A stretch of DNA of 64,000 nucleotides, from positions 1 through 64,000 of IMG/VR virus record IMGVR_UViG_3300042892_005063; one strand, 5' to 3'. The position numbers were made by a program, and so were the translations under genes. Position 1 is the first letter of the stretch. The number at the start of each line of letters is the position of its first letter. This document shows, piece after piece, positions 1 to 64,000 of this stretch. Under the pieces are notes generated by a model, which was not told the origin of the DNA, ran no database searches, and worked only from the letters and a program-made list of their open reading frames with translations. This DNA comes from a virus.

Positions 1-69
1 CAGAGGAGATAATATGGGTAATGATTTGGTAGTCAAGCAGAATGAAAAAATCTTCGACCCTGAACGCAA

Positions 70-139
70 AAACCCGCCCGCGCCGGAGGGGCGAGGGCGG
101 GTTTCGCGTCGCCTACGAGGCGTCTTCCGTAAGGAAGAC
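70..139 (+). ncRNA. Hairpin cluster, possible small RNA or terminator
   Basis: Three consecutive stems are visible. The first is a 10-bp perfect stem (70-79 with 95-104). The second is a short stem near 110-122. The third is a 7-bp stem (122-128 with 133-139) closed by a GTAA tetraloop of the GNRA type on the + strand. An open frame starting at 14 after a good ribosome site (AGAGGAG) runs through these hairpins, but its composition looks unlike a protein. The first stem may simply terminate an upstream transcript. No known RNA family was recognised. Confidence 0.35.
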
Positions 140-232
140 AGGGTGAGGAGGAGGGTGCCTCGTCGCGACACCATTAGATTAGTCGTGGCCCGAAAAAACG
201 TCAAGAACTATTTCCACAGGGGGTGAAAAATG

Positions 233-261
233 TTGACTACCGTCACGCACAGGGGCAAAAT
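233..261 (+). promoter_or_regulatory. Sigma-70-like early promoter, leaderless
   Basis: TTGACT (233-238), 17-nt spacer, then CAAAAT (256-261). Only 6 nt separate the -10 box from the ATG at 268, so the transcript should begin at or next to the start codon. The same geometry recurs before at least eleven other genes in this window. Confidence 0.55.
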
Positions 262-267
262 ACCCCC

Positions 268-909
268 ATGGCAAAAATATATGTGACCCGACACGGGCAG
301 TCGATGACGAACATCGACATCGATATTGCACGGCGAGACGCCGGGCATAAAGTCGTTCTGAACACTCGGAACAACATCCTCACCGAGACCGGCATCGAAC
401 AGGCGATTGCTTTCGGCCGCCGCCTCAAGGAAGAAAATGTGGTGATCGACCACATCATCGCGTCCCCCTATGGGCGCACCAAGCAGACCGCCTTCACCAT
501 CGCCTCAGTTCTGGCAACGTGCGTGGACATCACCTACGAGAAAGCCTTCCAGGAAATCGAGTGGGATGTCGGCGGGGCGTTCGACCGTCTGGAGAACTAC
601 CTCCCAGACTTCGATTCCAAGACGCTGCCCTACAACGAACGCCCGATGATCGATCATCGTCGCGGCGCCATCACTTTGGAGAGCCAGGAAGACGTCTTCA
701 ATCGCGTCGTTCCGAAACTCATCACCGTCGCCAAGCGGGCCGCCAAGAAGGACGAGAATATTCTCATCGTCACCCACTTCTTCGTCGTGCGCGCCATCGA
801 AGCCTTTATGGCCACCGGCCATGCTTCGCAGATGGTGGACTTCTCCCCGAAGAACCTTTGCATGAACAGCTATGATGCTGACGATATTTTGGAAAGAATT
901 ACTGCATGA
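268..909 (+). CDS. Histidine phosphatase (phosphoglycerate mutase-like) superfamily protein
   Basis: 213 aa. The N-terminus carries the superfamily signature TRHGQS (about residues 7-12), with the catalytic His in RHG. A second conserved His lies in VTHFF near residue 173, and the substrate-pocket arginine region is SPYGRTKQTA. The fold covers phosphatases and mutases acting on small phosphoesters or phosphoproteins, so the substrate cannot be named. The start at 268 sits 6 nt after a -10 box. The stop overlaps the next start (ATGA), so the downstream 51-aa gene is probably translationally coupled. Confidence 0.85.
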   Translation: MAKIYVTRHGQSMTNIDIDIARRDAGHKVVLNTRNNILTETGIEQAIAFGRRLKEENVVIDHIIASPYGRTKQTAFTIASVLATCVDITYEKAFQEIEWDVGGAFDRLENYLPDFDSKTLPYNERPMIDHRRGAITLESQEDVFNRVVPKLITVAKRAAKKDENILIVTHFFVVRAIEAFMATGHASQMVDFSPKNLCMNSYDADDILERITA

Positions 910-1061
910 CCCCATCTGGTTTCAATGTCTCCGAGGAACATCGCCCCGGACAATTCCGCTCGTTCTACTGGGCGGCCGAACTCTCCGAGGCCGAACAACA
1001 CGCCGAGTGCATCCGCGCCCTATTCCCTGACCGGAATATCGTCGTCACTCCTTCGGAATAG
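906..1061 (+). CDS. Small hypothetical protein, 51 aa
   Basis: Starts MTPSGFNVSEEHRPGQF and ends VVTPSE. The ATG overlaps the stop of the phosphatase gene (ATGA), the usual coupling arrangement in this phage. Its 3' end overlaps the convergent HNH gene by 17 nt. No domain recognised. Confidence 0.6.
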   Translation: MTPSGFNVSEEHRPGQFRSFYWAAELSEAEQHAECIRALFPDRNIVVTPSE

Positions 1062-1401
1062 CTTTCGTCCGTCCCCAGGTTTCGGTTTGCTGGTGGCAGT
1101 TCGGACAGAGGAATCTCACATTTTCTCGGCGATTGTCGCCGTGGATGCCGTTGATATGATCGACGTGTAGCGTGATCGGGCACCCTAGCCACGTCCCATC
1201 GTTCGGACACTTGGCACATTCATAGATAAACCCAGTTTCGATCATTCGGGCCCGGAGCCGGGCACCGTGGGCTTTCGAATTTTCGCAAAAAACTTCGTCA
1301 AGCGTCAGGGCGTTTTTGCTCGCATACGCGGCAATACTCGGGTGTTGGGCGGCGGTCTGGCCCTTGTTCCATAGCTGGCCAGTGAAATGAGACGTGTCCA
1401 C
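1045..1401 (-). CDS. HNH endonuclease
   Basis: 118 aa from a GTG start. The C-terminal half is a classic HNH/zinc module: CAKC, then HVDHING, then ENVRFLCPNCH. The first His-Asp-His part and the Asn/His positions of a beta-beta-alpha metal site are present. The N-terminal part mentioning tryptophan, threonine and lysine-rich turns resembles the DNA-binding segment of phage HNH proteins. It lies in an operon after TyrRS and a 51-aa gene. It is likely a freestanding homing endonuclease or a packaging-associated HNH; the former fits its position among early genes. Confidence 0.85.
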   Translation of the reverse strand: MDTSHFTGQLWNKGQTAAQHPSIAAYASKNALTLDEVFCENSKAHGARLRARMIETGFIYECAKCPNDGTWLGCPITLHVDHINGIHGDNRRENVRFLCPNCHQQTETWGRTKAIPKE

Positions 1402-1402
1402 T

Positions 1403-1558
1403 TCATAGTGACGGCAGAGGGTGCGCGTAACAATAGGCGTCGGCCATCCGGCCAGCCAAAAGGGCGTGCACGTAGCTTCCTGGCGTCAGACCCCACAGAA
1501 CATAGCAGATGAACGAATCCCAACAGGTCGCGTCGATCTCGAAACTCTGATCAGGCAT
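1403..1558 (-). CDS. Small hypothetical protein, 51 aa
   Basis: Begins MPDQSFEIDATCWDSF, rich in aromatic and Cys residues. Its ATG overlaps the last codons of the TyrRS gene by 8 nt, and its stop abuts the GTG of the HNH gene, so it is an internal member of the operon TyrRS - this gene - HNH. No domain recognised. Confidence 0.6.
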   Translation of the reverse strand: MPDQSFEIDATCWDSFICYVLWGLTPGSYVHALLAGRMADAYCYAHPLPSL

Positions 1559-2819
1559 CCCATTCGACCACGACAAAGGATTTCTTCCCCACGGCCAAAA
1601 CTGCGGTTCGACCGTCTTCGCGCTTGAACGAGCCACCCATCAGGACACGGACATCATCGACCGCGTCGCCGTTGATGCGCACACCCCGGTTGGCCGCCAT
1701 GCGGTCGGCGTCCTTGCGGGATTTTACCAGCCCGGTCTCGACCAGAACGTCGGCCACCGTCTTGGTCGCCATGTCGGCGATCACCACGGAGTGGACCGGG
1801 ATGTTGGTATCATCGACCAGATCACCATTGAGGAACCCCTTGGCGATCTTCTCCATGGCGTGCGCGACTTCGCGACCATGCACGAAGGCAGTCACCTCGG
1901 TGGCCAGCACCGTTTTGGCGACATTGATGCCGCCGTCCATCAGATCGTCGATCATGTGGAGTTCCAGCAGGGTGAAGAGCTTGAGGAACTCCTCGACCTT
2001 CTCGTCCTCGACGTTGCGCCAGAACTGCCAGAAATCGAACGGCGCGGTCATGTCGGGGTCGAGCCAGATCGCGCCTCCCGCCGTCTTGCCCATTTTCTCG
2101 CCCGCCGTATTGGTCATCAGCGGCGTGGTGAGCCCGTAGGCCGCACGCCCGGTCTTGCGACGGATGAGATCGACGCCATTGACGATGTTGCCCCACTGAT
2201 CGGAGCCGCCGATCTGAAGGATGCATTCCGGGCCGGGCATCGCGGACGAGAATTTCTGCGTGGCCTCGTTGAGGAACAGGAAATCCCCTGCCTGCATGAC
2301 CATGTAGTTGAATTCGAGGAAGGTCATCGGCTCCTGGCGGGCCAGACGGGTCTTCACCGAATCCAACGCCAGCATCTTGTTGATGGTGAAGTGGCGGCCG
2401 AGGTCAGACAGGACGTCGAGGAAGCTCTTGTGCCGCCAGAAATCTTCGTTGTTGACCGCGTAGACATGGCCGATCAAGCGGTCGAACACCTTCTGGATGC
2501 CGACCCGGTTGATCTCGATCTCTTCGGGGGTCAAGGTCGGGCGCAGGGCGGACTTGCCCGTTGGGTCACCGATGCGGGTCGTCGCGCCACCGAAGACCAC
2601 GATGGGGTTGTGGCCCTGCTCCTTGACGTGGTGGAGGGCCATGATCTGAATGAGGGAGCCGACGTGCAGGCTGGGAGCCGTCAGGTCAAAGCCAATGTAG
2701 ACCGAGGCCGGGCCATCGGGATGGCGGCGCACGAGGCGGTCGTCGAGGGCCCACTCGTCCGTGACTTGCTTGATGAAGCCGCGTTCGCGGAGCGTGATCA
2801 TGAGGGCTGACGTGAGCAT
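1551..2819 (-). CDS. tyrS: Tyrosyl-tRNA synthetase, apparently complete
   Basis: 422 aa from ATG 2819; an inner ATG at 2801 would give 416 aa, close to bacterial TyrRS. Class I signatures are intact. The HIGH motif is HVGS in LTAPSLHVGSLIQ. The tyrosine-binding region includes GGSDQWGN. KMSKS appears as KMGKT. The C-terminal S4-like RNA-binding domain ends the protein (SRKDADRMAANRGVRING). It charges tRNA-Tyr with tyrosine. No tRNA-Tyr gene is seen in the window, so it may supplement or replace the host enzyme. A TTGACG/TATCGT promoter lies 6 nt before ATG 2819, favouring that start and a leaderless mRNA. Confidence 0.95.
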   Translation of the reverse strand: MLTSALMITLRERGFIKQVTDEWALDDRLVRRHPDGPASVYIGFDLTAPSLHVGSLIQIMALHHVKEQGHNPIVVFGGATTRIGDPTGKSALRPTLTPEEIEINRVGIQKVFDRLIGHVYAVNNEDFWRHKSFLDVLSDLGRHFTINKMLALDSVKTRLARQEPMTFLEFNYMVMQAGDFLFLNEATQKFSSAMPGPECILQIGGSDQWGNIVNGVDLIRRKTGRAAYGLTTPLMTNTAGEKMGKTAGGAIWLDPDMTAPFDFWQFWRNVEDEKVEEFLKLFTLLELHMIDDLMDGGINVAKTVLATEVTAFVHGREVAHAMEKIAKGFLNGDLVDDTNIPVHSVVIADMATKTVADVLVETGLVKSRKDADRMAANRGVRINGDAVDDVRVLMGGSFKREDGRTAVLAVGKKSFVVVEWDA

Positions 2820-2825
2820 CCCGTC

Positions 2826-2853
2826 ACGATAGGGCAAAGGACTTTTTCGTCAA
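2826..2853 (-). promoter_or_regulatory. Early promoter of tyrS, leaderless
   Basis: On the minus strand, TTGACG (2853-2848), 16-nt spacer, TATCGT (2831-2826), then 6 nt to the ATG at 2819. Confidence 0.6.
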
Positions 2854-2861
2854 CCAAATAA

Positions 2862-3656
2862 TCAGAACGGGTAAGGGGCGTCGGGGTCAGGCGGTATATA
2901 GGCGGGCTTGGGTGGTGCGACCCAGGTCTTGCGGCCCGACACGTAGTCGGTCTCTTCGGGACCGTCGCCCCAGTCGTCCATCTCGGCTCGCATCAGCCGG
3001 TCATGAATTTGGTAGGGCGTTTCGCCAGCCCAGAAGGGGTCTGCGAAAACGAGCGTGCCGTCCTCGCGCTTCATGATGTTGGCGACGTGAAGATCGAGCG
3101 ATGCTTCAATCGGCGCCCCATTAAGATGGTCCCAGAAAAACTGGCAGAGGTCGCCTAGCTCGGGTTCCTCTTCCCAGATGGACTTGTATTCAGCGAGGGC
3201 TCTCTCTGAACCAACGTTGTCATAATACTTCAGATAGGCGGCTTCCTTGTCAGGGAAACCGATGATGTTCACCATGTCACGGCTGGCTTCGAGGTGGCGT
3301 CCCACTGGAAACTTCAAGCCACGCGCCGGGGTCCACGGCAGGAGGCGTTCCATCTTGACCACGCTGACGTAGTTGTTGTCGCGATGGCGGCGCCAGAAAG
3401 GAATTTTCTCCTTCACGGGGGCAAGGAAGCGAGGGAGGTGAGGGCTCGGGTTAGCGGTCGCCCACTTGACGAAGTCCGTGTAGGGGCCGTCCCAGGAGAA
3501 GAACTTGTAGACGTAGTTCCAGCGAGGATGGCCGATCACGGTCGCGTATTTGCCCGCGCCCATGAACTCCCCGCCAGCGGCATAGAAATCCTTGAGCCAG
3601 TCAAAGAGGTCTCTCTCAGCGTAGCGGCGGGTTCCGGTGAGTTCGTCTAGGCGCAT
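2862..3656 (-). CDS. Protein kinase/aminoglycoside phosphotransferase-fold protein
   Basis: 264 aa. The N-terminal segment GAGKYATVIGHP followed by VYKFF resembles a glycine-rich loop and an ATP-binding lysine. The later segment SLDLHVANIMKR followed by LVFADPF resembles the catalytic loop (D...N) and the metal-binding D of APH-like kinases. The C-terminus is proline-rich (IPPDPDAPYPF). Target unknown. A TAAATA late box ends 4 nt before the ATG, so it is probably a late, leaderless gene. Kinase fold is inferred from motif order only. Confidence 0.6.
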   Translation of the reverse strand: MRLDELTGTRRYAERDLFDWLKDFYAAGGEFMGAGKYATVIGHPRWNYVYKFFSWDGPYTDFVKWATANPSPHLPRFLAPVKEKIPFWRRHRDNNYVSVVKMERLLPWTPARGLKFPVGRHLEASRDMVNIIGFPDKEAAYLKYYDNVGSERALAEYKSIWEEEPELGDLCQFFWDHLNGAPIEASLDLHVANIMKREDGTLVFADPFWAGETPYQIHDRLMRAEMDDWGDGPEETDYVSGRKTWVAPPKPAYIPPDPDAPYPF

Positions 3657-3660
3657 GCCT

Positions 3661-3683
3661 TATTTAGAGTAGAAGAATAAATA
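3661..3683. promoter_or_regulatory. Divergent T4-like late promoters
   Basis: TAAATA on the minus strand (3666-3661), 4 nt before the kinase-like start at 3656, and TAAATA on the plus strand (3678-3683), upstream of the membrane protein at 3713. T4 late promoters use TATAAATA read by gp55/gp33; the matching sigma factor is not in this window. Confidence 0.6.
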
Positions 3684-3712
3684 ACAACACAATACCAGCC
3701 GGGAAACTGCAA

Positions 3713-4366
3713 ATGAAATCAATGAGAAATCTGATGGAGTGTGTTGAATACTCGACCTTCACCCCAGAAGACGAGAGAGTGTTTCTCAAAGAAGCCGCTG
3801 ACCCGGACTTTGCTAAAAAATTCACCAACTCTTCAATAAGGGTTATGCAGGGTCTCCTGAGCTACTGGCGGAAAAATGACCCCCAGGCTGATGCCAAGAT
3901 AGATGCCAAGGCGGAAGCGGCGATTCAAGACGCAACGACCAAAATGCGAAAGCTGAAAATGCCCGAGGACAAGATCACGGCGGCTATTGAGCAGTTCAAT
4001 GCTATCCGGGCAAAGCCTGCTGCGGTAAACGAAAGCTTTGAAGCGGTTGCCGGGGTACTGATCATAGGCGTTTGTTTTGTTGTGAGTTCCTTCGTACTAT
4101 CGATATTGACCACCATAGTGTCAGAACCTTTCTACATGGTAGATGATCTTTTGACGATTTGTGGAGTTGACTTCCCGATTTTCCGTTGGGTTGGGCAGGC
4201 GTCACGTTTCATCTTCAACAAGCCCCTAGAATTTTTGCAAATGTTGATCCAGTTCCCTTACGGTGGGTTCAACGTCAAGTCGTGGAATGAATGGGACACG
4301 GGTTCTGCGCTTTTGGGACGCAACGACAAAGTAATTAGCGGAACCGTTGATCGGTATCACGGATAA
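3713..4366 (+). CDS. Membrane protein of unknown function
   Basis: 217 aa (ATG at 3713; an inner ATG at 3725 is possible). Residues about 30-105 are charged and helical. One strong hydrophobic segment (VAGVLIIGVCFVVSSFVLSI, about 112-131) is followed by an amphipathic region with further hydrophobic stretches (FIFNKPLEFLQMLIQF). Base composition is less GC-rich than its neighbours. A late TAAATA box lies 30 nt upstream. No family recognised. Confidence 0.6.
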   Translation: MKSMRNLMECVEYSTFTPEDERVFLKEAADPDFAKKFTNSSIRVMQGLLSYWRKNDPQADAKIDAKAEAAIQDATTKMRKLKMPEDKITAAIEQFNAIRAKPAAVNESFEAVAGVLIIGVCFVVSSFVLSILTTIVSEPFYMVDDLLTICGVDFPIFRWVGQASRFIFNKPLEFLQMLIQFPYGGFNVKSWNEWDTGSALLGRNDKVISGTVDRYHG

Positions 4367-4374
4367 CCACCATG

Positions 4375-4653
4375 CTAGAGCGCGAGTTCGTTCACACGGC
4401 GAACGAGATCATCGTGCTGAGCTTGCAGGGTTTCGTCCTGCCAGCCCTTGTAGCAACCGCTTGTCCACGTCGAGTGGACTCGGATGGGGCGCAGGCCTTG
4501 AGCCATCAGGACGGCGGCTCCGTAAAGGAGCGCAGAGTCCGGCCCGTTGAAGCGGTCGCCGGGGGCGTCGAACTCGGGGTCGTAGTCGCCCGCCGTTTTG
4601 GCATGGCGTTCCAGGAAATCCATGACCTCCTCGGAGAGAGCGGACATGTCCAT
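4375..4653 (-). CDS. Hypothetical protein, 92 aa
   Basis: Begins MDMSALSEEVMDFLERH. The ATG overlaps the terminase C-half stop by one base, so it is the last gene of that operon. No domain recognised. Confidence 0.65.
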   Translation of the reverse strand: MDMSALSEEVMDFLERHAKTAGDYDPEFDAPGDRFNGPDSALLYGAAVLMAQGLRPIRVHSTWTSGCYKGWQDETLQAQHDDLVRRVNELAL

Positions 4654-5765
4654 CAGAATAGCACCGGCATGGGTTCACCCTCGTAGATTTCTTCGTCACC
4701 GATGTATTCTTTGAGGTCACCGGTATCGTTGCTCCACCCCAGGACGACCTCTAGCATGCGGACGACAAGAAGAGTAGCAGAAACTAGATCGTCGTGTTCA
4801 CCCGGTTTGGCGCCGAAGCTGTTCTCGGTGCTGACGAAGTTCTTCAACTCAGTCAGGAGTTGCAATGAGTTGATGATGGCACGGTCTGATTCCACGAGCG
4901 ACTTCAAGCGGGCGCACGCTGACATCTTTTTGGAATTGTTGGTGTTGAAACCCTTGCGGAAGCGACGCACCTGACCCTTTTTCTTTTTCTCAGAAATGAA
5001 CATGCCGGGGAAGCGTTCTTCACCAGTGTCTTCGATGACCTGGAGGACGGCCTCGCCGAGCCCATTGTTCTCGACAGTCCAGAAGATTTCCGGTTCGCCG
5101 TGCTGATCTGGGTTGTCCCGCAGGGTCCCGTCGAGGAAGATCAGAATCTGCATCAGGACGCGGACTTGGTTACGGGTCGTGGATTCGTTGTGCTGCCACT
5201 CGCCGACTTGAATCATCTCCGGGAGTTGGAAAATCTGGATGGCGGCGTAGTCGCGACCAACACCGTGACTGGGGTCAAGAGCCACCACGTAGGTCTTGTT
5301 CGGCTCCAGGCTCTCAACATACCAGCGGGCCCGGCCGGTGTAGAAAGTCGGGTTGACGACGTGGTGGGTCATCGCCGCGAGTTTCATAGGCGCGATCAGG
5401 GTTTCGTCGTCGGTAACGAAGTTGCAGTTATGCGATACCAAACCGTTAGTTGTATAGAGGTGTCCACCATCGACTTCGACGAGGTCGAACACTGGCTGGA
5501 GCTTGCCGGTCTCTTTCTTCTTCGTGATAGCGACTGCGGTGCCATCTCCGCAGAGAACAGCATCTCCCTTGGACAGGTCTGCAATAGTTTTGACCCCGGT
5601 TGAGGTCAGGAGTTTGTGGTTTAGTGTGCACTCAAGTTTCTTGCCATTGGCGAACTCAAGAGCCCAAATAGGGAAATCACCCATGTGAGCAACGCCCGAG
5701 AAACCCATCAGGCCGTTCGGGGTCATTACTTTTAGTCCGAGTGAGTTATGCGCGTAGTCTCTCAT
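4653..5765 (-). CDS. terL: Terminase large subunit, C-terminal half preceded by C-intein (split intein)
   Basis: 370 aa from ATG 5765 (GTG 5798 is an alternative). Residues 1-113 are the C-part of an intein: block B (CTLNHKLLT), block F (VFDLVEV) and the C-terminal SHN followed by Cys+1. From CNFVTDD onward (257 aa) it is the terminase nuclease domain, with ALDPSHGVGRDYAA (RNase H-fold metal aspartate) and HDDLVSATLL. The partner N-half ends at 6517. Trans-splicing of the two proteins would restore about 529 aa of TerL, the packaging motor that translocates DNA into the prohead. A TAAATA box ends 5 nt before ATG 5765. Confidence 0.9.
   Translation of the reverse strand: MRDYAHNSLGLKVMTPNGLMGFSGVAHMGDFPIWALEFANGKKLECTLNHKLLTSTGVKTIADLSKGDAVLCGDGTAVAITKKKETGKLQPVFDLVEVDGGHLYTTNGLVSHNCNFVTDDETLIAPMKLAAMTHHVVNPTFYTGRARWYVESLEPNKTYVVALDPSHGVGRDYAAIQIFQLPEMIQVGEWQHNESTTRNQVRVLMQILIFLDGTLRDNPDQHGEPEIFWTVENNGLGEAVLQVIEDTGEERFPGMFISEKKKKGQVRRFRKGFNTNNSKKMSACARLKSLVESDRAIINSLQLLTELKNFVSTENSFGAKPGEHDDLVSATLLVVRMLEVVLGWSNDTGDLKEYIGDEEIYEGEPMPVLF
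5427..5765 (-). other. C-terminal fragment of split intein (IntC, about 113 aa)
   Basis: Contains blocks B, F and G of a Hint fold but no block A; block A is on the separate N-half gene. The last residue is Asn (5427-5429), preceded by His and followed by Cys as the first C-extein residue. No endonuclease domain fits in this length. The split lies between blocks A and B. This matches the 'atypically split' TerL inteins known from metagenomes (AceL-TerL type, established knowledge). Confidence 0.88.
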
Positions 5766-5770
5766 GCGAA

Positions 5771-5795
5771 TATTTAGGCTTTCGAATCCTAAATA
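5771..5795. promoter_or_regulatory. Divergent TAAATA boxes between IntC gene and next gene
   Basis: Minus-strand TAAATA at 5776-5771, 5 nt before ATG 5765; plus-strand TAAATA at 5790-5795, 8 nt before ATG 5804. The intergenic space has no clear ribosome-binding site on either strand. Confidence 0.5.
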
Positions 5796-5803
5796 CACCT
5801 AGC

Positions 5804-6088
5804 ATGCGTGATCACATCCATCTCATCGAAGGCCTGTTTGGCATCACGGACCCCTCAATCCTGGTTGTGGAAGAGGTTGAGACCTCCAACCGCATCGAGA
5901 TCACCGAAGGCGTAGACGACTTCACCGCGCGCTGGGATGATCTGCCGTCCAAAAAAGACCTCGGATACCTGTTCGAGAGCATCAAGGAACGCCCCGACGT
6001 CGAGGCCTACTATCTGAACCGGATGGTCTTCCTGACCAAGCGTCAGGCCCTCGTGGCAATCAACAGCCTAGCCCGCGACGCAGTCTAG
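5804..6088 (+). CDS. Hypothetical protein in the terL gap, 94 aa
   Basis: Begins MRDHIHLIEGLFGITD. It lies between the two terminase halves on the opposite strand and ends 4 nt into the convergent gene at 6085. No nuclease motif is visible, so I cannot call it the remnant of a homing gene. Upstream TAAATA box at 5790. Confidence 0.6.
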   Translation: MRDHIHLIEGLFGITDPSILVVEEVETSNRIEITEGVDDFTARWDDLPSKKDLGYLFESIKERPDVEAYYLNRMVFLTKRQALVAINSLARDAV

Positions 6089-6501
6089 ATTTCGCCCTCG
6101 ACGTCTATGATCGTCGGGCTCAGCGGGACCATGTAGGGGAGCGTGATTTCCTCCTCGCTTTCGGAGTTGAAATACATCTCGCCAATCGAATCTCGGAACG
6201 CATATTTCTGCGTGTCATAGATACGACCGTCGCGGCGTTCGATCTGTAGGGCGCGGCGATGAACCTCGATAGTGCCAACCTGATACCACTGGTCCGGGTG
6301 ATCACATACCTCCGTCAGCGGTTTGCAATGCCATAGGCGCAGGAGGACATCATCGGTGAACTTGTTGGTCATGATAGCGTAGAGGCCCTTGAAGGCGTCC
6401 TCAACACCAACAAGGTCTTCCCGGTCGTTCATGCCGATCAACCGCACCTCGGCGATCTTTCTGTCGATGTATTGCTGCTCTGGCGCCCGCTTCCTGGTCA
6501 T
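6085..6501 (-). CDS. Hypothetical protein in the terL gap, 138 aa
   Basis: Begins MTRKRAPEQQYIDRK. Same strand as both terminase halves and located directly after the N-half stop (16 nt). The protein is charged with no transmembrane segment. In other phages with fractured terL genes this position can hold a homing endonuclease, but no catalytic motif is recognisable here. Confidence 0.65.
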   Translation of the reverse strand: MTRKRAPEQQYIDRKIAEVRLIGMNDREDLVGVEDAFKGLYAIMTNKFTDDVLLRLWHCKPLTEVCDHPDQWYQVGTIEVHRRALQIERRDGRIYDTQKYAFRDSIGEMYFNSESEEEITLPYMVPLSPTIIDVEGEI

Positions 6502-6516
6502 TCGACCATTATAGCA

Positions 6517-8460
6517 TCAGGTTGCGCCGCTGGCCAGCTTCAATACACGATAGAGATCGCCGATCTTCATCGAATAGTCGCGAGCACTATCGTTGAGGTC
6601 GAGACGGGTGTCGTTTGCAACGCACTCGAACTCCTGCTGGAAACGAGCTTCACCAAGCTGAGCCCGGTACGGCGCCGCCCAATCTTCGTCACGGTCGGGG
6701 TGAGCACTCCATGGAATCGTGACTGCGAAGAAATTGTTGGTTCCCAGCCCGCCAGGGCGGAAGTTGCCGTATTCGTCCTTGTTGTCGATGGCGGCCTTGT
6801 AGATTTGCGCGAACTGATCGACGTCGGATTTGGGAGTCGAGGTGATGATGCAGTCACCACCGGTCGAGAGAACGGGGGCAATGGAGGTCCAGAACTCCTT
6901 GGCCTGATTCGGCGGCACGAACGCGAATTCGTCCAGATACAGGAGCGAGATCGACAGACCACGACCGGCGTCCGACGTGGTCGCGCGCGAGATGATGCGC
7001 GAGCCATTGTCGAAGCCGACGTTACCCTTGTTGTATTCGGTGACGCCTGCGCGGATGTGGTTCGGGAGGTTCTCGTAGCAGTAGCGGATTCGCTCCATGA
7101 TCTCCAGGGCCTGCGAGAGCTTGTTCGCGGTCAGGAGGATGGTGGTGTCCGGCGTGAACATCGCCCGCCAGAGCAGATACCCGGCCGCACACGTGGTGTT
7201 GTGGGTCGGGACCAGTGTTTCACCGGCCAGGAAGAGGTGATCGGTGTTCTCGACCTGAAGGCAACGCATCGGGACGCTATCGACTGGCGTGATCGACTTG
7301 ATGTAGATGCGCTTGTTCTTAGGATGATTTTTCAGAGCGGAGAGACGTTCTGCTTTCCTCGGCAGAGTGCAGACCTTGAGGTCTGTCGCGAACGTGAGGA
7401 CGAAGCAGTCTTTCTTCGGCGTCGTCTTGACCCGAAGCGTGCTCTTGATGCCAAGCGTCGAAAGCAGGAAACGAACCTGCTTGATAAGTTTCTCATCGGA
7501 CTGGTAGAAACGACAGACACCGTTCTTCTCTACGGTTCCGTCAGTATCCATCAGGCCCTGAAGGAGAGTCAGCCTCTTTTCAAAGCTCGTGTAGAGCATC
7601 TCGTGGGGTATGAGTTTTCGCCGTTCAGGATTAGACTTCGTTTTTTTAAGGCCAGCCCGTCGCATCTCGTCCGAAAATCGGCGACCCAAACCGAAGCAGC
7701 CGGTATTCTCCGTCCGTTTGTCGAGACGCCAGTCGTGGGCATCGTATCCCAACGACCTTGCTGCCGAGACGTAGTGTTGATAATCATCTCGGTGGCAGGT
7801 TATCTCCGAGCCCGACACACTACCGTCTCCGAGCCAGACGCCGAACAGATACGGGTCAACCGGTGAAGGCGCATCTTCAAATTCCAGAGCTTCGCAGTGG
7901 TTGATGCTGATGCTCTGGCCACCCACCATGCCACGGTAATAGTTTTGCAGTTCGATCATACGGTCGGTCGTGACCGTTTCGGTGCGCTGGTTTTTGTAGC
8001 CTGGGATGTTGATAGTCCACAGATGTTCAGCATCCGCGACAATGGTTTCGCCATGGGTGAACTCAATCTTGTAGCTGTTGCAATCGGTCATCGTTTCGGT
8101 GATGAATGAAACCGTGGCGGGCTTCCCATCCTTACCGAAAATAGTGTCTCCGACCTTGAGATCGCCCATTTTCGAGAACCCGGTGGGGGTCAGAATTGGC
8201 GTTTCGTTCCACAACCGCTTGCCCATTTGCCTCGCCGTGAGCGCAACAGTGAAGCGGTTCTCGTGGAAGGCCCGAATCATGTCCACCTGGAAGGGGTAGG
8301 GGATGAACGGGATTGCACCCTGGAGGGGGTGCTGAATTTTCATGAACGTGCGCATGAAATACATCGGGTCTTCGACGCACTGCACGAGTTCGGTTAGCAT
8401 TTCAGTCGTATAGTCGGTCTTCGTATACGGCTTCTTGAGGATATCGGGGTCTTCAGCCAT
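6517..8460 (-). CDS. terL: Terminase large subunit, N-terminal half with class-3-like intein and N-intein
   Basis: 647 aa from ATG 8460 (TTG 8502 also possible). Extein 1 (1-81) ends in the Walker A start ARQMGK. A 340-aa intein follows. Extein 2 (191 aa) begins TTCAAGYLLW, completing Walker A, and carries Walker B (LLYLDEFAF) and the coupling motif ITSTPKS. The last 35 aa start at Cys (6624-6622) and form an N-intein (block A CVANDTRL...), ending at a stop. The ATPase is therefore interrupted in its catalytic loop, and the nuclease domain is on another gene (4653-5765). One cis- and one trans-splicing event are needed for an intact T4 gp17-like motor. Confidence 0.92.
   Translation of the reverse strand: MAEDPDILKKPYTKTDYTTEMLTELVQCVEDPMYFMRTFMKIQHPLQGAIPFIPYPFQVDMIRAFHENRFTVALTARQMGKRLWNETPILTPTGFSKMGDLKVGDTIFGKDGKPATVSFITETMTDCNSYKIEFTHGETIVADAEHLWTINIPGYKNQRTETVTTDRMIELQNYYRGMVGGQSISINHCEALEFEDAPSPVDPYLFGVWLGDGSVSGSEITCHRDDYQHYVSAARSLGYDAHDWRLDKRTENTGCFGLGRRFSDEMRRAGLKKTKSNPERRKLIPHEMLYTSFEKRLTLLQGLMDTDGTVEKNGVCRFYQSDEKLIKQVRFLLSTLGIKSTLRVKTTPKKDCFVLTFATDLKVCTLPRKAERLSALKNHPKNKRIYIKSITPVDSVPMRCLQVENTDHLFLAGETLVPTHNTTCAAGYLLWRAMFTPDTTILLTANKLSQALEIMERIRYCYENLPNHIRAGVTEYNKGNVGFDNGSRIISRATTSDAGRGLSISLLYLDEFAFVPPNQAKEFWTSIAPVLSTGGDCIITSTPKSDVDQFAQIYKAAIDNKDEYGNFRPGGLGTNNFFAVTIPWSAHPDRDEDWAAPYRAQLGEARFQQEFECVANDTRLDLNDSARDYSMKIGDLYRVLKLASGAT
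6520..6624 (-). other. N-terminal fragment of split intein (IntN, 35 aa)
   Basis: Starts with Cys1 directly after extein FE and contains only the block A region; the protein then stops. 35 aa is short compared with canonical IntN pieces of about 100 aa, and similar to the very short N-inteins of atypically split TerL inteins. Confidence 0.85.
7198..8217 (-). other. Class-3-like intein with LAGLIDADG endonuclease in TerL Walker A
   Basis: 340 aa, flanked by GK (N-extein) and Thr+1 (C-extein); it ends THN. Position 1 is Arg (CGG) instead of Cys/Ser/Ala. Instead it shows the Trp-Cys-Thr triplet defining class 3 inteins: Trp at block B position 12 (AEHLW), Cys at block F position 4 (RCLQV) and Thr at block G position 5 (PTHN). 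The middle holds a LAGLIDADG endonuclease with two motifs (FGVWLGDGS and LLQGLMDTDG). Class 3 splicing starts from the block F Cys (known from DnaB inteins), so lack of Cys1 does not mean inactivity. Confidence 0.88.
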
Positions 8461-8507
8461 GGCGTAGGAGGGCGAACATGGACCCGTGGGCCCCACCCTC
8501 AATAAAG

Positions 8508-8536
8508 TTGCCAGTTATTTAGTATCGTGGTATCCG
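8508..8536 (+). promoter_or_regulatory. Early promoter, leaderless
   Basis: TTGCCA (8508-8513), 17-nt spacer, TATCCG (8531-8536), then 7 nt to ATG 8544. Confidence 0.5.
8516..8521 (-). promoter_or_regulatory. Late TAAATA box upstream of terL N-half
   Basis: TAAATA on the minus strand, about 55 nt before ATG 8460. It overlaps the spacer of the divergent early promoter for 8544. Confidence 0.5.
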
Positions 8537-8543
8537 GCAAAGC

Positions 8544-8939
8544 ATGTCTCTGCTGCCCAAACCATGCTCGCGTGTACCCCTCCACGAGACTGAGTTCTAT
8601 CGCTATCATTTCGACAGTAGCGAAGTTATTCACAAGTCTGGACGGCATGGACTGATAACGATGCGGGCAAACTTCCACGAGTTCTATGGGAAGCTGGGTT
8701 GGGGCCCCAACTACTGGAAGATCATCGACTGGACATGCGCCGACGCTGAGCCCCTTATCCGCAAGGAGTTCGACATCCTGGTCAACATGCATTTGGGTGG
8801 CTTCGAGAACCTCCCACCGCGCAATATGCTTCTCGTGATCGACCGCTTGGTCAACGAGACCGCGTGCGGTTACAGTCGCCGGAACCTCGTCACAGTCCTG
8901 CGTCTCGCGATGTGCGATTCGGAGTTGTTCTGGCTATGA
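8544..8939 (+). CDS. Hypothetical protein, first of a tandem paralogue pair
   Basis: 131 aa. The C-terminal third (VNETACGYSRRNLVTVLRLAM...LFWL) aligns by eye with the end of the next protein (VNDTQCGW...LITTLRLVM...LYWL), so the two genes are diverged tandem duplicates. The stop overlaps the next ATG (ATGA). Function unknown. Confidence 0.75.
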   Translation: MSLLPKPCSRVPLHETEFYRYHFDSSEVIHKSGRHGLITMRANFHEFYGKLGWGPNYWKIIDWTCADAEPLIRKEFDILVNMHLGGFENLPPRNMLLVIDRLVNETACGYSRRNLVTVLRLAMCDSELFWL

Positions 8940-9349
8940 AGGTCTACACCCAGAAACAGTTCCCGTGTGCGTTCACGCACGTGCACGAATGGAACGATTA
9001 CTTCTACTATCACGCTGTCCGCGAGCGTATGTTCAGTTTCACGTCGGTCAACGACCCCAAGACCTATTCAGAAATGCGGGGCGAGCACACCCATGAGGTC
9101 TGGCGGCGGGGCCGCCATGGAGAGTTGACGAAGGTCAGGTTCGATTTCCCCTTCAACGGCATTTTGCCGAAAGAGGTGTTCGTCTTCCTGGCCCGCTGTC
9201 TCGAAATGGGGACGAAAGAGCTACCCCGGATGAGCACGATCAAGAAAGTGTTCGGGGTCGTCAACGACACACAGTGCGGGTGGGAACCAGTCAAGCTGAT
9301 CACCACCCTGAGGCTCGTCATGGACGAGAAAGACCTATACTGGCTCTAG
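8936..9349 (+). CDS. Hypothetical protein, second of a tandem paralogue pair
   Basis: 137 aa starting MKVYTQKQFPCAF. It is coupled to the gene before it by an ATGA overlap and shares its C-terminal pattern (see 8544). Its stop codon overlaps that of the convergent 59-aa gene. Function unknown. Confidence 0.75.
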   Translation: MKVYTQKQFPCAFTHVHEWNDYFYYHAVRERMFSFTSVNDPKTYSEMRGEHTHEVWRRGRHGELTKVRFDFPFNGILPKEVFVFLARCLEMGTKELPRMSTIKKVFGVVNDTQCGWEPVKLITTLRLVMDEKDLYWL

Positions 9350-9525
9350 GATTCCTGCACGAGAAAACGCTCGGCATGCAGCCGGTCATAGACGCGAGTG
9401 AAAGCTTGACCAACGCCAGACGCAAACCAGACGTGCACGCGGGTCTTCAACACTTTGGTGACCACTCCGAGCACAATCGGATTGCCGCGATCATGGACGT
9501 GGTCCTGGAGTTTGGCGGTATACAT
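9346..9525 (-). CDS. Small hypothetical protein, 59 aa
   Basis: Begins MYTAKLQDHVHDRGNPIVLG and ends RFLVQES. Its ATG overlaps the stop of the upstream gene (TGATG), giving a two-gene operon with 9525-9731. Beta-rich pattern (IVLGVVTKVLKTRVHVWF); no family recognised. Confidence 0.6.
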   Translation of the reverse strand: MYTAKLQDHVHDRGNPIVLGVVTKVLKTRVHVWFASGVGQAFTRVYDRLHAERFLVQES

Positions 9526-9731
9526 CAGGCAATCGCCTCGCCGAGTTCTTCGGCGACCTTGTCCAGAATCCAGAGGTAGGGGTCACCGGTCTTGGCCTTC
9601 ATGGTCCCGTAGGGCATCTCGCCGCTCGCGCAGTAATGATCGAACAGGCGATCATGCATGTCCTGCGAGATTTCGCCGGTCGCCTTGAAGGCAGCAATGG
9701 CGTCGTGAGTCATGATTTGTTCGAAGGTCAT
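9525..9731 (-). CDS. Small hypothetical protein, 68 aa
   Basis: Begins MTFEQIMTHDAIAAFKATG. The start at 9731 is chosen because a TTGACA/TATGAT promoter lies exactly 6 nt upstream; an in-frame start at 9758 would fall inside that promoter. No domain recognised. Confidence 0.7.
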   Translation of the reverse strand: MTFEQIMTHDAIAAFKATGEISQDMHDRLFDHYCASGEMPYGTMKAKTGDPYLWILDKVAEELGEAIA

Positions 9732-9737
9732 AGGGGC

Positions 9738-9765
9738 ATCATAGCCAGCCCCGAACACTTGTCAA
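9738..9765 (-). promoter_or_regulatory. Strong early promoter, leaderless
   Basis: Minus strand: perfect TTGACA (9765-9760), 16-nt spacer, TATGAT (9743-9738), then 6 nt to ATG 9731. This is one of the best matches to the shared leaderless architecture. Confidence 0.65.
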
Positions 9766-9769
9766 GTAA

Positions 9770-11410
9770 TTATTGCGGGCGATACTTGGCGTAGGCGGCT
9801 TCTTGGACCCGCGAGTTGAACTCACCATAGCGGTCGAATGATTCTCGCCATTTCCGTTCAGCGTCTACCATCCCCTCGTAGGATATCCCCTTGCCGTCAC
9901 GGATGACGACGGTGTGGCGCCAGAAACCCGATGCGACGTGCTTTCCGCCCACGATCTCCAGGTACTCTTCCGGGACGTCCTGGATATCCTCGGCGTCCAC
10001 GACGAACATGACGTCTTCCTTGGCGCAATACTGTGCTGCGATACGGAGCATCAGAGCTTTGATCTTCTCGTTTTCGCCGCCATAGGCGTGAACGATGCCG
10101 TATTTTTCGCCAGGAACGACGTAGATCATCCCCTTGATCATCTTCTCCATGAAGTGGTCGTAGCGGCCAGAGTCGTCGATGGCATCACGGAGCTTGCGGT
10201 CATAGAGGATGAAGGAGCCGTATTCGTCGCCCATGAGCAGCCATGTGCTCGGGTCGGAACTCGACATGTCCGTGGCCTCTTTCTCGTATTCCTTGAAACC
10301 ACTCTCCTTGGCGGAGGCGATGATCTCCTTTGCGCGCTCGGCGGACATCTCCTTGGCCTTGACGAGGCGGACGTATTTGCCGTTCCTCAGGGCTTCGTTA
10401 ACGAACATCGTGTGGACCTTGCGGAAATTCTGGGCGCCGCCCTGCGTGAACCCTCCCGAGGTTTTGCTCGGGTAGATGGTTCGTCCCATCTTGGTCAGCA
10501 TGGGGCCGAAGCCGAAGCCCCGGTATTCGCTGGCGACCATGATGAGGACGCATCCCCACTCGTCCTGGAACGTGGCGACTCGTTGACCGTCTTCGTTGAA
10601 GATCGCGAGCATGATCTCGTAGAGGGCGAGGCCCTTGGCCACGGATTCCTCATCTGTAAAATATTCTGCGTTTCCATCCGGGCCCAACACGATGCTGGTG
10701 CCATCGGCGCCGCGCTTCACATAGGAGTTCTTCTCCTTGCGCATCTTGATGTCGAACCACAGGCCACGGACCTTCAGACGACGGAGTTGAGTCTGATACT
10801 GTTCCGGCTTGTCGGAATCGTAGCCGCGATTGAGATCAGCGAGGTTGACGTTGTAGGCAGAATCCGGGTGAGATTTGCCCCCGCCGCAGAGTTGAAAATA
10901 TTCGCGGAAGGTTAGCAGCGCGGGGTCGATGAGATCGCGCCGATGTGCTTCCTGGTGTTCGGCCATATCCTCGTTGAGGTCTTTGAGGTAGCTCTTGATC
11001 TTCGCCTGAGCGTAGTCGTCTTCCAGACAGATGCGGAATCCCGGATGCAAATCATCAACGGGCAGATCGGCCAGTGCAAACCATTCGGCCGCAGCGGTCT
11101 CGTAGTTGGTCGCAGCATAGAACTCGTGATCGATCACGGACAGGTAGTTCCAATAGGTGAAACCGGCCTTCTCGTAGCAGTAGAGGGGAACAAGGCTGTA
11201 GTCGGCGTGGTAGCCGGTCTCTTCTGAGATTTCGCGCCGGGCGGCTTCATCTGGGCTTTCGCCCTTCTCGATACCGCCACCGAAGCATGCCCAGGTTCCA
11301 GCCGCATCGCCGTGCTCGCTTCTCTGTTGGAGGAGAACCCGACCCGTTTTCGAGCACAGGAACAGAACTCCCGCCGCTCCGCGTTCCATTTCCTCCGAGT
11401 AGTCTTCCAC
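9770..11410 (-). CDS. Nudix hydrolase domain fused to a large C-terminal region
   Basis: 546 aa. Residues about 1-145 form a Nudix domain with the full box: GGGIEKGESPDEAARREISEE, then TGY. Nudix enzymes hydrolyse nucleoside-diphosphate-linked compounds. The remaining 400 aa are not Nudix. Around 300-345 the segment SEYRGFGFGPMLTKMG looks like the acetyl-CoA-binding loop of GNAT acetyltransferases (RGxGxGxxL), but this is weak evidence. It is the third gene of a late operon (13037, 12252, 11410), so it may be packaged or act late in infection. Confidence 0.8.
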   Translation of the reverse strand: MEDYSEEMERGAAGVLFLCSKTGRVLLQQRSEHGDAAGTWACFGGGIEKGESPDEAARREISEETGYHADYSLVPLYCYEKAGFTYWNYLSVIDHEFYAATNYETAAAEWFALADLPVDDLHPGFRICLEDDYAQAKIKSYLKDLNEDMAEHQEAHRRDLIDPALLTFREYFQLCGGGKSHPDSAYNVNLADLNRGYDSDKPEQYQTQLRRLKVRGLWFDIKMRKEKNSYVKRGADGTSIVLGPDGNAEYFTDEESVAKGLALYEIMLAIFNEDGQRVATFQDEWGCVLIMVASEYRGFGFGPMLTKMGRTIYPSKTSGGFTQGGAQNFRKVHTMFVNEALRNGKYVRLVKAKEMSAERAKEIIASAKESGFKEYEKEATDMSSSDPSTWLLMGDEYGSFILYDRKLRDAIDDSGRYDHFMEKMIKGMIYVVPGEKYGIVHAYGGENEKIKALMLRIAAQYCAKEDVMFVVDAEDIQDVPEEYLEIVGGKHVASGFWRHTVVIRDGKGISYEGMVDAERKWRESFDRYGEFNSRVQEAAYAKYRPQ

Positions 11411-11412
11411 GA

Positions 11413-12252
11413 TTACTCCTGACCGATGAACGCGATAGCTTGCTTGCGAATCTCTGGGCGCATGGCGTCGGCGTCGCGCGCCTCGCCGTTTTGGTCGCGG
11501 ATGCTGATGACACTGATCTTGAAGCCCTTGCCGTCTCCGCTATAGGCTGCCGTGGCGGTGCCCGAACGACCCTGGAGGTTCCAAGGGAAATTGAAGGAGC
11601 CGGTCTCGTTCCTGATCTCAGCGGCGAAGTTGACCTCGCCGGGCTCGATAGCAGCCATGGCCTCTGCGCTTTCCGAGAGGTTGTCGGAGAAAAACTGTCG
11701 CAGGATGGATTGCTCGGCTTCGCTGTCCTTGGCGACCATTTCGAGACGGCCAAGCAAGTTGGCTCCCTCGGAACCAGAGACGATCACGGATTCTCCAGAC
11801 TGATTGTCATTGATCGAGACGGTGCCGAGAACGTCGGCTTCGTAGCCATAGCGGATGACGGACTCTTCGATTTGTTCGACGTTTTCTTCCCTGTGCTGGG
11901 TGCGAAGGGTTTGGAGGAGGACACGCACATCATCAATCGACACGCCGAGTTGGCCCGCGACTTTGTTCATGCCCTTCATCGTCAGGCGGACGCCATCCTT
12001 GATCTCGGCCTGAGAGACATTCGCTTTGTGGAGGATGTCGTGCAGGCGGTCGAGCATGCCCTGTTGATCTTCGTCCTCGTTGAGGGCCGAAGGGTCTTCC
12101 ATGGCGTTGTCAGCATAGTTTCCGGTCGGCTTGACCTTCATGTCAGACTGGCTCTTGAAATCGTAAGCCTTGATCTTGAACGACTTGGTCCGCGAAGCAT
12201 CGCGATGACCGTAATCGTATTGGCCGCTGATGTTCTCCGGCGGTTTAGCCAT
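11413..12252 (-). CDS. Late protein of unknown function, 279 aa
   Basis: Begins MAKPPENISGQYDYGH. The N-terminal 100 residues are polar and likely disordered. A helical middle (about 65-130) follows, then a beta-rich C-terminus (VSINDNQSGESVIV...GSFNFPWNLQGRSGTATAAY). It sits in a late operon between 12252-13037 and the Nudix gene, with overlapping or adjacent ends. A virion-associated role is inferred from context only. Confidence 0.7.
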   Translation of the reverse strand: MAKPPENISGQYDYGHRDASRTKSFKIKAYDFKSQSDMKVKPTGNYADNAMEDPSALNEDEDQQGMLDRLHDILHKANVSQAEIKDGVRLTMKGMNKVAGQLGVSIDDVRVLLQTLRTQHREENVEQIEESVIRYGYEADVLGTVSINDNQSGESVIVSGSEGANLLGRLEMVAKDSEAEQSILRQFFSDNLSESAEAMAAIEPGEVNFAAEIRNETGSFNFPWNLQGRSGTATAAYSGDGKGFKISVISIRDQNGEARDADAMRPEIRKQAIAFIGQE

Positions 12253-13037
12253 TATTTGCCCTTTTTCTTGTCAACAGCGATGCCGGTCTGGGACAAGACT
12301 TTTTCCTTGCCAGCCTTGGTCGTGTAGGTCTTCTTGTAGGTGCGGGTGTTGTCGTCGAGGTTGCCAGCACGGGACACGCCAGACGCCGAGGCCGGGGCAG
12401 CGCGCTTTTTCTTGCCAGTGATGTGATCGTTGAAGTTGTCGGTCGGCTGGCCGGGCTCCTGGTCTTTCGGCTCCAGCCACTTGAACGGCTTAGGAGCGTT
12501 GGGGGCCTTGACCTCCAGATCACGCTCGGAAGCCAGCTTGGCAAGATAGCCCGTCAGACGCGAGTTGTATTCGTCGCCGTAATAGTCGGTCGCCGTCACT
12601 TCCTGGCCTTCCGGGTATTCCGGGGTGTCTATCAGGGCGGCGACCTTCAGACCCTTTTTGGCAGCTTCTGCTTCCATGTCCGCAAATGCGTTCAGACGCT
12701 GCGTCTCGACTTCCGTGGGTTCATTCTCGCCACGAACGACGATGAACTTCTCAGGGATTTTGAGCGCGTAGCGGATATCCTGCTGAAGGATGTAGGAAGA
12801 GGCTGCCAGCGTGAGGGTCACATCCACAAAATAGACCTCGGCATTATCGACGCCGGGGAAATCGAGCGGATGTTGTTGAAGAATGGTCTTGTGAACGCGG
12901 CCGATATTCAACGGAACATACTTGGCGAGAGTGCGCTCAATGATGTCCATGAAATCATCTTCCAGCGGAACCACGGTCTTGATGCGGTAGTTGAAAGTGC
13001 GTTCGGTCTTGGCGAGGTATTCTTTGAGCATGCTCAT
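12252..13037 (-). CDS. Late protein of unknown function, probable structural or assembly protein
   Basis: 261 aa, begins MSMLKEYLAKTERTFNYRIK. The first 130 residues form a compact domain (FVDVTLTLAASSYILQQDIRYAL). The C-terminal 90 residues are lysine- and threonine-rich and low in complexity, ending KKKGK. It is the first gene of a late operon (TAAATA at 13076-13071). Similar N-termini occur in T4-like phages, but I cannot name a T4 counterpart. Confidence 0.7.
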   Translation of the reverse strand: MSMLKEYLAKTERTFNYRIKTVVPLEDDFMDIIERTLAKYVPLNIGRVHKTILQQHPLDFPGVDNAEVYFVDVTLTLAASSYILQQDIRYALKIPEKFIVVRGENEPTEVETQRLNAFADMEAEAAKKGLKVAALIDTPEYPEGQEVTATDYYGDEYNSRLTGYLAKLASERDLEVKAPNAPKPFKWLEPKDQEPGQPTDNFNDHITGKKKRAAPASASGVSRAGNLDDNTRTYKKTYTTKAGKEKVLSQTGIAVDKKKGK

Positions 13038-13070
13038 TCTGTGTGGTGCTCCAAAATAGAGTCTATGCCC

Positions 13071-13076
13071 TATTTA
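13071..13076 (-). promoter_or_regulatory. Late TAAATA promoter box
   Basis: TAAATA on the minus strand, about 34 nt before the ATG at 13037; it drives 13037-9770. Confidence 0.55.
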
Positions 13077-13092
13077 TGCCGAGCCGCAATTA

Positions 13093-13701
13093 TCATCTCG
13101 CACAAAAAACGGTGTCTCGGATTTCCTTCGCGAGAGTTATAGATCGGTTGTCTCGTCGCACGGCGGAGATGATGCCGACGATTTCTCCGCTAGAGTTAAC
13201 GATGGGGCCACCAGACATGCCCTGCTCGACGCGGCCATTGAGAGCGTAGAAGGTGCCATCCTCGCCGCCGATCTCATACATTTCGTTGCGGGCGACGAGC
13301 GCGACACTGCGGAAGCTACGGCCATTCGCATATCCACCAGCTTCATAAGTCTCCCCGGCTATGAAGCCATCGCAGTTCAGCCTGTAGGGCTGGACGTTTG
13401 CGGGGCTCGTGCGCAGGACTGCGAAATCATTTTCAGACTCGATGGAGCGAATCGTGAATTCGCGACCGTTCGGGGTCGTGCAAACGTCCGAGGCCACGAC
13501 GTGACTGGCGGTGATGACCGTGGTGGACGAGATGTAGACGCCAGTGCCGGTCATGCGACCGCAGATCAGTTTAGGGATGGCATCGTCGTCAATGAGAACC
13601 GGCGCCACAGACATTTTCTCGACTGGTGGTGAGTGATCACCCGTCGCACCAAAGAGAATAATAACGCACATGACTACAGCCCAGATGAATTTCTTCATCA
13701 T
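13093..13701 (-). CDS. Exported trypsin-like serine protease
   Basis: 202 aa. N-terminal signal/anchor KKFIWAVVMCVIILFG. The catalytic triad is visible: His in TASHVVAS, Asp in NDFAVL, Ser in GMSGGPIV. Cys pairs suit the periplasm. No PDZ domain follows, so it is a minimal chymotrypsin/trypsin-fold peptidase rather than full DegP. The start is set by GGGAGGTGATTG immediately upstream. Paralogue of the next gene. Possible roles are degrading periplasmic or receptor proteins or superinfection control, all inferred. Confidence 0.88.
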   Translation of the reverse strand: MMKKFIWAVVMCVIILFGATGDHSPPVEKMSVAPVLIDDDAIPKLICGRMTGTGVYISSTTVITASHVVASDVCTTPNGREFTIRSIESENDFAVLRTSPANVQPYRLNCDGFIAGETYEAGGYANGRSFRSVALVARNEMYEIGGEDGTFYALNGRVEQGMSGGPIVNSSGEIVGIISAVRRDNRSITLAKEIRDTVFCAR

Positions 13702-13723
13702 CAATCACCTCCCGAACCCGAAG

Positions 13724-13729
13724 TATTTA
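13724..13729 (-). promoter_or_regulatory. Late TAAATA promoter box
   Basis: TAAATA on the minus strand, just upstream of the serine protease start at 13701 and followed by a strong ribosome site. Confidence 0.55.
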
Positions 13730-13733
13730 GAGG

Positions 13734-14456
13734 TCAGGGGGTGGGGGTTTGATCAGGGCTTTTCTCTTCGCAGAGGTAGGTATCTTTGAATTCTCGGATG
13801 AGGGTCTGATTGCGGCCAATCGACGTGGCCAGGATGGTGCCGATCTGCTCGCCTCTTTGGTTGAGGACAGGACCCCCAGACATCCCGCTGTGAACCTTCC
13901 CTCGCATCACCCGTGCGTGGCGGAATTCCTGCCCGGAGCGGTAATCCTTGCTGTTCTCGTAGCCGGGCATGGCGACGCCAAGATTGAGCGTCAGTTGATC
14001 ACCGTGTGCGTAGCCGACCATGAAATAGGTCTCGCCGGTAACGGCTCCGTTGCAGTTTATCGGAATTCGACGAGCGTGATGATTGAGGGCAGGATACAGG
14101 ACAGCGAAATCCTGGTCGGGACGACGATAGGCAACCGGCGCAGGCTGGCCGCCAACGTGGCAGACGGGGGTGTTGGTGACGACGTGATTAGCCGAGACGA
14201 TGGTGTTGGGTCCGACGATAGACGCGGTGCCGACGAAGGACCCGCAGGTGATGCGCACAATGGTGTTGAAGTTGATCGTGTCGTCGATCACGGGGATGTT
14301 TGGTGTACTGGGTTGGGGCGATGCGGGCGGAGGCGGCGCCTCGGGTCGGCTGAAGATGCTCGTCAGGTCTTTCTCTGGCACAGGAGGTTCCTGAACCACG
14401 GCCTCAGAGCAAGCTCCTAGAACCAACACACCAATAAGGAACAGCCAACGCTTCAT
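13734..14456 (-). CDS. Lipoprotein trypsin-like serine protease
   Basis: 240 aa. Lipoprotein signal MKRWLFLIGVLVLGACSE with lipobox LGAC (Cys about 19). A proline-rich spacer (residues 45-65) follows, then a trypsin-fold domain with His in SANHVV, Asp in DQDFAVL and Ser in GMSGGPVL. It shares gene order and motif spacing with 13093-13701, so the two arose by duplication but differ in anchoring. The lipid anchor places it in a periplasmic membrane leaflet. Start 14456 follows GGGAGGTGG. Confidence 0.88.
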   Translation of the reverse strand: MKRWLFLIGVLVLGACSEAVVQEPPVPEKDLTSIFSRPEAPPPPASPQPSTPNIPVIDDTINFNTIVRITCGSFVGTASIVGPNTIVSANHVVTNTPVCHVGGQPAPVAYRRPDQDFAVLYPALNHHARRIPINCNGAVTGETYFMVGYAHGDQLTLNLGVAMPGYENSKDYRSGQEFRHARVMRGKVHSGMSGGPVLNQRGEQIGTILATSIGRNQTLIREFKDTYLCEEKSPDQTPTP

Positions 14457-14480
14457 GGGGCCACCTCCCCTCTTCACATC

Positions 14481-14521
14481 TATTTAGTTTCCTTGACAGA
14501 AATGATGTGGTCGTCTAAAGT
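14481..14521. promoter_or_regulatory. Divergent late (minus) and early (plus) promoters
   Basis: Minus strand TAAATA at 14486-14481 serves the lipoprotein protease. Plus strand TTGACA (14493-14498), 17-nt spacer, TAAAGT (14516-14521) serves the gene starting near 14632. Confidence 0.6.
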
Positions 14522-14631
14522 GGAGTTTCGCGGGTTTTTTGGAACAATCTTCCAACATCTTGCCAAGAAATGATTCGATCACCGGTTACTGCCGTTCAGT
14601 TGGCAATAAAAATGCTCCAAAGAGGTTTATC

Positions 14632-15153
14632 GTGGAAGTTGTAGGCTGGCGGTGCGATCACACTGGCGAATATTTCCCGCACAAGGATACCTACCTCCTG
14701 CACCTCAAGAGGATGGCCACGGGTCGCCGCTTCCGTCGAATCGAGAAAGCTGAGCAGATCAGGGTGGCGGATGACCACGGTCAAGCGATCTGGAACCTGA
14801 CATCGGTTGAGGCGATTTTCGAATACGTCGCCAACAACACCGACAGCATCGGCTTCCGCTATTATGCTGACCGTATCCCGAGGCCCAATATCGGGTTTTC
14901 GGTCGATAGCTACGTCTATGATGACGACACCGATGAGTGGGTCGTCGAAGTCACGATGCGTTTCCAGACCGACAACCAGTCCACCTACGCTCTCATGCAT
15001 GGTCTCCGGGCTATCGACATCAATCACCAGGACCTGATGAGCCGGTCGATCAGCCGTTTCGAGAAAGTTGGCCGCTTCGTCATCACCAACAAGAACCACC
15101 ACTGGGACAAGCTCAAGATGACCGAGATGCTTCACGGTCGAATAAATGCTTGA
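14632..15153 (+). CDS. Hypothetical protein, about 173 aa
   Basis: The frame is open from TTG 14539. I prefer GTG 14632 because AAAGAGG lies 6 nt upstream of it; the longer form would add 31 aa. The protein is a mix of beta strands and charged residues (VDSYVYDDDTDEWVVEVTMR). No domain recognised. It is followed after 50 nt by another early promoter. Confidence 0.6.
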   Translation: MEVVGWRCDHTGEYFPHKDTYLLHLKRMATGRRFRRIEKAEQIRVADDHGQAIWNLTSVEAIFEYVANNTDSIGFRYYADRIPRPNIGFSVDSYVYDDDTDEWVVEVTMRFQTDNQSTYALMHGLRAIDINHQDLMSRSISRFEKVGRFVITNKNHHWDKLKMTEMLHGRINA

Positions 15154-15177
15154 CAGGTAGGCGAACTCGTCTACCCT
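15150..15177 (+). promoter_or_regulatory. Early promoter
   Basis: TTGACA (15150-15155), 16-nt spacer, TACCCT (15172-15177), followed by a leader with AAAAGGA at 15194-15200 ahead of ATG 15208. Confidence 0.55.
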
Positions 15178-15207
15178 TCCCTGAGTTAAACAGAAAAGGA
15201 ACTACCA

Positions 15208-15504
15208 ATGACCATGTAGATTAGCTACCAATGCATCGCGACCGAGACCTATACGGGCTGGGGTCGTTTCGACCGTCTGGAAACAACCCAGCGGACCAAG
15301 GTCTTCGAAGCCGAGACGCTCGAAGCCCTCTACGAGGCCATCTCGAAGTATGCTTCCGAGATCGCCTATCGTAATGCGCACATGTGCGAAGACCGGGAGA
15401 GCTACTCGGTCGAATACAGTGACATCAACGTGATCACATCCCGTCAACCTATTGACCGGGAGCGCATCATCGTCCCGGCCACCTTTGAGCCGGAGCAAGA
15501 CTGA
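15208..15504 (+). pseudogene. Hidden reading frame with amber stop at codon 4
   Basis: Ribosome site AAAAGGA, then ATG ACC ATG TAG (TAG at 15217-15219), then 94 further open codons in the same frame, starting ISYQCIATETYTGWGRF and ending TFEPEQD. The stop TGA overlaps the ATG of the next gene (TGATG), as in intact coupled genes of this phage. Codon usage of the downstream part looks like that of its neighbours. Either the gene is broken by one nonsense change, it starts at the non-standard ATT at 15220, or the TAG is read through. Confidence 0.6.
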
Positions 15505-15998
15505 TGAACTATAACCGTATCCTGGCCGCCCAGAACATCATGGAGCGCGCCCAAGAGCGCATGGACGATTTCTACCGCGAGCAAATCCGTTTGGAGGCCG
15601 AGCACTTCAAGGGCCTCGAACCCGAGTTCGCCAAGACCTTCCGGGCAACCTTCAGGAAAATGAATGGCGAGAGACAGGTCGGTCGAACCTGGGGGCAGTC
15701 CTCGTTTCGGGACGCCAAGATCGTCCCAAAAGACACCGGCATCTTGCTCGAACTCGAATACGAGGACTACTGCCGGGGCTGCTACATGGGCACCGCCACT
15801 GACGAGATGTTCATCCCCCGAGAGTTCATCGACGACCCCGAGGGCGGCCAGAAGTTCTTCGAGCAACGCGTCCGCGCCATCGAAGAAAAGATTGCCAAGG
15901 ATGCTGAAGAAGCGCAAGAAGCTTCCGAACGTGCGCGATTGAAAGCAGAAGCTGAGGCCCGCGCCACCTATGAGCGGCTGAAGGAACAGTTCGAGTGA
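15504..15998 (+). CDS. Hypothetical protein with coiled-coil C-terminus, 164 aa
   Basis: Begins MNYNRILAAQNIMERAQE. A CRGC pair sits near the middle (DYCRGCYMG). The last 50 residues are Ala/Glu-rich and helical (EKIAKDAEEAQEASERAR). Overlaps its neighbours on both sides (TGATG and GTGA), so it is part of one translational unit 15208-16333. No family recognised. Confidence 0.7.
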   Translation: MNYNRILAAQNIMERAQERMDDFYREQIRLEAEHFKGLEPEFAKTFRATFRKMNGERQVGRTWGQSSFRDAKIVPKDTGILLELEYEDYCRGCYMGTATDEMFIPREFIDDPEGGQKFFEQRVRAIEEKIAKDAEEAQEASERARLKAEAEARATYERLKEQFE

Positions 15999-16333
15999 GA
16001 ATACCGTCGCGACACTGCCCGGTCACCCCGGAACTCCTCCGTGTGCACAAGGAAGAGGAAGGGGTGATCGATTCCCACCTGTCCAAACTGGCGCGGGAAA
16101 TCTATCTGTTCCGAGTCCGCGAGACCGGCGTCAAGAAATACGACACCGTCATCAAGGGTTACATGACGGGGTGGGACATCGACGAGAAGTTCATAACCGT
16201 GGAGTTCGAGAACTGGAACTTCGGCGACCGCGAGCACAACTCGATCAGATTCCCGACCGCTTACCTGACCGAGGACTGGATGGAACTCGAAAAGGCCGCC
16301 GAGGCATTTCAGGCCAAGCTGGAAGTGGCTTGA
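15995..16333 (+). CDS. Hypothetical protein, 112 aa
   Basis: GTG start overlapping the previous stop (GTGA). Begins MRIPSRHCPVTPELLRV. The C-terminal part resembles the preceding proteins in style (ITVEFENWNFGDREHNSIRF). Function unknown. Confidence 0.65.
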   Translation: MRIPSRHCPVTPELLRVHKEEEGVIDSHLSKLAREIYLFRVRETGVKKYDTVIKGYMTGWDIDEKFITVEFENWNFGDREHNSIRFPTAYLTEDWMELEKAAEAFQAKLEVA

Positions 16334-16458
16334 CAGGCCAGCGCGCATGAGTAGGTTGAAGGGGCATTCGGTCTGTCGAGCTTAATCGCTCACCAAGGCT
16401 GGGGGCTAGTCTGGTGGTTCGGGACCCTGAAACGGAACCCCTCCCGAACCATCAGACA
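16330..16458 (+). ncRNA. Candidate small RNA with a 16-bp hairpin
   Basis: A promoter-like TTGACA (16330-16335), 16-nt spacer, TAGGTT (16352-16357) is followed by no ORF. Instead there is an almost perfect 16-bp stem (16409-16424 with 16443-16458, one G-T wobble) around an 18-nt loop. No U-tract follows directly. Transcript ends are unknown. Confidence 0.4.
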
Positions 16459-16662
16459 AACATTTCTTATTGACACCAAATAAGTGGTGTGCGATAAATA
16501 GGTTCATTGGGGGCACAACGCCCTCCAGAGAAGGTTTCCATGTTCGTTTCGTCGTCCTCGCATTGTTCGTCAAGTCATTCGACGCAAGTCGAAGGCGGGA
16601 ACGTGTGCGTGGAACCGGTGACCGGGGGATAACCCCAACCACCAAGACCAAGTGAACATAGG
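16459..16662 (+). other. Intergenic stretch, no convincing gene
   Basis: Contains TTGACA (near 16475), a TAAATA box near 16495 and a small GC-rich stem. A 30-codon frame begins MFVSSSSHCSSSHS after AGAAGG. It is too short and serine-biased to call as a gene. The stretch ends at the terminator at 16663. Confidence 0.4.
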
Positions 16663-16685
16663 CCCCGCCGCAAGCGGGGTTTTTT
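16663..16685 (+). terminator. Rho-independent terminator
   Basis: 6-bp GC stem (16663-16668 with 16674-16679), loop CGCAA, followed by TTTTTT (16680-16685). Confidence 0.8.
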
Positions 16686-16716
16686 AATGCCCAAAATCCA
16701 CAGGGAGGGTCTGAAG

Positions 16717-16956
16717 ATGCGAGTGAGTCTGCTGATTGAACTGCTTCTTCAGATGCCGAAGAACGCAGAAGTGTTCGTCAACGGTGCCGAGGTCCAGGGC
16801 GCCGAAATTACCAAGGGGCGGGTCCGCAAGGACGTCGTCTCGCCGGGGAAAACCTTCAAGGCTCTGCCGCAAGGCCGAGACGAAGCGGTTGTCCTCACCC
16901 GCCTAACCGAGTTCAGCGATGGCTCGATTGATCACACCGGGGTCTTTGTCCCCTAG
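16717..16956 (+). CDS. Small hypothetical protein, 79 aa
   Basis: Begins MRVSLLIELLLQMPKNAEV. The start is preceded by GGGAGGG at a 7-nt distance, better than the upstream in-frame ATG at 16687, which lies on the terminator U-tract. It ends 20 nt before the extended stem of the first tRNA. Function unknown. Confidence 0.65.
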   Translation: MRVSLLIELLLQMPKNAEVFVNGAEVQGAEITKGRVRKDVVSPGKTFKALPQGRDEAVVLTRLTEFSDGSIDHTGVFVP

Positions 16957-16986
16957 GAAGAGAAGGAAGACTACCGGAGACGGTTC

Positions 16987-17081
16987 AGAGGATGGCTGGC
17001 TGAGAGGCTTAAGGCGTCCGATTCGAAATCGGGAGGGGGCAGAGATGTCCTCCATGGGTTCAAATCCCATGCCATCCTCTG
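16987..17081 (+). tRNA. tRNA-Ser (anticodon CGA)
   Basis: Class II tRNA with a long variable arm; anticodon loop TTCGAAA. The acceptor stem AGAGGAT/ATCCTCT continues without a mismatch for another 10 bp outside the tRNA, giving a 17-bp stem (16977-16993 with 17074-17090). Discriminator G; CCA not encoded. Confidence 0.85.
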
Positions 17082-17103
17082 AACCGTCTCTGTCAAGATT
17101 TAT

Positions 17104-17179
17104 GGTGGCTGTAGCTCAGTGGTAGAGCGTCTGACTGTGACTCAGAAGGCCGGGGGTTCGATACCCCTCAGCCACCCCA
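17104..17179 (+). tRNA. tRNA-His (GTG), canonical
   Basis: GGTGGCT/AGCCACC acceptor, anticodon loop CTGTGAC, discriminator C and encoded CCA. The leading G can supply the G-1 identity element. Flanked by AGATTT/AAATCT (17096-17101 with 17179-17184), separated from the acceptor by a mismatched pair. Confidence 0.9.
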
Positions 17180-17203
17180 AATCTTCTAGAGAGTATTGAT
17201 GCT

Positions 17204-17293
17204 GGGCCGGTGGTAGAGTCAGGCTTATTGCGACGGTCTTGAAAACCGTAGAGGGTAAAACCTCCGGGGGTTCGAATCCCTCCCGGCCCGCCA
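17204..17293 (+). tRNA. tRNA-Ser (TGA)
   Basis: Class II tRNA; acceptor GGGCCGG/CCGGCCC, anticodon loop CTTGAAA, discriminator G, CCA encoded. Flanked by a perfect 10-bp inverted repeat (17192-17201 with 17292-17301). Confidence 0.85.
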
Positions 17294-17323
17294 TCAATAC
17301 TTTCAGATCGGAGACTAGCCTGC

Positions 17324-17410
17324 GGAGCGCGGGCAGGATGGTAATGCAGCGGTTTGCTAAACCGTAGGGGGCCGGAAGGTCCCCACAGGGTTCGACTCCC
17401 TGGCGTTCCG
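17324..17410 (+). tRNA. tRNA-Ser (GCT)
   Basis: Acceptor GGAGCGC/GCGTTCC (one G-T), anticodon loop TTGCTAA, discriminator G, no CCA. The stem continues outside the tRNA as GC, one T-T mismatch, then 8 bp (17313-17320 with 17413-17420). Confidence 0.82.
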
Positions 17411-17438
17411 CTGGCTAGTCTGTGGTCTACTGGTTGAC

Positions 17439-17444
17439 TAAATA
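17439..17444 (+). promoter_or_regulatory. TAAATA box for leaderless HNH gene
   Basis: TTGACTAAATACTGG directly precedes ATG 17449. Nearly the same string precedes the HNH gene at 37657. Confidence 0.5.
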
Positions 17445-17448
17445 CTGG

Positions 17449-17937
17449 ATGAAAACCAGTATTCGTAAACCAAACTGTGAGTGTTCTACATGCGGCAAGT
17501 CGCACTATGCACGACCCGCAAAACTAGAGAGTCAGGACGGGCGAAGCTATTGTAGCAGAGCCTGCTTTGGAAAGTGGTCTAGGAAGTCAACTGTTCTTTG
17601 TGGAGTCTGCGGAAGAGACATCACGGGGAGCAATAACGCAAAAACCTGTTCGAGAGCTTGCTCAAACAAATCTCGAACGGGCGTCAAATACGGAGAAGGT
17701 AGAAAAAGTTGTAAAGTTTCAAAGGGAAATGCTGTTCGTCTTGCCTTGATTGCAGTCAAAGGTGAACCGAAGTGCGAGAGGTGCGGGTATGACAAATACC
17801 CCGACGTGGTTCAGGTCCACCACGTCATAGAGAGATGCCAAGGGGGTTCAGATGAGCCCGAGAACCTTGAGTTCCTCTGCCCCACCTGTCACAGCGAAGA
17901 GCACCACCTTAGAAGGACGGTTGGCCGAGTGGTTTAA
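17449..17937 (+). CDS. HNH homing-type endonuclease inside the tRNA cluster
   Basis: 162 aa. Two N-terminal zinc fingers (CSTCGKSHYARPAK...YCSRAC and CGVCGRDI...CSRAC), then an HNH domain (CERCGYDK, VHHVIERCQGG, ENLEFLCPTCH). The last 23 nt, including the stop, overlap the 5' end of tRNA-Ser(GGA), so gene and tRNA share sequence. This is typical of a mobile gene settled at a tRNA. Start chosen 4 nt after a TAAATA box; an upstream ATG at 17422 is less likely. Confidence 0.85.
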   Translation: MKTSIRKPNCECSTCGKSHYARPAKLESQDGRSYCSRACFGKWSRKSTVLCGVCGRDITGSNNAKTCSRACSNKSRTGVKYGEGRKSCKVSKGNAVRLALIAVKGEPKCERCGYDKYPDVVQVHHVIERCQGGSDEPENLEFLCPTCHSEEHHLRRTVGRVV

Positions 17938-18006
17938 GGCGCGCGCCTGGAAAGTGCGTGTGGGCAGAAATGTCCACCGAGAGTTCGAATCTCTCACCGT
18001 CCGCCA
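17915..18006 (+). tRNA. tRNA-Ser (GGA)
   Basis: Acceptor GGACGGT/ACCGTCC, anticodon loop CTGGAAA, discriminator G, CCA encoded. No extended flanking stem; its 5' side is coding sequence of the HNH gene. Confidence 0.85.
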
Positions 18007-18017
18007 TTTACTGGTAT

Positions 18018-18093
18018 GCTGGAGTAGCTCAATCGGGAGAGCGCGGGTTTGTGGAGCCCGAGGTAGTGAGTTCGAAACTTACCTTCAGTACCA
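18018..18093 (+). tRNA. Second tRNA-His-like (GTG), non-canonical
   Basis: Acceptor GCTGGAG/CTTCAGT contains two G-T pairs. Anticodon loop TTGTGGA gives GTG. The discriminator is A and the base before position 1 is T, so the usual His identity pair G-1:C73 is missing. CCA is encoded. Flanked by TTACTGGT/ACCAGTAA, which pairs across the CCA end. Confidence 0.7.
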
Positions 18094-18102
18094 GTAAAGT
18101 TT

Positions 18103-18170
18103 CCGAGGAGGCAGGGGTTCTGACAAAGCCTTCTCGGTAGGGATGCCAGTCGTAGCCCAAAAGGCATCCC
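18103..18170 (+). other. Two inter-tRNA hairpins
   Basis: A 10-bp stem (18103-18112 with 18128-18137, one wobble) and an 8-bp perfect stem (18140-18147 with 18163-18170). They sit between the second tRNA-His and tRNA-Cys, with no ORF. Possible processing sites. Confidence 0.45.
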
Positions 18171-18180
18171 GTGCGTTTTC

Positions 18181-18256
18181 CGCCCTGAGGTCGAAGAGTC
18201 GAGGCACTCGCCTGCAAAGCGAGACGAAGTGGGTTCGAGTCCCACCAGGGCGTCCA
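18181..18256 (+). tRNA. tRNA-Cys (GCA)
   Basis: Acceptor CGCCCTG/CAGGGCG, anticodon loop CTGCAAA, discriminator T as in Cys tRNAs, CCA encoded. It begins with C1 rather than G1, and the D-loop lacks a clear GG pair, so it is somewhat aberrant. Confidence 0.75.
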
Positions 18257-18272
18257 AAAAGAATTTCCATTT

Positions 18273-18303
18273 GGGTGAACCAGATAATAGGGTCTGTTCA
18301 CCC
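18273..18303 (+). other. 8-bp inverted repeat before 18318 gene
   Basis: GGGTGAAC (18273-18280) pairs with GTTCACCC (18296-18303). It lies between tRNA-Cys and the next gene and may be an operator or processing hairpin. Confidence 0.4.
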
Positions 18304-18317
18304 CAGAGGAAGTTCCC

Positions 18318-18659
18318 ATGACGAAGACCGAAGCCGACGCCCTAGCCCGTGAGATCGCCGTGATTGAGGTTCGGCTCCGGGCCATCCAGTTCGCCGCAGG
18401 CCTGAGGGCCCGACGCGCAGGACTCGGAGAAGGGGCCTGCCGTTGGCGCGGTTGCAAGAACCGGAAGTGGTGGATGGAAGGCTTCGACGCCGACCCAAAC
18501 GCCAACCACGGGGAGGTGATGTTCGATGCGATTCCGGCCGGGGAATATCCCGAGCTTCTTGGCAGCGAAGAACGCTTCAACGCTACCCTCAAGGAGAGGT
18601 TCGGCGCACGACAAAATGAAATCAAGACGGTCTTCGCCATCATGAAGACCGGCTGGTAA
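18318..18659 (+). CDS. Hypothetical protein, 113 aa
   Basis: Begins MTKTEADALAREIAVIEVRL, after AGAGGAAG. A helical N-terminus precedes a CRWRGCKNRKWW segment with two Cys. It sits directly before the HisRS gene. No family recognised. Confidence 0.7.
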   Translation: MTKTEADALAREIAVIEVRLRAIQFAAGLRARRAGLGEGACRWRGCKNRKWWMEGFDADPNANHGEVMFDAIPAGEYPELLGSEERFNATLKERFGARQNEIKTVFAIMKTGW

Positions 18660-18675
18660 ACCAAAGGGGACTACC

Positions 18676-19294
18676 ATGCTGCGAGGCACACGAATCATCA
18701 CCGGCCAGGAGGCCGCCGCCTACACGAATGCAATCAATACCCTCCGGGGGTTGGTTCATTGAAGCTGGCTACGAGGAAGTAATCCTGCCTGCTCTGTGGG
18801 AGCAGCAAACCTTTATAGACAAGGCCGGACCTGAGATCGTCAATCAGATGTGGGCCTTCCAGGACAAGGGCGGACGAGACGTCTGCCTCATCCCCGAGGT
18901 CACCGGGCTCGTCCAAGAGACGTGGCGAGACGACTGGTCGAAGACCTCCAAGAGCCGTCGCATCTTCTACGTCAGCCGTTGCTACCGCTATGAGCGTCCG
19001 CAGGCTGGCCGCTATCGGGAGTTCACCCAGTTCGGCATCGAACTCCTGGGCGAGGCCGAGAACGGGCGCGAAGAAACCATGGAACTTCTCGACCGCTGTC
19101 TCGGCAGCCTATGCGAGAATTACACCTTGAATGGCAGCGTGAAGCGTGGTCTAAGCTACTACGTCGAAGATGGCTTTGAAGCAGAGTGCAGTGCGCTCGG
19201 TGCTCAGAAGCAGATCGCGGGGGGTGGACGCTACGCCGAAGGCATCGGCTGGGCCATCGGTGTGGATAGGCTGTTGCTCGCCATGGAGAAGTAA
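18676..19294 (+). CDS. Minimal histidyl-tRNA synthetase-like protein, apparent +1 frameshift
   Basis: The frame from ATG 18676 encodes MLRGTRIITGQEAAAY..., like the HisRS N-terminus, but stops at 18760. The continuation (WFIEAGYEEVILPALW = motif 1) is in the +1 frame; the two join if one G of GGGGG at 18746-18750 is removed. Downstream are motif 2 (CYRYERPQAGRYREFTQFG), the His-specific signature in altered form (KRGLSYY) and motif 3 (GIGWAIGVDRLLLA). The insertion domain and anticodon-binding domain of normal HisRS (about 420 aa) are absent, leaving about 205 aa. It could be a programmed frameshift, a broken gene or a sequencing indel. Confidence 0.8.
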
Positions 19295-19518
19295 TGAAAC
19301 GCGCCGTTCAGGAAGCCGCTACGAAATGGCTGGTCGCGCAGGACAAAATCCGGCGTCTCCAGGTACGATTTGAAGAGATCAACAAGGAACTGGGGGAACT
19401 TCCTCTGGGCTCCGAGCGGCGTCTCGTCGATCTCCTGAAAGAATCTTGGCAGATTGAGGCCGATCTAGCCATGATGGATGATGAGCAGGCGGCGGTCGAG
19501 AAAGTGATCACGGAATGA
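19294..19518 (+). CDS. Small coiled-coil protein, 74 aa
   Basis: MKRAVQEAATKWLVAQDKI..., almost entirely helical and charged. It overlaps the HisRS stop by one base and the next gene by 4 nt, so it belongs to the same operon. Confidence 0.7.
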   Translation: MKRAVQEAATKWLVAQDKIRRLQVRFEEINKELGELPLGSERRLVDLLKESWQIEADLAMMDDEQAAVEKVITE

Positions 19519-19706
19519 AAGACGTTCTCGGCATGGACGCCATCATTGGCTTGACGGTCGAGCAGGCCGAGAAACGTCTCCTGTCCTTCGGATGCACCAT
19601 TCGGGTCGTGTCCGTTGACGGCGTCGGTGGGGCGATGACAGCAGACTTCGACCCGTCCCGCATCGACGTCTGCGTTCGGGGCGGCATCATCGTGAGCTTC
19701 AAATGA
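19515..19706 (+). CDS. Putative I78-type protease inhibitor
   Basis: 63 aa. The pattern GLTVEQAEKRL ... IRVVSVDG ... TADFDPSRIDVCVRGG matches the I78 peptidase inhibitor layout (G-hT-EAA..L, VR, T-D-...R(L/I)hhhhD). Such inhibitors block serine peptidases. If correct, it could protect phage proteins from host proteases or restrain the phage's own two serine proteases. No signal peptide, so it would act in the cytoplasm. Confidence 0.6.
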   Translation: MKDVLGMDAIIGLTVEQAEKRLLSFGCTIRVVSVDGVGGAMTADFDPSRIDVCVRGGIIVSFK

Positions 19707-19730
19707 AGTTCCGACTCATCAAGGACGGCC

Positions 19731-19841
19731 ATGTATGACCCATCCCAGCAGGTTGCGCTGCTCCTGGCCGAGGACATCGCCCTCGACCTCTACGGCATGA
19801 TCACGCGGCGGGCCGTCAAATGGAGACACGAGCGTGACTGA
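19731..19841 (+). CDS. Small hypothetical protein, 36 aa
   Basis: MYDPSQQVALLLAEDIALDL..., helical. The start is within 25 nt of the previous stop and it overlaps the next GTG start by 8 nt. A 10-codon frame also lies at 19703. Confidence 0.4.
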   Translation: MYDPSQQVALLLAEDIALDLYGMITRRAVKWRHERD

Positions 19842-20160
19842 CTTCACCTCGCAGAACCTTCAGACCAACCTCCTCTGGCTGACCGAGCACGCGCTCATGT
19901 TCACGATCTCGGTGAACGATCATCGGGGTTCATACGCAACGGTTGCAGAGGAACTCGAACGATTTCCAAGGAGGAAAGCGGATTTCGAAAGTGAGGCCGA
20001 CATGATGGCTGCCGTTTTGGCCAACGTGGAGTTTGACCTCGTCGTGTACCCCAGAACGCCGGTTGGCTACTATAACCTGTCGGGAAGCACGCTGGAGCGT
20101 CTAGTCGAGCGCGCCTGCGAGATCACCGCCCACGCCAAGGGTTATCGCTCCACGCCCTAG
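19834..20160 (+). CDS. Hypothetical protein, 108 aa
   Basis: GTG start; begins MTDFTSQNLQTNLLWLTEH. Alpha/beta pattern with no recognised motif. Last gene of the operon that starts at HisRS; converges with 20157-20543. Confidence 0.65.
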   Translation: MTDFTSQNLQTNLLWLTEHALMFTISVNDHRGSYATVAEELERFPRRKADFESEADMMAAVLANVEFDLVVYPRTPVGYYNLSGSTLERLVERACEITAHAKGYRSTP

Positions 20161-20543
20161 ACCAGTCGGCCCTTTTTCTTGTCCCAACCCACAGTCTCGT
20201 AGAAAGACCAGAGGTCTTTATAGCGCAACACGGGGACGCCCCGCTCGTGCTCTGGGACCCAGTCCGTAATGCCGCATCTCACCATCGACGCGGTCGTGCG
20301 GTCCTGTTCGGCCTGCCATTCTTCAAAGCGATAGCCGGTGAACCAACGGGTTGGACGCTTGCGTTTGTTCTCTCCGAACTTCGCTTCCAACTGTTTGTTG
20401 CGGAAAGATTCCCAACTGGTTAGCTGGACGTAGCCAGTGGGCATCAAGACGCCTGCCATGGTGATGATATGCAGAGCCACCATGTTGCCATGCTCGCGTT
20501 CGATGGCAACCCAGTCGTTGGTGGTTTTCATGCTGTAGGCCAT
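20157..20543 (-). CDS. Hypothetical protein, 128 aa
   Basis: Begins MAYSMKTTNDWVAIEREHGN. A CATACT -10 box ends 7 nt before the ATG, suggesting leaderless transcription. The last third is rich in Trp and Arg (RWFTGYRFEEWQAEQ). No family recognised. Confidence 0.65.
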   Translation of the reverse strand: MAYSMKTTNDWVAIEREHGNMVALHIITMAGVLMPTGYVQLTSWESFRNKQLEAKFGENKRKRPTRWFTGYRFEEWQAEQDRTTASMVRCGITDWVPEHERGVPVLRYKDLWSFYETVGWDKKKGRLV

Positions 20544-20587
20544 ATTCTCTAGTATGGCGGTTCGGGCCTGCGCGCAATAAATGATTG

Positions 20588-21286
20588 CTACAATACTCGC
20601 GTGGTCTGGTGTTTCACGTCATCGGGAAGGGCCACGATCTCGCTCTCGTTGCGGCGCGACAAATAAGCGAGCACGTTCGCTTTCTTGACTCGGCCACGAA
20701 CGAGCGTCGGCGTCCGGCTGCCGCCTTCCCATCGATTGGCGAACCAGACGGCTCGCTTGCGGTCGGTGGTCCACGACATTCCGTATTCGCTGCCCGAGAG
20801 GGCGATGCCCCGATAGACGACGATCTCGTCGTCCATCTTCTCAAGGGCGGCACGATCATTGGCATCCATGGCGAGATGGCGATGAGGAATGTCGGCGTCC
20901 CAGACTTCCATCCATTCGTCCAGCGACTGGTAGATGTTCTCGCTATCGACCCAGACGGAGGTGACGAGCGGCCACACAATCGCGGGGTCCTGAATCCAGC
21001 GGTCAAACATGATCTCGCGCAGGATGTCGATGCGATAGGGACGTTCGTGAAGGAAGACGTAGGTGTGCCAGTCCTCGGCGGCCTCGGCCTTCTTCAGGGC
21101 CTCGGTCTTGGCGGCGACCTGGAGGTTGATCATCCGGTTGAACGCCGGGGAATACATGACGTGGATGTTGAGCGGGTGATGGAAAATCTGACCCAACCCG
21201 TTGGCGGATTCGGTGACGTATCCCTTCAGGTGCGGAGCAAGCTCCTCTTCGCGGAAAATGTCCCTGATGTCAGACTCGATGCGCAT
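20588..21286 (-). CDS. ADP-ribosyltransferase-like protein
   Basis: 232 aa. The C-terminal half shows the arginine-specific ART order: Arg in VVYRGIAL, an STS-like element in MSWTTDRKRAVWFA, and an ExE-like element in NESEIVAL. T4 uses Alt, ModA and ModB ARTs to modify host RNA polymerase and ribosomal proteins, so a host-takeover role is plausible. Catalytic activity is inferred from three short motifs. Perfect TTGACA and TAGGAT lie upstream, 6 nt before the ATG. Confidence 0.6.
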   Translation of the reverse strand: MRIESDIRDIFREEELAPHLKGYVTESANGLGQIFHHPLNIHVMYSPAFNRMINLQVAAKTEALKKAEAAEDWHTYVFLHERPYRIDILREIMFDRWIQDPAIVWPLVTSVWVDSENIYQSLDEWMEVWDADIPHRHLAMDANDRAALEKMDDEIVVYRGIALSGSEYGMSWTTDRKRAVWFANRWEGGSRTPTLVRGRVKKANVLAYLSRRNESEIVALPDDVKHQTTRVL

Positions 21287-21292
21287 CCCAAC

Positions 21293-21320
21293 ATCCTATC
21301 TCCGGGATAGGAACTGTCAA
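21293..21320 (-). promoter_or_regulatory. Early promoter, leaderless
   Basis: Minus strand TTGACA (21320-21315), 16-nt spacer, TAGGAT (21298-21293), then 6 nt to ATG 21286. Confidence 0.65.
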
Positions 21321-22378
21321 CGGGAAAGTAGTATGAGAAGTTCTTTATTCTGTTGCCCTGCTAGGGGATTTGCGTGCTTTGCTGCATTCCCGATCTGCGA
21401 CATGATATTTCGACGATAATCGACCTCCGAAACGGTCACTCGGCCGTATTTCGACAGCACGTCGAGCAAAACGTCACGTTCGACGATGCTCTCATCGGAA
21501 TATGAGATCAGGCAGTGACGGGTGGGCAGCCGGGCGACCAGCGTCTCGAATGCCCCCAAGGCCGTCTTGGGAGAGTTCCACAGCGACGACATCGAGCCAT
21601 CGAAGTCGGTGTCCTTCGTAACCCTGTCGGCTCTCCTGCGGGCCTTCAGGGCGGTCCTGGGCTTATCCCAACGGGCGATGCTGTCCCAGATGTGGTAGTA
21701 GGTCGAATACGAGTGCGGACTATATGGCGGGTCCAGGTAGGCGACGTCTGCCTCGCGGTAGTCGATGTCGAGGCAGTTGCCCTCGTGGTGGATGCCGACC
21801 GGTCCCTCGACGATGGGTGGGACCTTGAACTCGATGTCATTGTAGGACCGCTTGCACCATTCTTTCAGGTAGGCCTGTTGGACCCCCACGGTGTTGTCCA
21901 CGGCGTCGAGGGCGCGGATGATCGACGTGATGAGAGAATAGTAGAGCCAGGGCTGGTCTTTGAAATCCTCAGCACAATCTCTTGCCCAGTCAGCCCGCAT
22001 CGCGTTCTTGAGTTGGAAACACCGGCCGTCTCCGCGTGGCGCATCTTGAGGAACGTCCCCGGTATAGTTCTCGCTCAGCCATCCGGGTTGCCGAACCACA
22101 GACTCGTTCATGACCGAAACCCATAGGGGCAAATCCTTCCGCGCAGCATTTGGGTTGTGCACGAAAGTATTCGCGTAAGCGGTCGTGGCCCAACTCAGAT
22201 CGGATGTATCGGTTCTGACGCCCATCTGGCGCAGATGCTGGGCGACCCTGGTCGTTCCACTGAAAACGTCGATTGCGGTCTTGGCGCCGAGATCGGCTAC
22301 GGCTTGGCCAATGTAGGGGAGGAGCTTCTTCTTGGACCCGAGATACTTGACCCCATGGGTCTCAATGTTGGTGCTCAT
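21317..22378 (-). CDS. DNA adenine methyltransferase (D12/Dam-like)
   Basis: 353 aa from MSTNIETHGVKYLGSKKK. SAM-binding motif I-like FSGTTRVAQHL and catalytic DPPY (YLDPPYSPHSY) are present, with the KYLGSK N-terminus typical of D12 N6-adenine methylases. It should methylate adenine in a short site, protecting phage DNA from restriction or marking it. Longer than Dam (about 278 aa), with extra sequence between motifs I and IV. Confidence 0.88.
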   Translation of the reverse strand: MSTNIETHGVKYLGSKKKLLPYIGQAVADLGAKTAIDVFSGTTRVAQHLRQMGVRTDTSDLSWATTAYANTFVHNPNAARKDLPLWVSVMNESVVRQPGWLSENYTGDVPQDAPRGDGRCFQLKNAMRADWARDCAEDFKDQPWLYYSLITSIIRALDAVDNTVGVQQAYLKEWCKRSYNDIEFKVPPIVEGPVGIHHEGNCLDIDYREADVAYLDPPYSPHSYSTYYHIWDSIARWDKPRTALKARRRADRVTKDTDFDGSMSSLWNSPKTALGAFETLVARLPTRHCLISYSDESIVERDVLLDVLSKYGRVTVSEVDYRRNIMSQIGNAAKHANPLAGQQNKELLILLSR

Positions 22379-22454
22379 TTGAGGAGTGTCGCATAACACC
22401 CCTCTGGACTTCAAAATCATTGACAGAAATCAGCATAGCGGCCATACCGTGCTG

Positions 22455-22949
22455 GTGAAACTTGAACCCGGCTCCCCCTTTAGCGACTACAGGCATGCGC
22501 TCAAGCATCTCGCTGAGCCGCACATGATTCCCGATTTTCTGAGGAAACATCTGTCTTTCATGGCGGACGCTGGAGCATTCTTCACGACCGACAATCCCAC
22601 CGGGTCATTCACCGTGAGGGCCATCGAGTGCGGGACGATGACCAACGTCGAGCGGGTTTTCTATCATGACTTCACGATGGGACCGGCATGGTCGGCCCGA
22701 CTGGCATGCAACCTCCGCCTCTGTGATCTCCCGTCTCTCATCGCTCTCCTGGCCGAACTCGGGATATATCTCGACACAGGCATGCGGGTGACTCAGGACC
22801 ATCAGCCACACAAGAGCGGCATGACACGAATCACCATGGGGGTTTATTTCCCCTACCGGGACTGGAATGAAATGGTGATGCGCTGCATGCTCATCCGCAG
22901 CCATGCCAGACCCAAGCCGCCCGGTACGTCAATATTGGATATTTGGTAA
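22455..22949 (+). CDS. Hypothetical protein, about 164 aa
   Basis: The frame opens at ATG 22386, but a TTGACA at 22420-22425 with a CATACC-type -10 box lies inside it. GTG 22455 (VKLEPGSPFSDYR...) is therefore more likely. Contains ECGTMTNVERVFYHDFTM and ends KPPGTSILDIW. No family recognised. Confidence 0.6.
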   Translation: MKLEPGSPFSDYRHALKHLAEPHMIPDFLRKHLSFMADAGAFFTTDNPTGSFTVRAIECGTMTNVERVFYHDFTMGPAWSARLACNLRLCDLPSLIALLAELGIYLDTGMRVTQDHQPHKSGMTRITMGVYFPYRDWNEMVMRCMLIRSHARPKPPGTSILDIW

Positions 22950-23320
22950 TGCCCTTCGTTCCTTCTGGCCCCGGCTCGTTCTCCCGCTACTATTCTCGGT
23001 GGCCGGTCGAGTATCCCGACTACGTCAAGACCGAGCGGCAGATTTACCTTCATCTGTCTTCGATCATGGACGCGTTCGGCAAGCGGGCTCCCGAATGGTG
23101 CTCACCGGTCCTGACTGACGCCGACTACCCGTTCACGTTCGACGAGGACGTGGACGACTACAAGATGATCAGCATATACCTGAAGATCATGGAAGACGCG
23201 CGCCTGTCTCGCGACCGCCCGTGGGATGTCATCATTCCAGATGGACGAGTGCGCGAGCCCACGGTGCGGTTTCGGTTCAGCAATCAACTGGACGCCGCTT
23301 ACGTGCGATTGATCACATAA
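22949..23320 (+). CDS. Hypothetical protein, 123 aa
   Basis: MPFVPSGPGSFSRYYSRW...; its ATG overlaps the preceding TAA (TAATG). Style and C-terminal pattern (VRFRFSNQLDAAYVRL) resemble its neighbour, perhaps distant paralogues. Converges with 23313-23684. Confidence 0.65.
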   Translation: MPFVPSGPGSFSRYYSRWPVEYPDYVKTERQIYLHLSSIMDAFGKRAPEWCSPVLTDADYPFTFDEDVDDYKMISIYLKIMEDARLSRDRPWDVIIPDGRVREPTVRFRFSNQLDAAYVRLIT

Positions 23321-23684
23321 ACCACGAAAGCTCTTCGGCCATCCGCTCCAAGGTGCGAACCAGGGCCGAAGGCTTGTGGGCATCCGGCTCCGGGTCGTCG
23401 GCGACCATCCACTGCTTGCGGTGGCGGGTGTAGTCCTTCCAGGACTTGCCGAAGTTTCGGCAGACGGTGTAGTCGCCCCACGGGTCGAGCCAGTGGGGGT
23501 TCCGCTTAGGACGCGGGTAGACCTTGAGATCGCGCAGTTCGGGGTCGGTGTCGGCGGCCACCCATGCGCGAGCCTCGCTGAAGGTGCGCATCTGGCGGTG
23601 CATGTAAACCGCCCGGTGCTCGTAGTAGAAATCACCGGGATGCTTCGCGCGCCACTGTAGGCATTTCGTATACTGTTTTTTCAC
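23313..23684 (-). CDS. Hypothetical protein, 123 aa, with hairpin-controlled start
   Basis: GTG start; begins MKKQYTKCLQWRAKHPG. Basic, rich in Trp, Tyr and Arg. The ribosome site AAGGAG is partly buried in a strong hairpin (23692-23716). No family recognised. Confidence 0.65.
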   Translation of the reverse strand: MKKQYTKCLQWRAKHPGDFYYEHRAVYMHRQMRTFSEARAWVAADTDPELRDLKVYPRPKRNPHWLDPWGDYTVCRNFGKSWKDYTRHRKQWMVADDPEPDAHKPSALVRTLERMAEELSWFM

Positions 23685-23691
23685 GTGAACT

Positions 23692-23716
23692 CCTTATAGT
23701 TGTGAAAACTATAAGG
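23692..23716 (-). promoter_or_regulatory. Hairpin occluding a ribosome-binding site
   Basis: A 10-bp perfect stem (23692-23701 with 23707-23716), 5-nt loop. In the minus-strand mRNA its 3' arm ends in AAGG of the AAGGAG that lies 5 nt before GTG 23684, so folding should limit translation. Confidence 0.55.
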
Positions 23717-23796
23717 TGTCCATCTCCAGGTAATACTTGGTCATCAACCATATTTACTAGACGGGGTTCTGAAAGTCAATACAGGGCGTTTTTTGG

Positions 23797-23824
23797 TTGA
23801 CGATTTTACCCCACCGCCTATAGT
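23797..23824 (+). promoter_or_regulatory. Early promoter, leaderless
   Basis: TTGACG (23797-23802), 16-nt spacer, TATAGT (23819-23824), 7 nt to ATG 23832. Confidence 0.6.
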
Positions 23825-23831
23825 GCGATGT

Positions 23832-24896
23832 ATGAAACCGCCTGTCCTCCTCGAACGCCGGAAGTTTAGCGAAGCCGTCCAGGTTCGTGATGGGCTCCGC
23901 TGTGTCTTCTGCAAACGCACCGCAGAGGAAACCCCCGAGGGCAAGCTGGACAGTCATCACATCATTGAGCGGCGACTGTTTGCGGCGCCGCACGAGTTCG
24001 GCGGCTACTTCATCGAGAACGGTGCCACGGTGTGCGAGGAGCATCACCTTCAGTGCGAGCAGACCGTGATCTCGGTCGAGGAAGTCCGCGTTGCCTGCGG
24101 CATCACGCGCATCATCGTTCCCTCCCATCTCTACGACGATCAGCAGATCGACAAATGGGGCAATCCCATCCTGGCCAACGGCACCCGCATTCGCGGTGAA
24201 CTCTTCTTCGACGAGTCGGTGCAGAAAGTCCTCAAGCAGGGCGGGGTCCTCGACCTCTTCACCCACCATGTCAAATATCCTCGCACCTACCACATGCCGT
24301 GGAGCCAGAACATTCACGACGATGATCGCATCATTCCGTCGATGTCGGCCTTCGAGGGCCAGCGCGTCATCCTTACGCGCAAGATGGATGGCGAGTGCAC
24401 GACCATGTATCAGGACCATTTCCACGCCCGGTCCCTCGACAGTCCCAACCACTCGTCGCGCAACTGGGTGAAGAATTTCTGGGGTCAGATTCAGGGAGAC
24501 ATCCCGGAGTTCTGGCGTGTCTGCGGTGAGAATCTCTACGCCGAACACAGCATCGCCTACGACGATCTGCCCAGCTACTTCATGGGCTTCTCGATGTGGA
24601 ACGAGCGCAACGTCTGCCTGTCCTGGGATGAGACCATGGAGTGGTTCTCCCTGCTGGGCATCACGCCGGTTCAAGTCGTCTTCGACGGCATCTATGACGA
24701 GAAAGCCATCCGGGCGATCTGCGAAGGGATGGACTGGCAAACCGACGAGGGCTTCGTTCTTCGGCTGGCAGACTCGTTCTCCTACGGGGAGTTCCGGCAC
24801 AAGGCCGCCAAGTTCGTCCGCAAGGACCACGTCCAGACGGTCAAGCACTGGATGCACGGTCGCGAGATCATCCCGAACAAACTGGCGGCGCAATGA
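23832..24896 (+). CDS. HNH domain fused to an RNA ligase
   Basis: 354 aa. Residues 20-77 are an HNH/zinc module (CVFCKRT ... DSHHIIERR ... CEEHHLQCEQ). From about 165 the protein is a nucleotidyltransferase-fold ligase: motif I KMDGE with Lys about 184 (adenylation site), motif IIIa-like GENLYAEHS, motif IV EGFVLRL, motif V KFVRKD. It resembles Rnl2/DraRnl-type RNA ligases, which seal nicked or cleaved RNA such as host-cut tRNAs. The HNH part, if active, would add a nuclease to a ligase; it may instead be a binding domain. Confidence 0.85.
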   Translation: MKPPVLLERRKFSEAVQVRDGLRCVFCKRTAEETPEGKLDSHHIIERRLFAAPHEFGGYFIENGATVCEEHHLQCEQTVISVEEVRVACGITRIIVPSHLYDDQQIDKWGNPILANGTRIRGELFFDESVQKVLKQGGVLDLFTHHVKYPRTYHMPWSQNIHDDDRIIPSMSAFEGQRVILTRKMDGECTTMYQDHFHARSLDSPNHSSRNWVKNFWGQIQGDIPEFWRVCGENLYAEHSIAYDDLPSYFMGFSMWNERNVCLSWDETMEWFSLLGITPVQVVFDGIYDEKAIRAICEGMDWQTDEGFVLRLADSFSYGEFRHKAAKFVRKDHVQTVKHWMHGREIIPNKLAAQ

Positions 24897-25342
24897 AGGT
24901 TCCCAGCGGCACACAGACGGTTGACGAGACCGAGGTTCTGAGTCCGGCTTTCGCGGCCATGCGGGATTGCACGACGGTCGAGAGCGTGGCGGATTGGCTC
25001 ATGGCCAATCCCCAGGTCTTGTTGGCCAACATCAACATGCTGGACTTCCCGGACTTCGTCCTCCGGTCGGTGATTTTCTCCGAGATGGCTCGCTCCGACG
25101 CGTCGTTCGTGGGCTGGATTGAAATAGAGTACCTTGGTCGAATCCTGCGACCCTATCGTCTCCTCGCGGGTTCCGGCCTCGACGCCGGGTTCCTGGCTGG
25201 GTTTTCATCCTGTGTCATCGAAGGCAAGGGCGGCAACGCCACGGTCTATCGGGCCAAATATTCGGTCACGCTGCGGGGCGATGTCTGGCAGAAAATGTCT
25301 GTCTTCCATCGGCTCGCCAACGCTGAACAATATGCAGATTGA
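24893..25342 (+). CDS. Hypothetical protein, coupled family member 1
   Basis: 149 aa. Contains MRDCTTVESVADWLMANPQ, the 'xTLExIxxWL' type element seen in the next genes. ATGA overlap with the ligase gene. Beta-rich C-terminal half (ATVYRAKYSVTLRGDVWQ). Confidence 0.7.
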   Translation: MKVPSGTQTVDETEVLSPAFAAMRDCTTVESVADWLMANPQVLLANINMLDFPDFVLRSVIFSEMARSDASFVGWIEIEYLGRILRPYRLLAGSGLDAGFLAGFSSCVIEGKGGNATVYRAKYSVTLRGDVWQKMSVFHRLANAEQYAD

Positions 25343-25676
25343 ATCCCTCCACCGTCTGGCGACCCTTGAGGGCATCACCGCGTGGCTTGTCCGGCGAGGA
25401 GAGCCCGACGTCACCGATGTTGTGGTTCGTGGTTTCGTGCGGCGGTCCAAAGGATGGAACGTCGCCTTCAAGGTATCGACGACCAAGAGTTCGATGACGG
25501 TGCCCGACGATCTGTTCTCCGGCACCGGTATCGTGCTCAAACGTCTGATCAAATACAACCCCGCTATCCTCCCCTACGACACGGGCGGGTCGTGGACAGT
25601 TGAGTGCGGGCTGGAGGATGATCTGTTCGTCAATCTGATCGTTCACGCCAAGCTCCTGGGGGAGGTCACAGAATGA
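25332..25676 (+). CDS. Hypothetical protein, coupled family member 2
   Basis: 114 aa. Starts MQIESLHRLATLEGITAWLV, matching the shared N-terminal element. Overlaps both neighbours. Function unknown. Confidence 0.7.
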   Translation: MQIESLHRLATLEGITAWLVRRGEPDVTDVVVRGFVRRSKGWNVAFKVSTTKSSMTVPDDLFSGTGIVLKRLIKYNPAILPYDTGGSWTVECGLEDDLFVNLIVHAKLLGEVTE

Positions 25677-26044
25677 TCGAAGACGTATATCGGCATTCCA
25701 ACCTCGAAGACGCCGCGAGCTTCATTGAAGAAAACTTTTCGACGTTGTTCGAGGAGGCCTTGGGGCGCAAGTCCGGTCGGGCCGAACTCGCCAGCCTGAA
25801 ATTCTCCCAGCTTCGCTTGTTCAAGAGCGTTGGAGTATCGGCCTTCCTGCAATGGAACGCCCTGAAGATCACGCCAGAAGAAATCATGGGCCTCCTGGCT
25901 GCGTGCAAGATTTATGTGACCCGGCCGGTGCACCGGAATATGAAGGGCACCCACGTCCTGGTTCTCGATGACGAGTGGGGCGCGCTCGCGATGCACCTGC
26001 GCCTGCTCGGCGTTCTTGACGGGACCTACGACCTGAATGACTAG
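25673..26044 (+). CDS. Hypothetical protein, coupled family member 3
   Basis: 123 aa. N-terminus HSNLEDAASFIEENFSTLF resembles the shared element but is more diverged. ATGA overlap upstream, 8-nt overlap downstream. Confidence 0.7.
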   Translation: MIEDVYRHSNLEDAASFIEENFSTLFEEALGRKSGRAELASLKFSQLRLFKSVGVSAFLQWNALKITPEEIMGLLAACKIYVTRPVHRNMKGTHVLVLDDEWGALAMHLRLLGVLDGTYDLND

Positions 26045-26537
26045 GCCGTCCTTCGCCCAGATGCGAAAGCTTGCCACCCTTGAGGAGATCGAGGCGTGGC
26101 TAGAGGCGAATGGCGGGCTCATCAACAGCCGCTACATCGAGCGGATGCTGGAGCGCGAATACGTTGTTCAAAACGAGTTCGACCACACCGCCGAAGACCT
26201 ACTATTCAAGCGCGAGCCGGTAGAGGGCTTTCGGCTTCGGGATGTCAAGATCACCATCAATCCCAGACGGTGTGATGCGACCCGTTGGGCGGGCGACATC
26301 ACCTTCATCGCCCCGTTCGACGCGCCCTGGTCGATTGCCTTTAAGCGGTCGGGTCTGAAGTTTACCGGACAGAGAAACCGCTACCGCGAGCGACAGAAAG
26401 TCGTCGCCGACATGGGGCGGTGTATGGGATGGCATTACGTCTATGCGTTCGAGATGCGCAAAACCGCGTGGGTGAAGTTCACCACCCACGCGATGTTGTC
26501 GGACCTCTACATCGAGCAACCGAAGCCGAACGTTTAG
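26037..26537 (+). CDS. Hypothetical protein, coupled family member 4
   Basis: 166 aa. Starts MTRPSFAQMRKLATLEEIEAW, again the shared element, then a beta-rich basic C-terminus. Converges with the K+ channel gene (4-nt overlap). Confidence 0.7.
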   Translation: MTRPSFAQMRKLATLEEIEAWLEANGGLINSRYIERMLEREYVVQNEFDHTAEDLLFKREPVEGFRLRDVKITINPRRCDATRWAGDITFIAPFDAPWSIAFKRSGLKFTGQRNRYRERQKVVADMGRCMGWHYVYAFEMRKTAWVKFTTHAMLSDLYIEQPKPNV

Positions 26538-26959
26538 GCCTCGCTGTCCTTGCGCTCCGGGACCTCATCCGGGAAGACATAGTCGGAATCGCCGCACAGC
26601 TTGGCCTTGATGAAGGCGAGGTCGGACAGGATGGTTTTCTGCTCTTCGTCGGTGAACTTGTGCTGGTCCTCGATCATGGTGCCGATGATGCGGGCGATCA
26701 GGAGCGGCAGAATGAAGAACAGGGTGAAGTGCATCAGGACGACACCCGTCACGCGGCCACCGGTCGTCACCGGGAACATGTCCCCGTATCCGGTCGTGGT
26801 CGCGGTAACGACCGACCACCACAGGGCGTCGAAGAACGGCTTACCCTCGAAGAACGAGTAGGACGTCGAGGCGATGGCCAGGGTGACGACATAGAGGAAG
26901 ATGAGTTCACCGATGGAGTTGGTGGCCCGGATGAGGTGCTTGAGTGCATTATGCGGCAT
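26534..26959 (-). CDS. Two-TM potassium channel protein
   Basis: 141 aa. TM1 about 16-36, pore helix then selectivity filter TTGYGD at about 55-60, TM2 about 67-92, then a short charged cytoplasmic tail. This is the minimal K+ channel pore (Ion_trans_2 layout), expected to form tetramers in the inner membrane. It lies in an operon after GluRS and a small membrane protein, each overlapping by a few bases. It could depolarise or adjust turgor of the host during infection (inference). Confidence 0.85.
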   Translation of the reverse strand: MPHNALKHLIRATNSIGELIFLYVVTLAIASTSYSFFEGKPFFDALWWSVVTATTTGYGDMFPVTTGGRVTGVVLMHFTLFFILPLLIARIIGTMIEDQHKFTDEEQKTILSDLAFIKAKLCGDSDYVFPDEVPERKDSEA

Positions 26960-27131
26960 AGGCGATAGCCCCCTGAATGAGAGTTGTGCAAAAGATCATC
27001 ATCGAGATGATCGACAGAATGGCGGTCGAGGCCGCCCAACCGTACTTCTTCTTGCTGACGAAGAATCCGGCGAGGACGGCCTGACCCACCGAGGCAACGA
27101 ACGTGGCGGCGACAACGATTTCTTGCATCAT
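26949..27131 (-). CDS. Small membrane protein, 60 aa
   Basis: Two hydrophobic segments (VVAATFVASVGQAVLAGFFV and ASTAILSIISMMIFCTTLI) joined by KKKYGW. Overlaps the channel gene start and the GluRS stop (ATGATG). A partner or modulator of the channel is a reasonable guess from position. Confidence 0.7.
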   Translation of the reverse strand: MMQEIVVAATFVASVGQAVLAGFFVSKKKYGWAASTAILSIISMMIFCTTLIQGAIAYAA

Positions 27132-28042
27132 GCCATCCTCACCAGACGCCGGGCTACGGCGTCCAGTTGTTTGCGCTCGAACAGCGGGGCGGAGTTCTTC
27201 AGGCGTCCCTCGGTGAGGAACATTTCAATCGCCCGGTCGGTGGTGATCGGGGGATTGTGCTTGTCGAAGTTGGCGTCGCTGGGGTTCCAGTTCATCCGCA
27301 GCATGTAGGCCAGCACGGCTTCGGCCGAGTAGCCGTCCGCCTTGAACGACATGATGTCGGCGACGTGCGCGTTGCTGCGCTTGCTCAGCTTGGCCCGCTT
27401 ACCGTCTTCGCCGATGATTTCGATCAGGCCGACGTGCGCGAACTCGATGCTGCGCGGCGGGGAAAAGACCGCGTTGCCTTCGATGGCGGCCTTGACCGCA
27501 ACCTGCTTGGACGTGTTGGCGATGTGATCGACGCCACGGATGACGAGGTTCACGCCAGCGAACATATCGTCCACGATGGAGGCGAAGTTGTAGGTCGGCC
27601 CACCGCCGTTCGCGGTCGAGCGCATCAGCACCAGCCCATCGATGAACTTGCGGTCGTGATCGTTGATCTTCACGTCCTTGCGGCCCAGATAGTCGCGCCA
27701 CGTGTCCGGCATGTTGTCGGGCAGTTTCAGCGTGATGGCGCCGTCGTCGAGACGGATTGCCTTGTTGGCGTCAACGAGCGCGTCCGCGATGCGGCGATAC
27801 TCGTCCAGCCGGTCGCTTTGGCGGAAGGTGTCGTCCGGGGTCAGGCCGAGCCAGGACAGCGCATCCATGATGGTGCCGACGTGGGCTTCATCGTTTCGGG
27901 CCACGTCGGTGTCGTCGATGCGCAGAATGAACTTGCCACCGGACGCCTTGGCGGCCAGATAGTTGAAATACGCCGTGCGGGCTGTCCCGAAGTGGAACAT
28001 GCCGGTCGGCGAAGGCGCGATGCGGGTGATAAGAGGGGTCAT
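27128..28042 (-). CDS. Glutamyl-tRNA synthetase-like catalytic core, truncated
   Basis: 304 aa. Class I GluRS/GlnRS core: IAPSPTGMFHFGTART (HIGH = HFGT), FILRIDDTD, VIRGVDHIANTSKQ, and KMSKS as AKLSKRSN. The segment after KLSKR (GYSAEAVLAYMLRMNWNPSD) still matches GluRS, but the anticodon-binding domain (about 150 aa) is missing. In size it is like Glu-Q-RS, but it lacks that enzyme's zinc cysteines. May charge tRNA-Glu poorly or modify another tRNA; no tRNA-Glu gene is seen here. TATAGA lies 7 nt before the ATG. Confidence 0.88.
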   Translation of the reverse strand: MTPLITRIAPSPTGMFHFGTARTAYFNYLAAKASGGKFILRIDDTDVARNDEAHVGTIMDALSWLGLTPDDTFRQSDRLDEYRRIADALVDANKAIRLDDGAITLKLPDNMPDTWRDYLGRKDVKINDHDRKFIDGLVLMRSTANGGGPTYNFASIVDDMFAGVNLVIRGVDHIANTSKQVAVKAAIEGNAVFSPPRSIEFAHVGLIEIIGEDGKRAKLSKRSNAHVADIMSFKADGYSAEAVLAYMLRMNWNPSDANFDKHNPPITTDRAIEMFLTEGRLKNSAPLFERKQLDAVARRLVRMA

Positions 28043-28049
28043 GTGTTTT

Positions 28050-28077
28050 TCTATACAGGACTTGTCTGAATAGTAAA
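28050..28077 (-). promoter_or_regulatory. Early promoter of the GluRS-channel operon
   Basis: Minus strand TTTACT (28077-28072), 16-nt spacer, TATAGA (28055-28050), 7 nt to ATG 28042. Confidence 0.5.
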
Positions 28078-28113
28078 GTCGTAATACCATACCGGTGTGG
28101 AAAATATGTGATC

Positions 28114-28488
28114 ATGATCTCAGACCTCGCAGACCTCGCAGACCTGATCAAGGATAGTGCGCCGCCAGAGATGCATCTCAAGGCCGTGGAGATTTCGTTT
28201 CCGCGCCACATGAAAGAGATCAAAGGTTACGGTGGGGCTGGATGGGCCGTCACCTTCTACCTCTATTTCCCAAAGGATTTGGTGAAGGGGCGAGGAGCCG
28301 CGCAATCCTACGAGGACAAGATGGCGACCTACCTCGAATCCCTCAAACTGTGGCCGAGGAGCGTTGTCGCGTTGCCATTTGTGGATAGTCGAGACATCGA
28401 CCGCACCATGCTTGCGCTCGTCATTGTACGCGAGAAAGATTGGCCCGGCATCGCGGTCGCGGAACGCCTCAAGGGCAACCTCGTCTAG
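28114..28488 (+). CDS. Hypothetical protein, 124 aa
   Basis: Begins MISDLADLADLIKDSAPPEM. The repeated LADLADL comes from a tandem 9-nt repeat (28120-28142). Alpha/beta pattern; converges with the TerS gene. No family recognised. Confidence 0.65.
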   Translation: MISDLADLADLIKDSAPPEMHLKAVEISFPRHMKEIKGYGGAGWAVTFYLYFPKDLVKGRGAAQSYEDKMATYLESLKLWPRSVVALPFVDSRDIDRTMLALVIVREKDWPGIAVAERLKGNLV

Positions 28489-29048
28489 TCCTCGGTGGGC
28501 TCGGCGGTGGCTTCGATCTTGTCAGACTTCATCTGCTCGCGGGCTCGCTTGATGAGTTCGTTGCGGTCCTCCACGATGGTCGCCTTGGCTTCTTCGGCCT
28601 CGGGGAGTTCCCCGCGTTCGGCCTGCCATTTCATTTTTTCGAACTGAAGCTTCTGTCCGTCCTGGATGATCTTCAGCATCTTGAGTTGGGCTTCGCGTTT
28701 CGAGTTCTTGGAATCGATGGCGTTCTTATACATCGTGTTGGCAACTTCGAAGATGCCTCTCTGGGAACGCGGGTCAGTATTGAAACCCAGGTCCATGAGG
28801 TCACGGCTATGCTGGAGGGTTTCTTCGAAAAGGACGTCCAGGGATTTGGCGTGATCGGTTGCTTCCACCGTGGCCAGATTGGCTTCGATGGCCTTGAGGG
28901 CAAGTTGATAGGTGTCGAGTTCAATCTCGGGGACCGGCATCGGAGCAGGCGGAGGGGGCGCAGCGAGTTCGACGCCGTCTGCCTTAGCGAGGTCGTCTAG
29001 ATGGGGTAGATTGAGGAAATCGTCGATACTGGTATTCTTCTTACTCAT
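28485..29048 (-). CDS. terS: Terminase small subunit (T4 gp16-like)
   Basis: 187 aa. Acidic, proline-rich N-terminus (APPPPAPMPVPEIE), then a helical region. The core HSRDLMDLGFNTDPRSQRGIFEVANTMYKNAID follows the T4-family TerS pattern (DLM..A....RS.E.....IK...D.NK.L). A coiled-coil and an acidic tail end the protein. TerS selects genome DNA and stimulates TerL. It is in the late operon with gp4, tube and sheath, 20 kb from terL, unlike T4 where genes 16 and 17 are adjacent. Confidence 0.72.
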   Translation of the reverse strand: MSKKNTSIDDFLNLPHLDDLAKADGVELAAPPPPAPMPVPEIELDTYQLALKAIEANLATVEATDHAKSLDVLFEETLQHSRDLMDLGFNTDPRSQRGIFEVANTMYKNAIDSKNSKREAQLKMLKIIQDGQKLQFEKMKWQAERGELPEAEEAKATIVEDRNELIKRAREQMKSDKIEATAEPTED

Positions 29049-29051
29049 TGT

Positions 29052-29501
29052 TTACCTTTTGAAACCGAACATCTGCTGTTCCGTGGCGACTCGGAATCCG
29101 ATTTTCCGCTGAATGCAGTATTTCATCGCGGCCTGCCATTTGGCGGCGTTGATGGTCTGAATGAGCTTGGTTTTTTCACTGATGCGCTCTTTCGGGCCGG
29201 GGCGGTATTCGGGATGCTCTTTTGCCGGTTTGATCTCGATGATCTCGGCGTTGTATTTGCCGTCCTTGTCTACATAGATGACGAAGAAGTCAGGGATGTA
29301 GAACGACCACTTCCCAGTCAGGGGATTCTGATAGGAAATGGAGATAGACTCCGACGACCATGCCGCAACGTTGGGATGGGTGTCGAACTTGTTCATGAGG
29401 GTATACTCCCACGACGACCTAAACTGGATAGGTTTCGCAGTATTGCCACAGTATTTTTGAGGATTTTGAGGGGTAAAAATACCCGACGAAAACTTACTCA
29501 C
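29052..29501 (-). CDS. Head completion protein (T4 gp4-like)
   Basis: 149 aa, GTG start after GAGGAGAT. FTPQNPQKYCGN...QFRSSWEYTLMNKFDTHPNVAAWSSE, then YIPDFFV and IEIKP, match the gp4 family, whose PD-(D/E)xK-like core (D in PDFF, ExK in IEIKP) is visible. gp4 acts on filled heads so that tails can join. Confidence 0.85.
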   Translation of the reverse strand: MSKFSSGIFTPQNPQKYCGNTAKPIQFRSSWEYTLMNKFDTHPNVAAWSSESISISYQNPLTGKWSFYIPDFFVIYVDKDGKYNAEIIEIKPAKEHPEYRPGPKERISEKTKLIQTINAAKWQAAMKYCIQRKIGFRVATEQQMFGFKR

Positions 29502-29526
29502 GATGCATCTCCTCTAGACAGCCAGT

Positions 29527-29532
29527 TATTTA
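29527..29532 (-). promoter_or_regulatory. Late TAAATA promoter box
   Basis: Minus strand, 26 nt before GTG 29501; adds a second start for gp4-TerS expression. Confidence 0.5.
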
Positions 29533-29538
29533 TGGCTT

Positions 29539-30951
29539 TTAGAGCGGAGGAATGATCGCTCCTGGTTCAGGAGGGAGCGGCGGAGGCGGTGGGGCAGGCT
29601 CTGCGCCCGTAATTCGACGGCCGATCTGGCTGGCCGCCGAGCGGACGGCGTTGACTGCGTCCATGGCAGGGCCCGACAACGACAGGCCGCCCACGCTCGA
29701 AACATGGTCGCGAGGTGAGCCACCTTGCTGTCGGCTGGCACCCAAGACACCTTGGAGAACGCTTTGGGCCATAGACCCAGCGGTGTAACGGTCACCGCCA
29801 GCAGCAGCGATTGCACCCCGCGCAGCATCCACGAGGGGGCCGCTCATGCCGCTACCACCGATGCCAGCAGCTACTTGGTTGAGAATCGAGTTCCGGTTGA
29901 TGCCGTTCTGGGCAATACCCGCGATAGCGGCCAGAGATCGGTTGCCAGTCAGCGAGTACGCGATCTCGGCGCCGTTGACACCACGACCGCTGATGAGACC
30001 GTTAGCCACGGCCCCGGCCGCATTGCCGAAGTTGAAGTTTCCGAACGAACCCAAAACGCCGCCGATTCCCGAAGACGCTCCGCGCCCTCCAAGGCCCCCT
30101 AGGCTCCCAATACTTCCCAGAGCACGCGAGACGCCAGAACCACCGAGGAACGAGCCCAGACCCCCTCCAAGGCCCCCGCTGGTGCCACCCGAAGGCGATA
30201 CCTGAGCAAGGGGTTGGCCTGGGGTGCCAGATACTTCGATGATGTCGCCATGCAGGCGCACATCAGCAAAGGCCTCCGCAAGCGCGGGGTCGGAATCGAT
30301 GGCCTGGGGTGCGCCCCCGTTGTCGTAGATCACCGCCTCATAGGCGAGAGTGACCTTGATCGACATGACGTTCATGTTCTCATAGTCAAGGTCTTCGGGG
30401 TCGAATGACGTGATCTTCGGGTTCACGAGGTAAACGCGGGTGAACGCGTTTCGGAAGACCTGGAAAATCTCAATGGTGTTGAAGAAAAACTGCGAGTTGA
30501 CGTCGAGTTCCTCGGGGAGATCGCGGGCTGGAGTATACCCGTAGCCAGTCTCAACCCCGAGCATAGAGGAATCAAACGAGACGACGTCATAGGCGTAGTT
30601 TTCCACCTTCTGGTTAAAATCCCCGAAGTGATAGCGGGAGTATTCATCCCACATTCTTGTGGCCATGCCATCGACCGTGTCATAGAACGTGACGTTCACC
30701 GGCTGGGTTTGGTAGCCGGTGTAGATTTGTCTTTTGCGATTGTATTGATTGATTTCTTCGACCTTTGGCTGAATCTTCGGCTGGTCCATCGCCTTGACGA
30801 GGAAGCTGAGGTCTTTCTGCCAGTAGGATTCGCTCTGGACGCCATCGCCGCGCTTGAAGCGCACGAAGAACAGACCCTTCGGCCTCGGGGCTTGTGCGCC
30901 ACCGAGGTCGAAAGTCGTCGCCGCCTGACGTCCGTTACGGATGAAGGTCAT
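29539..30951 (-). CDS. Tail-tube-like protein with Gly/Ala-rich tail
   Basis: 470 aa. Residues 1-220 resemble the gp19 tube fold in pattern (DLSFLVKAMDQPKI...INQYNRKRQIYTGYQ...PVNVTFYDTVDG). After about 240 the sequence is low-complexity Gly/Ser/Ala/Leu, ending in a proline run (PAPPPPLPPEPG). It lies between tube and gp4, so it may be a tube terminator or tube-decorating protein. Confidence 0.7.
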   Translation of the reverse strand: MTFIRNGRQAATTFDLGGAQAPRPKGLFFVRFKRGDGVQSESYWQKDLSFLVKAMDQPKIQPKVEEINQYNRKRQIYTGYQTQPVNVTFYDTVDGMATRMWDEYSRYHFGDFNQKVENYAYDVVSFDSSMLGVETGYGYTPARDLPEELDVNSQFFFNTIEIFQVFRNAFTRVYLVNPKITSFDPEDLDYENMNVMSIKVTLAYEAVIYDNGGAPQAIDSDPALAEAFADVRLHGDIIEVSGTPGQPLAQVSPSGGTSGGLGGGLGSFLGGSGVSRALGSIGSLGGLGGRGASSGIGGVLGSFGNFNFGNAAGAVANGLISGRGVNGAEIAYSLTGNRSLAAIAGIAQNGINRNSILNQVAAGIGGSGMSGPLVDAARGAIAAAGGDRYTAGSMAQSVLQGVLGASRQQGGSPRDHVSSVGGLSLSGPAMDAVNAVRSAASQIGRRITGAEPAPPPPPLPPEPGAIIPPL

Positions 30952-30964
30952 AAGGGCGTTGCCC

Positions 30965-31549
30965 TTAGGTCATCAGCGGGCCGGTGCCGATTTGCGGGTT
31001 CAGCGGCATCAGGCCACCTTCCTGCGTCGCGTTGTCGTAGCGAATTGACAGCGTGATGGTCATCGGGTCAGCAGTCTGGTAGTCGAACGTGTCGTATTCC
31101 ATGTTCTCAATCCAGCAGCCTTCGATGAACCACGTTTCCAGAACGGCATCGTCGCCACCATCCAGCGTTTCGATGAACATCTGGAACTTGTAGTTCGAGC
31201 CCGACAGAGCGGACGTCTGGGTGAAATGGTTGATCTGCTTCTGCTCCTGGTGGCCGCAGAGCTTCGACACCGAGTTGGTGACGTCATCACGGAGAACCAG
31301 GGAGATGGAGTTCCAGGTGTGCTTACCAGCGTAGTAAGCAACCGAGTTGTAGGAGTGAACCTCAACTGCGTTCTGAGCAATCGTGGGACGTCCGACAGTG
31401 TTGACCTGTTGAGACAGTTCGATGCCGCCAGCGACGGGACCGAAGTTGATCACGCGGACGCGGAACTTGTGCTTCGCTTTGGGTTGCAGAATGCCGCCAC
31501 GGCCCTGACCACCACCGAGCGGCACACCGAAGTTCATAAGTGTAGCCAT
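30965..31549 (-). CDS. Tail tube protein (T4 gp19-like)
   Basis: 194 aa. Begins MATLMNFGVPLGGGQG. Typical tube features follow: NTVGRPTIAQNAVEVHSYNS and TWNSISLVLRDD, with the two beta-sheet stretches that stack into hexamers. Located directly after the sheath on the map, as in T4 (18-19). A late TAAATA is 34 nt upstream. Confidence 0.82.
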   Translation of the reverse strand: MATLMNFGVPLGGGQGRGGILQPKAKHKFRVRVINFGPVAGGIELSQQVNTVGRPTIAQNAVEVHSYNSVAYYAGKHTWNSISLVLRDDVTNSVSKLCGHQEQKQINHFTQTSALSGSNYKFQMFIETLDGGDDAVLETWFIEGCWIENMEYDTFDYQTADPMTITLSIRYDNATQEGGLMPLNPQIGTGPLMT

Positions 31550-31582
31550 GTAGTAAACCTCGCAAAAGAGAGTTGTTGCGAG

Positions 31583-31588
31583 TATTTA
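31583..31588 (-). promoter_or_regulatory. Late TAAATA promoter box for tail tube
   Basis: TAAATA on the minus strand, 34 nt before ATG 31549. Confidence 0.55.
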
Positions 31589-31636
31589 TGATGATGACTT
31601 AAAGTCGTAGTTTTACAGCGTCAAATAAATAAGTCT

Positions 31637-32113
31637 ATGAAATATGTAGATTTTCTCCTCACCGAAGCCGGTTTCGGCAATGGAACCTGGGGAGGAGCTT
31701 GGATTACCGTCGATGGTCAATACCTTCCCTTGGTCAATACCGAGGATGAGGTCATGCACCACAAGCACATCCTGGAAGACTATTTCCCCGAACTCGACGA
31801 CATGTTCTACGATCTATGGGATGAGGACGACGAGGTCTACGGTGAGGAAAGCGTCAACTACGCCATGGGCAAGGGCTGGCTCCGCGTCCGCACTCAGGGC
31901 ATGGGAGAGAACGCCGAGTTCAACGTCCAGATGACAGTCAAGCCGAGTCGGGCCGCTCTCAAGACCCTTAAGGGTCATCTGGCAAACAACCACTACGGTT
32001 CCTATTTCTTCGACCACGAGACCGGCGAGGGCGGCGGCAACGCCAATGGCCTCCGCTGCGAAGAGCCCGAGGAACTCCTCCGGGCCATCAGCCAGTTCTA
32101 TTTCGCTGTGTAA
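31637..32113 (+). CDS. Hypothetical protein, 158 aa
   Basis: MKYVDFLLTEAGFGNGTWGG..., acidic. The ATG is 5 nt after TAAATA (31626-31631), a leaderless late arrangement. No family recognised. Confidence 0.65.
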   Translation: MKYVDFLLTEAGFGNGTWGGAWITVDGQYLPLVNTEDEVMHHKHILEDYFPELDDMFYDLWDEDDEVYGEESVNYAMGKGWLRVRTQGMGENAEFNVQMTVKPSRAALKTLKGHLANNHYGSYFFDHETGEGGGNANGLRCEEPEELLRAISQFYFAV

Positions 32114-32117
32114 TTGC

Positions 32118-32145
32118 TTGACAAGTTTTCTCGGCCTGCTACTCT
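32118..32145 (+). promoter_or_regulatory. Early promoter
   Basis: TTGACA (32118-32123), 16-nt spacer, TACTCT (32140-32145). It has a normal 5' leader with GGAG before GTG 32175, unlike the leaderless set. Confidence 0.6.
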
Positions 32146-32174
32146 CTACTTCTCAGTAGGAACGGAGAAGAATC

Positions 32175-32516
32175 GTGGCCACCAATACGCAACGCTCGAA
32201 AGCCAGTCGGCGTGTCTGGGGCTGCCTCCGCGAAGTCGCCGGACCCGATGAAGGGTTCGAGATGAAGAACGACCAACTCAACTATGAGGTCAACAAGTTC
32301 GGCATCAACGTCGAGCATGACAGCCTCGGCCGCGCCGAAGAGATTCAGGATGGCACCATTGGCCTGCTGCGTCTTCAGGGTTGGGACGTCGAGAAATCGA
32401 AGACCGACGTCGTCCTCCTGGCGCCGAATGGCGTGCGGGTGTCGATGACCAAACCGTTCAGCCTCGACCAGTTCGGTCGTCCTGGCGGCGGCAAGTTCAC
32501 CATCTCCGTGTCGTAA
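32175..32516 (+). CDS. Hypothetical protein, 113 aa
   Basis: GTG start; begins MATNTQRSKASRRVWGCLRE. Compact alpha/beta; ends GKFTISVS. Function unknown. It is the last gene before the structured region at 32521. Confidence 0.65.
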   Translation: MATNTQRSKASRRVWGCLREVAGPDEGFEMKNDQLNYEVNKFGINVEHDSLGRAEEIQDGTIGLLRLQGWDVEKSKTDVVLLAPNGVRVSMTKPFSLDQFGRPGGGKFTISVS

Positions 32517-32520
32517 AGTG

Positions 32521-32772
32521 CGATGGCGTGCCACAGTGGGTGATGAACCCATCTGTGGTTCCAGAGAATCAAAGTCTCTGGGGGTCGGGCCGACCCACGC
32601 CACCGCTGCCCTGCCGGATTTGTGAGTAAACTCTCACGCTCTCGTCGATCACCCGGATGCTAGCCGGATGATATCTTTATGCGTTCGCTTCCGCCTCCTA
32701 GTCACCCATCGACGAGCTTATAGGTTCAGGGCCGAGGCCCTAGTCCGACGATTTTATGTATGCTCCCAGCAT
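32521..32772 (+). ncRNA. Candidate structured RNA with tRNA-like four-way junction
   Basis: No ORF. A closing stem (32524-32530 with 32596-32602, extended by 3 bp after an A-C mismatch) encloses three hairpins. These are 32531-32558 (11 bp, one bulge), 32561-32581 (7-bp stem, 7-nt loop ATCAAAG) and 32582-32596. Downstream a 9-bp long-range stem (32641-32649 with 32708-32716), a 6-bp stem (32728-32741) and ATGCT/AGCAT (32760-32772) follow. The T-loop sequence of a tRNA is absent. Strand not certain. Confidence 0.5.
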
Positions 32773-32785
32773 GCAGCAGTCAAAC

Positions 32786-32813
32786 AAAAAGGGCCGGTTT
32801 CCCGGCCCTTTCT
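32786..32813. terminator. Bidirectional rho-independent terminator
   Basis: 7-bp stem (32791-32797 with 32802-32808), loop TTTC. A five-A run on the minus-strand 3' side makes it a strong terminator for the sheath gene; on the plus strand the T tract is short. Confidence 0.8.
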
Positions 32814-32833
32814 GCTCTCACGAGAGACTTGGT

Positions 32834-35674
32834 TTAGAGAGTATCGCCCGAGTTGCGAATACGCACGGGGATGTAGATGAACTCGATGGCCTTCATTGGC
32901 TTGATCGCGATGTCAATCCAGAGTTCGTTGCGGTCACGACGCTCCGGGGTGTTGTTCGATTCATCGCAGACAACCGCGAAATCTTCGAGACCACGAAGTG
33001 CAACGAGACCAGTCAGGAAGCGTTCGACCGTGATGCGAGCGGCGTCGCGGGTCTGCGCGTCGTTCGGCTCATAGAGGAAGGCCTTGACCAGCTTGTCGAG
33101 GTTGAAGCGCAGGTAGTTGTCCAGACGGGCAACGTTGATGCGATCACGCGAGCTATCCAGCGAGTAAAGGGTCTTCTGTCCGAACGTGATCAGTCCACGG
33201 CCGGGCTCGGCATAGAACGGGTTGATCTTGTTCGTGTAGAGGACGTCGCGCTGACCCTGGTTGAGCAGGACCGAGCGGAACTCACCTTCGGCAGTCAGGA
33301 AGCCGACCGAGGTCGCACCATCGACGACGCCGCGCTGGTAGCCAGCCGGTGCCATCCACGGGTAGGAGACTTGGTCGTTGTAGGCCATGACGCGCAGAGC
33401 GAGCGACGACGGCGGGACCATGATTTCGGTTCCGTCGAGGTTGGTGCTCAGTCCCCACGGGTAGTAGAGGCCGACGTAAGGGTCGTTCGAGGTCAGGCCA
33501 TCTTCGCCGTTCGACGCAGCGAGGTTGGTGTTCTTCGCCCAAGCATTGATCGCGGTTCCCGTGGGAGCCAGACGAGCCGGGGTGTCAGCAACGATGAACG
33601 AAACTTCGCGCTGGTCCTTGTTGAGGACGATCAGTTCGTCGATCAGTTCCGGGTAGCCCGGAGCAGCGATCAGGTTGAAGTAGGCGGCTTCCGAGCGGGC
33701 TTCTTCCGAGGCAGCAACCGCAGCAGCCATGGCACGGACGACCATGACGCGCTGAGCCTTGCGGCCCATGTAGGGAGAGCCGTCGAGACGGTTGCCCGAA
33801 ACGGTGACCCAACGACCGGTGCTCGTAAGCGCGGGGAACTGGTATTCGTCATCACCGACGTCGTAGCCGACTTGGCTGTAGTTGATGTTGGCGTCGTAGT
33901 TGCCTTCCGCGAAGTATTCGGGGTTCCACTCTTTGACGTTGTACGTCGAGAAGCGGGTGTTGAAGAGAAGCATATCAGCAGGATATGCGCGAGCGTCCGG
34001 GGCATCGGGGTCCAGGAAGTCCGACTTCAGCATGTCCGCCATGACTTCGGAGTTGTATTCGTAGTCATCCGCGTTCGGCATGCCGGTGAAGGCGGGGCCG
34101 GAATCCGCACGAGCATCAGCGAAGACGATGCCGAACGGCGTGGTCTGGTCGGCGTTGTTGACCAGTTTCCAACGCAGCGCAGTGGCGTCGTAGCGATAGA
34201 TGCGCGGGTAGTTTTCCAGGTCTGACGAGTTAATCCACAGGTCATTGGCGACCAGCGGTGAACCATCGCTTTGCAGAAGCGGGGCCGAGCCGGAGATGAT
34301 CGGACCAGCGGGGTCCGTGGTCGGGTAGGCGGTGCCGTAGGCGTGCCACTGCTGGCCGTCGCCGACCATGATGTCGGCACGGAAGTCAGAGGAGAACCAC
34401 ATGGTGCCAGCGGCAGGAGCCGATGACGGAGCAACCGCGCTACGCTGGTAGTCCAGAGCAGCCCACGCAGTGCCGGACCAACGACGAAGGCTGATCGCCC
34501 CCGTGGCGATGTCGAAGCCAGCGTAGATGGTTCCAGCAATCGGGCTACCCATGGCAGCGATAGCAGCCGTGTCAGCAGCCGGGTTGTTCGAGACTGCTTG
34601 GTTGTAGTCGAAAGCGTAGAAGGGAACGTCGAGGACGACCCACTGGCCAGTCGTTGCGTTGTAGCGACGGACCTTCCAGGCGGCACCACGGTTCGGGGCC
34701 GAGAGCTTGACCCAGACGTCGCCAGCGCGCGAGGCGGCCGGGTATTGCGGGGTGTTGGTGGTCTTGACTTCGATGGCCTTGACGGTTCCGACAGCGAGAC
34801 CGAGAGCCGTAGCAACGGCACCAGCGGTGATGGTGATCACGCCGCCAGCGTTGTTGGTCAGCAACAGGGCGCCTGCGCTGTCAGTTGCGGCGATGTTCGG
34901 AACGCTGGCCGAGGTGATCGCCGAGATGACGTTCGCCAGGGTGGTCGCGCCGGACAGGGTCGCGGTGACGCCGTTGATGACGAGCGTACCGTTCGACGGG
35001 ATGGTCGGGTTCACGGAGCCACGGAGGGTGGTCTTGTGTGCAGCCTTCCAGCCGGTCGAGTTGATCTGATGCCAAGCACCGGCAACTTTTTCGTAGATGA
35101 AGTTCGTCACCGAAGGAACGACAGCGAAATCGCCGTTCTCACCGAAGCCGGTGTCAGCCATGTTGGCTGAGGTCGCGACGACTACCGTCTGGGGTTCCCA
35201 TGCGAGACCAGCCGAGGAGTTGCCGTTGGATTGGAAAACGCCCCACTCGGTTTCGGCAGTGTCGTGCCAGTGCGTACCCGAGATCGGGTCACCCTTCGGA
35301 GCAGAGTCCGAGGATTCGAGTTGAGCAAGATCGATGTCAGCGCGCATGATGTAGGCGCGGTTGCTGACGCCGTGGTAGGAATAGGCAGCGTGCAGGCCGT
35401 ATTCGTTCAGTTCGTGGCCGTGCAGCGGGGTGCCGCCAGCCATCTTGAAGATCGGGGAGCCGAAGCTCTGGATGAGATCGCGCTGGCTGGTCGTGAGGAC
35501 CAGTTTACCAGCCATATCGGGAACCGTATAAGGTGCAATCCCGGTTCCAGACGGTGAGGTCTTGTTAGAGGCGGTCGCGATGACGATGAGGGGAACAGTC
35601 CCCGCCCCTGCGCTACCGTAGAAGCTTTCGTCGATGATCTGAACATCCACGCCCGCTGAGACGAGTATTGCCAT
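32834..35674 (-). CDS. Tail sheath protein (T4 gp18-like), enlarged
   Basis: 946 aa, against 659 in T4 gp18. The C-terminal 350 residues carry the conserved sheath core (GLYYPWGLSTNLDG, PPSSLALRVMAYND, PFYAEPGRGLITFGQKTL, RLDNYLRFNLDK). The extra length is in the middle (about 200-600), with repeated beta-domain units, likely surface decoration. It forms the contractile sleeve that drives the tube into the host envelope. A late TAAATA at 35714-35709 and a terminator after the stop frame the gene. Confidence 0.92.
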   Translation of the reverse strand: MAILVSAGVDVQIIDESFYGSAGAGTVPLIVIATASNKTSPSGTGIAPYTVPDMAGKLVLTTSQRDLIQSFGSPIFKMAGGTPLHGHELNEYGLHAAYSYHGVSNRAYIMRADIDLAQLESSDSAPKGDPISGTHWHDTAETEWGVFQSNGNSSAGLAWEPQTVVVATSANMADTGFGENGDFAVVPSVTNFIYEKVAGAWHQINSTGWKAAHKTTLRGSVNPTIPSNGTLVINGVTATLSGATTLANVISAITSASVPNIAATDSAGALLLTNNAGGVITITAGAVATALGLAVGTVKAIEVKTTNTPQYPAASRAGDVWVKLSAPNRGAAWKVRRYNATTGQWVVLDVPFYAFDYNQAVSNNPAADTAAIAAMGSPIAGTIYAGFDIATGAISLRRWSGTAWAALDYQRSAVAPSSAPAAGTMWFSSDFRADIMVGDGQQWHAYGTAYPTTDPAGPIISGSAPLLQSDGSPLVANDLWINSSDLENYPRIYRYDATALRWKLVNNADQTTPFGIVFADARADSGPAFTGMPNADDYEYNSEVMADMLKSDFLDPDAPDARAYPADMLLFNTRFSTYNVKEWNPEYFAEGNYDANINYSQVGYDVGDDEYQFPALTSTGRWVTVSGNRLDGSPYMGRKAQRVMVVRAMAAAVAASEEARSEAAYFNLIAAPGYPELIDELIVLNKDQREVSFIVADTPARLAPTGTAINAWAKNTNLAASNGEDGLTSNDPYVGLYYPWGLSTNLDGTEIMVPPSSLALRVMAYNDQVSYPWMAPAGYQRGVVDGATSVGFLTAEGEFRSVLLNQGQRDVLYTNKINPFYAEPGRGLITFGQKTLYSLDSSRDRINVARLDNYLRFNLDKLVKAFLYEPNDAQTRDAARITVERFLTGLVALRGLEDFAVVCDESNNTPERRDRNELWIDIAIKPMKAIEFIYIPVRIRNSGDTL

Positions 35675-35708
35675 AGTTGGTTTCTCCTAGAAAAGGTCTT
35701 GGTGCCTT

Positions 35709-35714
35709 TATTTA
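35709..35714 (-). promoter_or_regulatory. Late TAAATA promoter box for sheath
   Basis: TAAATA on the minus strand, 34 nt before ATG 35674. Confidence 0.55.
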
Positions 35715-35774
35715 TGACCAGGGTCCGAAACCTTGGTCATTTCAGGCACTGCTTTTCAGAGGAGCAGCGGTGGC

Positions 35775-36350
35775 CTATACTGAGGCTGGTGGGACGTATC
35801 CGAGCAAGTCTCGTATGGCTTTCTTGCCATCTAGGGTGAGTTCTCTGGAGCCAATCCCGGCCCAGACGCCAGTCGGCATCGGCGGTGGCTCATGTATTTC
35901 GGCCCACGCCTTAATCCAGACGTTCCACCGGTTGGTCTGCTGATCGAAGACGAATGCGGGGCATTCCTCGCCCTCGTGGCGGTCGATGAACATCTGGACG
36001 GCCCAGGAAGTGCCGCCCGTCACCAAGCCGTTCTTGATCGAAGCGACAGCATAGACGGCGTCCGCCCACGCGACCTGATAGTAGTTCCGACGAAGCAGAT
36101 TGGAGACGAAGTCAGATTTGACCGGCCAACGGCGGCCGAGGGTACGGTTGGCCACCTGGAGGAATGGGTCCGCTATAGCAAGCTGCTCCGGTGTGAGGAC
36201 AACGACCTCATCGGCGGGTGCCAGACTACGATGCCCGGCAAAAGAAAAATGGCGGACAGCCTGTCCGGCCATCCCGGCGCACATGCCGAACTGCAAGTCT
36301 GCACCTTCGGCGCCGCCGCTCAGACAAATGTTTTCTATGTCGGCAATCAT
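35775..36350 (-). CDS. SLOG-superfamily Rossmann protein
   Basis: 191 aa from MIADIENICLSGGAEGADLQ. GGAEGAD is the first phosphate-binding loop of SLOG/DprA/YspA-like folds; VTGGTSWAVQ is the second, followed by FVFDQQTNRW. Such proteins bind nucleotide-derived ligands, sometimes in nucleotide-signalling systems. The start overlaps the upstream stop (ATGA). Substrate not predictable. Confidence 0.72.
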   Translation of the reverse strand: MIADIENICLSGGAEGADLQFGMCAGMAGQAVRHFSFAGHRSLAPADEVVVLTPEQLAIADPFLQVANRTLGRRWPVKSDFVSNLLRRNYYQVAWADAVYAVASIKNGLVTGGTSWAVQMFIDRHEGEECPAFVFDQQTNRWNVWIKAWAEIHEPPPMPTGVWAGIGSRELTLDGKKAIRDLLGYVPPASV

Positions 36351-36697
36351 GACCACGTCAGCGCGAACTCCAGAGCGTCTTTCTCGGCCACGAACGCGAA
36401 TGGGCAAGGTTGCTCGCCCACGCACAGAGAGCCGGGAAGCATGGGGCCGTTCAGGTCCAAGGGCTTTTGAAGTCCGACGCTGTAAACTTCCCCGACGAGT
36501 TTCTCCCTCATCCAGTCATACATTTCACCATAGCCGTTCCGGTCGAGCTTTCGGCATTCGACAAAGAATGCACCCATATCTTTCAGGTACTCTATGGCTT
36601 CTCGATGAGTCAGAAACTCATCTCCAGATGATGGGAAGGCTTGGTAGAACGTCCCCAACTTCGTTTCTCGGCTGGCTGGAAGCATTCCATCTGTCAT
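36347..36697 (-). CDS. Hypothetical protein, 116 aa
   Basis: MTDGMLPASRETKLGTFYQ..., coupled by ATGA to both neighbours (dNMP kinase and SLOG protein). Mixed alpha/beta; no motif recognised. Confidence 0.65.
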   Translation of the reverse strand: MTDGMLPASRETKLGTFYQAFPSSGDEFLTHREAIEYLKDMGAFFVECRKLDRNGYGEMYDWMREKLVGEVYSVGLQKPLDLNGPMLPGSLCVGEQPCPFAFVAEKDALEFALTWS

Positions 36698-37362
36698 TGC
36701 ATGAGGTCCCGAACGGCATCCTTGAGGTCTTCTTTGGTGCCGTCGTTGTTGATCACTCGGGTGATCGGATGTCCAATCCACGCCCATTCGCTTTCGTGGG
36801 CTTTGGCGTTCAGTGCCTTGACGCGGCGTTTGAGTTCCATGGCGGTCGGGTTGACGACTTTGCTCTCGAACGGAGAACGACGAATGGTCGTTACGGCCAT
36901 GGCCTCGTCAAACCAATCGGGCTCGGGGCCCCGCTTGACCCGCACGGAGGTTCCGCCCATGCGGGTGACGAGATCGATTTCGTTGGGGAAACGTCCGTCG
37001 AGAACAACCACCTTGGCATCCTGGCCCATGTTGAGGATGCGGCGTTCGACGTTGGTTATCCAGACGTCAGTGTTGAAATGCTGGCGCATCACGTCGGTGC
37101 CGAAATTGCGCATCGCCCAGCGAGGGGTCAGGTGCGGGATGTTGAGTTTCTCGGCCCACCACGGGTCCACCTGTTCCCGCCACTCCCGGCTCTCCGGCGT
37201 CACGCCCTCAAGGGCAGCGCGGTCCCAGCAAAAAATAGCAGCTACGCAGTCTTTGAGACAATCGGCGAAACTGATAGGAGTATAGCCGTAGTCTGCTACA
37301 AGCACGTCGCCGACCGTATTCTTACCCGAACCCTGAAATCCAACAAGTATGATCTTATTCAT
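36694..37362 (-). CDS. Deoxynucleoside monophosphate kinase (T4 gp1-like)
   Basis: 222 aa from MNKIILVGFQGSGKNTVGDV: P-loop GFQGSGKNT at 8-16. It then shows the dNMP kinase pattern GTDVMRQHF, VLDGRFPNEID, and the lid Arg cluster VKRGPEPDW. It phosphorylates dNMPs to feed phage DNA synthesis. Within the operon 37561-35775. Confidence 0.85.
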   Translation of the reverse strand: MNKIILVGFQGSGKNTVGDVLVADYGYTPISFADCLKDCVAAIFCWDRAALEGVTPESREWREQVDPWWAEKLNIPHLTPRWAMRNFGTDVMRQHFNTDVWITNVERRILNMGQDAKVVVLDGRFPNEIDLVTRMGGTSVRVKRGPEPDWFDEAMAVTTIRRSPFESKVVNPTAMELKRRVKALNAKAHESEWAWIGHPITRVINNDGTKEDLKDAVRDLMQ

Positions 37363-37561
37363 GGACGCAGTATGGAGAAACCATACTGTCCGAGTCAAAA
37401 TACATGTTGGGAAAAATGGGGAGGGTTTCCACCTCCCCGCTCACCGGCCGTCCGAGGACCGCCGAATGATCTGCTCGCCTAGCAGCAAGCCACCCCAGCA
37501 CAAACAGGAGAACAATCCAGCCTAAGGCCGTCAGTTTGGAGGTTCGGGGGCCAACTTCCAT
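37355..37561 (-). CDS. Small membrane protein, 68 aa
   Basis: One TM segment (ALGWIVLLFVLGWLAARR), inside-positive. Overlaps the kinase start by 8 nt. A TTGTGT/CATATT promoter ends 5 nt before the ATG, so it is the leaderless first gene of the operon. Confidence 0.6.
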   Translation of the reverse strand: MEVGPRTSKLTALGWIVLLFVLGWLAARRADHSAVLGRPVSGEVETLPIFPNMYFDSDSMVSPYCVHE

Positions 37562-37566
37562 GTGGA

Positions 37567-37595
37567 AATATGCCCGATTTAGTTCACCAACACAA
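37567..37595 (-). promoter_or_regulatory. Early promoter, leaderless
   Basis: Minus strand TTGTGT (37595-37590), 17-nt spacer, CATATT (37572-37567), 5 nt to ATG 37561. Confidence 0.45.
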
Positions 37596-37646
37596 GAGGT
37601 TTTTTCGTCATCATTGGGTGGGTCCTCTAGACAACCTCGTATTGAC

Positions 37647-37652
37647 TAAATA
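37647..37652 (+). promoter_or_regulatory. TAAATA box for leaderless HNH gene
   Basis: TTGACTAAATACTAG directly precedes ATG 37657; it differs by one base from the string before the HNH gene at 17449. Confidence 0.5.
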
Positions 37653-37656
37653 CTAG

Positions 37657-38223
37657 ATGAAAGAGAAAACTACTGATCTAACGGGGATGGACTTTGGTCT
37701 ATGGAAAGTAGTTGGGTTCCACGGCTATGTAAATCGGAACGCTTACTGGAACTGTGTTTGCCGTTGTGGTCTTGAAAAAGAAGTGAAAGCCCAGTTCCTC
37801 AAAAGCGGTTCAAGCCGAAAATGCCAGACTTGTGCAAAAGAGCCGCGCGAATGGAAGTCGGTCCCTCCGTCCAGATGGTCGCGCATTCTCAGAAACGCTG
37901 AGAAAAGAAACATTCAGGTCGAGATTTCCGCCGACGAGGCGTGGGCGCAGTTCATTCTCCAGGAGAAAAATTGCGCCCTCTCTGGCCTACCACTAGAGCT
38001 TAATGGACGATCTAAGTGTTCCGCTTCTCTCGACCGTATAGACAGCACTCGCGGATACGCTCACGGCAATGTCCAGTGGGTTCACCGGGACATCAACATG
38101 ATGAAGCATGTGTTTGACCAACAGCACTTCGTCGAAATGTGCCGTCTAGTTGCTATTCGTGATGATCAGCGTTCTGGAACGGCGGCAGTGTTTTCATGCG
38201 CGCGACAATCTCGTCCAGATTAA
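37657..38223 (+). CDS. HNH-type homing endonuclease
   Basis: 188 aa. An N-terminal zinc/DNA-binding part (CVCRCGLEKEVK, RKCQTCAKE) precedes an HNH domain of the type CALSGLPLEL ... SLDRIDSTRGYAHGNVQWV. The 3' end overlaps the convergent phosphoesterase gene by 71 nt, as expected for a mobile gene inserted at a gene end. Base composition is more AT-rich than its neighbours. Confidence 0.85.
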   Translation: MKEKTTDLTGMDFGLWKVVGFHGYVNRNAYWNCVCRCGLEKEVKAQFLKSGSSRKCQTCAKEPREWKSVPPSRWSRILRNAEKRNIQVEISADEAWAQFILQEKNCALSGLPLELNGRSKCSASLDRIDSTRGYAHGNVQWVHRDINMMKHVFDQQHFVEMCRLVAIRDDQRSGTAAVFSCARQSRPD

Positions 38224-38710
38224 CCGGCTTGAAATCCCAACAATCGACGCCGATGTCAAGCTGTTGGCTGTTTCCCGGCAGCGAGCCATGGGAGTGCCCA
38301 TAAAGCTGGAGGGCGCCATGATGGCTTCGGTTGAACACCGTCATTTTGTAGTGGCACAGAACCACATTGTATTTTGTTCCGTCTGAGGTTCGGTCCTTGA
38401 TCTCCTTCAGGGGAGACGAGGACTTCCACATCGGGTGATTGCGGAGCCAGTCGGCGTCGTGGTTGCCCCAGATGAGATGCAGATTGCGGCAGTTGATCTG
38501 GTCGAGAAGCGGCATGATGCGCTCCTCCTTGGCGAACGTGATGTCACCGCCGAAATACAGGGTGTCGCCACGACCGACCCGCTCATTGATGTTGCGGATG
38601 ATCGTCGCGTTCATCTCCTCGACGCCAGCCGGGCTCTTCTCGAAGGGACGCTTCGAGTACAGGATGACGTTCTCGTGGAAGAAGTGCGGGTCGCTGAGAT
38701 AGAAGTTCAT
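38153..38710 (-). CDS. Calcineurin-like metallophosphoesterase
   Basis: 185 aa. Motifs SDPHFFHEN, GGDITF, WGNHD and GHSHG give a complete two-metal phosphoesterase site. Homologues in phages are small phosphodiesterases of unknown substrate. The ATG overlaps the lipoprotein stop; the end overlaps the HNH gene. Confidence 0.88.
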   Translation of the reverse strand: MNFYLSDPHFFHENVILYSKRPFEKSPAGVEEMNATIIRNINERVGRGDTLYFGGDITFAKEERIMPLLDQINCRNLHLIWGNHDADWLRNHPMWKSSSPLKEIKDRTSDGTKYNVVLCHYKMTVFNRSHHGALQLYGHSHGSLPGNSQQLDIGVDCWDFKPVNLDEIVARMKTLPPFQNADHHE

Positions 38711-38964
38711 CGGCCCACGATCAGAGGTCGGGCGTCGGCGATGACCTCGGGGGTGCACTGGGCACCGGCCATGTTGCCGCTCGGGTAGGTTCCGGTGGCG
38801 ACGTAAACCAGGAAGCAGTTCTTGTGCTCCGCGTCGTAGACGTAATAGGACGAGGCGCCGATTTCGGCGGCGCGGCCTGCCTTGCGTTCAGGGCTGTTGT
38901 TGTCACAGGAACCCAGAGCGGCGGCGGCTGCCATCAGGGCAGCGATATATATGATCTTTTTCAT
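38707..38964 (-). CDS. Small lipoprotein, 85 aa
   Basis: Signal MKKIIYIAALMAAAAALGSC with lipobox LGSC. The mature part has two further Cys. A promoter TTGACC/CATAAT ends 7 nt before the ATG. Possibly an exclusion or surface lipoprotein. Confidence 0.75.
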   Translation of the reverse strand: MKKIIYIAALMAAAAALGSCDNNSPERKAGRAAEIGASSYYVYDAEHKNCFLVYVATGTYPSGNMAGAQCTPEVIADARPLIVGR

Positions 38965-38971
38965 GCCCGGC

Positions 38972-39000
38972 ATTATGGACAACCATAATACTTTGGTCAA
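38972..39000 (-). promoter_or_regulatory. Early promoter, leaderless
   Basis: Minus strand TTGACC (39000-38995), 17-nt spacer, CATAAT (38977-38972), 7 nt to ATG 38964. Confidence 0.6.
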
Positions 39001-39004
39001 CTAA

Positions 39005-39412
39005 TTATTTGAAGCGGGCGATCAGGCGTTCTGCATCGCGGTCTACGACGCTGTCGTGAAGGCGATCATATTTGGCATTTCCGGCATGGGCCTGAAGATC
39101 GGTGGTCGTTCCCACCGATAGCTCTTCGATTTCGAACCGGCCGCCAATCATGGTGTCGAGGAAGCCCATTTCATCCAAGGGGCCACGGACGTCAAGATAG
39201 CGGCCATCGGGCATTTTGACCCCAGCGTGGTCGATCAGGGAGAACGATGAGTCCGCTGCTCCGTAGGCCCGAACACCCACGATGGGCCAGCCGGTTTTCT
39301 CATGCAGGGCCAGGGCCAGACGGAAGCAATGACCGTTCATGTAGAGGTCGCGGCGGCGGAACGGGATGTAGGATTCCAAGACCGGCTCGGCCATCATTTC
39401 ATACAGGCGCAT
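39005..39412 (-). CDS. Hypothetical protein, possibly papain-like fold
   Basis: 135 aa. NGHCFRLALALHEKTG and DHAGVKMPDGRYLDVRG give Cys, His and Asp in the order of papain-like/amidase folds, but the match is short. Starts 3 nt after the neck-like gene. Confidence 0.5.
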   Translation of the reverse strand: MRLYEMMAEPVLESYIPFRRRDLYMNGHCFRLALALHEKTGWPIVGVRAYGAADSSFSLIDHAGVKMPDGRYLDVRGPLDEMGFLDTMIGGRFEIEELSVGTTTDLQAHAGNAKYDRLHDSVVDRDAERLIARFK

Positions 39413-39415
39413 GGC

Positions 39416-40171
39416 TTATCCAATCGTGAACGGCATTCCAATATCGGAATCGACGAAGTTCTTGATCTCGTCTTCCAGACGGTCCATTTCGTCCTTGCCT
39501 TCTTGCTTGATCGCGTCGCCATTGAGGGAGACGCCGCCCTGCGGGCCGCCCAGGTTCTGATAGAGGGAGCGGGCTTCGCCGAGCATGAGTTTGCAGTAGG
39601 CGGTGGCGTAGTCACGAATCCACAGCTTGGCATACGGGTCTTTCAGCAGCACGGCCAACGGGCGAGTGTTGTGGACGTGAATGGCGACGTTCTCCACGGC
39701 GTGGAAAATGCGCTGGAAGGTGATGCGCGAAGTTGCGGGGTCCCAGGTATACATGACGTCGCGGCCGAACATTCGAGCAGCCTGCTCCTGGAACTGCATG
39801 GCGAAGTCGTAGGTGGCGAGCGTACCGGAGCCCGAGCCACCCAGACCACCTGGGTTTTGAATCATGTAGAGGTTGTTGGTGAACGCGAGGCTGAACGGGT
39901 CAACGGCGGCGCCACCACCGGCTCCACCGATGCCGCGACGATAGACGGACTGGACGGTCTGGACTTCAGGCGGGAGCGTGTAGGTCTGAACCTTGGGCTG
40001 GATGTCGAGAAAGACGAAGCTCTCTTCGACCCCGTTTGAAGATCGCTGGCGGTAGCGGTCTTCGGCATTCTGGATGGCGTAGTCGTAGTGTTCGGGGTCG
40101 AGTTCGACGTCGATCATCCCGGCACCAAGGCGAAGTTGAATACCCTTGATCAGTGTTTCGCGAGCGTCCAT
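39416..40171 (-). CDS. Virion structural protein, possibly neck (gp13-type)
   Basis: 251 aa. MDARETLIKGIQLRLGAGMI ... VFLDIQPKVQTYTLPPEVQ ... GGPQGGVSLNGDAIKQEGKD: a layout found in structural genes of marine T4-like phages. Gly-rich insert near 100-125. Late TAAATA 24 nt upstream of ATG. A neck or connector role is inferred. Confidence 0.6.
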   Translation of the reverse strand: MDARETLIKGIQLRLGAGMIDVELDPEHYDYAIQNAEDRYRQRSSNGVEESFVFLDIQPKVQTYTLPPEVQTVQSVYRRGIGGAGGGAAVDPFSLAFTNNLYMIQNPGGLGGSGSGTLATYDFAMQFQEQAARMFGRDVMYTWDPATSRITFQRIFHAVENVAIHVHNTRPLAVLLKDPYAKLWIRDYATAYCKLMLGEARSLYQNLGGPQGGVSLNGDAIKQEGKDEMDRLEDEIKNFVDSDIGMPFTIG

Positions 40172-40194
40172 GTCATTCTCCCCGTTGGTAGGGG

Positions 40195-40200
40195 TATTTA
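40195..40200 (-). promoter_or_regulatory. Late TAAATA promoter box
   Basis: TAAATA on the minus strand with GGGGAGAATGAC before ATG 40171. Confidence 0.55.
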
Positions 40201-40226
40201 TGAGTTCGGCTCCCAAAAGTATTTCC

Positions 40227-40254
40227 TTGACAAGAAATCATTGGCCGCTATGTT
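40227..40254 (+). promoter_or_regulatory. Early promoter, leaderless
   Basis: TTGACA (40227-40232), 16-nt spacer, TATGTT (40249-40254), 6 nt to ATG 40261. Confidence 0.65.
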
Positions 40255-40260
40255 GATCAC

Positions 40261-40554
40261 ATGTCGCACAAACATTTCTCCCCCAGCACCAACATCTATA
40301 CGGGTGGCTCGCGGAGCACCACGTTCATCTGCGAGTTCTGCGATCACCGCACCCGGATGACGACCCAGGATGACAGCCGTTTCTGTGGCATCTGCTACGA
40401 ACTGGCTGGTGTCGAGAATTCCTTCAACGACGACGGCATCGCCGAGTGGGTGATCAAGGCCCGCGACATGCTTCTGCGCAAGATCGTGAAGCGGGGCGGC
40501 AACGTCGAGAAGGTCAAGGCGTCCTTCAAAGCCCTGTTCGAGGCCAAGCTGTGA
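40261..40554 (+). CDS. Small zinc-ribbon protein, 97 aa
   Basis: CEFCDH and CGICYE make one zinc knuckle pair. The C-terminus is a basic helix (RKIVKRGGNVEKVKASFK). Its size and leaderless early promoter suggest a regulator. Coupled by GTGA overlap to the next gene. Confidence 0.7.
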   Translation: MSHKHFSPSTNIYTGGSRSTTFICEFCDHRTRMTTQDDSRFCGICYELAGVENSFNDDGIAEWVIKARDMLLRKIVKRGGNVEKVKASFKALFEAKL

Positions 40555-41018
40555 ACCGCGCCGTCGCGCTCATGATGCAGCAGGCCGCCGAGAAGAAGGC
40601 GTCTGCGGCCAAGTTCGCCCTGATCTCCCATCAGGCATTCCGCGCCATGTATCTGGTCACCACCCGCCAGAACATCCTTCGCGTTCTCGAAGAGCGCAAG
40701 ATTGAGCGCACTCCTGAGAACTCCGAAGAGTTGGTCAAGCACATGGACCGACTGATGGTCATCATCGAAGACTACTATGTCATTCGGGAGAATGATTTCT
40801 TCCGGCACAACGAGGCATTTGCGCGAGTCATTCGCCCGTCCATCGTGCTCGACAAATCCGTCCCCGTCATCGACCTCGACGGAAAATGGGAAGACCTGTC
40901 GCAGGTTCCCAACATCTGTGTGGTCTGGGCGGCTCTGACCGATCTCTTCAAGCGCGGTATGCCGAGGAACAACCGCGTCGATGCCTACATCGAGAAGTAC
41001 AAGAACTACATCCTCTAA
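40551..41018 (+). CDS. Hypothetical protein, 155 aa
   Basis: GTG start overlapping the previous stop. Mostly helical; ends AYIEKYKNYIL. No family recognised. Confidence 0.65.
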   Translation: MNRAVALMMQQAAEKKASAAKFALISHQAFRAMYLVTTRQNILRVLEERKIERTPENSEELVKHMDRLMVIIEDYYVIRENDFFRHNEAFARVIRPSIVLDKSVPVIDLDGKWEDLSQVPNICVVWAALTDLFKRGMPRNNRVDAYIEKYKNYIL

Positions 41019-41036
41019 CCACCCCCGGAGTCACCC

Positions 41037-41480
41037 GTGTCCTACGGCTATGAAGAAAGCGAAGAAAACATCATGAAATACATCATCTCCGCCATCGTTG
41101 GCGTCATCCTCCTGGCCGTCATCGGTCTGGCGGGCTGCCCGACCTACAACGTCTACGCCAGCCAGATGTCCGGCCGCGCCGCCTACGTGAAGGCCGAGCA
41201 GGACCGGCGCGTGAAGGTTCTCGAAGCGCAGGCCGCGCTGGATTCGGCCCAACTGAACGCGCAGGCCGAGGTCGCCCGCGCTCGCGGCACCAACGAGGCC
41301 AACCGCATCATGTCGGACAGCCTCGGCGGCCCCGACAACTACCTGCGCTGGTCCTACATCAACATGCTGCAAGAAACGGCGGGCAGCGGCGACCGTCAGA
41401 TCATCTACCTGCCCACCGAGGCTGGGATGCCGATTCTGGAAGCTGGGCGCCGACCCAACGCCCGGCCCGCCGCCGAGTAA
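41037..41480 (+). CDS. Membrane-anchored prohibitin/SPFH-like protein
   Basis: 147 aa (GTG 41037; ATG 41073 is possible). TM segment ISAIVGVILLAVIGLAGC, then a long Ala-rich helix (YVKAEQDRRVKVLEAQAALD...NAQAEVARARG) and ...YLRWSYINML, as at the C-terminal side of SPFH/HflC proteins. The SPFH domain itself is missing. Might affect membrane quality-control proteases. Followed by a terminator. Confidence 0.6.
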   Translation: MSYGYEESEENIMKYIISAIVGVILLAVIGLAGCPTYNVYASQMSGRAAYVKAEQDRRVKVLEAQAALDSAQLNAQAEVARARGTNEANRIMSDSLGGPDNYLRWSYINMLQETAGSGDRQIIYLPTEAGMPILEAGRRPNARPAAE

Positions 41481-41502
41481 ACCCGTCTCCCCGAAAGGAA
41501 CT

Positions 41503-41528
41503 GGCCCTGCCGAAAGGCGGGGCCTTTT
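41503..41528 (+). terminator. Rho-independent terminator
   Basis: 9-bp stem (41503-41511 with 41516-41524), GAAA tetraloop, then TTTT. Confidence 0.8.
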
Positions 41529-41531
41529 CTG

Positions 41532-41704
41532 TTGACCAGAATCATAGAGTCGCGCATAAAGATCGGGCCCACGGTCCTAGGCCGGAACGGCTGGTGATGC
41601 GTCATCAGTGCGCTTGCGGGCAACTAAGCTCCAGAGATGGAGTCGGGAAAATGGTGGGGGTCGAATAGGACCGGCAAACTTCTAGGGCGGCCCCCATCTA
41701 TTCC
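41532..41704 (+). other. Promoter and short structured leader before neck gene
   Basis: TTGACC (41532-41537), 17-nt spacer, CATAAA (41555-41560), then about 140 nt with two small stems (GCCG/CGGC, TGATG/CATCA) and no ORF. The neck gene has its own late box, so this could be an early small RNA or a long leader. Confidence 0.4.
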
Positions 41705-41710
41705 TAAATA
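41705..41710 (+). promoter_or_regulatory. Late TAAATA box, leaderless
   Basis: TAAATACGGG directly precedes ATG 41715; no ribosome site. Confidence 0.55.
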
Positions 41711-41714
41711 CGGG

Positions 41715-42770
41715 ATGCCCAGACTCAGTATTTGGAACTCCGGTAAGAAAGGTGCGAACTACACCTTCATCGACCGCCATATCTCTCAGTACGTGTTCGC
41801 CTCGGGAACGGCGGCTTACGTGCACCTCTACGTGGGTGTTCATGAGCAGGGACCGGACGCTCCGGCGAGCAACGTCAAGGACATCCAAGACGTCATCCTG
41901 ATGGAGAATCGGGACCGCAAATACTCCAGCGAGGTCTACGAGCTTCGCGCCATGTATAACGTCAACGACCTCGACTTCGACATGAAGGGCTTCGGCATCT
42001 TCCTAACCAACGATACGATCTTCATCGAGTTCCACCTCAACGACAGCATCGCGCAACTGGGCCGCAAACTCATGTCCGGCGATGTCATCGAACTCCCCCA
42101 CCTTCGCGACGATGCCGGGCTCGACCAGAGCCTCCCGGCTGCGAACAAGTTCTACGTCATCACCGACGTGAACCGTGCCTCTGACGGCTACTCTCCGACG
42201 TGGTATCCCCATCTCCTGCGCGCCAAATGCGAGCCCATGGTGGCCTCCCAGGAGACCGCAGACATCCTCGAAAAACAATCCCGCAACCCGTTCGGCCTCA
42301 CGGACGGCAAGCTCGAAGACATCCTGTCGTCCATCGGGCGCGAGATGAACATCAACGAGCAAGTCATCGAGTCAGCCAAGAAAAGCGTGGGTGGCCGCAA
42401 CTTCGAAACCCGTCACTTCTACGTCGTCCCCGGCGACGAACAGACCAGCCAGCTTCCGTGGGTGTTCGCCGGAGATGGTGTGCCCCCCAACGGTGCCGAG
42501 ACCCTTGGTGCAGGAAACCGCTTCCCCCTGCAATGCGAGGAAGGCGACTACTATCTCAGGACCGACTACTCGCCCCACAATCTGTTCCGTCGCGTCGGCA
42601 CCCGCTGGGTCTCGCAGGAGATCGATTATCGCGAAGGAACCTGGAGCGTCGCAAGCCGCACCCTCAAGGATTTCATCAACAATACCAAGAAGCACACGCA
42701 TGCCGATGGTATCGAACGCGATGAGAAAATCGAAATCCACAAGGCCGCCGTCGTCCGCGCCGATCTCTGA
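41715..42770 (+). CDS. Neck/head-tail connector protein (T4 gp14-like)
   Basis: 351 aa from MPRLSIWNSGKKGANYTFID. The beta-rich centre (VHLYVGVHEQG ... FGIFLTNDTIFIEF ... MSGDVIELPHLRDD ... KFYVITDV) has the order seen in gp14 neck proteins of T4-like phages. The C-terminus ends in a helical acidic segment. It links the head portal to the tail. Confidence 0.65.
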   Translation: MPRLSIWNSGKKGANYTFIDRHISQYVFASGTAAYVHLYVGVHEQGPDAPASNVKDIQDVILMENRDRKYSSEVYELRAMYNVNDLDFDMKGFGIFLTNDTIFIEFHLNDSIAQLGRKLMSGDVIELPHLRDDAGLDQSLPAANKFYVITDVNRASDGYSPTWYPHLLRAKCEPMVASQETADILEKQSRNPFGLTDGKLEDILSSIGREMNINEQVIESAKKSVGGRNFETRHFYVVPGDEQTSQLPWVFAGDGVPPNGAETLGAGNRFPLQCEEGDYYLRTDYSPHNLFRRVGTRWVSQEIDYREGTWSVASRTLKDFINNTKKHTHADGIERDEKIEIHKAAVVRADL

Positions 42771-42778
42771 TATTTTCG

Positions 42779-42807
42779 TTGACCAAATAGACTGCCGCTC
42801 GTATAGG
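42779..42807 (+). promoter_or_regulatory. Early promoter for six-gene array, leaderless
   Basis: TTGACC (42779-42784), 17-nt spacer, TATAGG (42802-42807), 7 nt to ATG 42815. Confidence 0.6.
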
Positions 42808-42814
42808 TGGCGGC

Positions 42815-43171
42815 ATGACGACTCTGCAAAAAACGCGCCCTGGCGACTACGTGCTTTGCATGTGGCCGAAAAACTTCGAGTGGCGTGCCTATCGAGTTCG
42901 TAGCATCGTGGGTGGAGAAAAAGAATCCTTCCGTTCCGATCTTGAGTTCCGCCCCCAGACCAGCGCGTGGGCGTCAGAGTCCGTGATGGTTCGCACCGCC
43001 GAGTGCAGCGTGCGCAATTTCGGTCAGATCGAAAGCGGCGAGACCCCCGACGAGATGAACGTCATCCTGAAGGAACTTTCGGCCGCGTTGACCAACATGC
43101 GCGATGAGCAGAAGCGGGCCCGCGACCGCTATGTGGTTCTCGTTTCTCTCCTGCTGCCACCACCACAATGA
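42815..43171 (+). CDS. Array protein 1, tandem small-gene family
   Basis: 118 aa. GDYVLCMWPKNFEWRAYRV, then a beta-rich middle and a C-terminal helix ending LLLPPPQ. Same plan as the next five genes: a short strand with a 'd..W' turn, a variable middle, then a helix (A.. .R..RD....). ATGA to the next gene. Confidence 0.75.
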   Translation: MTTLQKTRPGDYVLCMWPKNFEWRAYRVRSIVGGEKESFRSDLEFRPQTSAWASESVMVRTAECSVRNFGQIESGETPDEMNVILKELSAALTNMRDEQKRARDRYVVLVSLLLPPPQ

Positions 43172-43530
43172 TCGCCCTGTACCCCAAGGACATCGTTCCT
43201 GGATGCATTCTGATCTTCATGAACTGCAAGGCGGGGACCTGGGCGGCCTACCGGGCTTCGACAGCGGATATTTCCGACTACGGCGCCGAACTCATCGAGA
43301 GCAGCGGCCAGCGGTGGGACCGCGCTTCGTCGGCACCGCCGCCTCGCAGCATGAAGCTCACCATCAACCCCTACGACAGCAACTGTTCGATTTTCTCTGC
43401 CGACGATGGCGAGTCCATCTTGCCGGTCATCCGGCAGGCATTCGCAGAGAAAAACAAATCGGTCGCGGAGGCCGAGGGCAAACTGCGGCTTAAGCTCGCC
43501 CTGACGGTTCCGGGGTTCGAACTCTCATGA
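43168..43530 (+). CDS. Array protein 2
   Basis: 120 aa. N-terminus KDIVPGCILIFMNCKAGTWA aligns with the family start. Helical C-terminus (FAEKNKSVAEAEGKLRLKLA). ATGA on both sides. Confidence 0.75.
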   Translation: MIALYPKDIVPGCILIFMNCKAGTWAAYRASTADISDYGAELIESSGQRWDRASSAPPPRSMKLTINPYDSNCSIFSADDGESILPVIRQAFAEKNKSVAEAEGKLRLKLALTVPGFELS

Positions 43531-43925
43531 TCACCGTGGACGATCTAAAGGCACGGCGGAAAGAAGAGCTTGCGCTGAATCGCTTCCCAAGGGAACTCGT
43601 CGGTCGCATCAAGACCGGCAACATGATTCTGACGGTAAACCAGGACTGGTGGAGCCTCGACGTCGTCACGCGCTCCCCCAACATCGACGACGCGAACGGG
43701 CGGTGGATGAAGGGTTTTCGAATTGAAGGAAGCCGCCCCCAGCAGGAACAAATCTACATCGACTCACGAGCCATCGTGGGCATATACGATGATGAGGGGC
43801 CCGCTGAGCATATCATCGAGATGATGAGGGTGGCCCATGCTGAACTCATGGAGACGGTGCGCCCCGCTCGTGAAAAATTCCACACCGTGGCTGCCCTGAT
43901 GGGGACGGAGGCACGCCGTGGATAA
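43527..43925 (+). CDS. Array protein 3
   Basis: 132 aa. RIKTGNMILTVNQDWWSLDV is the family core; the C-terminus carries RPAREKFHTVAALMG. It overlaps the next GTG start by 8 nt. Confidence 0.75.
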   Translation: MITVDDLKARRKEELALNRFPRELVGRIKTGNMILTVNQDWWSLDVVTRSPNIDDANGRWMKGFRIEGSRPQQEQIYIDSRAIVGIYDDEGPAEHIIEMMRVAHAELMETVRPAREKFHTVAALMGTEARRG

Positions 43926-44277
43926 TATTCGGACTTGGCCCGAGGTCGCAGTGGTCCGCCCCGGTCAATACGTTGTCGTCGCCAATACGGACGGCGATTG
44001 GAACATTGTTCAAGCCGCGTCTCTCGACAATGGCGACGTCCGTTGCAACACAGATTTCTCGTCTCCAGAAGACAACACGCTAATGGATGTGGACCCCGAT
44101 TACTATGGTCACGGTGACCCGGTGGTTTTCATGCAAAACGTTCTGGCCGTGTCCGACACTCTTGCGGAAGCCCAGGAAATCGCCGAGAGTGTAGAGGAAG
44201 CGCGCCTCCGCTACGTCCAAGAGATCAAACCGTCGCGCGATAAACTCCACTCGAAACTGTTGTTGCTTAAATGTTGA
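43918..44277 (+). CDS. Array protein 4
   Basis: 119 aa, GTG start. VVRPGQYVVVANTDGDWNIV is the core; C-terminus IKPSRDKLHSKLLLLKC. Acidic middle (DVDPDYYGHGDP). Overlaps the next gene by 7 nt. Confidence 0.75.
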   Translation: MDNIRTWPEVAVVRPGQYVVVANTDGDWNIVQAASLDNGDVRCNTDFSSPEDNTLMDVDPDYYGHGDPVVFMQNVLAVSDTLAEAQEIAESVEEARLRYVQEIKPSRDKLHSKLLLLKC

Positions 44278-44642
44278 TTGAACGTCTCCCCGTCGAGAAA
44301 TCCCGAGAGAACCTCCACGAGGGAAACTTCGTCTTGATCATCGACGACAAGCTGCAATGGAATTTCTATCAGTGTAAGCGGCTCTTCAACGCTACCCTGT
44401 CCAAGGCTTTCTTGGGTGGCCACTGCCGGTTCACTCGCCCGAACATCAACCCCCATGGTGCGAAATCCAATGAGGGTGATGAACAGACCATGATCGCGAT
44501 GGCAGCCCTCGTGAAGATCATCCCGACCGAGGAAGAGGCCGAAAATCTCTACGACGGTATGATGGCCGCCCACGAACGTCTGGAAGCGGAGACCAAAGGC
44601 CCGATGGCCAAGTTTGCGGCGGCGGTGCGCCTGCTCGTATGA
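44271..44642 (+). CDS. Array protein 5
   Basis: 123 aa. HEGNFVLIIDDKLQWNFYQC is the core; C-terminus LEAETKGPMAKFAAAVRLLV. ATGA to the last gene. Confidence 0.75.
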   Translation: MLIERLPVEKSRENLHEGNFVLIIDDKLQWNFYQCKRLFNATLSKAFLGGHCRFTRPNINPHGAKSNEGDEQTMIAMAALVKIIPTEEEAENLYDGMMAAHERLEAETKGPMAKFAAAVRLLV

Positions 44643-44992
44643 CGTTCTCTGGCGATGACGTGAAGAATCGCTGTGTCATCTGCGTTGATGACACCGGTCA
44701 GTGGGGAATCTTCATTACGGAGGACAAGGTGTTCTCGAAAGCGATTGGCCGGAACACCAAAAAGACCACCGTCATCATGATTCATAAGCATCTCCACGGC
44801 ACCGTCGTGAAGGGGATGCGGATGAACACGACAACCGGCCAGTGGTGGGCCCCGGTCGATAAAATCGCAGCCATTATTGACCGCAAGGACGTCGGCCAGC
44901 ACGTCACCTACCTCAAGGAGGCCGAACTGGCTCTCAAGGATGCCCGCAAGGCCTTTCTGATGAAGGCCATGCTGGTGAGCCTCACTCCATAA
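44639..44992 (+). CDS. Array protein 6
   Basis: 117 aa. VKNRCVICVDDTGQWGIFIT is the core; C-terminus ELALKDARKAFLMKAMLVSL. Followed at once by the terminator. Confidence 0.75.
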   Translation: MTFSGDDVKNRCVICVDDTGQWGIFITEDKVFSKAIGRNTKKTTVIMIHKHLHGTVVKGMRMNTTTGQWWAPVDKIAAIIDRKDVGQHVTYLKEAELALKDARKAFLMKAMLVSLTP

Positions 44993-45019
44993 AAAATGGG
45001 GGCGGCCGAAGCCACCCCC
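44991..45019. terminator. Terminator between convergent units
   Basis: Stem GGGGG(C)GGC with GCC(A)CCCCC, loop CGAA. Six As on the minus-strand 3' side give the U-tract for the 45049 gene; the plus side has few Ts. Confidence 0.7.
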
Positions 45020-45048
45020 TAGAGTTTTAATCCGATGCTACGGAAAAG

Positions 45049-45699
45049 TTAGCCGACCCGAGCCGCGCCGGTCTTCTTGGCAGCCGTGGCCTTCTTGGCA
45101 GGCGTGGCGGTCTTGACCGCTTCCACCACCGGGGCCGGACGCAGAGAGGCGTCATGGCTGTAGGCGGCGGCCCGCTTGGTCGCGGCGATGGTCTCAAGGT
45201 CAATCGCTTCAGCCAGGAGATTGGCGGCGATTCGCTTGCTGGCGTCCGAGGAATCATTCTCGGCCGTCTGACCATAGGGATTGTACTTCGGTTCCTGCGG
45301 AACCTCAGCCGGGGCTTCCGACGACAGCGGCATGGCGTCGCCGTTTTCGGACATCTGTTCCAGAACCTTGCGGAGCGGGAACGGCATGTTCGGCATCGGC
45401 ATCATGATCACGTTGTCCACCGGGGTGGCGTGCAGGAGACCAGCTTCGTGCAGGACTTGCAGGAAGTGGCTTCCCGTCTCGGGGACCATGCGCCGACCCA
45501 GAACATGGGCCAGGATTGGCGTCGATTGCGCTTCGGGGCTCTCCAGAATGGACATCAGGGGAGCTTCGATGCGTGGCGGAAGGCTGTCCGTGGCTACGAC
45601 GAGCGCGTAGTCAGGACGGTCGGGGATTTGCATGAACACCACGACGCACCGTTGATCGGTGTTGCGGAGTTTCCCGACGTGCTTCTTCATGCCCGACAT
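45049..45699 (-). CDS. Hypothetical protein with histone H1-like tail
   Basis: 216 aa. A globular N-terminus (1-135) precedes a linker with NPYGQTAENDSSDASKRIAA. The last 25 residues are Ala/Lys repeats (TATPAKKATAAKKTGAARVG) like bacterial H1-type tails that bind nucleic acid. ATGA-type junction with 45699. Confidence 0.65.
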   Translation of the reverse strand: MSGMKKHVGKLRNTDQRCVVVFMQIPDRPDYALVVATDSLPPRIEAPLMSILESPEAQSTPILAHVLGRRMVPETGSHFLQVLHEAGLLHATPVDNVIMMPMPNMPFPLRKVLEQMSENGDAMPLSSEAPAEVPQEPKYNPYGQTAENDSSDASKRIAANLLAEAIDLETIAATKRAAAYSHDASLRPAPVVEAVKTATPAKKATAAKKTGAARVG

Positions 45700-45938
45700 C
45701 AGGCGCCTTCACCTGGAGCGACGGGGACAGCCACGCTGGCGACGAAGCGAGCGAGCTTCTCGCGGGTTTCGAAGACTGAGGTGATGACTTCCCAGCCCTT
45801 GAATGCGCCCTGTTGGCAGGCGTAGTCAATCGCCGCGATGGCGGACTGGATGTCGTTGATGCTCAGTTGGGGGGAGGGAGCGGAGGCCTGATCGACCTGG
45901 GTTTCGCTCACAACGGGGGTAGTCTTTTTGGTAGCCAT
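45699..45938 (-). CDS. Small hypothetical protein, 79 aa
   Basis: MATKKTTPVVSETQVDQASA..., a disordered N-terminus then one helical unit (SINDIQSAIAAIDYACQQGA). First gene of the pair with 45049; AGGAG lies in a hairpin loop before the start. Confidence 0.65.
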   Translation of the reverse strand: MATKKTTPVVSETQVDQASAPSPQLSINDIQSAIAAIDYACQQGAFKGWEVITSVFETREKLARFVASVAVPVAPGEGA

Positions 45939-45976
45939 AGTATTGGTAAAACTCCTAAGGAATATTCACCAATACT
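45939..45976 (-). promoter_or_regulatory. Hairpin holding the ribosome site of 45938
   Basis: AGTATTGGT/ACCAATACT, 9 bp perfect (45939-45947 with 45968-45976), 20-nt loop containing AGGAG on the minus strand. The stem ends right at the ATG. May switch translation on or off. Confidence 0.5.
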
Positions 45977-46003
45977 AGGCCACCTATACTTGAGTTGTCA
46001 AAA

Positions 46004-46552
46004 TTATCTTTCAACAACATTGATCAATTCTGGCTTCCATCCCAGGTAATAGCCCCACGATTCGTGTGGAACGTAGATCGGATACTGTTGAGCCTTCTCA
46101 ACCATCTCGTAGTAAGACGGAACATAGGGCTCACGCATCGGCCTGATCTTGGTATTCGTCGCCCGCGCGAGGTTGCACGGTCCACAAGCGGCCGAGATGT
46201 TAGCCCAGTTCTTGGGTCCGCCGTGCGACCTGGGTTGCACGTGGTCCATGGTGAGCTTGGTCTCCGGGAAGACCTCGCGGCAATACTGGCACGTGAACCG
46301 GTCACGAAGGCACAGGTTGTGCTTCGAGAACGAGACATGACGCTTGTATTTCTTGTAGGTCGTGTTGACCAGAACAGCAGGCACGTGGAACTGGGCACGG
46401 GGGCTGCGCACAATCCAATCCTCGTAGACGTGCAGGACTTGGGCGCCGTCTTCGTAGATTGTCTTGATCGCTCCTTGCCAGTCCTTCGCCTTGATGGGGA
46501 GAAGGTTCATCGGAGAACCGTCTGCGTTGAGGATTAGGGTGTGCTTTTTCAC
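46004..46552 (-). CDS. HNH endonuclease
   Basis: 182 aa, GTG start. The HNH module includes CQYCREVFPETKLTMDHVQPRS and CGPCNLARATN. The N-terminus (HTLILNADGSPMNLLPIKAK) is the type found in bacterial and phage HNH_5-like proteins. A 14-codon frame (MKMTNKHVKTRRLR) overlaps its start by GTGA and may be a leader peptide. Confidence 0.85.
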   Translation of the reverse strand: MKKHTLILNADGSPMNLLPIKAKDWQGAIKTIYEDGAQVLHVYEDWIVRSPRAQFHVPAVLVNTTYKKYKRHVSFSKHNLCLRDRFTCQYCREVFPETKLTMDHVQPRSHGGPKNWANISAACGPCNLARATNTKIRPMREPYVPSYYEMVEKAQQYPIYVPHESWGYYLGWKPELINVVER

Positions 46553-46608
46553 CGCAGCCTCCTCGTCTTTACGTGCTTGTTGGTCATTTTCATCTTCCAG
46601 ACTGTTGG

Positions 46609-46614
46609 TATTTA
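46609..46614 (-). promoter_or_regulatory. Late TAAATA box upstream of HNH
   Basis: TAAATA on the minus strand, followed by the short leader frame and GAGGAGG before GTG 46552. Confidence 0.45.
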
Positions 46615-46642
46615 CCGGTCCAGAAGTTGCAATAACTTGGAC

Positions 46643-47788
46643 CTAGTGCATGTTGTAGTTCAAGTGGTGAAGTCCGTTTTCAGTGAATCGGAAATCTGCT
46701 GTTGAGAGGTGGCCCCCTTTACCGGAGCCGGTATCGAGGAATACGGCTCGACCGCCATTTTCGTTGGTGCACACATACGGCGACATCATCGACCGAATGT
46801 CGTGGCCGACCATGACGGTCTTGCCTGCGGGAATGGAATCCACCCAACGGTATGATCGGACTGGTTGATCGGGTTTCGAGAGATGGTCGTCGATCTCGCC
46901 AAAGAATGCGGCGTTCTCAACAGTCCTATCAATCTGGCCTTCGTCCCACAGAGCCGAGTGAGCGGCTCCGTGAACAAAGATCACATCGCCAATCTGCCGG
47001 AATAGTCGTGAGCGGGAATAAAGGCCCCGAAATCGTCCGAGCCACCGAGATTTCGCGGTGTCTCCGAGAGCGGATAGGGCGTTCGTGGTGACACGGTTTC
47101 CGTTGCTGAGACGAACCCGCTGACCGTCTGCCCAGCGCATGATTTTGCGCTCGTGGTTTCCGACCACGAGTTCCGCTTCTCCACGCATGACAAGACGATA
47201 GACTTCATCACCAACTTCCAGTGTCGAGGCTCCATAATCCAAAATGTCGCCGAGGAAAAGCATAAAATGGTTCCGGTCTCGGGCCCACTTGATCACGTCG
47301 AGCAACGATTGATACATACCGTGCACGTCTCCCACCACAGTGATGCCGCTCCAGTTGCTCTGGATTGCCTCCAGGGGGTCCTCCGGCAGGGGCTGGACGG
47401 CATGCACATCATGTAGGCGGAGATCGATCACATCTGCCACTCCATCGCCTCTGGAGGCCTCTGTGTCGGTTCCACCGTCAGTGACGTAAAAGATCGGCAC
47501 GCCAACCTGGGCAGCCGCGCTCGTCAATCGAGCCCGCTGACCACGGTCAAGGCTCTCGCCAACAATGACGACCCGCTGACCAATGCGAAGCTTGATAGCC
47601 ATCCTGCGCTGAACCTCAGCGAAAATGAGATCAGACAAAGACCAATGGGGTGGAGCATCACCAATGAGGTCTTTCTGAACCTCCGTGGGGTCGATGACTT
47701 CATGGCGTGGGAAGATGCTCACCCACCCCGCGATACGCTGGACGGGCGGCAGAACAACAACCACACAATGAAGAGGCACGATTTTCAT
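46643..47788 (-). CDS. Pnkp-like protein: degenerate kinase plus intact phosphatase
   Basis: 381 aa. Residues 1-105 align in pattern with the polynucleotide kinase domain of Pnkp (FPRHEVID...; RMAIKLRIGQRVVIVGESLDRGQRARL), but the P-loop GxxxxGKS is replaced by LPPVQRIAG, so ATP binding is unlikely. Residues 145-381 are a calcineurin-type phosphatase: GDVHG (153-157), GDILDYG (180-186), GNHE (210-213), later VHGAAH and GHD. Likely an RNA/DNA 3'-end phosphatase/phosphodiesterase, perhaps working with the RNA ligase at 23832. Start at 47788 is set 6 nt after TATAGT. Confidence 0.82.
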   Translation of the reverse strand: MKIVPLHCVVVVLPPVQRIAGWVSIFPRHEVIDPTEVQKDLIGDAPPHWSLSDLIFAEVQRRMAIKLRIGQRVVIVGESLDRGQRARLTSAAAQVGVPIFYVTDGGTDTEASRGDGVADVIDLRLHDVHAVQPLPEDPLEAIQSNWSGITVVGDVHGMYQSLLDVIKWARDRNHFMLFLGDILDYGASTLEVGDEVYRLVMRGEAELVVGNHERKIMRWADGQRVRLSNGNRVTTNALSALGDTAKSRWLGRFRGLYSRSRLFRQIGDVIFVHGAAHSALWDEGQIDRTVENAAFFGEIDDHLSKPDQPVRSYRWVDSIPAGKTVMVGHDIRSMMSPYVCTNENGGRAVFLDTGSGKGGHLSTADFRFTENGLHHLNYNMH

Positions 47789-47879
47789 CTTTATACTATA
47801 TATGATGCAGTATCGGTGGGCGATTTCTTTGTCGGCCAATCCTCTATTATATTTGACCAAGTAGAGCAAAGGATTCTAC

Positions 47880-48610
47880 CTTCCACCATATCTGGCGTTT
47901 CAGAGACAAGGTTTCTGGGCGCCCGGTATCATATCCATCAGGGGTTAATCGCGGCCAACCCCGCCGCGCGACGCAGACCGGGACGAATTTCGAAGGCCGT
48001 AAGGCCGATAGACCGGCGAGTATGAGGTAGATGGACCAGCGAGACGGATTCGGGGATTAGAACCCCCGTGACGGCAACTCGGCACGACCACTGTGGTCTC
48101 GTGTAAAAGTGCACCCCGCATACGCTATACGTGTATGCAAAAAAGATGATAGCTCTGTCTTCACGCTTTGACATCTATCGACCCGGCACGATCATCCATT
48201 CAGTCATGCCGGGAGCTTAGAACTCACCCTTCTATAACCGTTTCGATCATAACCTTCGGCCAGCGGACAACCATGGACCGTCGAGGTTAACTTGCCCTGT
48301 GCGAGACCTCGCGATCAGCCATGCCGCAGATCAGGACCCGAAAGATCAAGATATGGTGGCTATAAGCAGGTTTCGGGAAACCACCTGCTGGCGTTTATGC
48401 GCCTCGTCACTGAATGGACGGCTAGTAAACTCAGGATACTCGCTTCACTCTTCCGCGCTTTCAGTAATTCTCCAATTGCCCCCAAGGAGATTACTGGGGG
48501 CGCGGGAGAAAAACGGACCTGAAATCTAGGATTTGAAAACCATGATGGTCTGTCAGTCTTCGAGATAGAGATGAGGGATGAAGGCGAACGTCAGTGAGCC
48601 GGGTCCCTCA
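47880..48610 (+). ncRNA. Large structured noncoding region, candidate ornate RNA
   Basis: About 730 nt without a plausible gene. Stems seen: 47901-47917; 47941-47962; 47995-48006 with a GTAA tetraloop; 48051-48068; 48083-48103; 48118-48138; 48182-48213 (7 bp perfect); 48282-48311; 48366-48388. At 48462-48501 an 11-bp stem has loop GCCCC that can pair with GGGGC just after the stem (H-type pseudoknot). The GNRA loop and wobbles favour the + strand. No tmRNA, RNase P or group I core recognised. Size and ph-like location recall GOLLD/ROOL RNAs, but no sequence match is claimed. Confidence 0.5.
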
Positions 48611-48634
48611 GATCAGGGGTTGAGAGCGAAGCGA

Positions 48635-49273
48635 TCACACCCCTCGCGGAAGTCCAGACCACCGAGTGTATACCGACGAAACCTCGTCGATGTGGCAGTT
48701 CGACTCCAAGGCCTTCCCATACGGGTCTTCGATCTCGAAAGTTCGAGTGCGAGTCGAATTCCCAGGTTGCCCGGCGAGTTCGAAATTCGTCGGGGTATTT
48801 GCCCCCATGGTGCCGACGACAGTGCAGATCACGTTGATGTGGTCGATGGGATGATCGGACGTGTTCGTCACAGTGACGGACATCTGGCCCATGTCACATC
48901 CCCGGCAGACTTCCGAGAACTGGACGTCGGACAACTCAACCGACGTGTTCATGATCATCTGGTAGTTGGCCGGAAGGGGCTGGCGATCAGTGAACGCAGT
49001 CAGGTAGAGGTCCCGGCCGGTGTTAATGACGAACGCCGAAGACATCCAGACCACCGCGACCAGGGCGAGGAAGATCATCGTGGCCCAGAACCCGCCGATC
49101 TCAGGCATATTGAACGTCATACCGCTCGGGTCATCGTTCTCATAATCGAGACGATTGTCGAAGTTGTTCAGGAACCTGTCGGTGTCCCGCTTCGCCATGC
49201 GCTTGCCCTTGTCGGCGAACATGGTCGCGACGCCAGCGAAGATCGCCGTGTTGGCCAGCCACTTCAACATCAC
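48635..49273 (-). CDS. Membrane protein with external beta domain, paralogue A
   Basis: 212 aa. N-terminal hydrophobic segment (LKWLANTAIFAGVATMFA) and a main TM (FWATMIFLALVAVVWMSSAF), then an extracytoplasmic domain of beta type (MSVTVTNTSDHPIDHINVIC), similar to FxLYD-like folds. Overlaps 49270 by ATGA. Function unknown. Confidence 0.7.
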   Translation of the reverse strand: MMLKWLANTAIFAGVATMFADKGKRMAKRDTDRFLNNFDNRLDYENDDPSGMTFNMPEIGGFWATMIFLALVAVVWMSSAFVINTGRDLYLTAFTDRQPLPANYQMIMNTSVELSDVQFSEVCRGCDMGQMSVTVTNTSDHPIDHINVICTVVGTMGANTPTNFELAGQPGNSTRTRTFEIEDPYGKALESNCHIDEVSSVYTRWSGLPRGV

Positions 49274-49683
49274 AGCACCCTCATCATTTCAAACGATTTC
49301 CTGCACGCACTCGGATTCTCTATGCGGCCCTCGCCGTAGAAACGAACCTCGCCCTCCACGGTCTCGCCAGGATTGACGACCTTGATGAACGGCGTCGAGT
49401 TGCCGAAGCGACTGCACTCGAACCTGATCAGGCGGATTTGTTGTTTGGGCGTGTCATTCCGAACCGTGAAGTGCAGAGTCTGCCCGAAAGCATTGGCGGT
49501 GGTGAACACATTGGATACCACGACCTTGCGATCATAGTAGGAGTCCCACGGCAACATGACAGCCCTGGTTGCTAGAGCGACCACGCTCAGGACAATAAGT
49601 CCGAAGACGATCTGTCGCCAGAACGCCACCATTAGACCCAAGAGACCAGCAAGAACCATGTTCAAAACCTTCCTTGACCTCAC
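49270..49683 (-). CDS. Membrane protein with external beta domain, paralogue B
   Basis: 137 aa. TM IVFGLIVLSVVALATRAVML, then LHFTVRNDTPKQQIRLIRFEC with the same NxxxxxI....C pattern as paralogue A, and VNPGETVEGEVRF. Perhaps a short, coupled duplicate. Confidence 0.7.
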   Translation of the reverse strand: MRSRKVLNMVLAGLLGLMVAFWRQIVFGLIVLSVVALATRAVMLPWDSYYDRKVVVSNVFTTANAFGQTLHFTVRNDTPKQQIRLIRFECSRFGNSTPFIKVVNPGETVEGEVRFYGEGRIENPSACRKSFEMMRVL

Positions 49684-49805
49684 TCTATCGTGAAATTATG
49701 TCTTGTCAAGAAAATAATACTTGACTTCGTGTTTGGGTTCCGATAACCGGGCCGGTTTTTTCGGTGAACGAGAATATTGACCAAACCTCTGATGACCTGT
49801 CAGAG

Positions 49806-49811
49806 TAAATA
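49806..49811 (+). promoter_or_regulatory. Late TAAATA box, leaderless
   Basis: TAAATACAGAC directly precedes ATG 49817. Confidence 0.55.
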
Positions 49812-49816
49812 CAGAC

Positions 49817-50290
49817 ATGTTCCTACTCTCAATCCTCACGGGCGGTGCCCGCCTATTCACAAACAAATCGACCATGCCCTTCATGATCGGTGGCATCTTG
49901 ATTGCCCTGGTCCTCGGTGCTGGCGTCTGGGGTTGGAGCACGATTGCTGATCTCCGCCGCGACAAGGTCGAAACCGCTCTCAAGACTGAGAATGAAGACC
50001 TTCAGGAAACAGTGGCGGAACACAACGCCATGATTGCCCGGATGTCGGCTGCTCAGGCGGACTTCGAAAATCGTGTCGGTCTGATCGCCAATGAGATGGA
50101 AGGCCTGAACCGCCAACTGTCCCGCAATGTGGTCCGCCGCCAGCAGACCTATGACAGCCTTACGGCTCCCACGGTTCCGGGTCAGCCCGTCAACACTGCT
50201 GACCTGGAAAGCCGCGCCAACACGGGCATGTCATCGCTTTTCGGCGAACTCGAAACCCACAGCCAGGAGGTCGCCAATGCGCCCCGTTAA
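49817..50290 (+). CDS. Probable inner-membrane spanin (i-spanin)
   Basis: 157 aa. One TM (PFMIGGILIALVLGAGVWGW) then a long coiled coil (residues 45-115), as in Rz-type spanins. The stop overlaps a lipoprotein gene. With it, it would span the periplasm and fuse membranes at lysis. Confidence 0.65.
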   Translation: MFLLSILTGGARLFTNKSTMPFMIGGILIALVLGAGVWGWSTIADLRRDKVETALKTENEDLQETVAEHNAMIARMSAAQADFENRVGLIANEMEGLNRQLSRNVVRRQQTYDSLTAPTVPGQPVNTADLESRANTGMSSLFGELETHSQEVANAPR

Positions 50291-50684
50291 ACTGATCGCC
50301 ATTCTCGTGGCCTCGACCGCACTCTCTGGATGCGGCGGCCTGTTCGGAGGTGGACGTTTCACTCTACCCTCCTTGGTCGAAAACAAGCCCGTCCCGATCA
50401 CCATCGTGCAACCCACGCCGATGGAACTCAACGACGTCACCTGGAAGGTCTACACGCCGGAGACCCTCGCCGCTGAGGTTCAGCAGGCGCCGACCGGCAC
50501 TGTTTATTATGTCCTCACCCAGGACGAGTACAATGTGCTGGCCATGAACCTGTCCGAGATGCGCCGCTACATCGAAGACCAGTCGGCGGTGAACGCCACG
50601 CTCATTAACGCGATCAAGATCAATGAGGGTGAGCGAACTCCCGCCGTTGAAGTCTCGCCCCCCGCCGCCCGTCCCGCGCAGTGA
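50277..50684 (+). CDS. Probable outer-membrane lipoprotein (o-spanin)
   Basis: 135 aa. Lipobox LSGC (Cys about 19), GGG-rich spacer, then PVPITIVQPTPMELNDVTW and YVLTQDEYNVLAMNLSEMRR, a pattern common in T4-like lysis lipoproteins. Overlaps i-spanin by 14 nt. Assigned by gene pair and topology. Confidence 0.6.
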   Translation: MRPVKLIAILVASTALSGCGGLFGGGRFTLPSLVENKPVPITIVQPTPMELNDVTWKVYTPETLAAEVQQAPTGTVYYVLTQDEYNVLAMNLSEMRRYIEDQSAVNATLINAIKINEGERTPAVEVSPPAARPAQ

Positions 50685-51496
50685 ACGACCCCCATAGTGT
50701 TCTCGGCGTCGCGCGAGATGCAGATGCCGCGACGATCAAATCCGCCTATCGGAAACTTGCCAAGAAGTGTCACCCGGACCTCCACCCAGGTGACGACAAG
50801 GCTGAGGCGCGCTTCAAGGAAATTACGGCCGCCTACGATGCCTGTATGAAACCGCAGGGCCAGAGCGGACAGCAAGGCCAGCGCGAATGGGCCAACTACG
50901 ACAACATGTCTGGCTTCAATCGGGCATCGTTCGAGGAAATGTTCCGTCGCGCCGGTTTCAACGTCGAGCCGACCCTTGACGTCAACGCTGTCTGCGCGAT
51001 CTCGCTTGAAAACGCTTTCTCCGGCTGTGAGATCGACGTCCAGATGCAGAGCACGGGTCAGGTTAGACGCGTCACCATTCCGATGGGGGTGCAGGATGGC
51101 CACCGTCTCAAGGTGTCGGGTGGCGGACGTCAGGGGCCGAGCGGCGTGGGTGACCTCATCCTGACCGTCCGGGTGCAGCAACATCCTGTCTGGGGTCGCG
51201 AGGGCGACGTCCTCATCCGTACTTTCGAACTGGACGCCCTGACCGCCGTAGTCGGCGGCAAGGTCATGGTCGAGACCATGGAGGGCGAAATCGTCGAGGT
51301 CGAGATTCCGGGGGGCATGCAGCACGGCGCCTATGTGATGGTCCCAGGTCGCGGAATGCCTCACGGGACGATGAATGCCCGTGGAGACATGGCAATTATC
51401 GCACAGATTGTGGTTCCCCAAAAAATTGGCCCAGAACACGCTAAAACGATCAAACGGCTGAAAGATTTATTGGCGGCCTCGAAAAAATCGGCATAG
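50681..51496 (+). CDS. DnaJ/CbpA-like co-chaperone without zinc domain
   Basis: 271 aa, GTG start. J domain 1-65 with HPD (KKCHPDLHPG), linker QGQSGQQGQRE, then the two C-terminal substrate-binding beta domains (ISLENAFSGCEIDV, VTIPMGVQDGHRLKV, VEIPGGMQHGAYVMV). It lacks the CxxCxGxG zinc repeats, as CbpA does. It recruits and stimulates host DnaK. Confidence 0.9.
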   Translation: MNDPHSVLGVARDADAATIKSAYRKLAKKCHPDLHPGDDKAEARFKEITAAYDACMKPQGQSGQQGQREWANYDNMSGFNRASFEEMFRRAGFNVEPTLDVNAVCAISLENAFSGCEIDVQMQSTGQVRRVTIPMGVQDGHRLKVSGGGRQGPSGVGDLILTVRVQQHPVWGREGDVLIRTFELDALTAVVGGKVMVETMEGEIVEVEIPGGMQHGAYVMVPGRGMPHGTMNARGDMAIIAQIVVPQKIGPEHAKTIKRLKDLLAASKKSA

Positions 51497-51551
51497 GGTT
51501 CTCGAACACGGGGAGGCATTTTGCTCCCTGTCGGTGTGACGAGTTTATTTT

Positions 51552-52193
51552 ATGCATACGGTTGGTGATTTTGATACCCACGCATCCATCCCCTACTACC
51601 CGACCCGCAAGCCCTACTGGGGCCGTTTCCCATACCGGGTGTCCATCCTCATAGACACCAAGACGGCTTCACAATACCGCAAGCTCGGCCCGCACTGGCT
51701 GGCCCACAAACGCAAGCAGCTTCTGGGCGGCGTGGCCGGGGCCGAATCGGCTGACAAGATGACGTGGCTGGCGGGCGGCGTAGCGTTTTTCTTCGATGAC
51801 GCCGAGGTGGCCAAAACTTTCATCGACGCCAACGTGACCATCATCGAAGACGTGCATCGCCCGGTCGGCGGCCAGGAAGCCGTCATGGCCGACCCCAAGG
51901 TCCGCGTGCAGAAAAATCTCTACTGGCTCCAGTTCCGATACAAGATCAGCTTCAACGTCAAAACCTACCTTCGCGACGACTCCCGCGTGGCCGAGCTTGA
52001 CGAATGGGCCCTGACTGAGTTCCCGTTCGATGACACGGACGGGCGCGGCCTCTATAGCGTATCGGACATCCGCACCCTCTACCTTCGGGACGAGCGCGAC
52101 ATTCTCCTTACCCAACTGATGGTTGGCCATCATGTCAAGGATATCGAGAAGGTTATCCTGTTTAGCGAACTCGGCAGCGACAACGAGATTTAA
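51552..52193 (+). CDS. Hypothetical protein with internal duplication
   Basis: 213 aa. The first half KPYWGRFPYRVSILIDTKTA and the second half KNLYWLQFRYKISFNVKTY look like two copies of one ~90-aa unit, each ending in V...FI.A/L... I.D/I. Function unknown. Located between DnaJ- and ClpA-like genes. Confidence 0.7.
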   Translation: MHTVGDFDTHASIPYYPTRKPYWGRFPYRVSILIDTKTASQYRKLGPHWLAHKRKQLLGGVAGAESADKMTWLAGGVAFFFDDAEVAKTFIDANVTIIEDVHRPVGGQEAVMADPKVRVQKNLYWLQFRYKISFNVKTYLRDDSRVAELDEWALTEFPFDDTDGRGLYSVSDIRTLYLRDERDILLTQLMVGHHVKDIEKVILFSELGSDNEI

Positions 52194-52206
52194 TCGAACT
52201 TTTCGG

Positions 52207-52234
52207 TTGCCAGATTTTCATTTTGCTCTATACG
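52207..52234 (+). promoter_or_regulatory. Early-type promoter for clpA-like gene
   Basis: TTGCCA (52207-52212), 16-nt spacer, TATACG (52229-52234). Confidence 0.45.
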
Positions 52235-52274
52235 TTGGGGCAATCCGTTTCACCGCTTATTTGCGAGAAATACC

Positions 52275-54593
52275 TTGAACTCAGATTCCAGCCATCCCGA
52301 ACTCATTCGCTTCGCGTCGCAGATGGTGGACATCGCCCGTCGCCAGAAGCACGAAGCCGTCATGCTCGAACACGTCGTCATGACGTGCTTGAAGTCGGAC
52401 GACGTCATCGAAGCCCTCGAAAAGCTGGACGTGGACGCCGAGGATGTCGAGGACGACCTGATCAACTATTTCAAGTCGGGCTACATCCCGCAAGTCCAGA
52501 ATGCGAACCCGCCGCTCAGCACCACCGTCAACGAAGTGCTGTCGCGTGCCGCCCACTCGGCGAAGTCGCAGAGCCGCGCCGTCACCGGTCTGGATATCCT
52601 CGTGAAGGTGTTCGGCTATACGGCCGAAGACAGTTTCGCCGTCGAGGTTCTGACCAAGAACGGCCTGACGGGCTTCAAGCTGTCCAACTACATGGGCGAA
52701 GCCTCGGGTGAAGACCCCGCACTGGCCAACGGCAATCATGGCGGCGGCGCGTTCCAGATCACGAACGCCGACGAGGCCCGCATTTTCCTCGCCAAATACT
52801 GCGAGAACCTCAACGACCGCGCCAAGGAGTCGAAGATCGACCCCCTGATCGGTCGCGAGGATGAAGTCGCCCTGATCGTGCAGATCACGGCCCGTCGCAC
52901 CAAGAACAACGCCATCCTGGTCGGTGAACCCGGCGTCGGCAAGACCGCCATCGCGGAGGGTCTGGCCAAGCAGATCGTCGAGGGCAACGTGCCCGCCATT
53001 CTGGCCAACGCCGAAGTGTGGAGCCTCGACGTCGGCGCCCTGATGGCCGGAACGAAATACCGGGGCGAAATGGAAGAGCGTCTGAAGCAGACGATCAAGG
53101 CGTTCGAATTCATCGACGAATCCATCGTCTTCATCGACGAAATCCACACCATCATGGGTGCGGGCGGCGGCGGCTCCGCGCTCGACATCGCCAACCTGCT
53201 GAAGCCCGCCCTGTCCAAGGGCACGCTGCGCTGCATCGGTTCCACGACCTTCGAGGAGTTCCGCAAGCACTTCGAGAAGGACCGCGCCTTGCTGCGCCGG
53301 TTCAAGCGCGTGGACGTCAACGAGCCCTCGCTCGAAACGACCAAGCTCATCCTGGCCGGGCTGAAGTTCAAATACGAAGAGTTCCACGGCGTCACCTACA
53401 CCGACGAAGCCATCGACGCGGCGGCCGATCTCACCTACCGGTACATCAACAATGCCCTGCTGCCCGACAAGGCCATCGACATCATGGACGCCGCTGGTGC
53501 GGCCCAGAAGGTTCGTGGCGAGGAAGGCCTGAAGGTCATCACCCTCGGTGAGATCGAGACCGAAGTCGCCAAGGTGGCCCGCATCCCGCTCAAGACCATC
53601 GCGGAAGACGAGACCGACAAGCTCACCCATCTGGAAACCGATCTCCAGAAGAGCGTGTTCGGCCAGGACAAGGCCCTGACCGCCCTGTGCGACGCCGTGT
53701 TCGTCACCCGCGCCGGTCTGCGCGACACCAACAAGCCCTCGGGCTCGTTCCTGTTCGCCGGTCCCACGGGCGTCGGCAAGACCGAGGCCACGCGCCAACT
53801 CGCCGACACGCTGGGCGTGCCGCTGATCAAATACGACATGTCTGAGTTCATGGAGAAGCACACCATCTCCAAGCTGATCGGTTCGCCTCCGGGCTACGTT
53901 GGCTACGAGGACGGCGGCGCCGGGTCGGGCAAGCTCGTCAACGACATCGAGACGCACCCCTACTGTGTCCTGCTGCTCGACGAAATCGAGAAGGCTCACC
54001 CGGACATTTATTCGATCTTCCTTCAGGTCATGGATGACGGCGTCCTGACGTCCTCGTCCGGCAAGAAGGTCGATTTCCGCAACGTCATCATCGTCATGAC
54101 GACGAACGCGGGCGCGTTCGAGCAGAGCCGGAACACCATCGGTTTCGGGGTGCAGACGGGCGGCGACCCCATGGAGGCGATCAAGCGGCTCTTCACGCCG
54201 GAGTTCCTGAACCGCCTCGACGCCATCGTGGGCTTCAACCGCCTGTCCCAGGAGCACATCCTGAAGGTGGTGGACAAGTTCCTGCTCAAACTCGCCGAAC
54301 AGGCCGGGGAGCGCGGCGTTACCATCGACGTCGGCCCGGAAGCCCGCACGTGGCTGGCCAAGCACGGCTTCGACGACAAGATGGGCGCGCGTCCGCTCAA
54401 CCGGTCCATCCACGACCACATCAAGACGCCGCTCAGCCGTCAGATGACCATCGGTGATCTGAAGTTCGGCGGCACCGCCACCGTGACCGTGGACGGCGAC
54501 AAGCTGGTCATCACCTCGGTGGCGGCCCCGGCCAAGCCGGTCATCGTTCCGGTGATCGAAGCCGAAGAAGAGAAGAGCGCGGTCTCGGTCTAA
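52275..54593 (+). CDS. clpA: ClpA-like AAA+ protein unfoldase
   Basis: 772 aa, TTG start. N domain (1-145, ClpA/ClpB N-type), D1 with GEPGVGKTA, D2 with GPTGVGKTE, Walker B VFIDEIHT and LLLDEIEK, arginine-finger regions, and NTIGFG, the ClpP-binding IGF/L loop found in ClpA but not ClpB. There is no middle coiled-coil domain, supporting ClpA rather than ClpB. It should unfold proteins into host ClpP and might redirect proteolysis during infection. Next to DnaJ-like. Confidence 0.93.
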   Translation: MNSDSSHPELIRFASQMVDIARRQKHEAVMLEHVVMTCLKSDDVIEALEKLDVDAEDVEDDLINYFKSGYIPQVQNANPPLSTTVNEVLSRAAHSAKSQSRAVTGLDILVKVFGYTAEDSFAVEVLTKNGLTGFKLSNYMGEASGEDPALANGNHGGGAFQITNADEARIFLAKYCENLNDRAKESKIDPLIGREDEVALIVQITARRTKNNAILVGEPGVGKTAIAEGLAKQIVEGNVPAILANAEVWSLDVGALMAGTKYRGEMEERLKQTIKAFEFIDESIVFIDEIHTIMGAGGGGSALDIANLLKPALSKGTLRCIGSTTFEEFRKHFEKDRALLRRFKRVDVNEPSLETTKLILAGLKFKYEEFHGVTYTDEAIDAAADLTYRYINNALLPDKAIDIMDAAGAAQKVRGEEGLKVITLGEIETEVAKVARIPLKTIAEDETDKLTHLETDLQKSVFGQDKALTALCDAVFVTRAGLRDTNKPSGSFLFAGPTGVGKTEATRQLADTLGVPLIKYDMSEFMEKHTISKLIGSPPGYVGYEDGGAGSGKLVNDIETHPYCVLLLDEIEKAHPDIYSIFLQVMDDGVLTSSSGKKVDFRNVIIVMTTNAGAFEQSRNTIGFGVQTGGDPMEAIKRLFTPEFLNRLDAIVGFNRLSQEHILKVVDKFLLKLAEQAGERGVTIDVGPEARTWLAKHGFDDKMGARPLNRSIHDHIKTPLSRQMTIGDLKFGGTATVTVDGDKLVITSVAAPAKPVIVPVIEAEEEKSAVSV

Positions 54594-54610
54594 CCGAACT
54601 GCAAACGGCA

Positions 54611-54637
54611 GGTGGGAGGTCGCGGGGGCCTCCCACC
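54611..54637 (+). other. Stable 9-bp hairpin after clpA
   Basis: GGTGGGAGG/CCTCCCACC, 9-nt loop, no U-tract afterwards. Could slow exonucleases or serve a Rho-dependent end. Confidence 0.5.
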
Positions 54638-54657
54638 GGGGATAATGACTTCCGCTG

Positions 54658-54876
54658 GTGCACACTGTGCCCCTCACATTGAAGAATGCTGCCGACAAGC
54701 TGGTCGGTCCAATATTTTCTTGGAAAAATCAGCAAGGTCAGATGACCGTCGTGGATATGCGGAATGTCTCCGTGATCTTCGAGAACAATCTCCTGATATC
54801 CGGGGTGTGGTTCAACCCGCACGCCTACACGCACAAGGAACTACTCGACCTCTGGGACGAGTGGCGCGGCAAATGA
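54658..54876 (+). CDS. Small hypothetical protein, 72 aa
   Basis: GTG start; begins MHTVPLTLKNAADKLVGPIF, beta then helix, ends LWDEWRGK. No motif recognised. Confidence 0.6.
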   Translation: MHTVPLTLKNAADKLVGPIFSWKNQQGQMTVVDMRNVSVIFENNLLISGVWFNPHAYTHKELLDLWDEWRGK

Positions 54877-54961
54877 CTTCACCTGGGGCGTCGTTATTGG
54901 CGTTCCGGGCATCTACATACTTGACCTCAGACCGGGCCCGCCCGGAGAAATATTTTTCGAA

Positions 54962-55369
54962 ATGGACATCACCCTAGCCCGCAAGCTGATCGCCAAGGGC
55001 GCCATCCGCCAGAAGACCGAGATCGACGCCAAGTTCCGGGGCGTCGGCATCGACGGCAAGCGTTCTGCCCTCACACAGGGGACCTTCTTCATCAAGGGCG
55101 CCCGCATGACCGTGGACAACCTCATCTTCGAGGCCGTAAACACCCAGGATGGCGACACCATCCGCATCGACGTCAACGACATCTACAAGGTCGATGGCAT
55201 GGAGCCATCCCGTTTCGCCCAGATCAATGGTCTGGACGGCGACGGGGAGCCGGTGAAGCCGGGCAAGCGTCGTGGGCGGCGGACCAACGCAGAGAAGGCC
55301 GCCATGGCGGCTGCCGCCGAAGGCCTGTCAGACGATGATGACGATGATGATTTCGAGGATGACGCATGA
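54962..55369 (+). CDS. Hypothetical protein with acidic tail
   Basis: 135 aa. Compact N-terminus, then a basic stretch (KPGKRRGRRTNAEKAAM), then an Asp run (DDDDDDDFEDDA). Tails of this type occur in nucleic-acid-interacting proteins. ATGA to the next gene. Confidence 0.65.
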   Translation: MDITLARKLIAKGAIRQKTEIDAKFRGVGIDGKRSALTQGTFFIKGARMTVDNLIFEAVNTQDGDTIRIDVNDIYKVDGMEPSRFAQINGLDGDGEPVKPGKRRGRRTNAEKAAMAAAAEGLSDDDDDDDFEDDA

Positions 55370-55572
55370 CCGATCTCAAAGAACTCCTTCAAGCCAGAGA
55401 CGAAGCCTTGAAGGCCCGCGAGGAAGGACGCGTCCTCGTGTTCCCCAAAGGCGTCTCGCTCGACGAAGCCAAGCACATCCACGCGAAGTTCCTCGAAGCC
55501 GGTGGAGGCAATATCCAGTTTCCCGATGATGAGGAGATTCGAGACTGGCTCCTGTTCGGAGATCAGGTCTGA
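55366..55572 (+). CDS. Small hypothetical protein, 68 aa
   Basis: MTDLKELLQARDEALKAREE..., helical. Last codons overlap the CTG start of the next gene. Confidence 0.65.
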   Translation: MTDLKELLQARDEALKAREEGRVLVFPKGVSLDEAKHIHAKFLEAGGGNIQFPDDEEIRDWLLFGDQV

Positions 55573-55838
55573 AAGTTCTGAATAAAAAGAAGGTCGGGGT
55601 TCCTCCGGGCGCGGTCTACATCGGCCGGGGCTCACCGTGGGGGAACCCCTTCGTCATGGGGCGGGATGGTGACCGAGACGCGGTCATTCGGAAGTTTGAG
55701 ACCTACGCGCGTGACCGCCTATCCCGTGAGCCCGATTGGTTCTCCGCCCTACGGGGGCATGATCTCGTATGTTTCTGCGCGCCCCTGGCCTGCCACGGCC
55801 ATGTGATCGCGATTCTGATTGAGGAAGAAGGCGCATGA
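55569..55838 (+). CDS. DUF4326-type protein with CTG start
   Basis: 89 aa. GAVYIGRGSPWGNPFVMG followed by CFCAPLACHGHVIA matches DUF4326, known as a small protein with conserved Trp-Gly-Asn and Cys/His pairs. No ATG, GTG or TTG lies in frame upstream of the conserved region; CTG at 55569 overlaps the previous TGA (CTGA), copying the ATGA junctions seen elsewhere. Confidence 0.75.
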   Translation: MKVLNKKKVGVPPGAVYIGRGSPWGNPFVMGRDGDRDAVIRKFETYARDRLSREPDWFSALRGHDLVCFCAPLACHGHVIAILIEEEGA

Positions 55839-56140
55839 ACAATTACGTTCAGGTGTGGGACGACGCTGATCATGTTTTCAAGATCGCCGAACTCGTGTCC
55901 GCTGGCTGGCATCTCATCTACGCCGAAATACCCTACGGGCGAATGGAAACCGCGAAGACATGGTGTTCGGCAGCGGGCGAGGACGTTCTGCTGATCGGAG
56001 AGTTTGTCGAAGACAACGGCGAGGAAGACGAAGAAGAGGAAGATGAGGTCTACGAGATAGACCCCAACACCAGGGTCCGACACATTCTGCTGATCAAAGA
56101 CAAACTGCGCGCCGCGCAGTTCTGCCTAGAGTTCCTCTAG
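55835..56140 (+). CDS. Acidic hypothetical protein, 101 aa
   Basis: MNNYVQVWDDADHVFKIAEL..., with a Glu/Asp run (EEDEEEEDEVYE). ATGA junction with the DUF4326 gene. Function unknown. Confidence 0.65.
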   Translation: MNNYVQVWDDADHVFKIAELVSAGWHLIYAEIPYGRMETAKTWCSAAGEDVLLIGEFVEDNGEEDEEEEDEVYEIDPNTRVRHILLIKDKLRAAQFCLEFL

Positions 56141-56646
56141 GAAAAAATGCGGGACATGTTGGCCGGGAACAGAGACAACTCTTCGGGCGTGACGTCGATC
56201 ACGGCGACGTCCTGCGCATCCTCGATATCGCGGATGGCCCGCTTGAGGCCGATGTAGCCGCTGTCGTCCTCGGACAGCTTGTCCATCAGAGCCGCGACCG
56301 CGTTCTGGCATGCGTCCATCACGCCGCCGTCGTCGGCGGACTTGCACGCCTGCGGGGCGAACGGGTCATTCTCTTCATCCTCATCGTGGAGGAAACGCTT
56401 GATGGCGTCCTGTGGAATCTCCACACCCATCCGCCACAGCGATTCGGTCTCGCGCTGATCATCCTGGAGGTTGACCATCCCGGTCAGCCGTTGGGACACG
56501 AGCGCGGCGAACATCCTGGTGGACATCGGGATACCCATGACGCACGCGAGCATGATGGTCTCGCTACCGTCCGAGTAGGCACGAAAGCGCGCATCCTCGG
56601 CGAGGTAGGAGGTCAGAAGCTCGTTGTTGATCGTCTTAATAAGCAT
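56137..56646 (-). CDS. Hypothetical protein, 169 aa
   Basis: Begins MLIKTINNELLTSYLAEDAR. Helical; C-terminus ELSLFPANMSRIFS. Overlaps the NTase-like gene by 11 nt. Confidence 0.65.
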   Translation of the reverse strand: MLIKTINNELLTSYLAEDARFRAYSDGSETIMLACVMGIPMSTRMFAALVSQRLTGMVNLQDDQRETESLWRMGVEIPQDAIKRFLHDEDEENDPFAPQACKSADDGGVMDACQNAVAALMDKLSEDDSGYIGLKRAIRDIEDAQDVAVIDVTPEELSLFPANMSRIFS

Positions 56647-57232
56647 CCTGGTCCAGTTCGATCATGAAGTTCGCTCCCACGTGTTTCTCCTGCAATCCGT
56701 CCACGATCTTGCCCAACGTTCCAGCCTCGGGAGTGAACCCGCTGCGGCAGTATTTGGCCAGCCGGAACATAGATTTCCGAGCGGGCCCGAGCAGTCGAAG
56801 AACCTTACGCTCGCAGTCCAACCATGCTTCGTCTCTTCCCAGAACGGATACACCATCTGTGGCAAACCGGCAAACACTAAAATCGAAGTCGTCGAAGAGT
56901 TCATTCAGGCTTTCGAAGTAATTGCTCGTGATTAGCTGAATGCGGACGCCCCTGACCTTGAACTGATGGAAAGCCTTTGTGATCACCTCGTCATACAGGG
57001 TGTGATAGGCGTCGGTGAACCATTTCATGGTTGCCTTGTATTGGTCCTCGTTGGCGAAGAAGATGTCGATGTCCGAGTTGCCTCGTTCGAGATGTTGGGA
57101 AATCTTCATCGCGGCACCACCCGCGACCCACGGCCCCTTCTCGTAGTCGATGAAGTCCATTTCACTAATAACGCTGGTGAATATTCCAGTCATCGTAATC
57201 GGCTTGGTGGTGCATCCCTGAAGGGTGTTCAC
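56636..57232 (-). CDS. Nucleotidyltransferase-fold protein
   Basis: 198 aa (GTG 57232; MTGIFTS at 57196 also possible). VAGGAAMKISQHLERGNSDIDIFF carries the polymerase-beta-like GG...DxD signature. It could transfer nucleotides to RNA or protein. No CCA-adding C-terminal head domain is seen. Confidence 0.65.
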   Translation of the reverse strand: MNTLQGCTTKPITMTGIFTSVISEMDFIDYEKGPWVAGGAAMKISQHLERGNSDIDIFFANEDQYKATMKWFTDAYHTLYDEVITKAFHQFKVRGVRIQLITSNYFESLNELFDDFDFSVCRFATDGVSVLGRDEAWLDCERKVLRLLGPARKSMFRLAKYCRSGFTPEAGTLGKIVDGLQEKHVGANFMIELDQDAY

Positions 57233-57262
57233 AAAAAATCTCTGAGAAAAATCTACTGCGCA

Positions 57263-57268
57263 TAAATA
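57263..57268 (+). promoter_or_regulatory. Late TAAATA promoter box for fibre genes
   Basis: CATAAATATCGGG at 57261-57273, 27 nt before ATG 57296. Confidence 0.55.
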
Positions 57269-57295
57269 TCGGGTCTTCTACATTGGTGTCAAAAT

Positions 57296-58642
57296 ATGTC
57301 TCTGCCGAACATCACGCTTCTATCGTCAACCCAAGGTGAAGTTAGCGTCACCGGTTCCGCCAAGCGTGCTAGCGGGTCGTCCCGCTCTGTCGGCAGCCTC
57401 TATACTGTCGTCATCACATCTCTGAACCTTCAGGGTCGCGTCTACATTGAGGGAACTCTCGCGGCTTCGCCGACCGAGTACGACTGGTTCGCTATCCCGA
57501 TGCCGGACTCGGACACCCCCTACATTGAGTTCCCCGAAATCCTCGGCGGCAACACCAGCGGCGCCCAAAACGTCGGCTTCAATTTCAAGGGCAATCTGGT
57601 CTGGGTTCGCGCTCGTCTCGACCGAGAGCACATGGACCTGGACGGCCTCTCCGAGCAGGCCCTGGCAGCCTACGGGTACATCGACCAGATCGTCATGAAC
57701 ACCGGTTCGTGGGTATCCGAAGACGGTCTTCCCGCATCCATCGTGGATGGCGGCGTCGGCGTCACCTCGGTGCGAGGCAACAACCTCGGCACGGGTGAGC
57801 GCATCTATACGAGTTCGGTCGGTCAGGCCAACGTACTCCTCAACTTCAAGACCCTGGTCGCTGGCAGCAACGTCAGCATCACGTCGAACGCGAATTCGAT
57901 CACGATCAACTCCACCACCGATGGCTCTGGTGGTGGCGGAGATTCGGGACCAGTCTCGTTCCTGGACCTCACCGAGGCCCCGAGTGCGTTTGCGAATGGT
58001 ATTGTGGCCGGTCGCAACGGCGATCTTGAGTTTCTGTCCGCTCCCACCGCAGCGAACCAGTCATTGCGCTGGAACGGCTCCGCCTATTACTGGGCCAACC
58101 CGGACGCCCAGTCCCCGACTAACCTCATCATCAAGGACGACGGCACCGTGGTGACCAACACGGGGGGCGAGATCAACTTCGGCTCGGGTCTGGCCGTCCA
58201 GAACGTCGGCGGCGTCCCGCTCGTCACGGTGCCGGTGGGCTCGGCGGCTACCGCCGACCGCGAATACGTCATGCTCCAGTACACTGCTGGTAGCTCGGGC
58301 AACCTCAACTCGGTCGATGCCATCATCTCGCAGACGAGCGGCGTGACCGTCACGATCATCGACCCGGTCAACTGCGTAGTCGAGTTCACTTTTGCAAACC
58401 GCCAGTTCCCACCGTCATCCATCGCGCTTATGGGTCAGGCCCAGCAGACCAACGATTTCATTTTCTCGAACGTCAACCCCAGCATCGGCACCCGCAAAAT
58501 TCGCGGTGGCGGTTCAGCGGCTTCGCCGACCCTGCTTGGTTCTTTCGCAGGCCCGATCACCCTCCAGATTCGTATGTCAGACGTCTCGGCCAGCGCAGCG
58601 GTTGGTCAGCGGGCCAAGGCCGTCGTGATGTTCAGGTTCTAA
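57296..58642 (+). CDS. Virion structural/fibre-type protein, 448 aa
   Basis: MSLPNITLLSSTQGEVSVTG... Beta-rich, Gly/Ser-rich joint (SSTTDGSGGGGDSGPVSF), C-terminus of fibre type. First of four structural genes on one strand. The exact place in the virion is not known. Confidence 0.65.
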   Translation: MSLPNITLLSSTQGEVSVTGSAKRASGSSRSVGSLYTVVITSLNLQGRVYIEGTLAASPTEYDWFAIPMPDSDTPYIEFPEILGGNTSGAQNVGFNFKGNLVWVRARLDREHMDLDGLSEQALAAYGYIDQIVMNTGSWVSEDGLPASIVDGGVGVTSVRGNNLGTGERIYTSSVGQANVLLNFKTLVAGSNVSITSNANSITINSTTDGSGGGGDSGPVSFLDLTEAPSAFANGIVAGRNGDLEFLSAPTAANQSLRWNGSAYYWANPDAQSPTNLIIKDDGTVVTNTGGEINFGSGLAVQNVGGVPLVTVPVGSAATADREYVMLQYTAGSSGNLNSVDAIISQTSGVTVTIIDPVNCVVEFTFANRQFPPSSIALMGQAQQTNDFIFSNVNPSIGTRKIRGGGSAASPTLLGSFAGPITLQIRMSDVSASAAVGQRAKAVVMFRF

Positions 58643-58651
58643 GGAACACCT

Positions 58652-60622
58652 ATGAGTTATTTTGACGTCCCGGCCAAAGTTCTTGAATGCTTCGTTGAAA
58701 CCCAGACGGGTGAAGAGTTCTGGCCGTTCGATGATGGCACCAACGACCCGTTCTGGCGATTTGGTCGCTCACCGAGAGACTTCCGGTGGAAGCTCACCAT
58801 GCGAGTCACCGAACAGCGTCATAGCAGCCACAAAACCCGCGACCCCTATGTCTACAACGGCATGGATATCAAGGTCGGCGACTACGTCGCGAGTGCAACA
58901 GACGGCGTGGCCGTTCGAGTTGTCCGCATCGACCGCAAGACCGAAGACAGCGTAGTGTGCGTCGTAGAAGACGTTTTCCGCTACAACACCTTTCGGGACA
59001 CCGCAGGGCTGGGTAACGGTATCTTCTCGTCCCCGACATCGGCCGTTGTATTCGAGGCCAACGATGCGGGCGTGCCCGTTGTTGACCCTCTCCCGGCATC
59101 CGGCGTCGGGCCCACGTTCTATGCCAACCTGATGTCGCGTTTCCAGAACCTGGAGAAAAACTCACACTTCCTGCTCTGGAAACCAAACCACGGCTTCGAG
59201 GTCGGCCAACTTGTGTCGGCGGACGCGGACAACAACTCCTTCGCCTTGACCGACGACGGCAACCCGTTCCTGGTCGGTCGAGTGTCGTTCGTCTATGGCG
59301 ACAACCACTTCACCATCAACCCCATCCAGAAAATCATCGATAATCTCGACAGCCTCGTCGGCGCGGTCGGCGATGTCCTCTACGCGGACCCCACAGTTCC
59401 GGGCGGCGTGACCATCAACGAGGGCACGAACGCGGTCATGATCAAGCTCAGGGAACTCTCTGAGACTGAAATTATAGGAACGGTCATCGACGCCAGTACC
59501 GATGACGGCAACGCCATGCTGGTCAACGGCGTTGAGGTCCATATACCAGATGGCTCCATGGAGGCATTCTGTGAAGCTATCAACGATTCGACTGATGATC
59601 ACGGCGTGACTGCTCGCGTGGCGCCGATCTCGACAGTCTCCAAGACGGTCATTGATCTCATCAATACCTTTTACGACGAACCCCTGCTGGCCATCGACCG
59701 TTCTGGGCCCGGTCGCCCTTCGGCCACCATCAACGGCGTCGTGGTCGAGTTCGACACAACCCGTATCGGGGAACTCAAGTATGATGAAACGCTCGCCACC
59801 GCCGAGGACATGGCAGAAGACATCAATGCAGCCAACATCCCAAACCTGAAGGCTTCGTTTGTCGGCGTCTCTCTGGTTCTCACCCATGAACTCGGTTCGC
59901 CGATCAACATCACGAACGTTTCGCCGGATGCTCGCTCGCACAATTTCGCGGGCTCGAACTCTGGCTCCGGCCTTCGCATGGCGGAGTTCCCCGTTGAGGG
60001 AGAATACGTCCGTCTTGCCGCCATAGACGCTCGGGCAATCAACCTCGCAAACCTGATCGGAGACCCGGTCGATGATTTCGGTCTCTACAGTGTCGAGAAC
60101 GGCGTCAAGGCCGCCGCCCTTTACGTCGAGCAAGGCATTCGTCAGGCCAGCAACCTCATGGTCCCCGACATCGCGTCCAGGAATGCCCTCGTGGCCATCC
60201 CTGGCGATCAGTCTTACGTGATCAACAAAGGCGATGGTGAGTGGGGCCAGTATATCTACGATGGTTCCCAGTGGCGCATGACGACCTCACAGGAAACCTC
60301 CAAGGTTGATTCGGACACCTACTCGGCCGAGGTCATGAACTCCACGGCCACGGTCGCTCTGGGTGAAGTCGGTGCCGGTTGCAAAGTCACCACGGTGATG
60401 ATCGAGGTCACCCACGCATTCGCGTCTTCGGCCACGATCTCGGTTGGAGACGCGGCCAATAACAGCCGACTAGCCGCCAATGATCACATCGACCTCTCCA
60501 CGGTCGGGACCTATGCGGTTACGCCTAGCTACATCTACTCTGTTGACACCACGATCAACGTTTACATCACCGCCGCACTGTCCAACACTGGCCGCGCCAT
60601 CGTGAGTATTACCTATCAATAA
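58652..60622 (+). CDS. Tail fibre/structural protein, 656 aa
   Basis: The N-terminal 300 residues are beta/turn rich and the middle has a duplicated module (VNGVEVHIPDGSMEAFCEAI and INGVVVEFDTTRIGELKY). The last 100 residues (VTTVMIEVTHAFASSATISV...) pair with the C-terminus of the next protein. Probably a fibre or fibre base. Confidence 0.7.
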   Translation: MSYFDVPAKVLECFVETQTGEEFWPFDDGTNDPFWRFGRSPRDFRWKLTMRVTEQRHSSHKTRDPYVYNGMDIKVGDYVASATDGVAVRVVRIDRKTEDSVVCVVEDVFRYNTFRDTAGLGNGIFSSPTSAVVFEANDAGVPVVDPLPASGVGPTFYANLMSRFQNLEKNSHFLLWKPNHGFEVGQLVSADADNNSFALTDDGNPFLVGRVSFVYGDNHFTINPIQKIIDNLDSLVGAVGDVLYADPTVPGGVTINEGTNAVMIKLRELSETEIIGTVIDASTDDGNAMLVNGVEVHIPDGSMEAFCEAINDSTDDHGVTARVAPISTVSKTVIDLINTFYDEPLLAIDRSGPGRPSATINGVVVEFDTTRIGELKYDETLATAEDMAEDINAANIPNLKASFVGVSLVLTHELGSPINITNVSPDARSHNFAGSNSGSGLRMAEFPVEGEYVRLAAIDARAINLANLIGDPVDDFGLYSVENGVKAAALYVEQGIRQASNLMVPDIASRNALVAIPGDQSYVINKGDGEWGQYIYDGSQWRMTTSQETSKVDSDTYSAEVMNSTATVALGEVGAGCKVTTVMIEVTHAFASSATISVGDAANNSRLAANDHIDLSTVGTYAVTPSYIYSVDTTINVYITAALSNTGRAIVSITYQ

Positions 60623-60651
60623 AACAGCGTCTAACATTCCTCTCATTTGCG

Positions 60652-60657
60652 TAAATA
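60652..60657 (+). promoter_or_regulatory. Late TAAATA promoter box
   Basis: GTAAATAGAG followed by GAGGGAGCGGC before ATG 60685. Confidence 0.55.
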
Positions 60658-60684
60658 GAGAGATACTATTACTGAGGGAGCGGC

Positions 60685-62856
60685 ATGTCTTCTACTAAGA
60701 ATTTCGGTGTGGATGGCATTGGTTCGAATGTCCAGTTCGGCAAGGGCGGCTCTCGAATCGCCAATGACAGCGGAAGCCTGAAAGTCCTGAACCCATCCGG
60801 CGCCGCATTGGCGACACTCCGAGTCGCGTCTCCGGTTGCCGATGAAGACGCGATCACGTTTCTGCTCCACAAAAACGATCTCGGGACGATCAAGACCAAC
60901 GTTGGCCTCGACGGCAACGGGCATTATGTCGCGAACACGTTCTCATCCTATATTGCGTCCGCCACTTCGTTCAAGACCGCAGATGACGCTCTGGACGGCG
61001 CGCTTGCCGCGCTTCAGATCGAAGTCAACTCTATAGAGACCGGGACGGGCCTCAACGCGAACGGGACCCTGACCGTTCCTGGCTCCACCTATCTCGCCAA
61101 CTCGACATCACTCCTTAACGCGATCACTAAACTGGACACCGCTCTGAACACCGTTCAGGGCGAGTTGAACGTCACCCAAACCGGCGTCGGACTATCTACG
61201 AGCGGCACCTACGTGGTGCCGACTGGAACCAACTATCTTTCGGGCTCGACCACCCTGGCCTCGGCGACCATTCTTCTGGATACGGCCATCTTCGCCGTTC
61301 AGGGCGAACTCAACGTAGTCGAAACTGCGGTTGGTCTCGGCGGCGATGGCACCCTTCCTGCCTGGACGACCCCGAACTACATCAGCGGTTCGACCTCTCT
61401 CATCCAGGCCATTTCGTCACTCGACGATCAACTCAAGTCCACCAACGACACCCTGACCTCAATGGGTTCCGCGCTCTCGTATCGCGGAACCGTGGCGGGC
61501 GGCGCCGCAGAAATTTCCGCGTTCGATCTCGATACCCTGTCCGAGACTACCGGCTCGTATTACAAGGTCTCGCAATCTGGTCATTTCTCTTATGACGGAG
61601 GAGACACGTTCTTCGCCAACGTCAATGACGGTATCGTCAAGAACATGGACGGTGGTTGGGATATCATCGACAACACCAACGCGGCTGTCTTTGGTTCGTC
61701 AAACCGCATCGCCGTCACGGGCTCGCTAGATGATGGCTTCACGGTCGATATATCGTCCTCCTACGTGGGCCAGTCATCAATCACCACGCTGGGCACCATC
61801 ACGAACGGCGTCTGGAACGGAACCGCTATCTCGGCCGTGCGCGGCGGCACCGGCCAGACCGTCTACGCGGTTGGCGATATTCTGGTTGCGACGTCCACGA
61901 CTGCTCTGGAGAAACTCCCCCGTGGTTCTGCCAAGCAACAGCTTCGCATCAATAGCGCAGGTGAAACTCTCGAATACGCCGATCTCATTGCTGCGGACGT
62001 TGCGTTCTCGGATGGCTCGTACACAGCCACGAACGCATCGACGGCCCTGATTGAAGTCCGCACCAAGGTCAACGCGGTACAGACCGGCGCCGGTCTGACC
62101 AGCGCGGGAGACTTCGTAGCGAACACGTCCACTACCTACATTGCTGCCGCGACCTCGCTCAAACAGTCCGACAATCTTCTCGATGTAGCCATTTCCACTC
62201 TTGCGACCACGGTTGGGAACATGACGGAGGCGGAAATCTTTTCTCCGAACACGTTCTACTCTGTCAAAACGACCAACACCCAGACGGAGTTCTACGGCAA
62301 TGTCAACGCGGCCAAGGTTCTGGTCGGCAAGGTGGTCTCGGGGAACAACACCAACACGCGTTTCTCCATCGACATGGCGACCGCTGGCCGCGCCAAGCTG
62401 GCTGTCGAGAGCGGCACCCTCTCCAACGCAGACCTCGCCCTGGTCCCGCTCGGAACCGGTTCCATTGATGCCAGCGGCGCCCGGATGACCAATCTCGCCA
62501 ACGCGACCCAGAACGCGGACGCCGTGAGCTTCGGTTTCGCAAAATCGACCATGACCTCATATAAGACCGTGGCTTTCACGGAAGCCAACGCACCCGTCTC
62601 GCTCGGGACCCTGAACGGCCTCGTCAAGCGCGTCATCGTGCAGATCAACGATGCGTTCGCCGCCCCCTCCGGGGTGACGGTGGGAACGTCCGGGAACACC
62701 TCCCTTCTTGTCACTGGCGCCGACATCGACCACTCCGAAGAAGGTATCTACATCGTAGACGTCATCGCCTCGGTGAACGCAGTGGTCTCCGTTTACATCT
62801 CCGGGTCCGGTGCGGGCACCGGCACGGTGATCGTCGAATATCTCGCGAGTCAATAA
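60685..62856 (+). CDS. Tail fibre protein with tandem repeats, 723 aa
   Basis: Four tandem ~47-aa repeats (about residues 70-260): 'GLxxxGtyxxxxxxxYlxxsTSlxxAxxxLDxAl'. A fifth copy lies near 460-510. GGTGQTVYAVGDILVATST is the usual phage fibre 'GGTG' element. C-terminal 100 residues match those of the previous protein. Trimeric receptor-binding fibre by analogy. Confidence 0.8.
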   Translation: MSSTKNFGVDGIGSNVQFGKGGSRIANDSGSLKVLNPSGAALATLRVASPVADEDAITFLLHKNDLGTIKTNVGLDGNGHYVANTFSSYIASATSFKTADDALDGALAALQIEVNSIETGTGLNANGTLTVPGSTYLANSTSLLNAITKLDTALNTVQGELNVTQTGVGLSTSGTYVVPTGTNYLSGSTTLASATILLDTAIFAVQGELNVVETAVGLGGDGTLPAWTTPNYISGSTSLIQAISSLDDQLKSTNDTLTSMGSALSYRGTVAGGAAEISAFDLDTLSETTGSYYKVSQSGHFSYDGGDTFFANVNDGIVKNMDGGWDIIDNTNAAVFGSSNRIAVTGSLDDGFTVDISSSYVGQSSITTLGTITNGVWNGTAISAVRGGTGQTVYAVGDILVATSTTALEKLPRGSAKQQLRINSAGETLEYADLIAADVAFSDGSYTATNASTALIEVRTKVNAVQTGAGLTSAGDFVANTSTTYIAAATSLKQSDNLLDVAISTLATTVGNMTEAEIFSPNTFYSVKTTNTQTEFYGNVNAAKVLVGKVVSGNNTNTRFSIDMATAGRAKLAVESGTLSNADLALVPLGTGSIDASGARMTNLANATQNADAVSFGFAKSTMTSYKTVAFTEANAPVSLGTLNGLVKRVIVQINDAFAAPSGVTVGTSGNTSLLVTGADIDHSEEGIYIVDVIASVNAVVSVYISGSGAGTGTVIVEYLASQ

Positions 62857-62871
62857 CGGGGCTCCCTGACA

Positions 62872-62877
62872 TAAATA
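62872..62877 (+). promoter_or_regulatory. Late TAAATA promoter box
   Basis: ATAAATACGT at 62871-62880, then CAGGGAGAACC before ATG 62902. Confidence 0.55.
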
Positions 62878-62901
62878 CGTCTGACGTATTCAGGGAGAAC
62901 C

Positions 62902-63450
62902 ATGAAAGTATTTGATACTCGAAACTCGGGCGGGTCTTTGGTCGTTCTTGGCCAGTCGCTCGTGCTCCCGAAGGAAACCCTTGACGGGACCGCGACTATT
63001 CACGGTGCCCTGCGCTATAATTCATCTCTTAACCGGGTCGAGTTCCGATCATCCGGCAACGCGTGGAACCCTCTCGCCAGCGATGCTTCCACCTGGGAAA
63101 ACTGGACACCGACGATCACCACGACTGTCGCTGCTGGCTCGGGTTTCGCCTACACGGTCGTGTCGGCCCGCTACACCGTCCTGAACAAGCTCGTTGTCGC
63201 CACGTTCACGGCCACCATCACCAACCTGGGCACGGGACCATCTGCTTCTGGGTTGGTGAATGCGACGATGCCCTTCGTGGCAGCGTACCCCGCATGCGGG
63301 CAAGGCTCCGAACCCGGCATCACCGGCCACTTCCTTCAGGCCAACATGTCGTCTGCATCTAACCTCTTGACGATCAAGAAATACGACGGCTCGTCGCCAG
63401 TCGTCCTCAACGCCCAGATTCGGGCCACCATTACCTACGAGGCCCAGTAA
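62902..63450 (+). CDS. Fibre-associated structural protein, 182 aa
   Basis: MKVFDTRNSGGSLVVLGQSL..., beta-rich, Thr/Ser-rich. N-terminal form (HGALRYNSSLNRVEFRSSGN) is common in fibre tips and decorations of myoviruses. Function inferred from position. Confidence 0.6.
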   Translation: MKVFDTRNSGGSLVVLGQSLVLPKETLDGTATIHGALRYNSSLNRVEFRSSGNAWNPLASDASTWENWTPTITTTVAAGSGFAYTVVSARYTVLNKLVVATFTATITNLGTGPSASGLVNATMPFVAAYPACGQGSEPGITGHFLQANMSSASNLLTIKKYDGSSPVVLNAQIRATITYEAQ

Positions 63451-63452
63451 GC

Positions 63453-63995
63453 ATGTCCAGAGCAGCCCCAGCCCGAAAGCCCGCGACCCGCAAGGCGCCG
63501 CCGAAGGTTGTTCCGGCTCTTCCCAAGACCCCTTTCTGGTATTCCTGGCGCCACCTTGCCGCCTACATCTACCTCTTCATCTGCTTCTTCGATTTTGTCG
63601 CCATGCCGGTCTATTACGAGTTCGCCCACAAGCCTCTCTCGAAGACCGAACTCGTGCGACTGGTCACCGGTCTCGACCCCACCAATCAGGTTCAGGCCAT
63701 GCAGATTATCTCGACCGAGCAGCGTTGGGAGCCCCTGACCCTCGGCGAGAGCGGCCTATTCCACCTCGCCTTCGGCGCCATCCTGGGTGTCGCCGCGTGG
63801 ACCCGTGGTAGCCAGCGTGGCTCCAGCAGCCGCCCCGGCTATTTCGACAGCTACGCTGGCGGCGAGCGGGGCGATGACGATTTCGAGTTCGAAGAAGAAG
63901 AAGAACCCGCCCCGACCCGCAGTCGCGTAGATCGTTCCGCCGAAACAGCCGATGGTCTCGACCCGTTTGCTGACAATAGCGGAGGAAACACATGA
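63453..63995 (+). CDS. Holin of the GTA/3TM type
   Basis: 180 aa. Basic N-terminus, TM (LAAYIYLFICFFDFVAMPVY), then LTLGESGLFHLAFGAILGVAAWTRG, the signature of the 3-TM holin family; acidic/polar C-terminus. It would open the inner membrane at lysis. The stop overlaps the next gene. Confidence 0.75.
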   Translation: MSRAAPARKPATRKAPPKVVPALPKTPFWYSWRHLAAYIYLFICFFDFVAMPVYYEFAHKPLSKTELVRLVTGLDPTNQVQAMQIISTEQRWEPLTLGESGLFHLAFGAILGVAAWTRGSQRGSSSRPGYFDSYAGGERGDDDFEFEEEEEPAPTRSRVDRSAETADGLDPFADNSGGNT

Positions 63996-64000
63996 CCCAA
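63992..64000 (+). CDS. Start of next gene, cut by the window edge
   Basis: ATG at 63992 overlaps the holin stop (ATGA) and reads MTQ. After a holin an endolysin is expected, but only three codons are visible. Confidence 0.4.

What the first reader, a model, noticed from the sequence alone, without database searches (positions are those of the whole stretch)
4653..6624. terL divided by an atypically split intein, genes on one strand with a 720-bp gap
IntN is only 35 aa and holds block A alone; IntC (about 113 aa) holds blocks B, F and G. Cys1 and Asn/Cys+1 are in place. The halves are separated by two unknown genes on opposite strands. A very short N-intein is like AceL-TerL type inteins and could be a fast natural ligation tool.
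Basis: partly seen in the sequence, partly recalled or inferred. Interest (0 to 1): 0.85.

Follow-up and report, generated by a model that had tools for sequence, protein, structure and literature searches.

The report
Phage packaging motor joined by trans-splicing
A large bacterial virus makes its DNA-packaging motor protein as two separate pieces, each ending in part of a self-removing protein segment (a split intein) that should join them; this is a clear new example of a rare but already known kind of split intein.

Summary
Confirmed. The window is 64 kb of a 107-kb virus record from a jumbo myovirus. Its terL is in two genes on the minus strand. The N-half (6517-8502) ends with a 35-aa IntN starting at Cys1. 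The C-half starts at ATG 5765 with a 113-aa IntC ending HN|C. Joining the exteins, after also removing a second, cis-acting class-3-like LAGLIDADG intein in the Walker A loop (7198-8217), gives 529 aa. That aligns end to end with uninterrupted TerL of Sinorhizobium phage Phosso (532 aa, 56%).

IntC's best sequence match among solved structures is CatC, the consensus atypically split TerL intein. Its model has a Hint fold. Fragment sizes (35/113) sit among GOS-TerL (37/115), AceL-TerL (25/104) and Cat (30/104). Split or contiguous inteins occupy the same site in Vibrio and Aeromonas phages and other viral contigs, while the closest TerL found (66%) lacks it. A near-identical second contig repeats the layout.

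Unusual points: two inteins of different mechanism in one TerL, also seen in contig L081, and halves separated by two non-nuclease orphan genes, one antisense. Splicing itself is inferred, not shown. The IntN is too short for strong independent statistics. Verdict: new member of a known kind.

The parts
8218..8460 (-). TerL N-extein, first part (MAEDPD...ARQMGK), up to the Walker A lysine
   Evidence: alignment with Phosso TerL
7198..8217 (-). cis intein of 340 aa in the Walker A loop: class-3-like (Arg1, block B Trp, block F Cys, block G Thr) with LAGLIDADG homing endonuclease
   Evidence: PF14528 4.5e-13, PF05204 1.2e-5; alignment with Klebsiella phage fENko-Kae01
6625..7197 (-). TerL N-extein, second part (rest of the ATPase domain, Walker B LLYLDE)
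   Evidence: PF03237; 65% identity to Phosso
6520..6624 (-). IntN, 35 aa, Cys1, block A
6085..6501 (-). ORF138 between the halves, 15 bp after terL-N; unknown, weak sub-threshold Tad3-like match
   Evidence: PF25185 E=7.6e-4, below its cut-off; coding bias
5804..6088 (+). ORF94, antisense gene between the halves, no relatives outside the same phage
5771..5795 (.). palindrome TATTTAGG-N9-CCTAAATA, two back-to-back TAAATA boxes: candidate divergent late promoter for IntC-terL and ORF94
   Evidence: TAAATA 23 seen vs 4.8 expected in the window
8516..8521 (-). TAAATA box upstream of terL-N (candidate T4-type late promoter)
5427..5765 (-). IntC, 113 aa, blocks B, F and G, ends HN
   Evidence: CatC match 2e-7; TIGR01443; Hint fold
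4656..5426 (-). TerL C-extein: nuclease domain, starts at Cys+1
   Evidence: PF17289; T4 and RB49 gp17 fold matches

Best explanation
The phage makes its large terminase as two polypeptides. Polypeptide 1 is the ATPase domain, interrupted in its Walker A loop by a cis-splicing class-3 LAGLIDADG intein and ending in a 35-aa IntN. Polypeptide 2 is a 113-aa IntC followed by the nuclease domain. IntN docks into the nearly complete IntC Hint fold. Cys1 forms a thioester, the acyl group moves to Cys+1 (a native conserved Cys of TerL), Asn124 cyclises, and the halves join as ...QEFE-CNFVTDDETLI... Together with cis-excision of the first intein this gives a 529-aa terminase. Shown: the reading frames, splice-site residues, homologies, empty sites, the modelled Hint fold of IntC, and recurrence in a second assembly. 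Inferred: association, trans-splicing, and the activity of the class-3 intein.
For: Exact junctions and 529-aa product aligning end to end with Phosso TerL at 56% and with L020 TerL at 66%. Empty-site relatives L011, L015, L020 and L021. Same-site inteins in Vibrio K469, 1.244A and VP-1, Aeromonas PX29 (annotated N-intein and C-intein), L081, L082 and contiguous L083. IntC against CatC 2e-7. Same-site intein HMM 1.7e-18. AlphaFold model with Hint fold hits gp41-1, VidaL and Cat. No other terL in the record. Fragment sizes match GOS-TerL, AceL-TerL and Cat.
Against: IntN is short and divergent and barely beats shuffled sequence on its own. No splicing was observed. The record is probably a fragment, so an intact terL elsewhere is not excluded. 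The 381-aa model is of moderate confidence (mean pLDDT 76, 12 sequences), and the IntN-IntC complex was not modelled.
Confidence: 0.9

Rival explanations
1. Decayed split intein: the halves no longer splice and the terminase works as a non-covalent two-subunit enzyme (ATPase plus nuclease), with IntN and IntC as remnants.
For: The break lies between the ATPase and nuclease domains, which fold independently; IntN is weakly conserved.
Against: The splice-site and block residues are intact (Cys1, TLNH, GGH, HN, Cys+1). IntC is under coding constraint and scores strongly against its family. The Walker A intein must splice for any ATPase activity, so splicing is presumably in use in this protein.
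Confidence: 0.06
2. The split copy is a pseudogene and an intact terL lies in the unsequenced part of the genome.
For: The record is 107 kb while relatives have 470-517 kb genomes, so much of the genome may be missing.
Against: Both halves keep conserved motifs and coding bias. A second terL would be unusual. Split TerL recurs in relatives.
Confidence: 0.03
3. Assembly artefact: the gap and the antisense gene were introduced by misassembly.
For: The record is of the metagenome-derived kind held in IMG/VR.
Against: A second contig, L002, has the same layout at 99.96% identity over 10.8 kb. The halves end exactly as intein fragments, which an artefact would not produce.
Confidence: 0.01

Closest known systems
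AceL-TerL, GOS-TerL and consensus Cat atypically split inteins (PMC11766414; PDB 6dsl)
   Same: Phage terminase host protein, split shortly after block A, IntN 25-37 aa and IntC 104-115 aa, class 1 residues, Cys+1; Cys1 as in AceL-TerL and Cat; significant sequence match to CatC.
   Different: Sequence divergent (25% identity to CatC in the structural match); halves separated by two non-nuclease genes; a second intein of another class in the same TerL. The host and insertion site of AceL-TerL were not available for comparison here.
Split gp17 inteins of T4-like and Ackermannviridae phages (Aeromonas PX29 17A/17B, Vibrio K469, 1.244.A, VP-1)
   Same: Same insertion site between the ATPase and nuclease domains, same split position, conserved Cys+1.
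   Different: Those carry a GIY-YIG endonuclease fused to IntN or IntC and their genes overlap; here the nuclease is absent and the halves are about 720 bp apart.
Class 3 LAGLIDADG inteins in the TerL Walker A loop (Klebsiella phage fENko-Kae01 and relatives)
   Same: The window's first intein has the same site, W/C/T residues and nuclease type.
   Different: fENko lacks the second, split intein; L081 has both.
Fractured genes with split inteins and homing endonucleases (Dassa 2009, cited in PMC6892783)
   Same: Essential phage gene broken inside an intein with genes in the break.
   Different: No recognisable nuclease in the break here.

Membership tests
Atypically split TerL inteins (AceL/GOS/Cat type) | Host protein is phage TerL | tested here: met
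   Pfam and PHROGs; end-to-end alignment
Atypically split TerL inteins (AceL/GOS/Cat type) | Split after block A with IntN of 25-37 aa and IntC of 104-115 aa | tested here: met
   35/113 aa, compared with the table in PMC11766414
Atypically split TerL inteins (AceL/GOS/Cat type) | Class 1 residues: Cys1 or Ser1, block B TxxH, block G HN, Cys+1 | tested here: met
   Cys1, TLNH61, H123 N124 C125
Atypically split TerL inteins (AceL/GOS/Cat type) | IntC homologous in sequence to characterised members | tested here: met
   CatC 6dsl_B, 2e-7, best PDB match
Atypically split TerL inteins (AceL/GOS/Cat type) | IntN homologous in sequence | tested here: inconclusive
   12 of 2000 shuffles reach its score; 69 of 1000 in the concatenated test; no PDB match
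Atypically split TerL inteins (AceL/GOS/Cat type) | Hint fold | tested here: met
   Model of the C-half; Foldseek to gp41-1 TMt 0.71, VidaL 0.62, Cat 0.75; prediction only
Atypically split TerL inteins (AceL/GOS/Cat type) | Trans-splicing activity | not testable with these tools
   Needs protein expression
Class 3 intein (first intein, 7198-8217) | No Cys at position 1; WCT triplet at N3:12, C2:4 and C1:5 (definition in PMC7891396) | tested here: met
   Arg1; HLW, CLQVE and PTHN aligned with fENko-Kae01
Fractured gene with homing endonuclease in the break | Nuclease gene between the halves | tested here: not met
   No nuclease family in ORF138 or ORF94

The most novel reading that the evidence does not exclude
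Packaging-motor maturation in this lineage depends on two mechanistically different splicing reactions in one protein, a cis class-3 intein in the ATP-binding loop and a trans class-1 split intein between the two domains. The two halves are transcribed from separate late promoters, one of them divergent with an antisense gene, so that terminase assembly is timed by expression and splicing.
Probability: 0.12. Interest if true: 0.6.

Novelty: new member of a known kind. Interest (0 to 1): 0.36.

Why it matters
Only a few atypically split inteins have been characterised, and short synthesisable IntN fragments are wanted for protein labelling. This one is divergent from Cat, so it is a candidate orthogonal pair. 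The comparative set (empty site, contiguous mini-intein L083, adjacent halves L081, nuclease-bearing halves K469 and PX29, halves separated by unrelated genes here) lays out possible stages in the evolution of a split gene at one site. It does not change the general picture.

Tried and rejected
A scan with the same-site IntC alignment was impossible because no stretch was conserved enough. IntN against the PDB gave only chance matches. ORF138 as a nuclease or a Thoeris inhibitor: the Tad3 match is below its cut-off, PADLOC and NCBIfam gave nothing, and the phage matches are weak. ORF138 and ORF94 as widespread cargo genes: neither was found in viral contigs outside the same phage. GTG 5798 as the start of IntC was considered and put second to ATG 5765. 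Intact terL elsewhere in the record: not found. The sequence of AceL-TerL itself could not be retrieved, so its insertion site was not compared.

Full report
What is there. The window is the first 64 kb of a 107,040-bp virus record. By inspection it carries tail sheath and tube genes; it also carries aminoacyl-tRNA synthetase genes and T4-type late-promoter boxes. Its TerL is closest among named phages to those of jumbo phages Sinorhizobium Phosso (469 kb) and Agrobacterium Atu_ph07 (490 kb). On the minus strand, ORF 6517-8502 and ORF 4653-5798 are the two halves of one T4-type large terminase: Terminase_6N in the first, Terminase_6C in the second, with PHROG 36964 covering both. No other terL match is present in the record.

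Junctions. The N-half ends ...ARFQQEFE|CVANDTRLDLNDSARDYSMKIGDLYRVLKLASGAT. The C-half carries IntC ending ...LYTTNGLVSHN|CNFVTDDETLI. Uninterrupted relatives read REFE-CKFVTEDETLI (Phosso). So the intein sits in front of a native Cys that serves as Cys+1, and the predicted ligated sequence QEFE-CNFVTDDETLI restores the family sequence. IntC most likely starts at ATG 5765 (113 aa): the segment from GTG 5798 to that ATG has no coding bias, and the ATG lies close to where the Vibrio phage IntC proteins start.

A second intein. The Walker A loop is interrupted by a 340-aa intein (ARQMGK|RLWNETPILTP...LVPTHN|TTCAAG; 7198-8217) with LAGLIDADG domains. It lacks a nucleophile at position 1 and has block B Trp, block F Cys and block G Thr, the class 3 signature described in PMC7891396. 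Klebsiella phage fENko-Kae01 has a homologue at the same site. Removing both inteins gives 529 aa, aligned end to end with Phosso TerL (532 aa, 56%) and with the joined exteins of L020 TerL (530 aa, 66%).

Is it more than chance? IntC is found by an HMM of six other same-site inteins at E=1.7e-18 among 1213 ORFs of the window, with no other credible hit. Its best sequence match among solved structures is CatC (6dsl_B, 2e-7). An AlphaFold model of the C-half (mean pLDDT 76) contains a Hint domain matching gp41-1, VidaL and Cat, and a nuclease domain matching T4 and RB49 gp17. IntN alone is weakly supported by sequence (12 of 2000 shuffles, 3 of 972 background segments; not significant in the concatenated test). 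Its assignment depends on its exact position, Cys1, and the absence of that part of the Hint domain from IntC.

Comparative evidence. At the same site: Vibrio phages K469, 1.244.A and VP-1 have split inteins with a GIY-YIG nuclease (named by inspection of the sequence) fused after IntN. Aeromonas PX29 has 17A and 17B, annotated as N-intein and as GIY-YIG plus C-intein. Viral contig L081 has a split intein whose halves lie about 50 bp apart, with Ser1/Cys+1, and also a class-3 LAGLIDADG intein in its Walker A loop. L082 has the C-half. L083 has a contiguous 153-aa mini-intein. Without it: L020, L021, Phosso and phage 30-3. The closest relative, L020, instead has a split intein in the Walker A loop. 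The insertion is therefore polymorphic at a shared site, and the double-intein state is found in at least two divergent TerL lineages.

The gap. Between the halves lie ORF138 (-), 15 bp after terL-N, and ORF94 (+), antisense to terL. Both have native coding bias, neither is a detectable nuclease, and neither was found in viral contigs outside this phage; ORF138 has only weak matches in named phages and ORF94 none. TAAATA boxes are enriched in the window (23 against 4.8 expected) and lie upstream of virion genes such as the sheath and tube genes. One lies upstream of terL-N at 8516-8521. Two lie back to back at 5771-5795 between ORF94 and IntC. I infer that IntC-terL may have its own late promoter, although the box lies only 5 nt from ATG 5765, which would make a nearly leaderless message.

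Relation to known systems. The published atypically split TerL inteins have IntN/IntC of 37/115 (GOS-TerL, Ser1/Cys+1), 25/104 (AceL-TerL, Cys1/Cys+1) and 30/104 (Cat) (PMC11766414). The window pair is 35/113 with Cys1/Cys+1. It meets every feature of that family that I could test, except that IntN homology on its own is inconclusive. Splicing activity is untested. I file it as a new member of a known kind. The separation by non-nuclease genes and the second, class-3 intein are variations of the setting, not of the mechanism.

Limits. No splicing was observed. The record is probably a fragment. The AceL-TerL insertion site was not compared.

Noticed in passing
window 7198-8217 (-): Second intein in the same TerL: class-3-like LAGLIDADG cis intein in the Walker A loop with Arg at position 1.
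   Followed up: yes
L081:4794-5303 and 3365-4255: Viral contig with the same double state: class-3 LAGLIDADG intein in the Walker A loop plus a split intein at the ATPase/nuclease boundary with Ser1/Cys+1, a combination that PMC10189870 says is known only from GOS-TerL.
   Followed up: partly
L010:1601-3792 and L020:595-1452: Split inteins in the TerL Walker A loop: Agrobacterium phage Atu_ph07 (Ser1/Thr+1, annotated as two terminase genes) and viral contig L020 (Cys1/Thr+1). The Atu_ph07 pair appears to lack catalytic cysteines at both junctions.
   Followed up: partly
L083:4782-5240: Contiguous 153-aa mini-intein without nuclease at the same TerL site, a natural unsplit counterpart useful as a model.
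   Followed up: partly
window 5771-5795, 3661-3683, 37647-37652: TAAATA late-type boxes, some only 4-8 nt from the start codon (ATG 5765, 5804, 3656, 37657), which would give leaderless late mRNAs; virion genes have boxes 25-35 nt upstream.
   Followed up: partly
window 16990-18093: Cluster of four tRNA-Ser (cga, tga, gct, gga) and two tRNA-His genes with an HNH gene among them, followed at 18728-19294 by a short (188 aa) histidyl-tRNA-synthetase-like ORF.
   Followed up: no
window 1551-2837 (-), 27128-28090 (-): Full-length tyrosyl-tRNA synthetase and a short (320 aa) Glu/Gln-tRNA-synthetase-like protein encoded by the phage.
   Followed up: no
window 23793-24896 (+): RNA ligase (PF09414, residues 191-342) with an N-terminal extension of about 190 aa that looks HNH-like by eye (not detected by Pfam).
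   Followed up: no
window 6085-6501 (-): ORF138 has a sub-threshold match to the Thoeris inhibitor Tad3 (E 7.6e-4, below its cut-off).
   Followed up: partly
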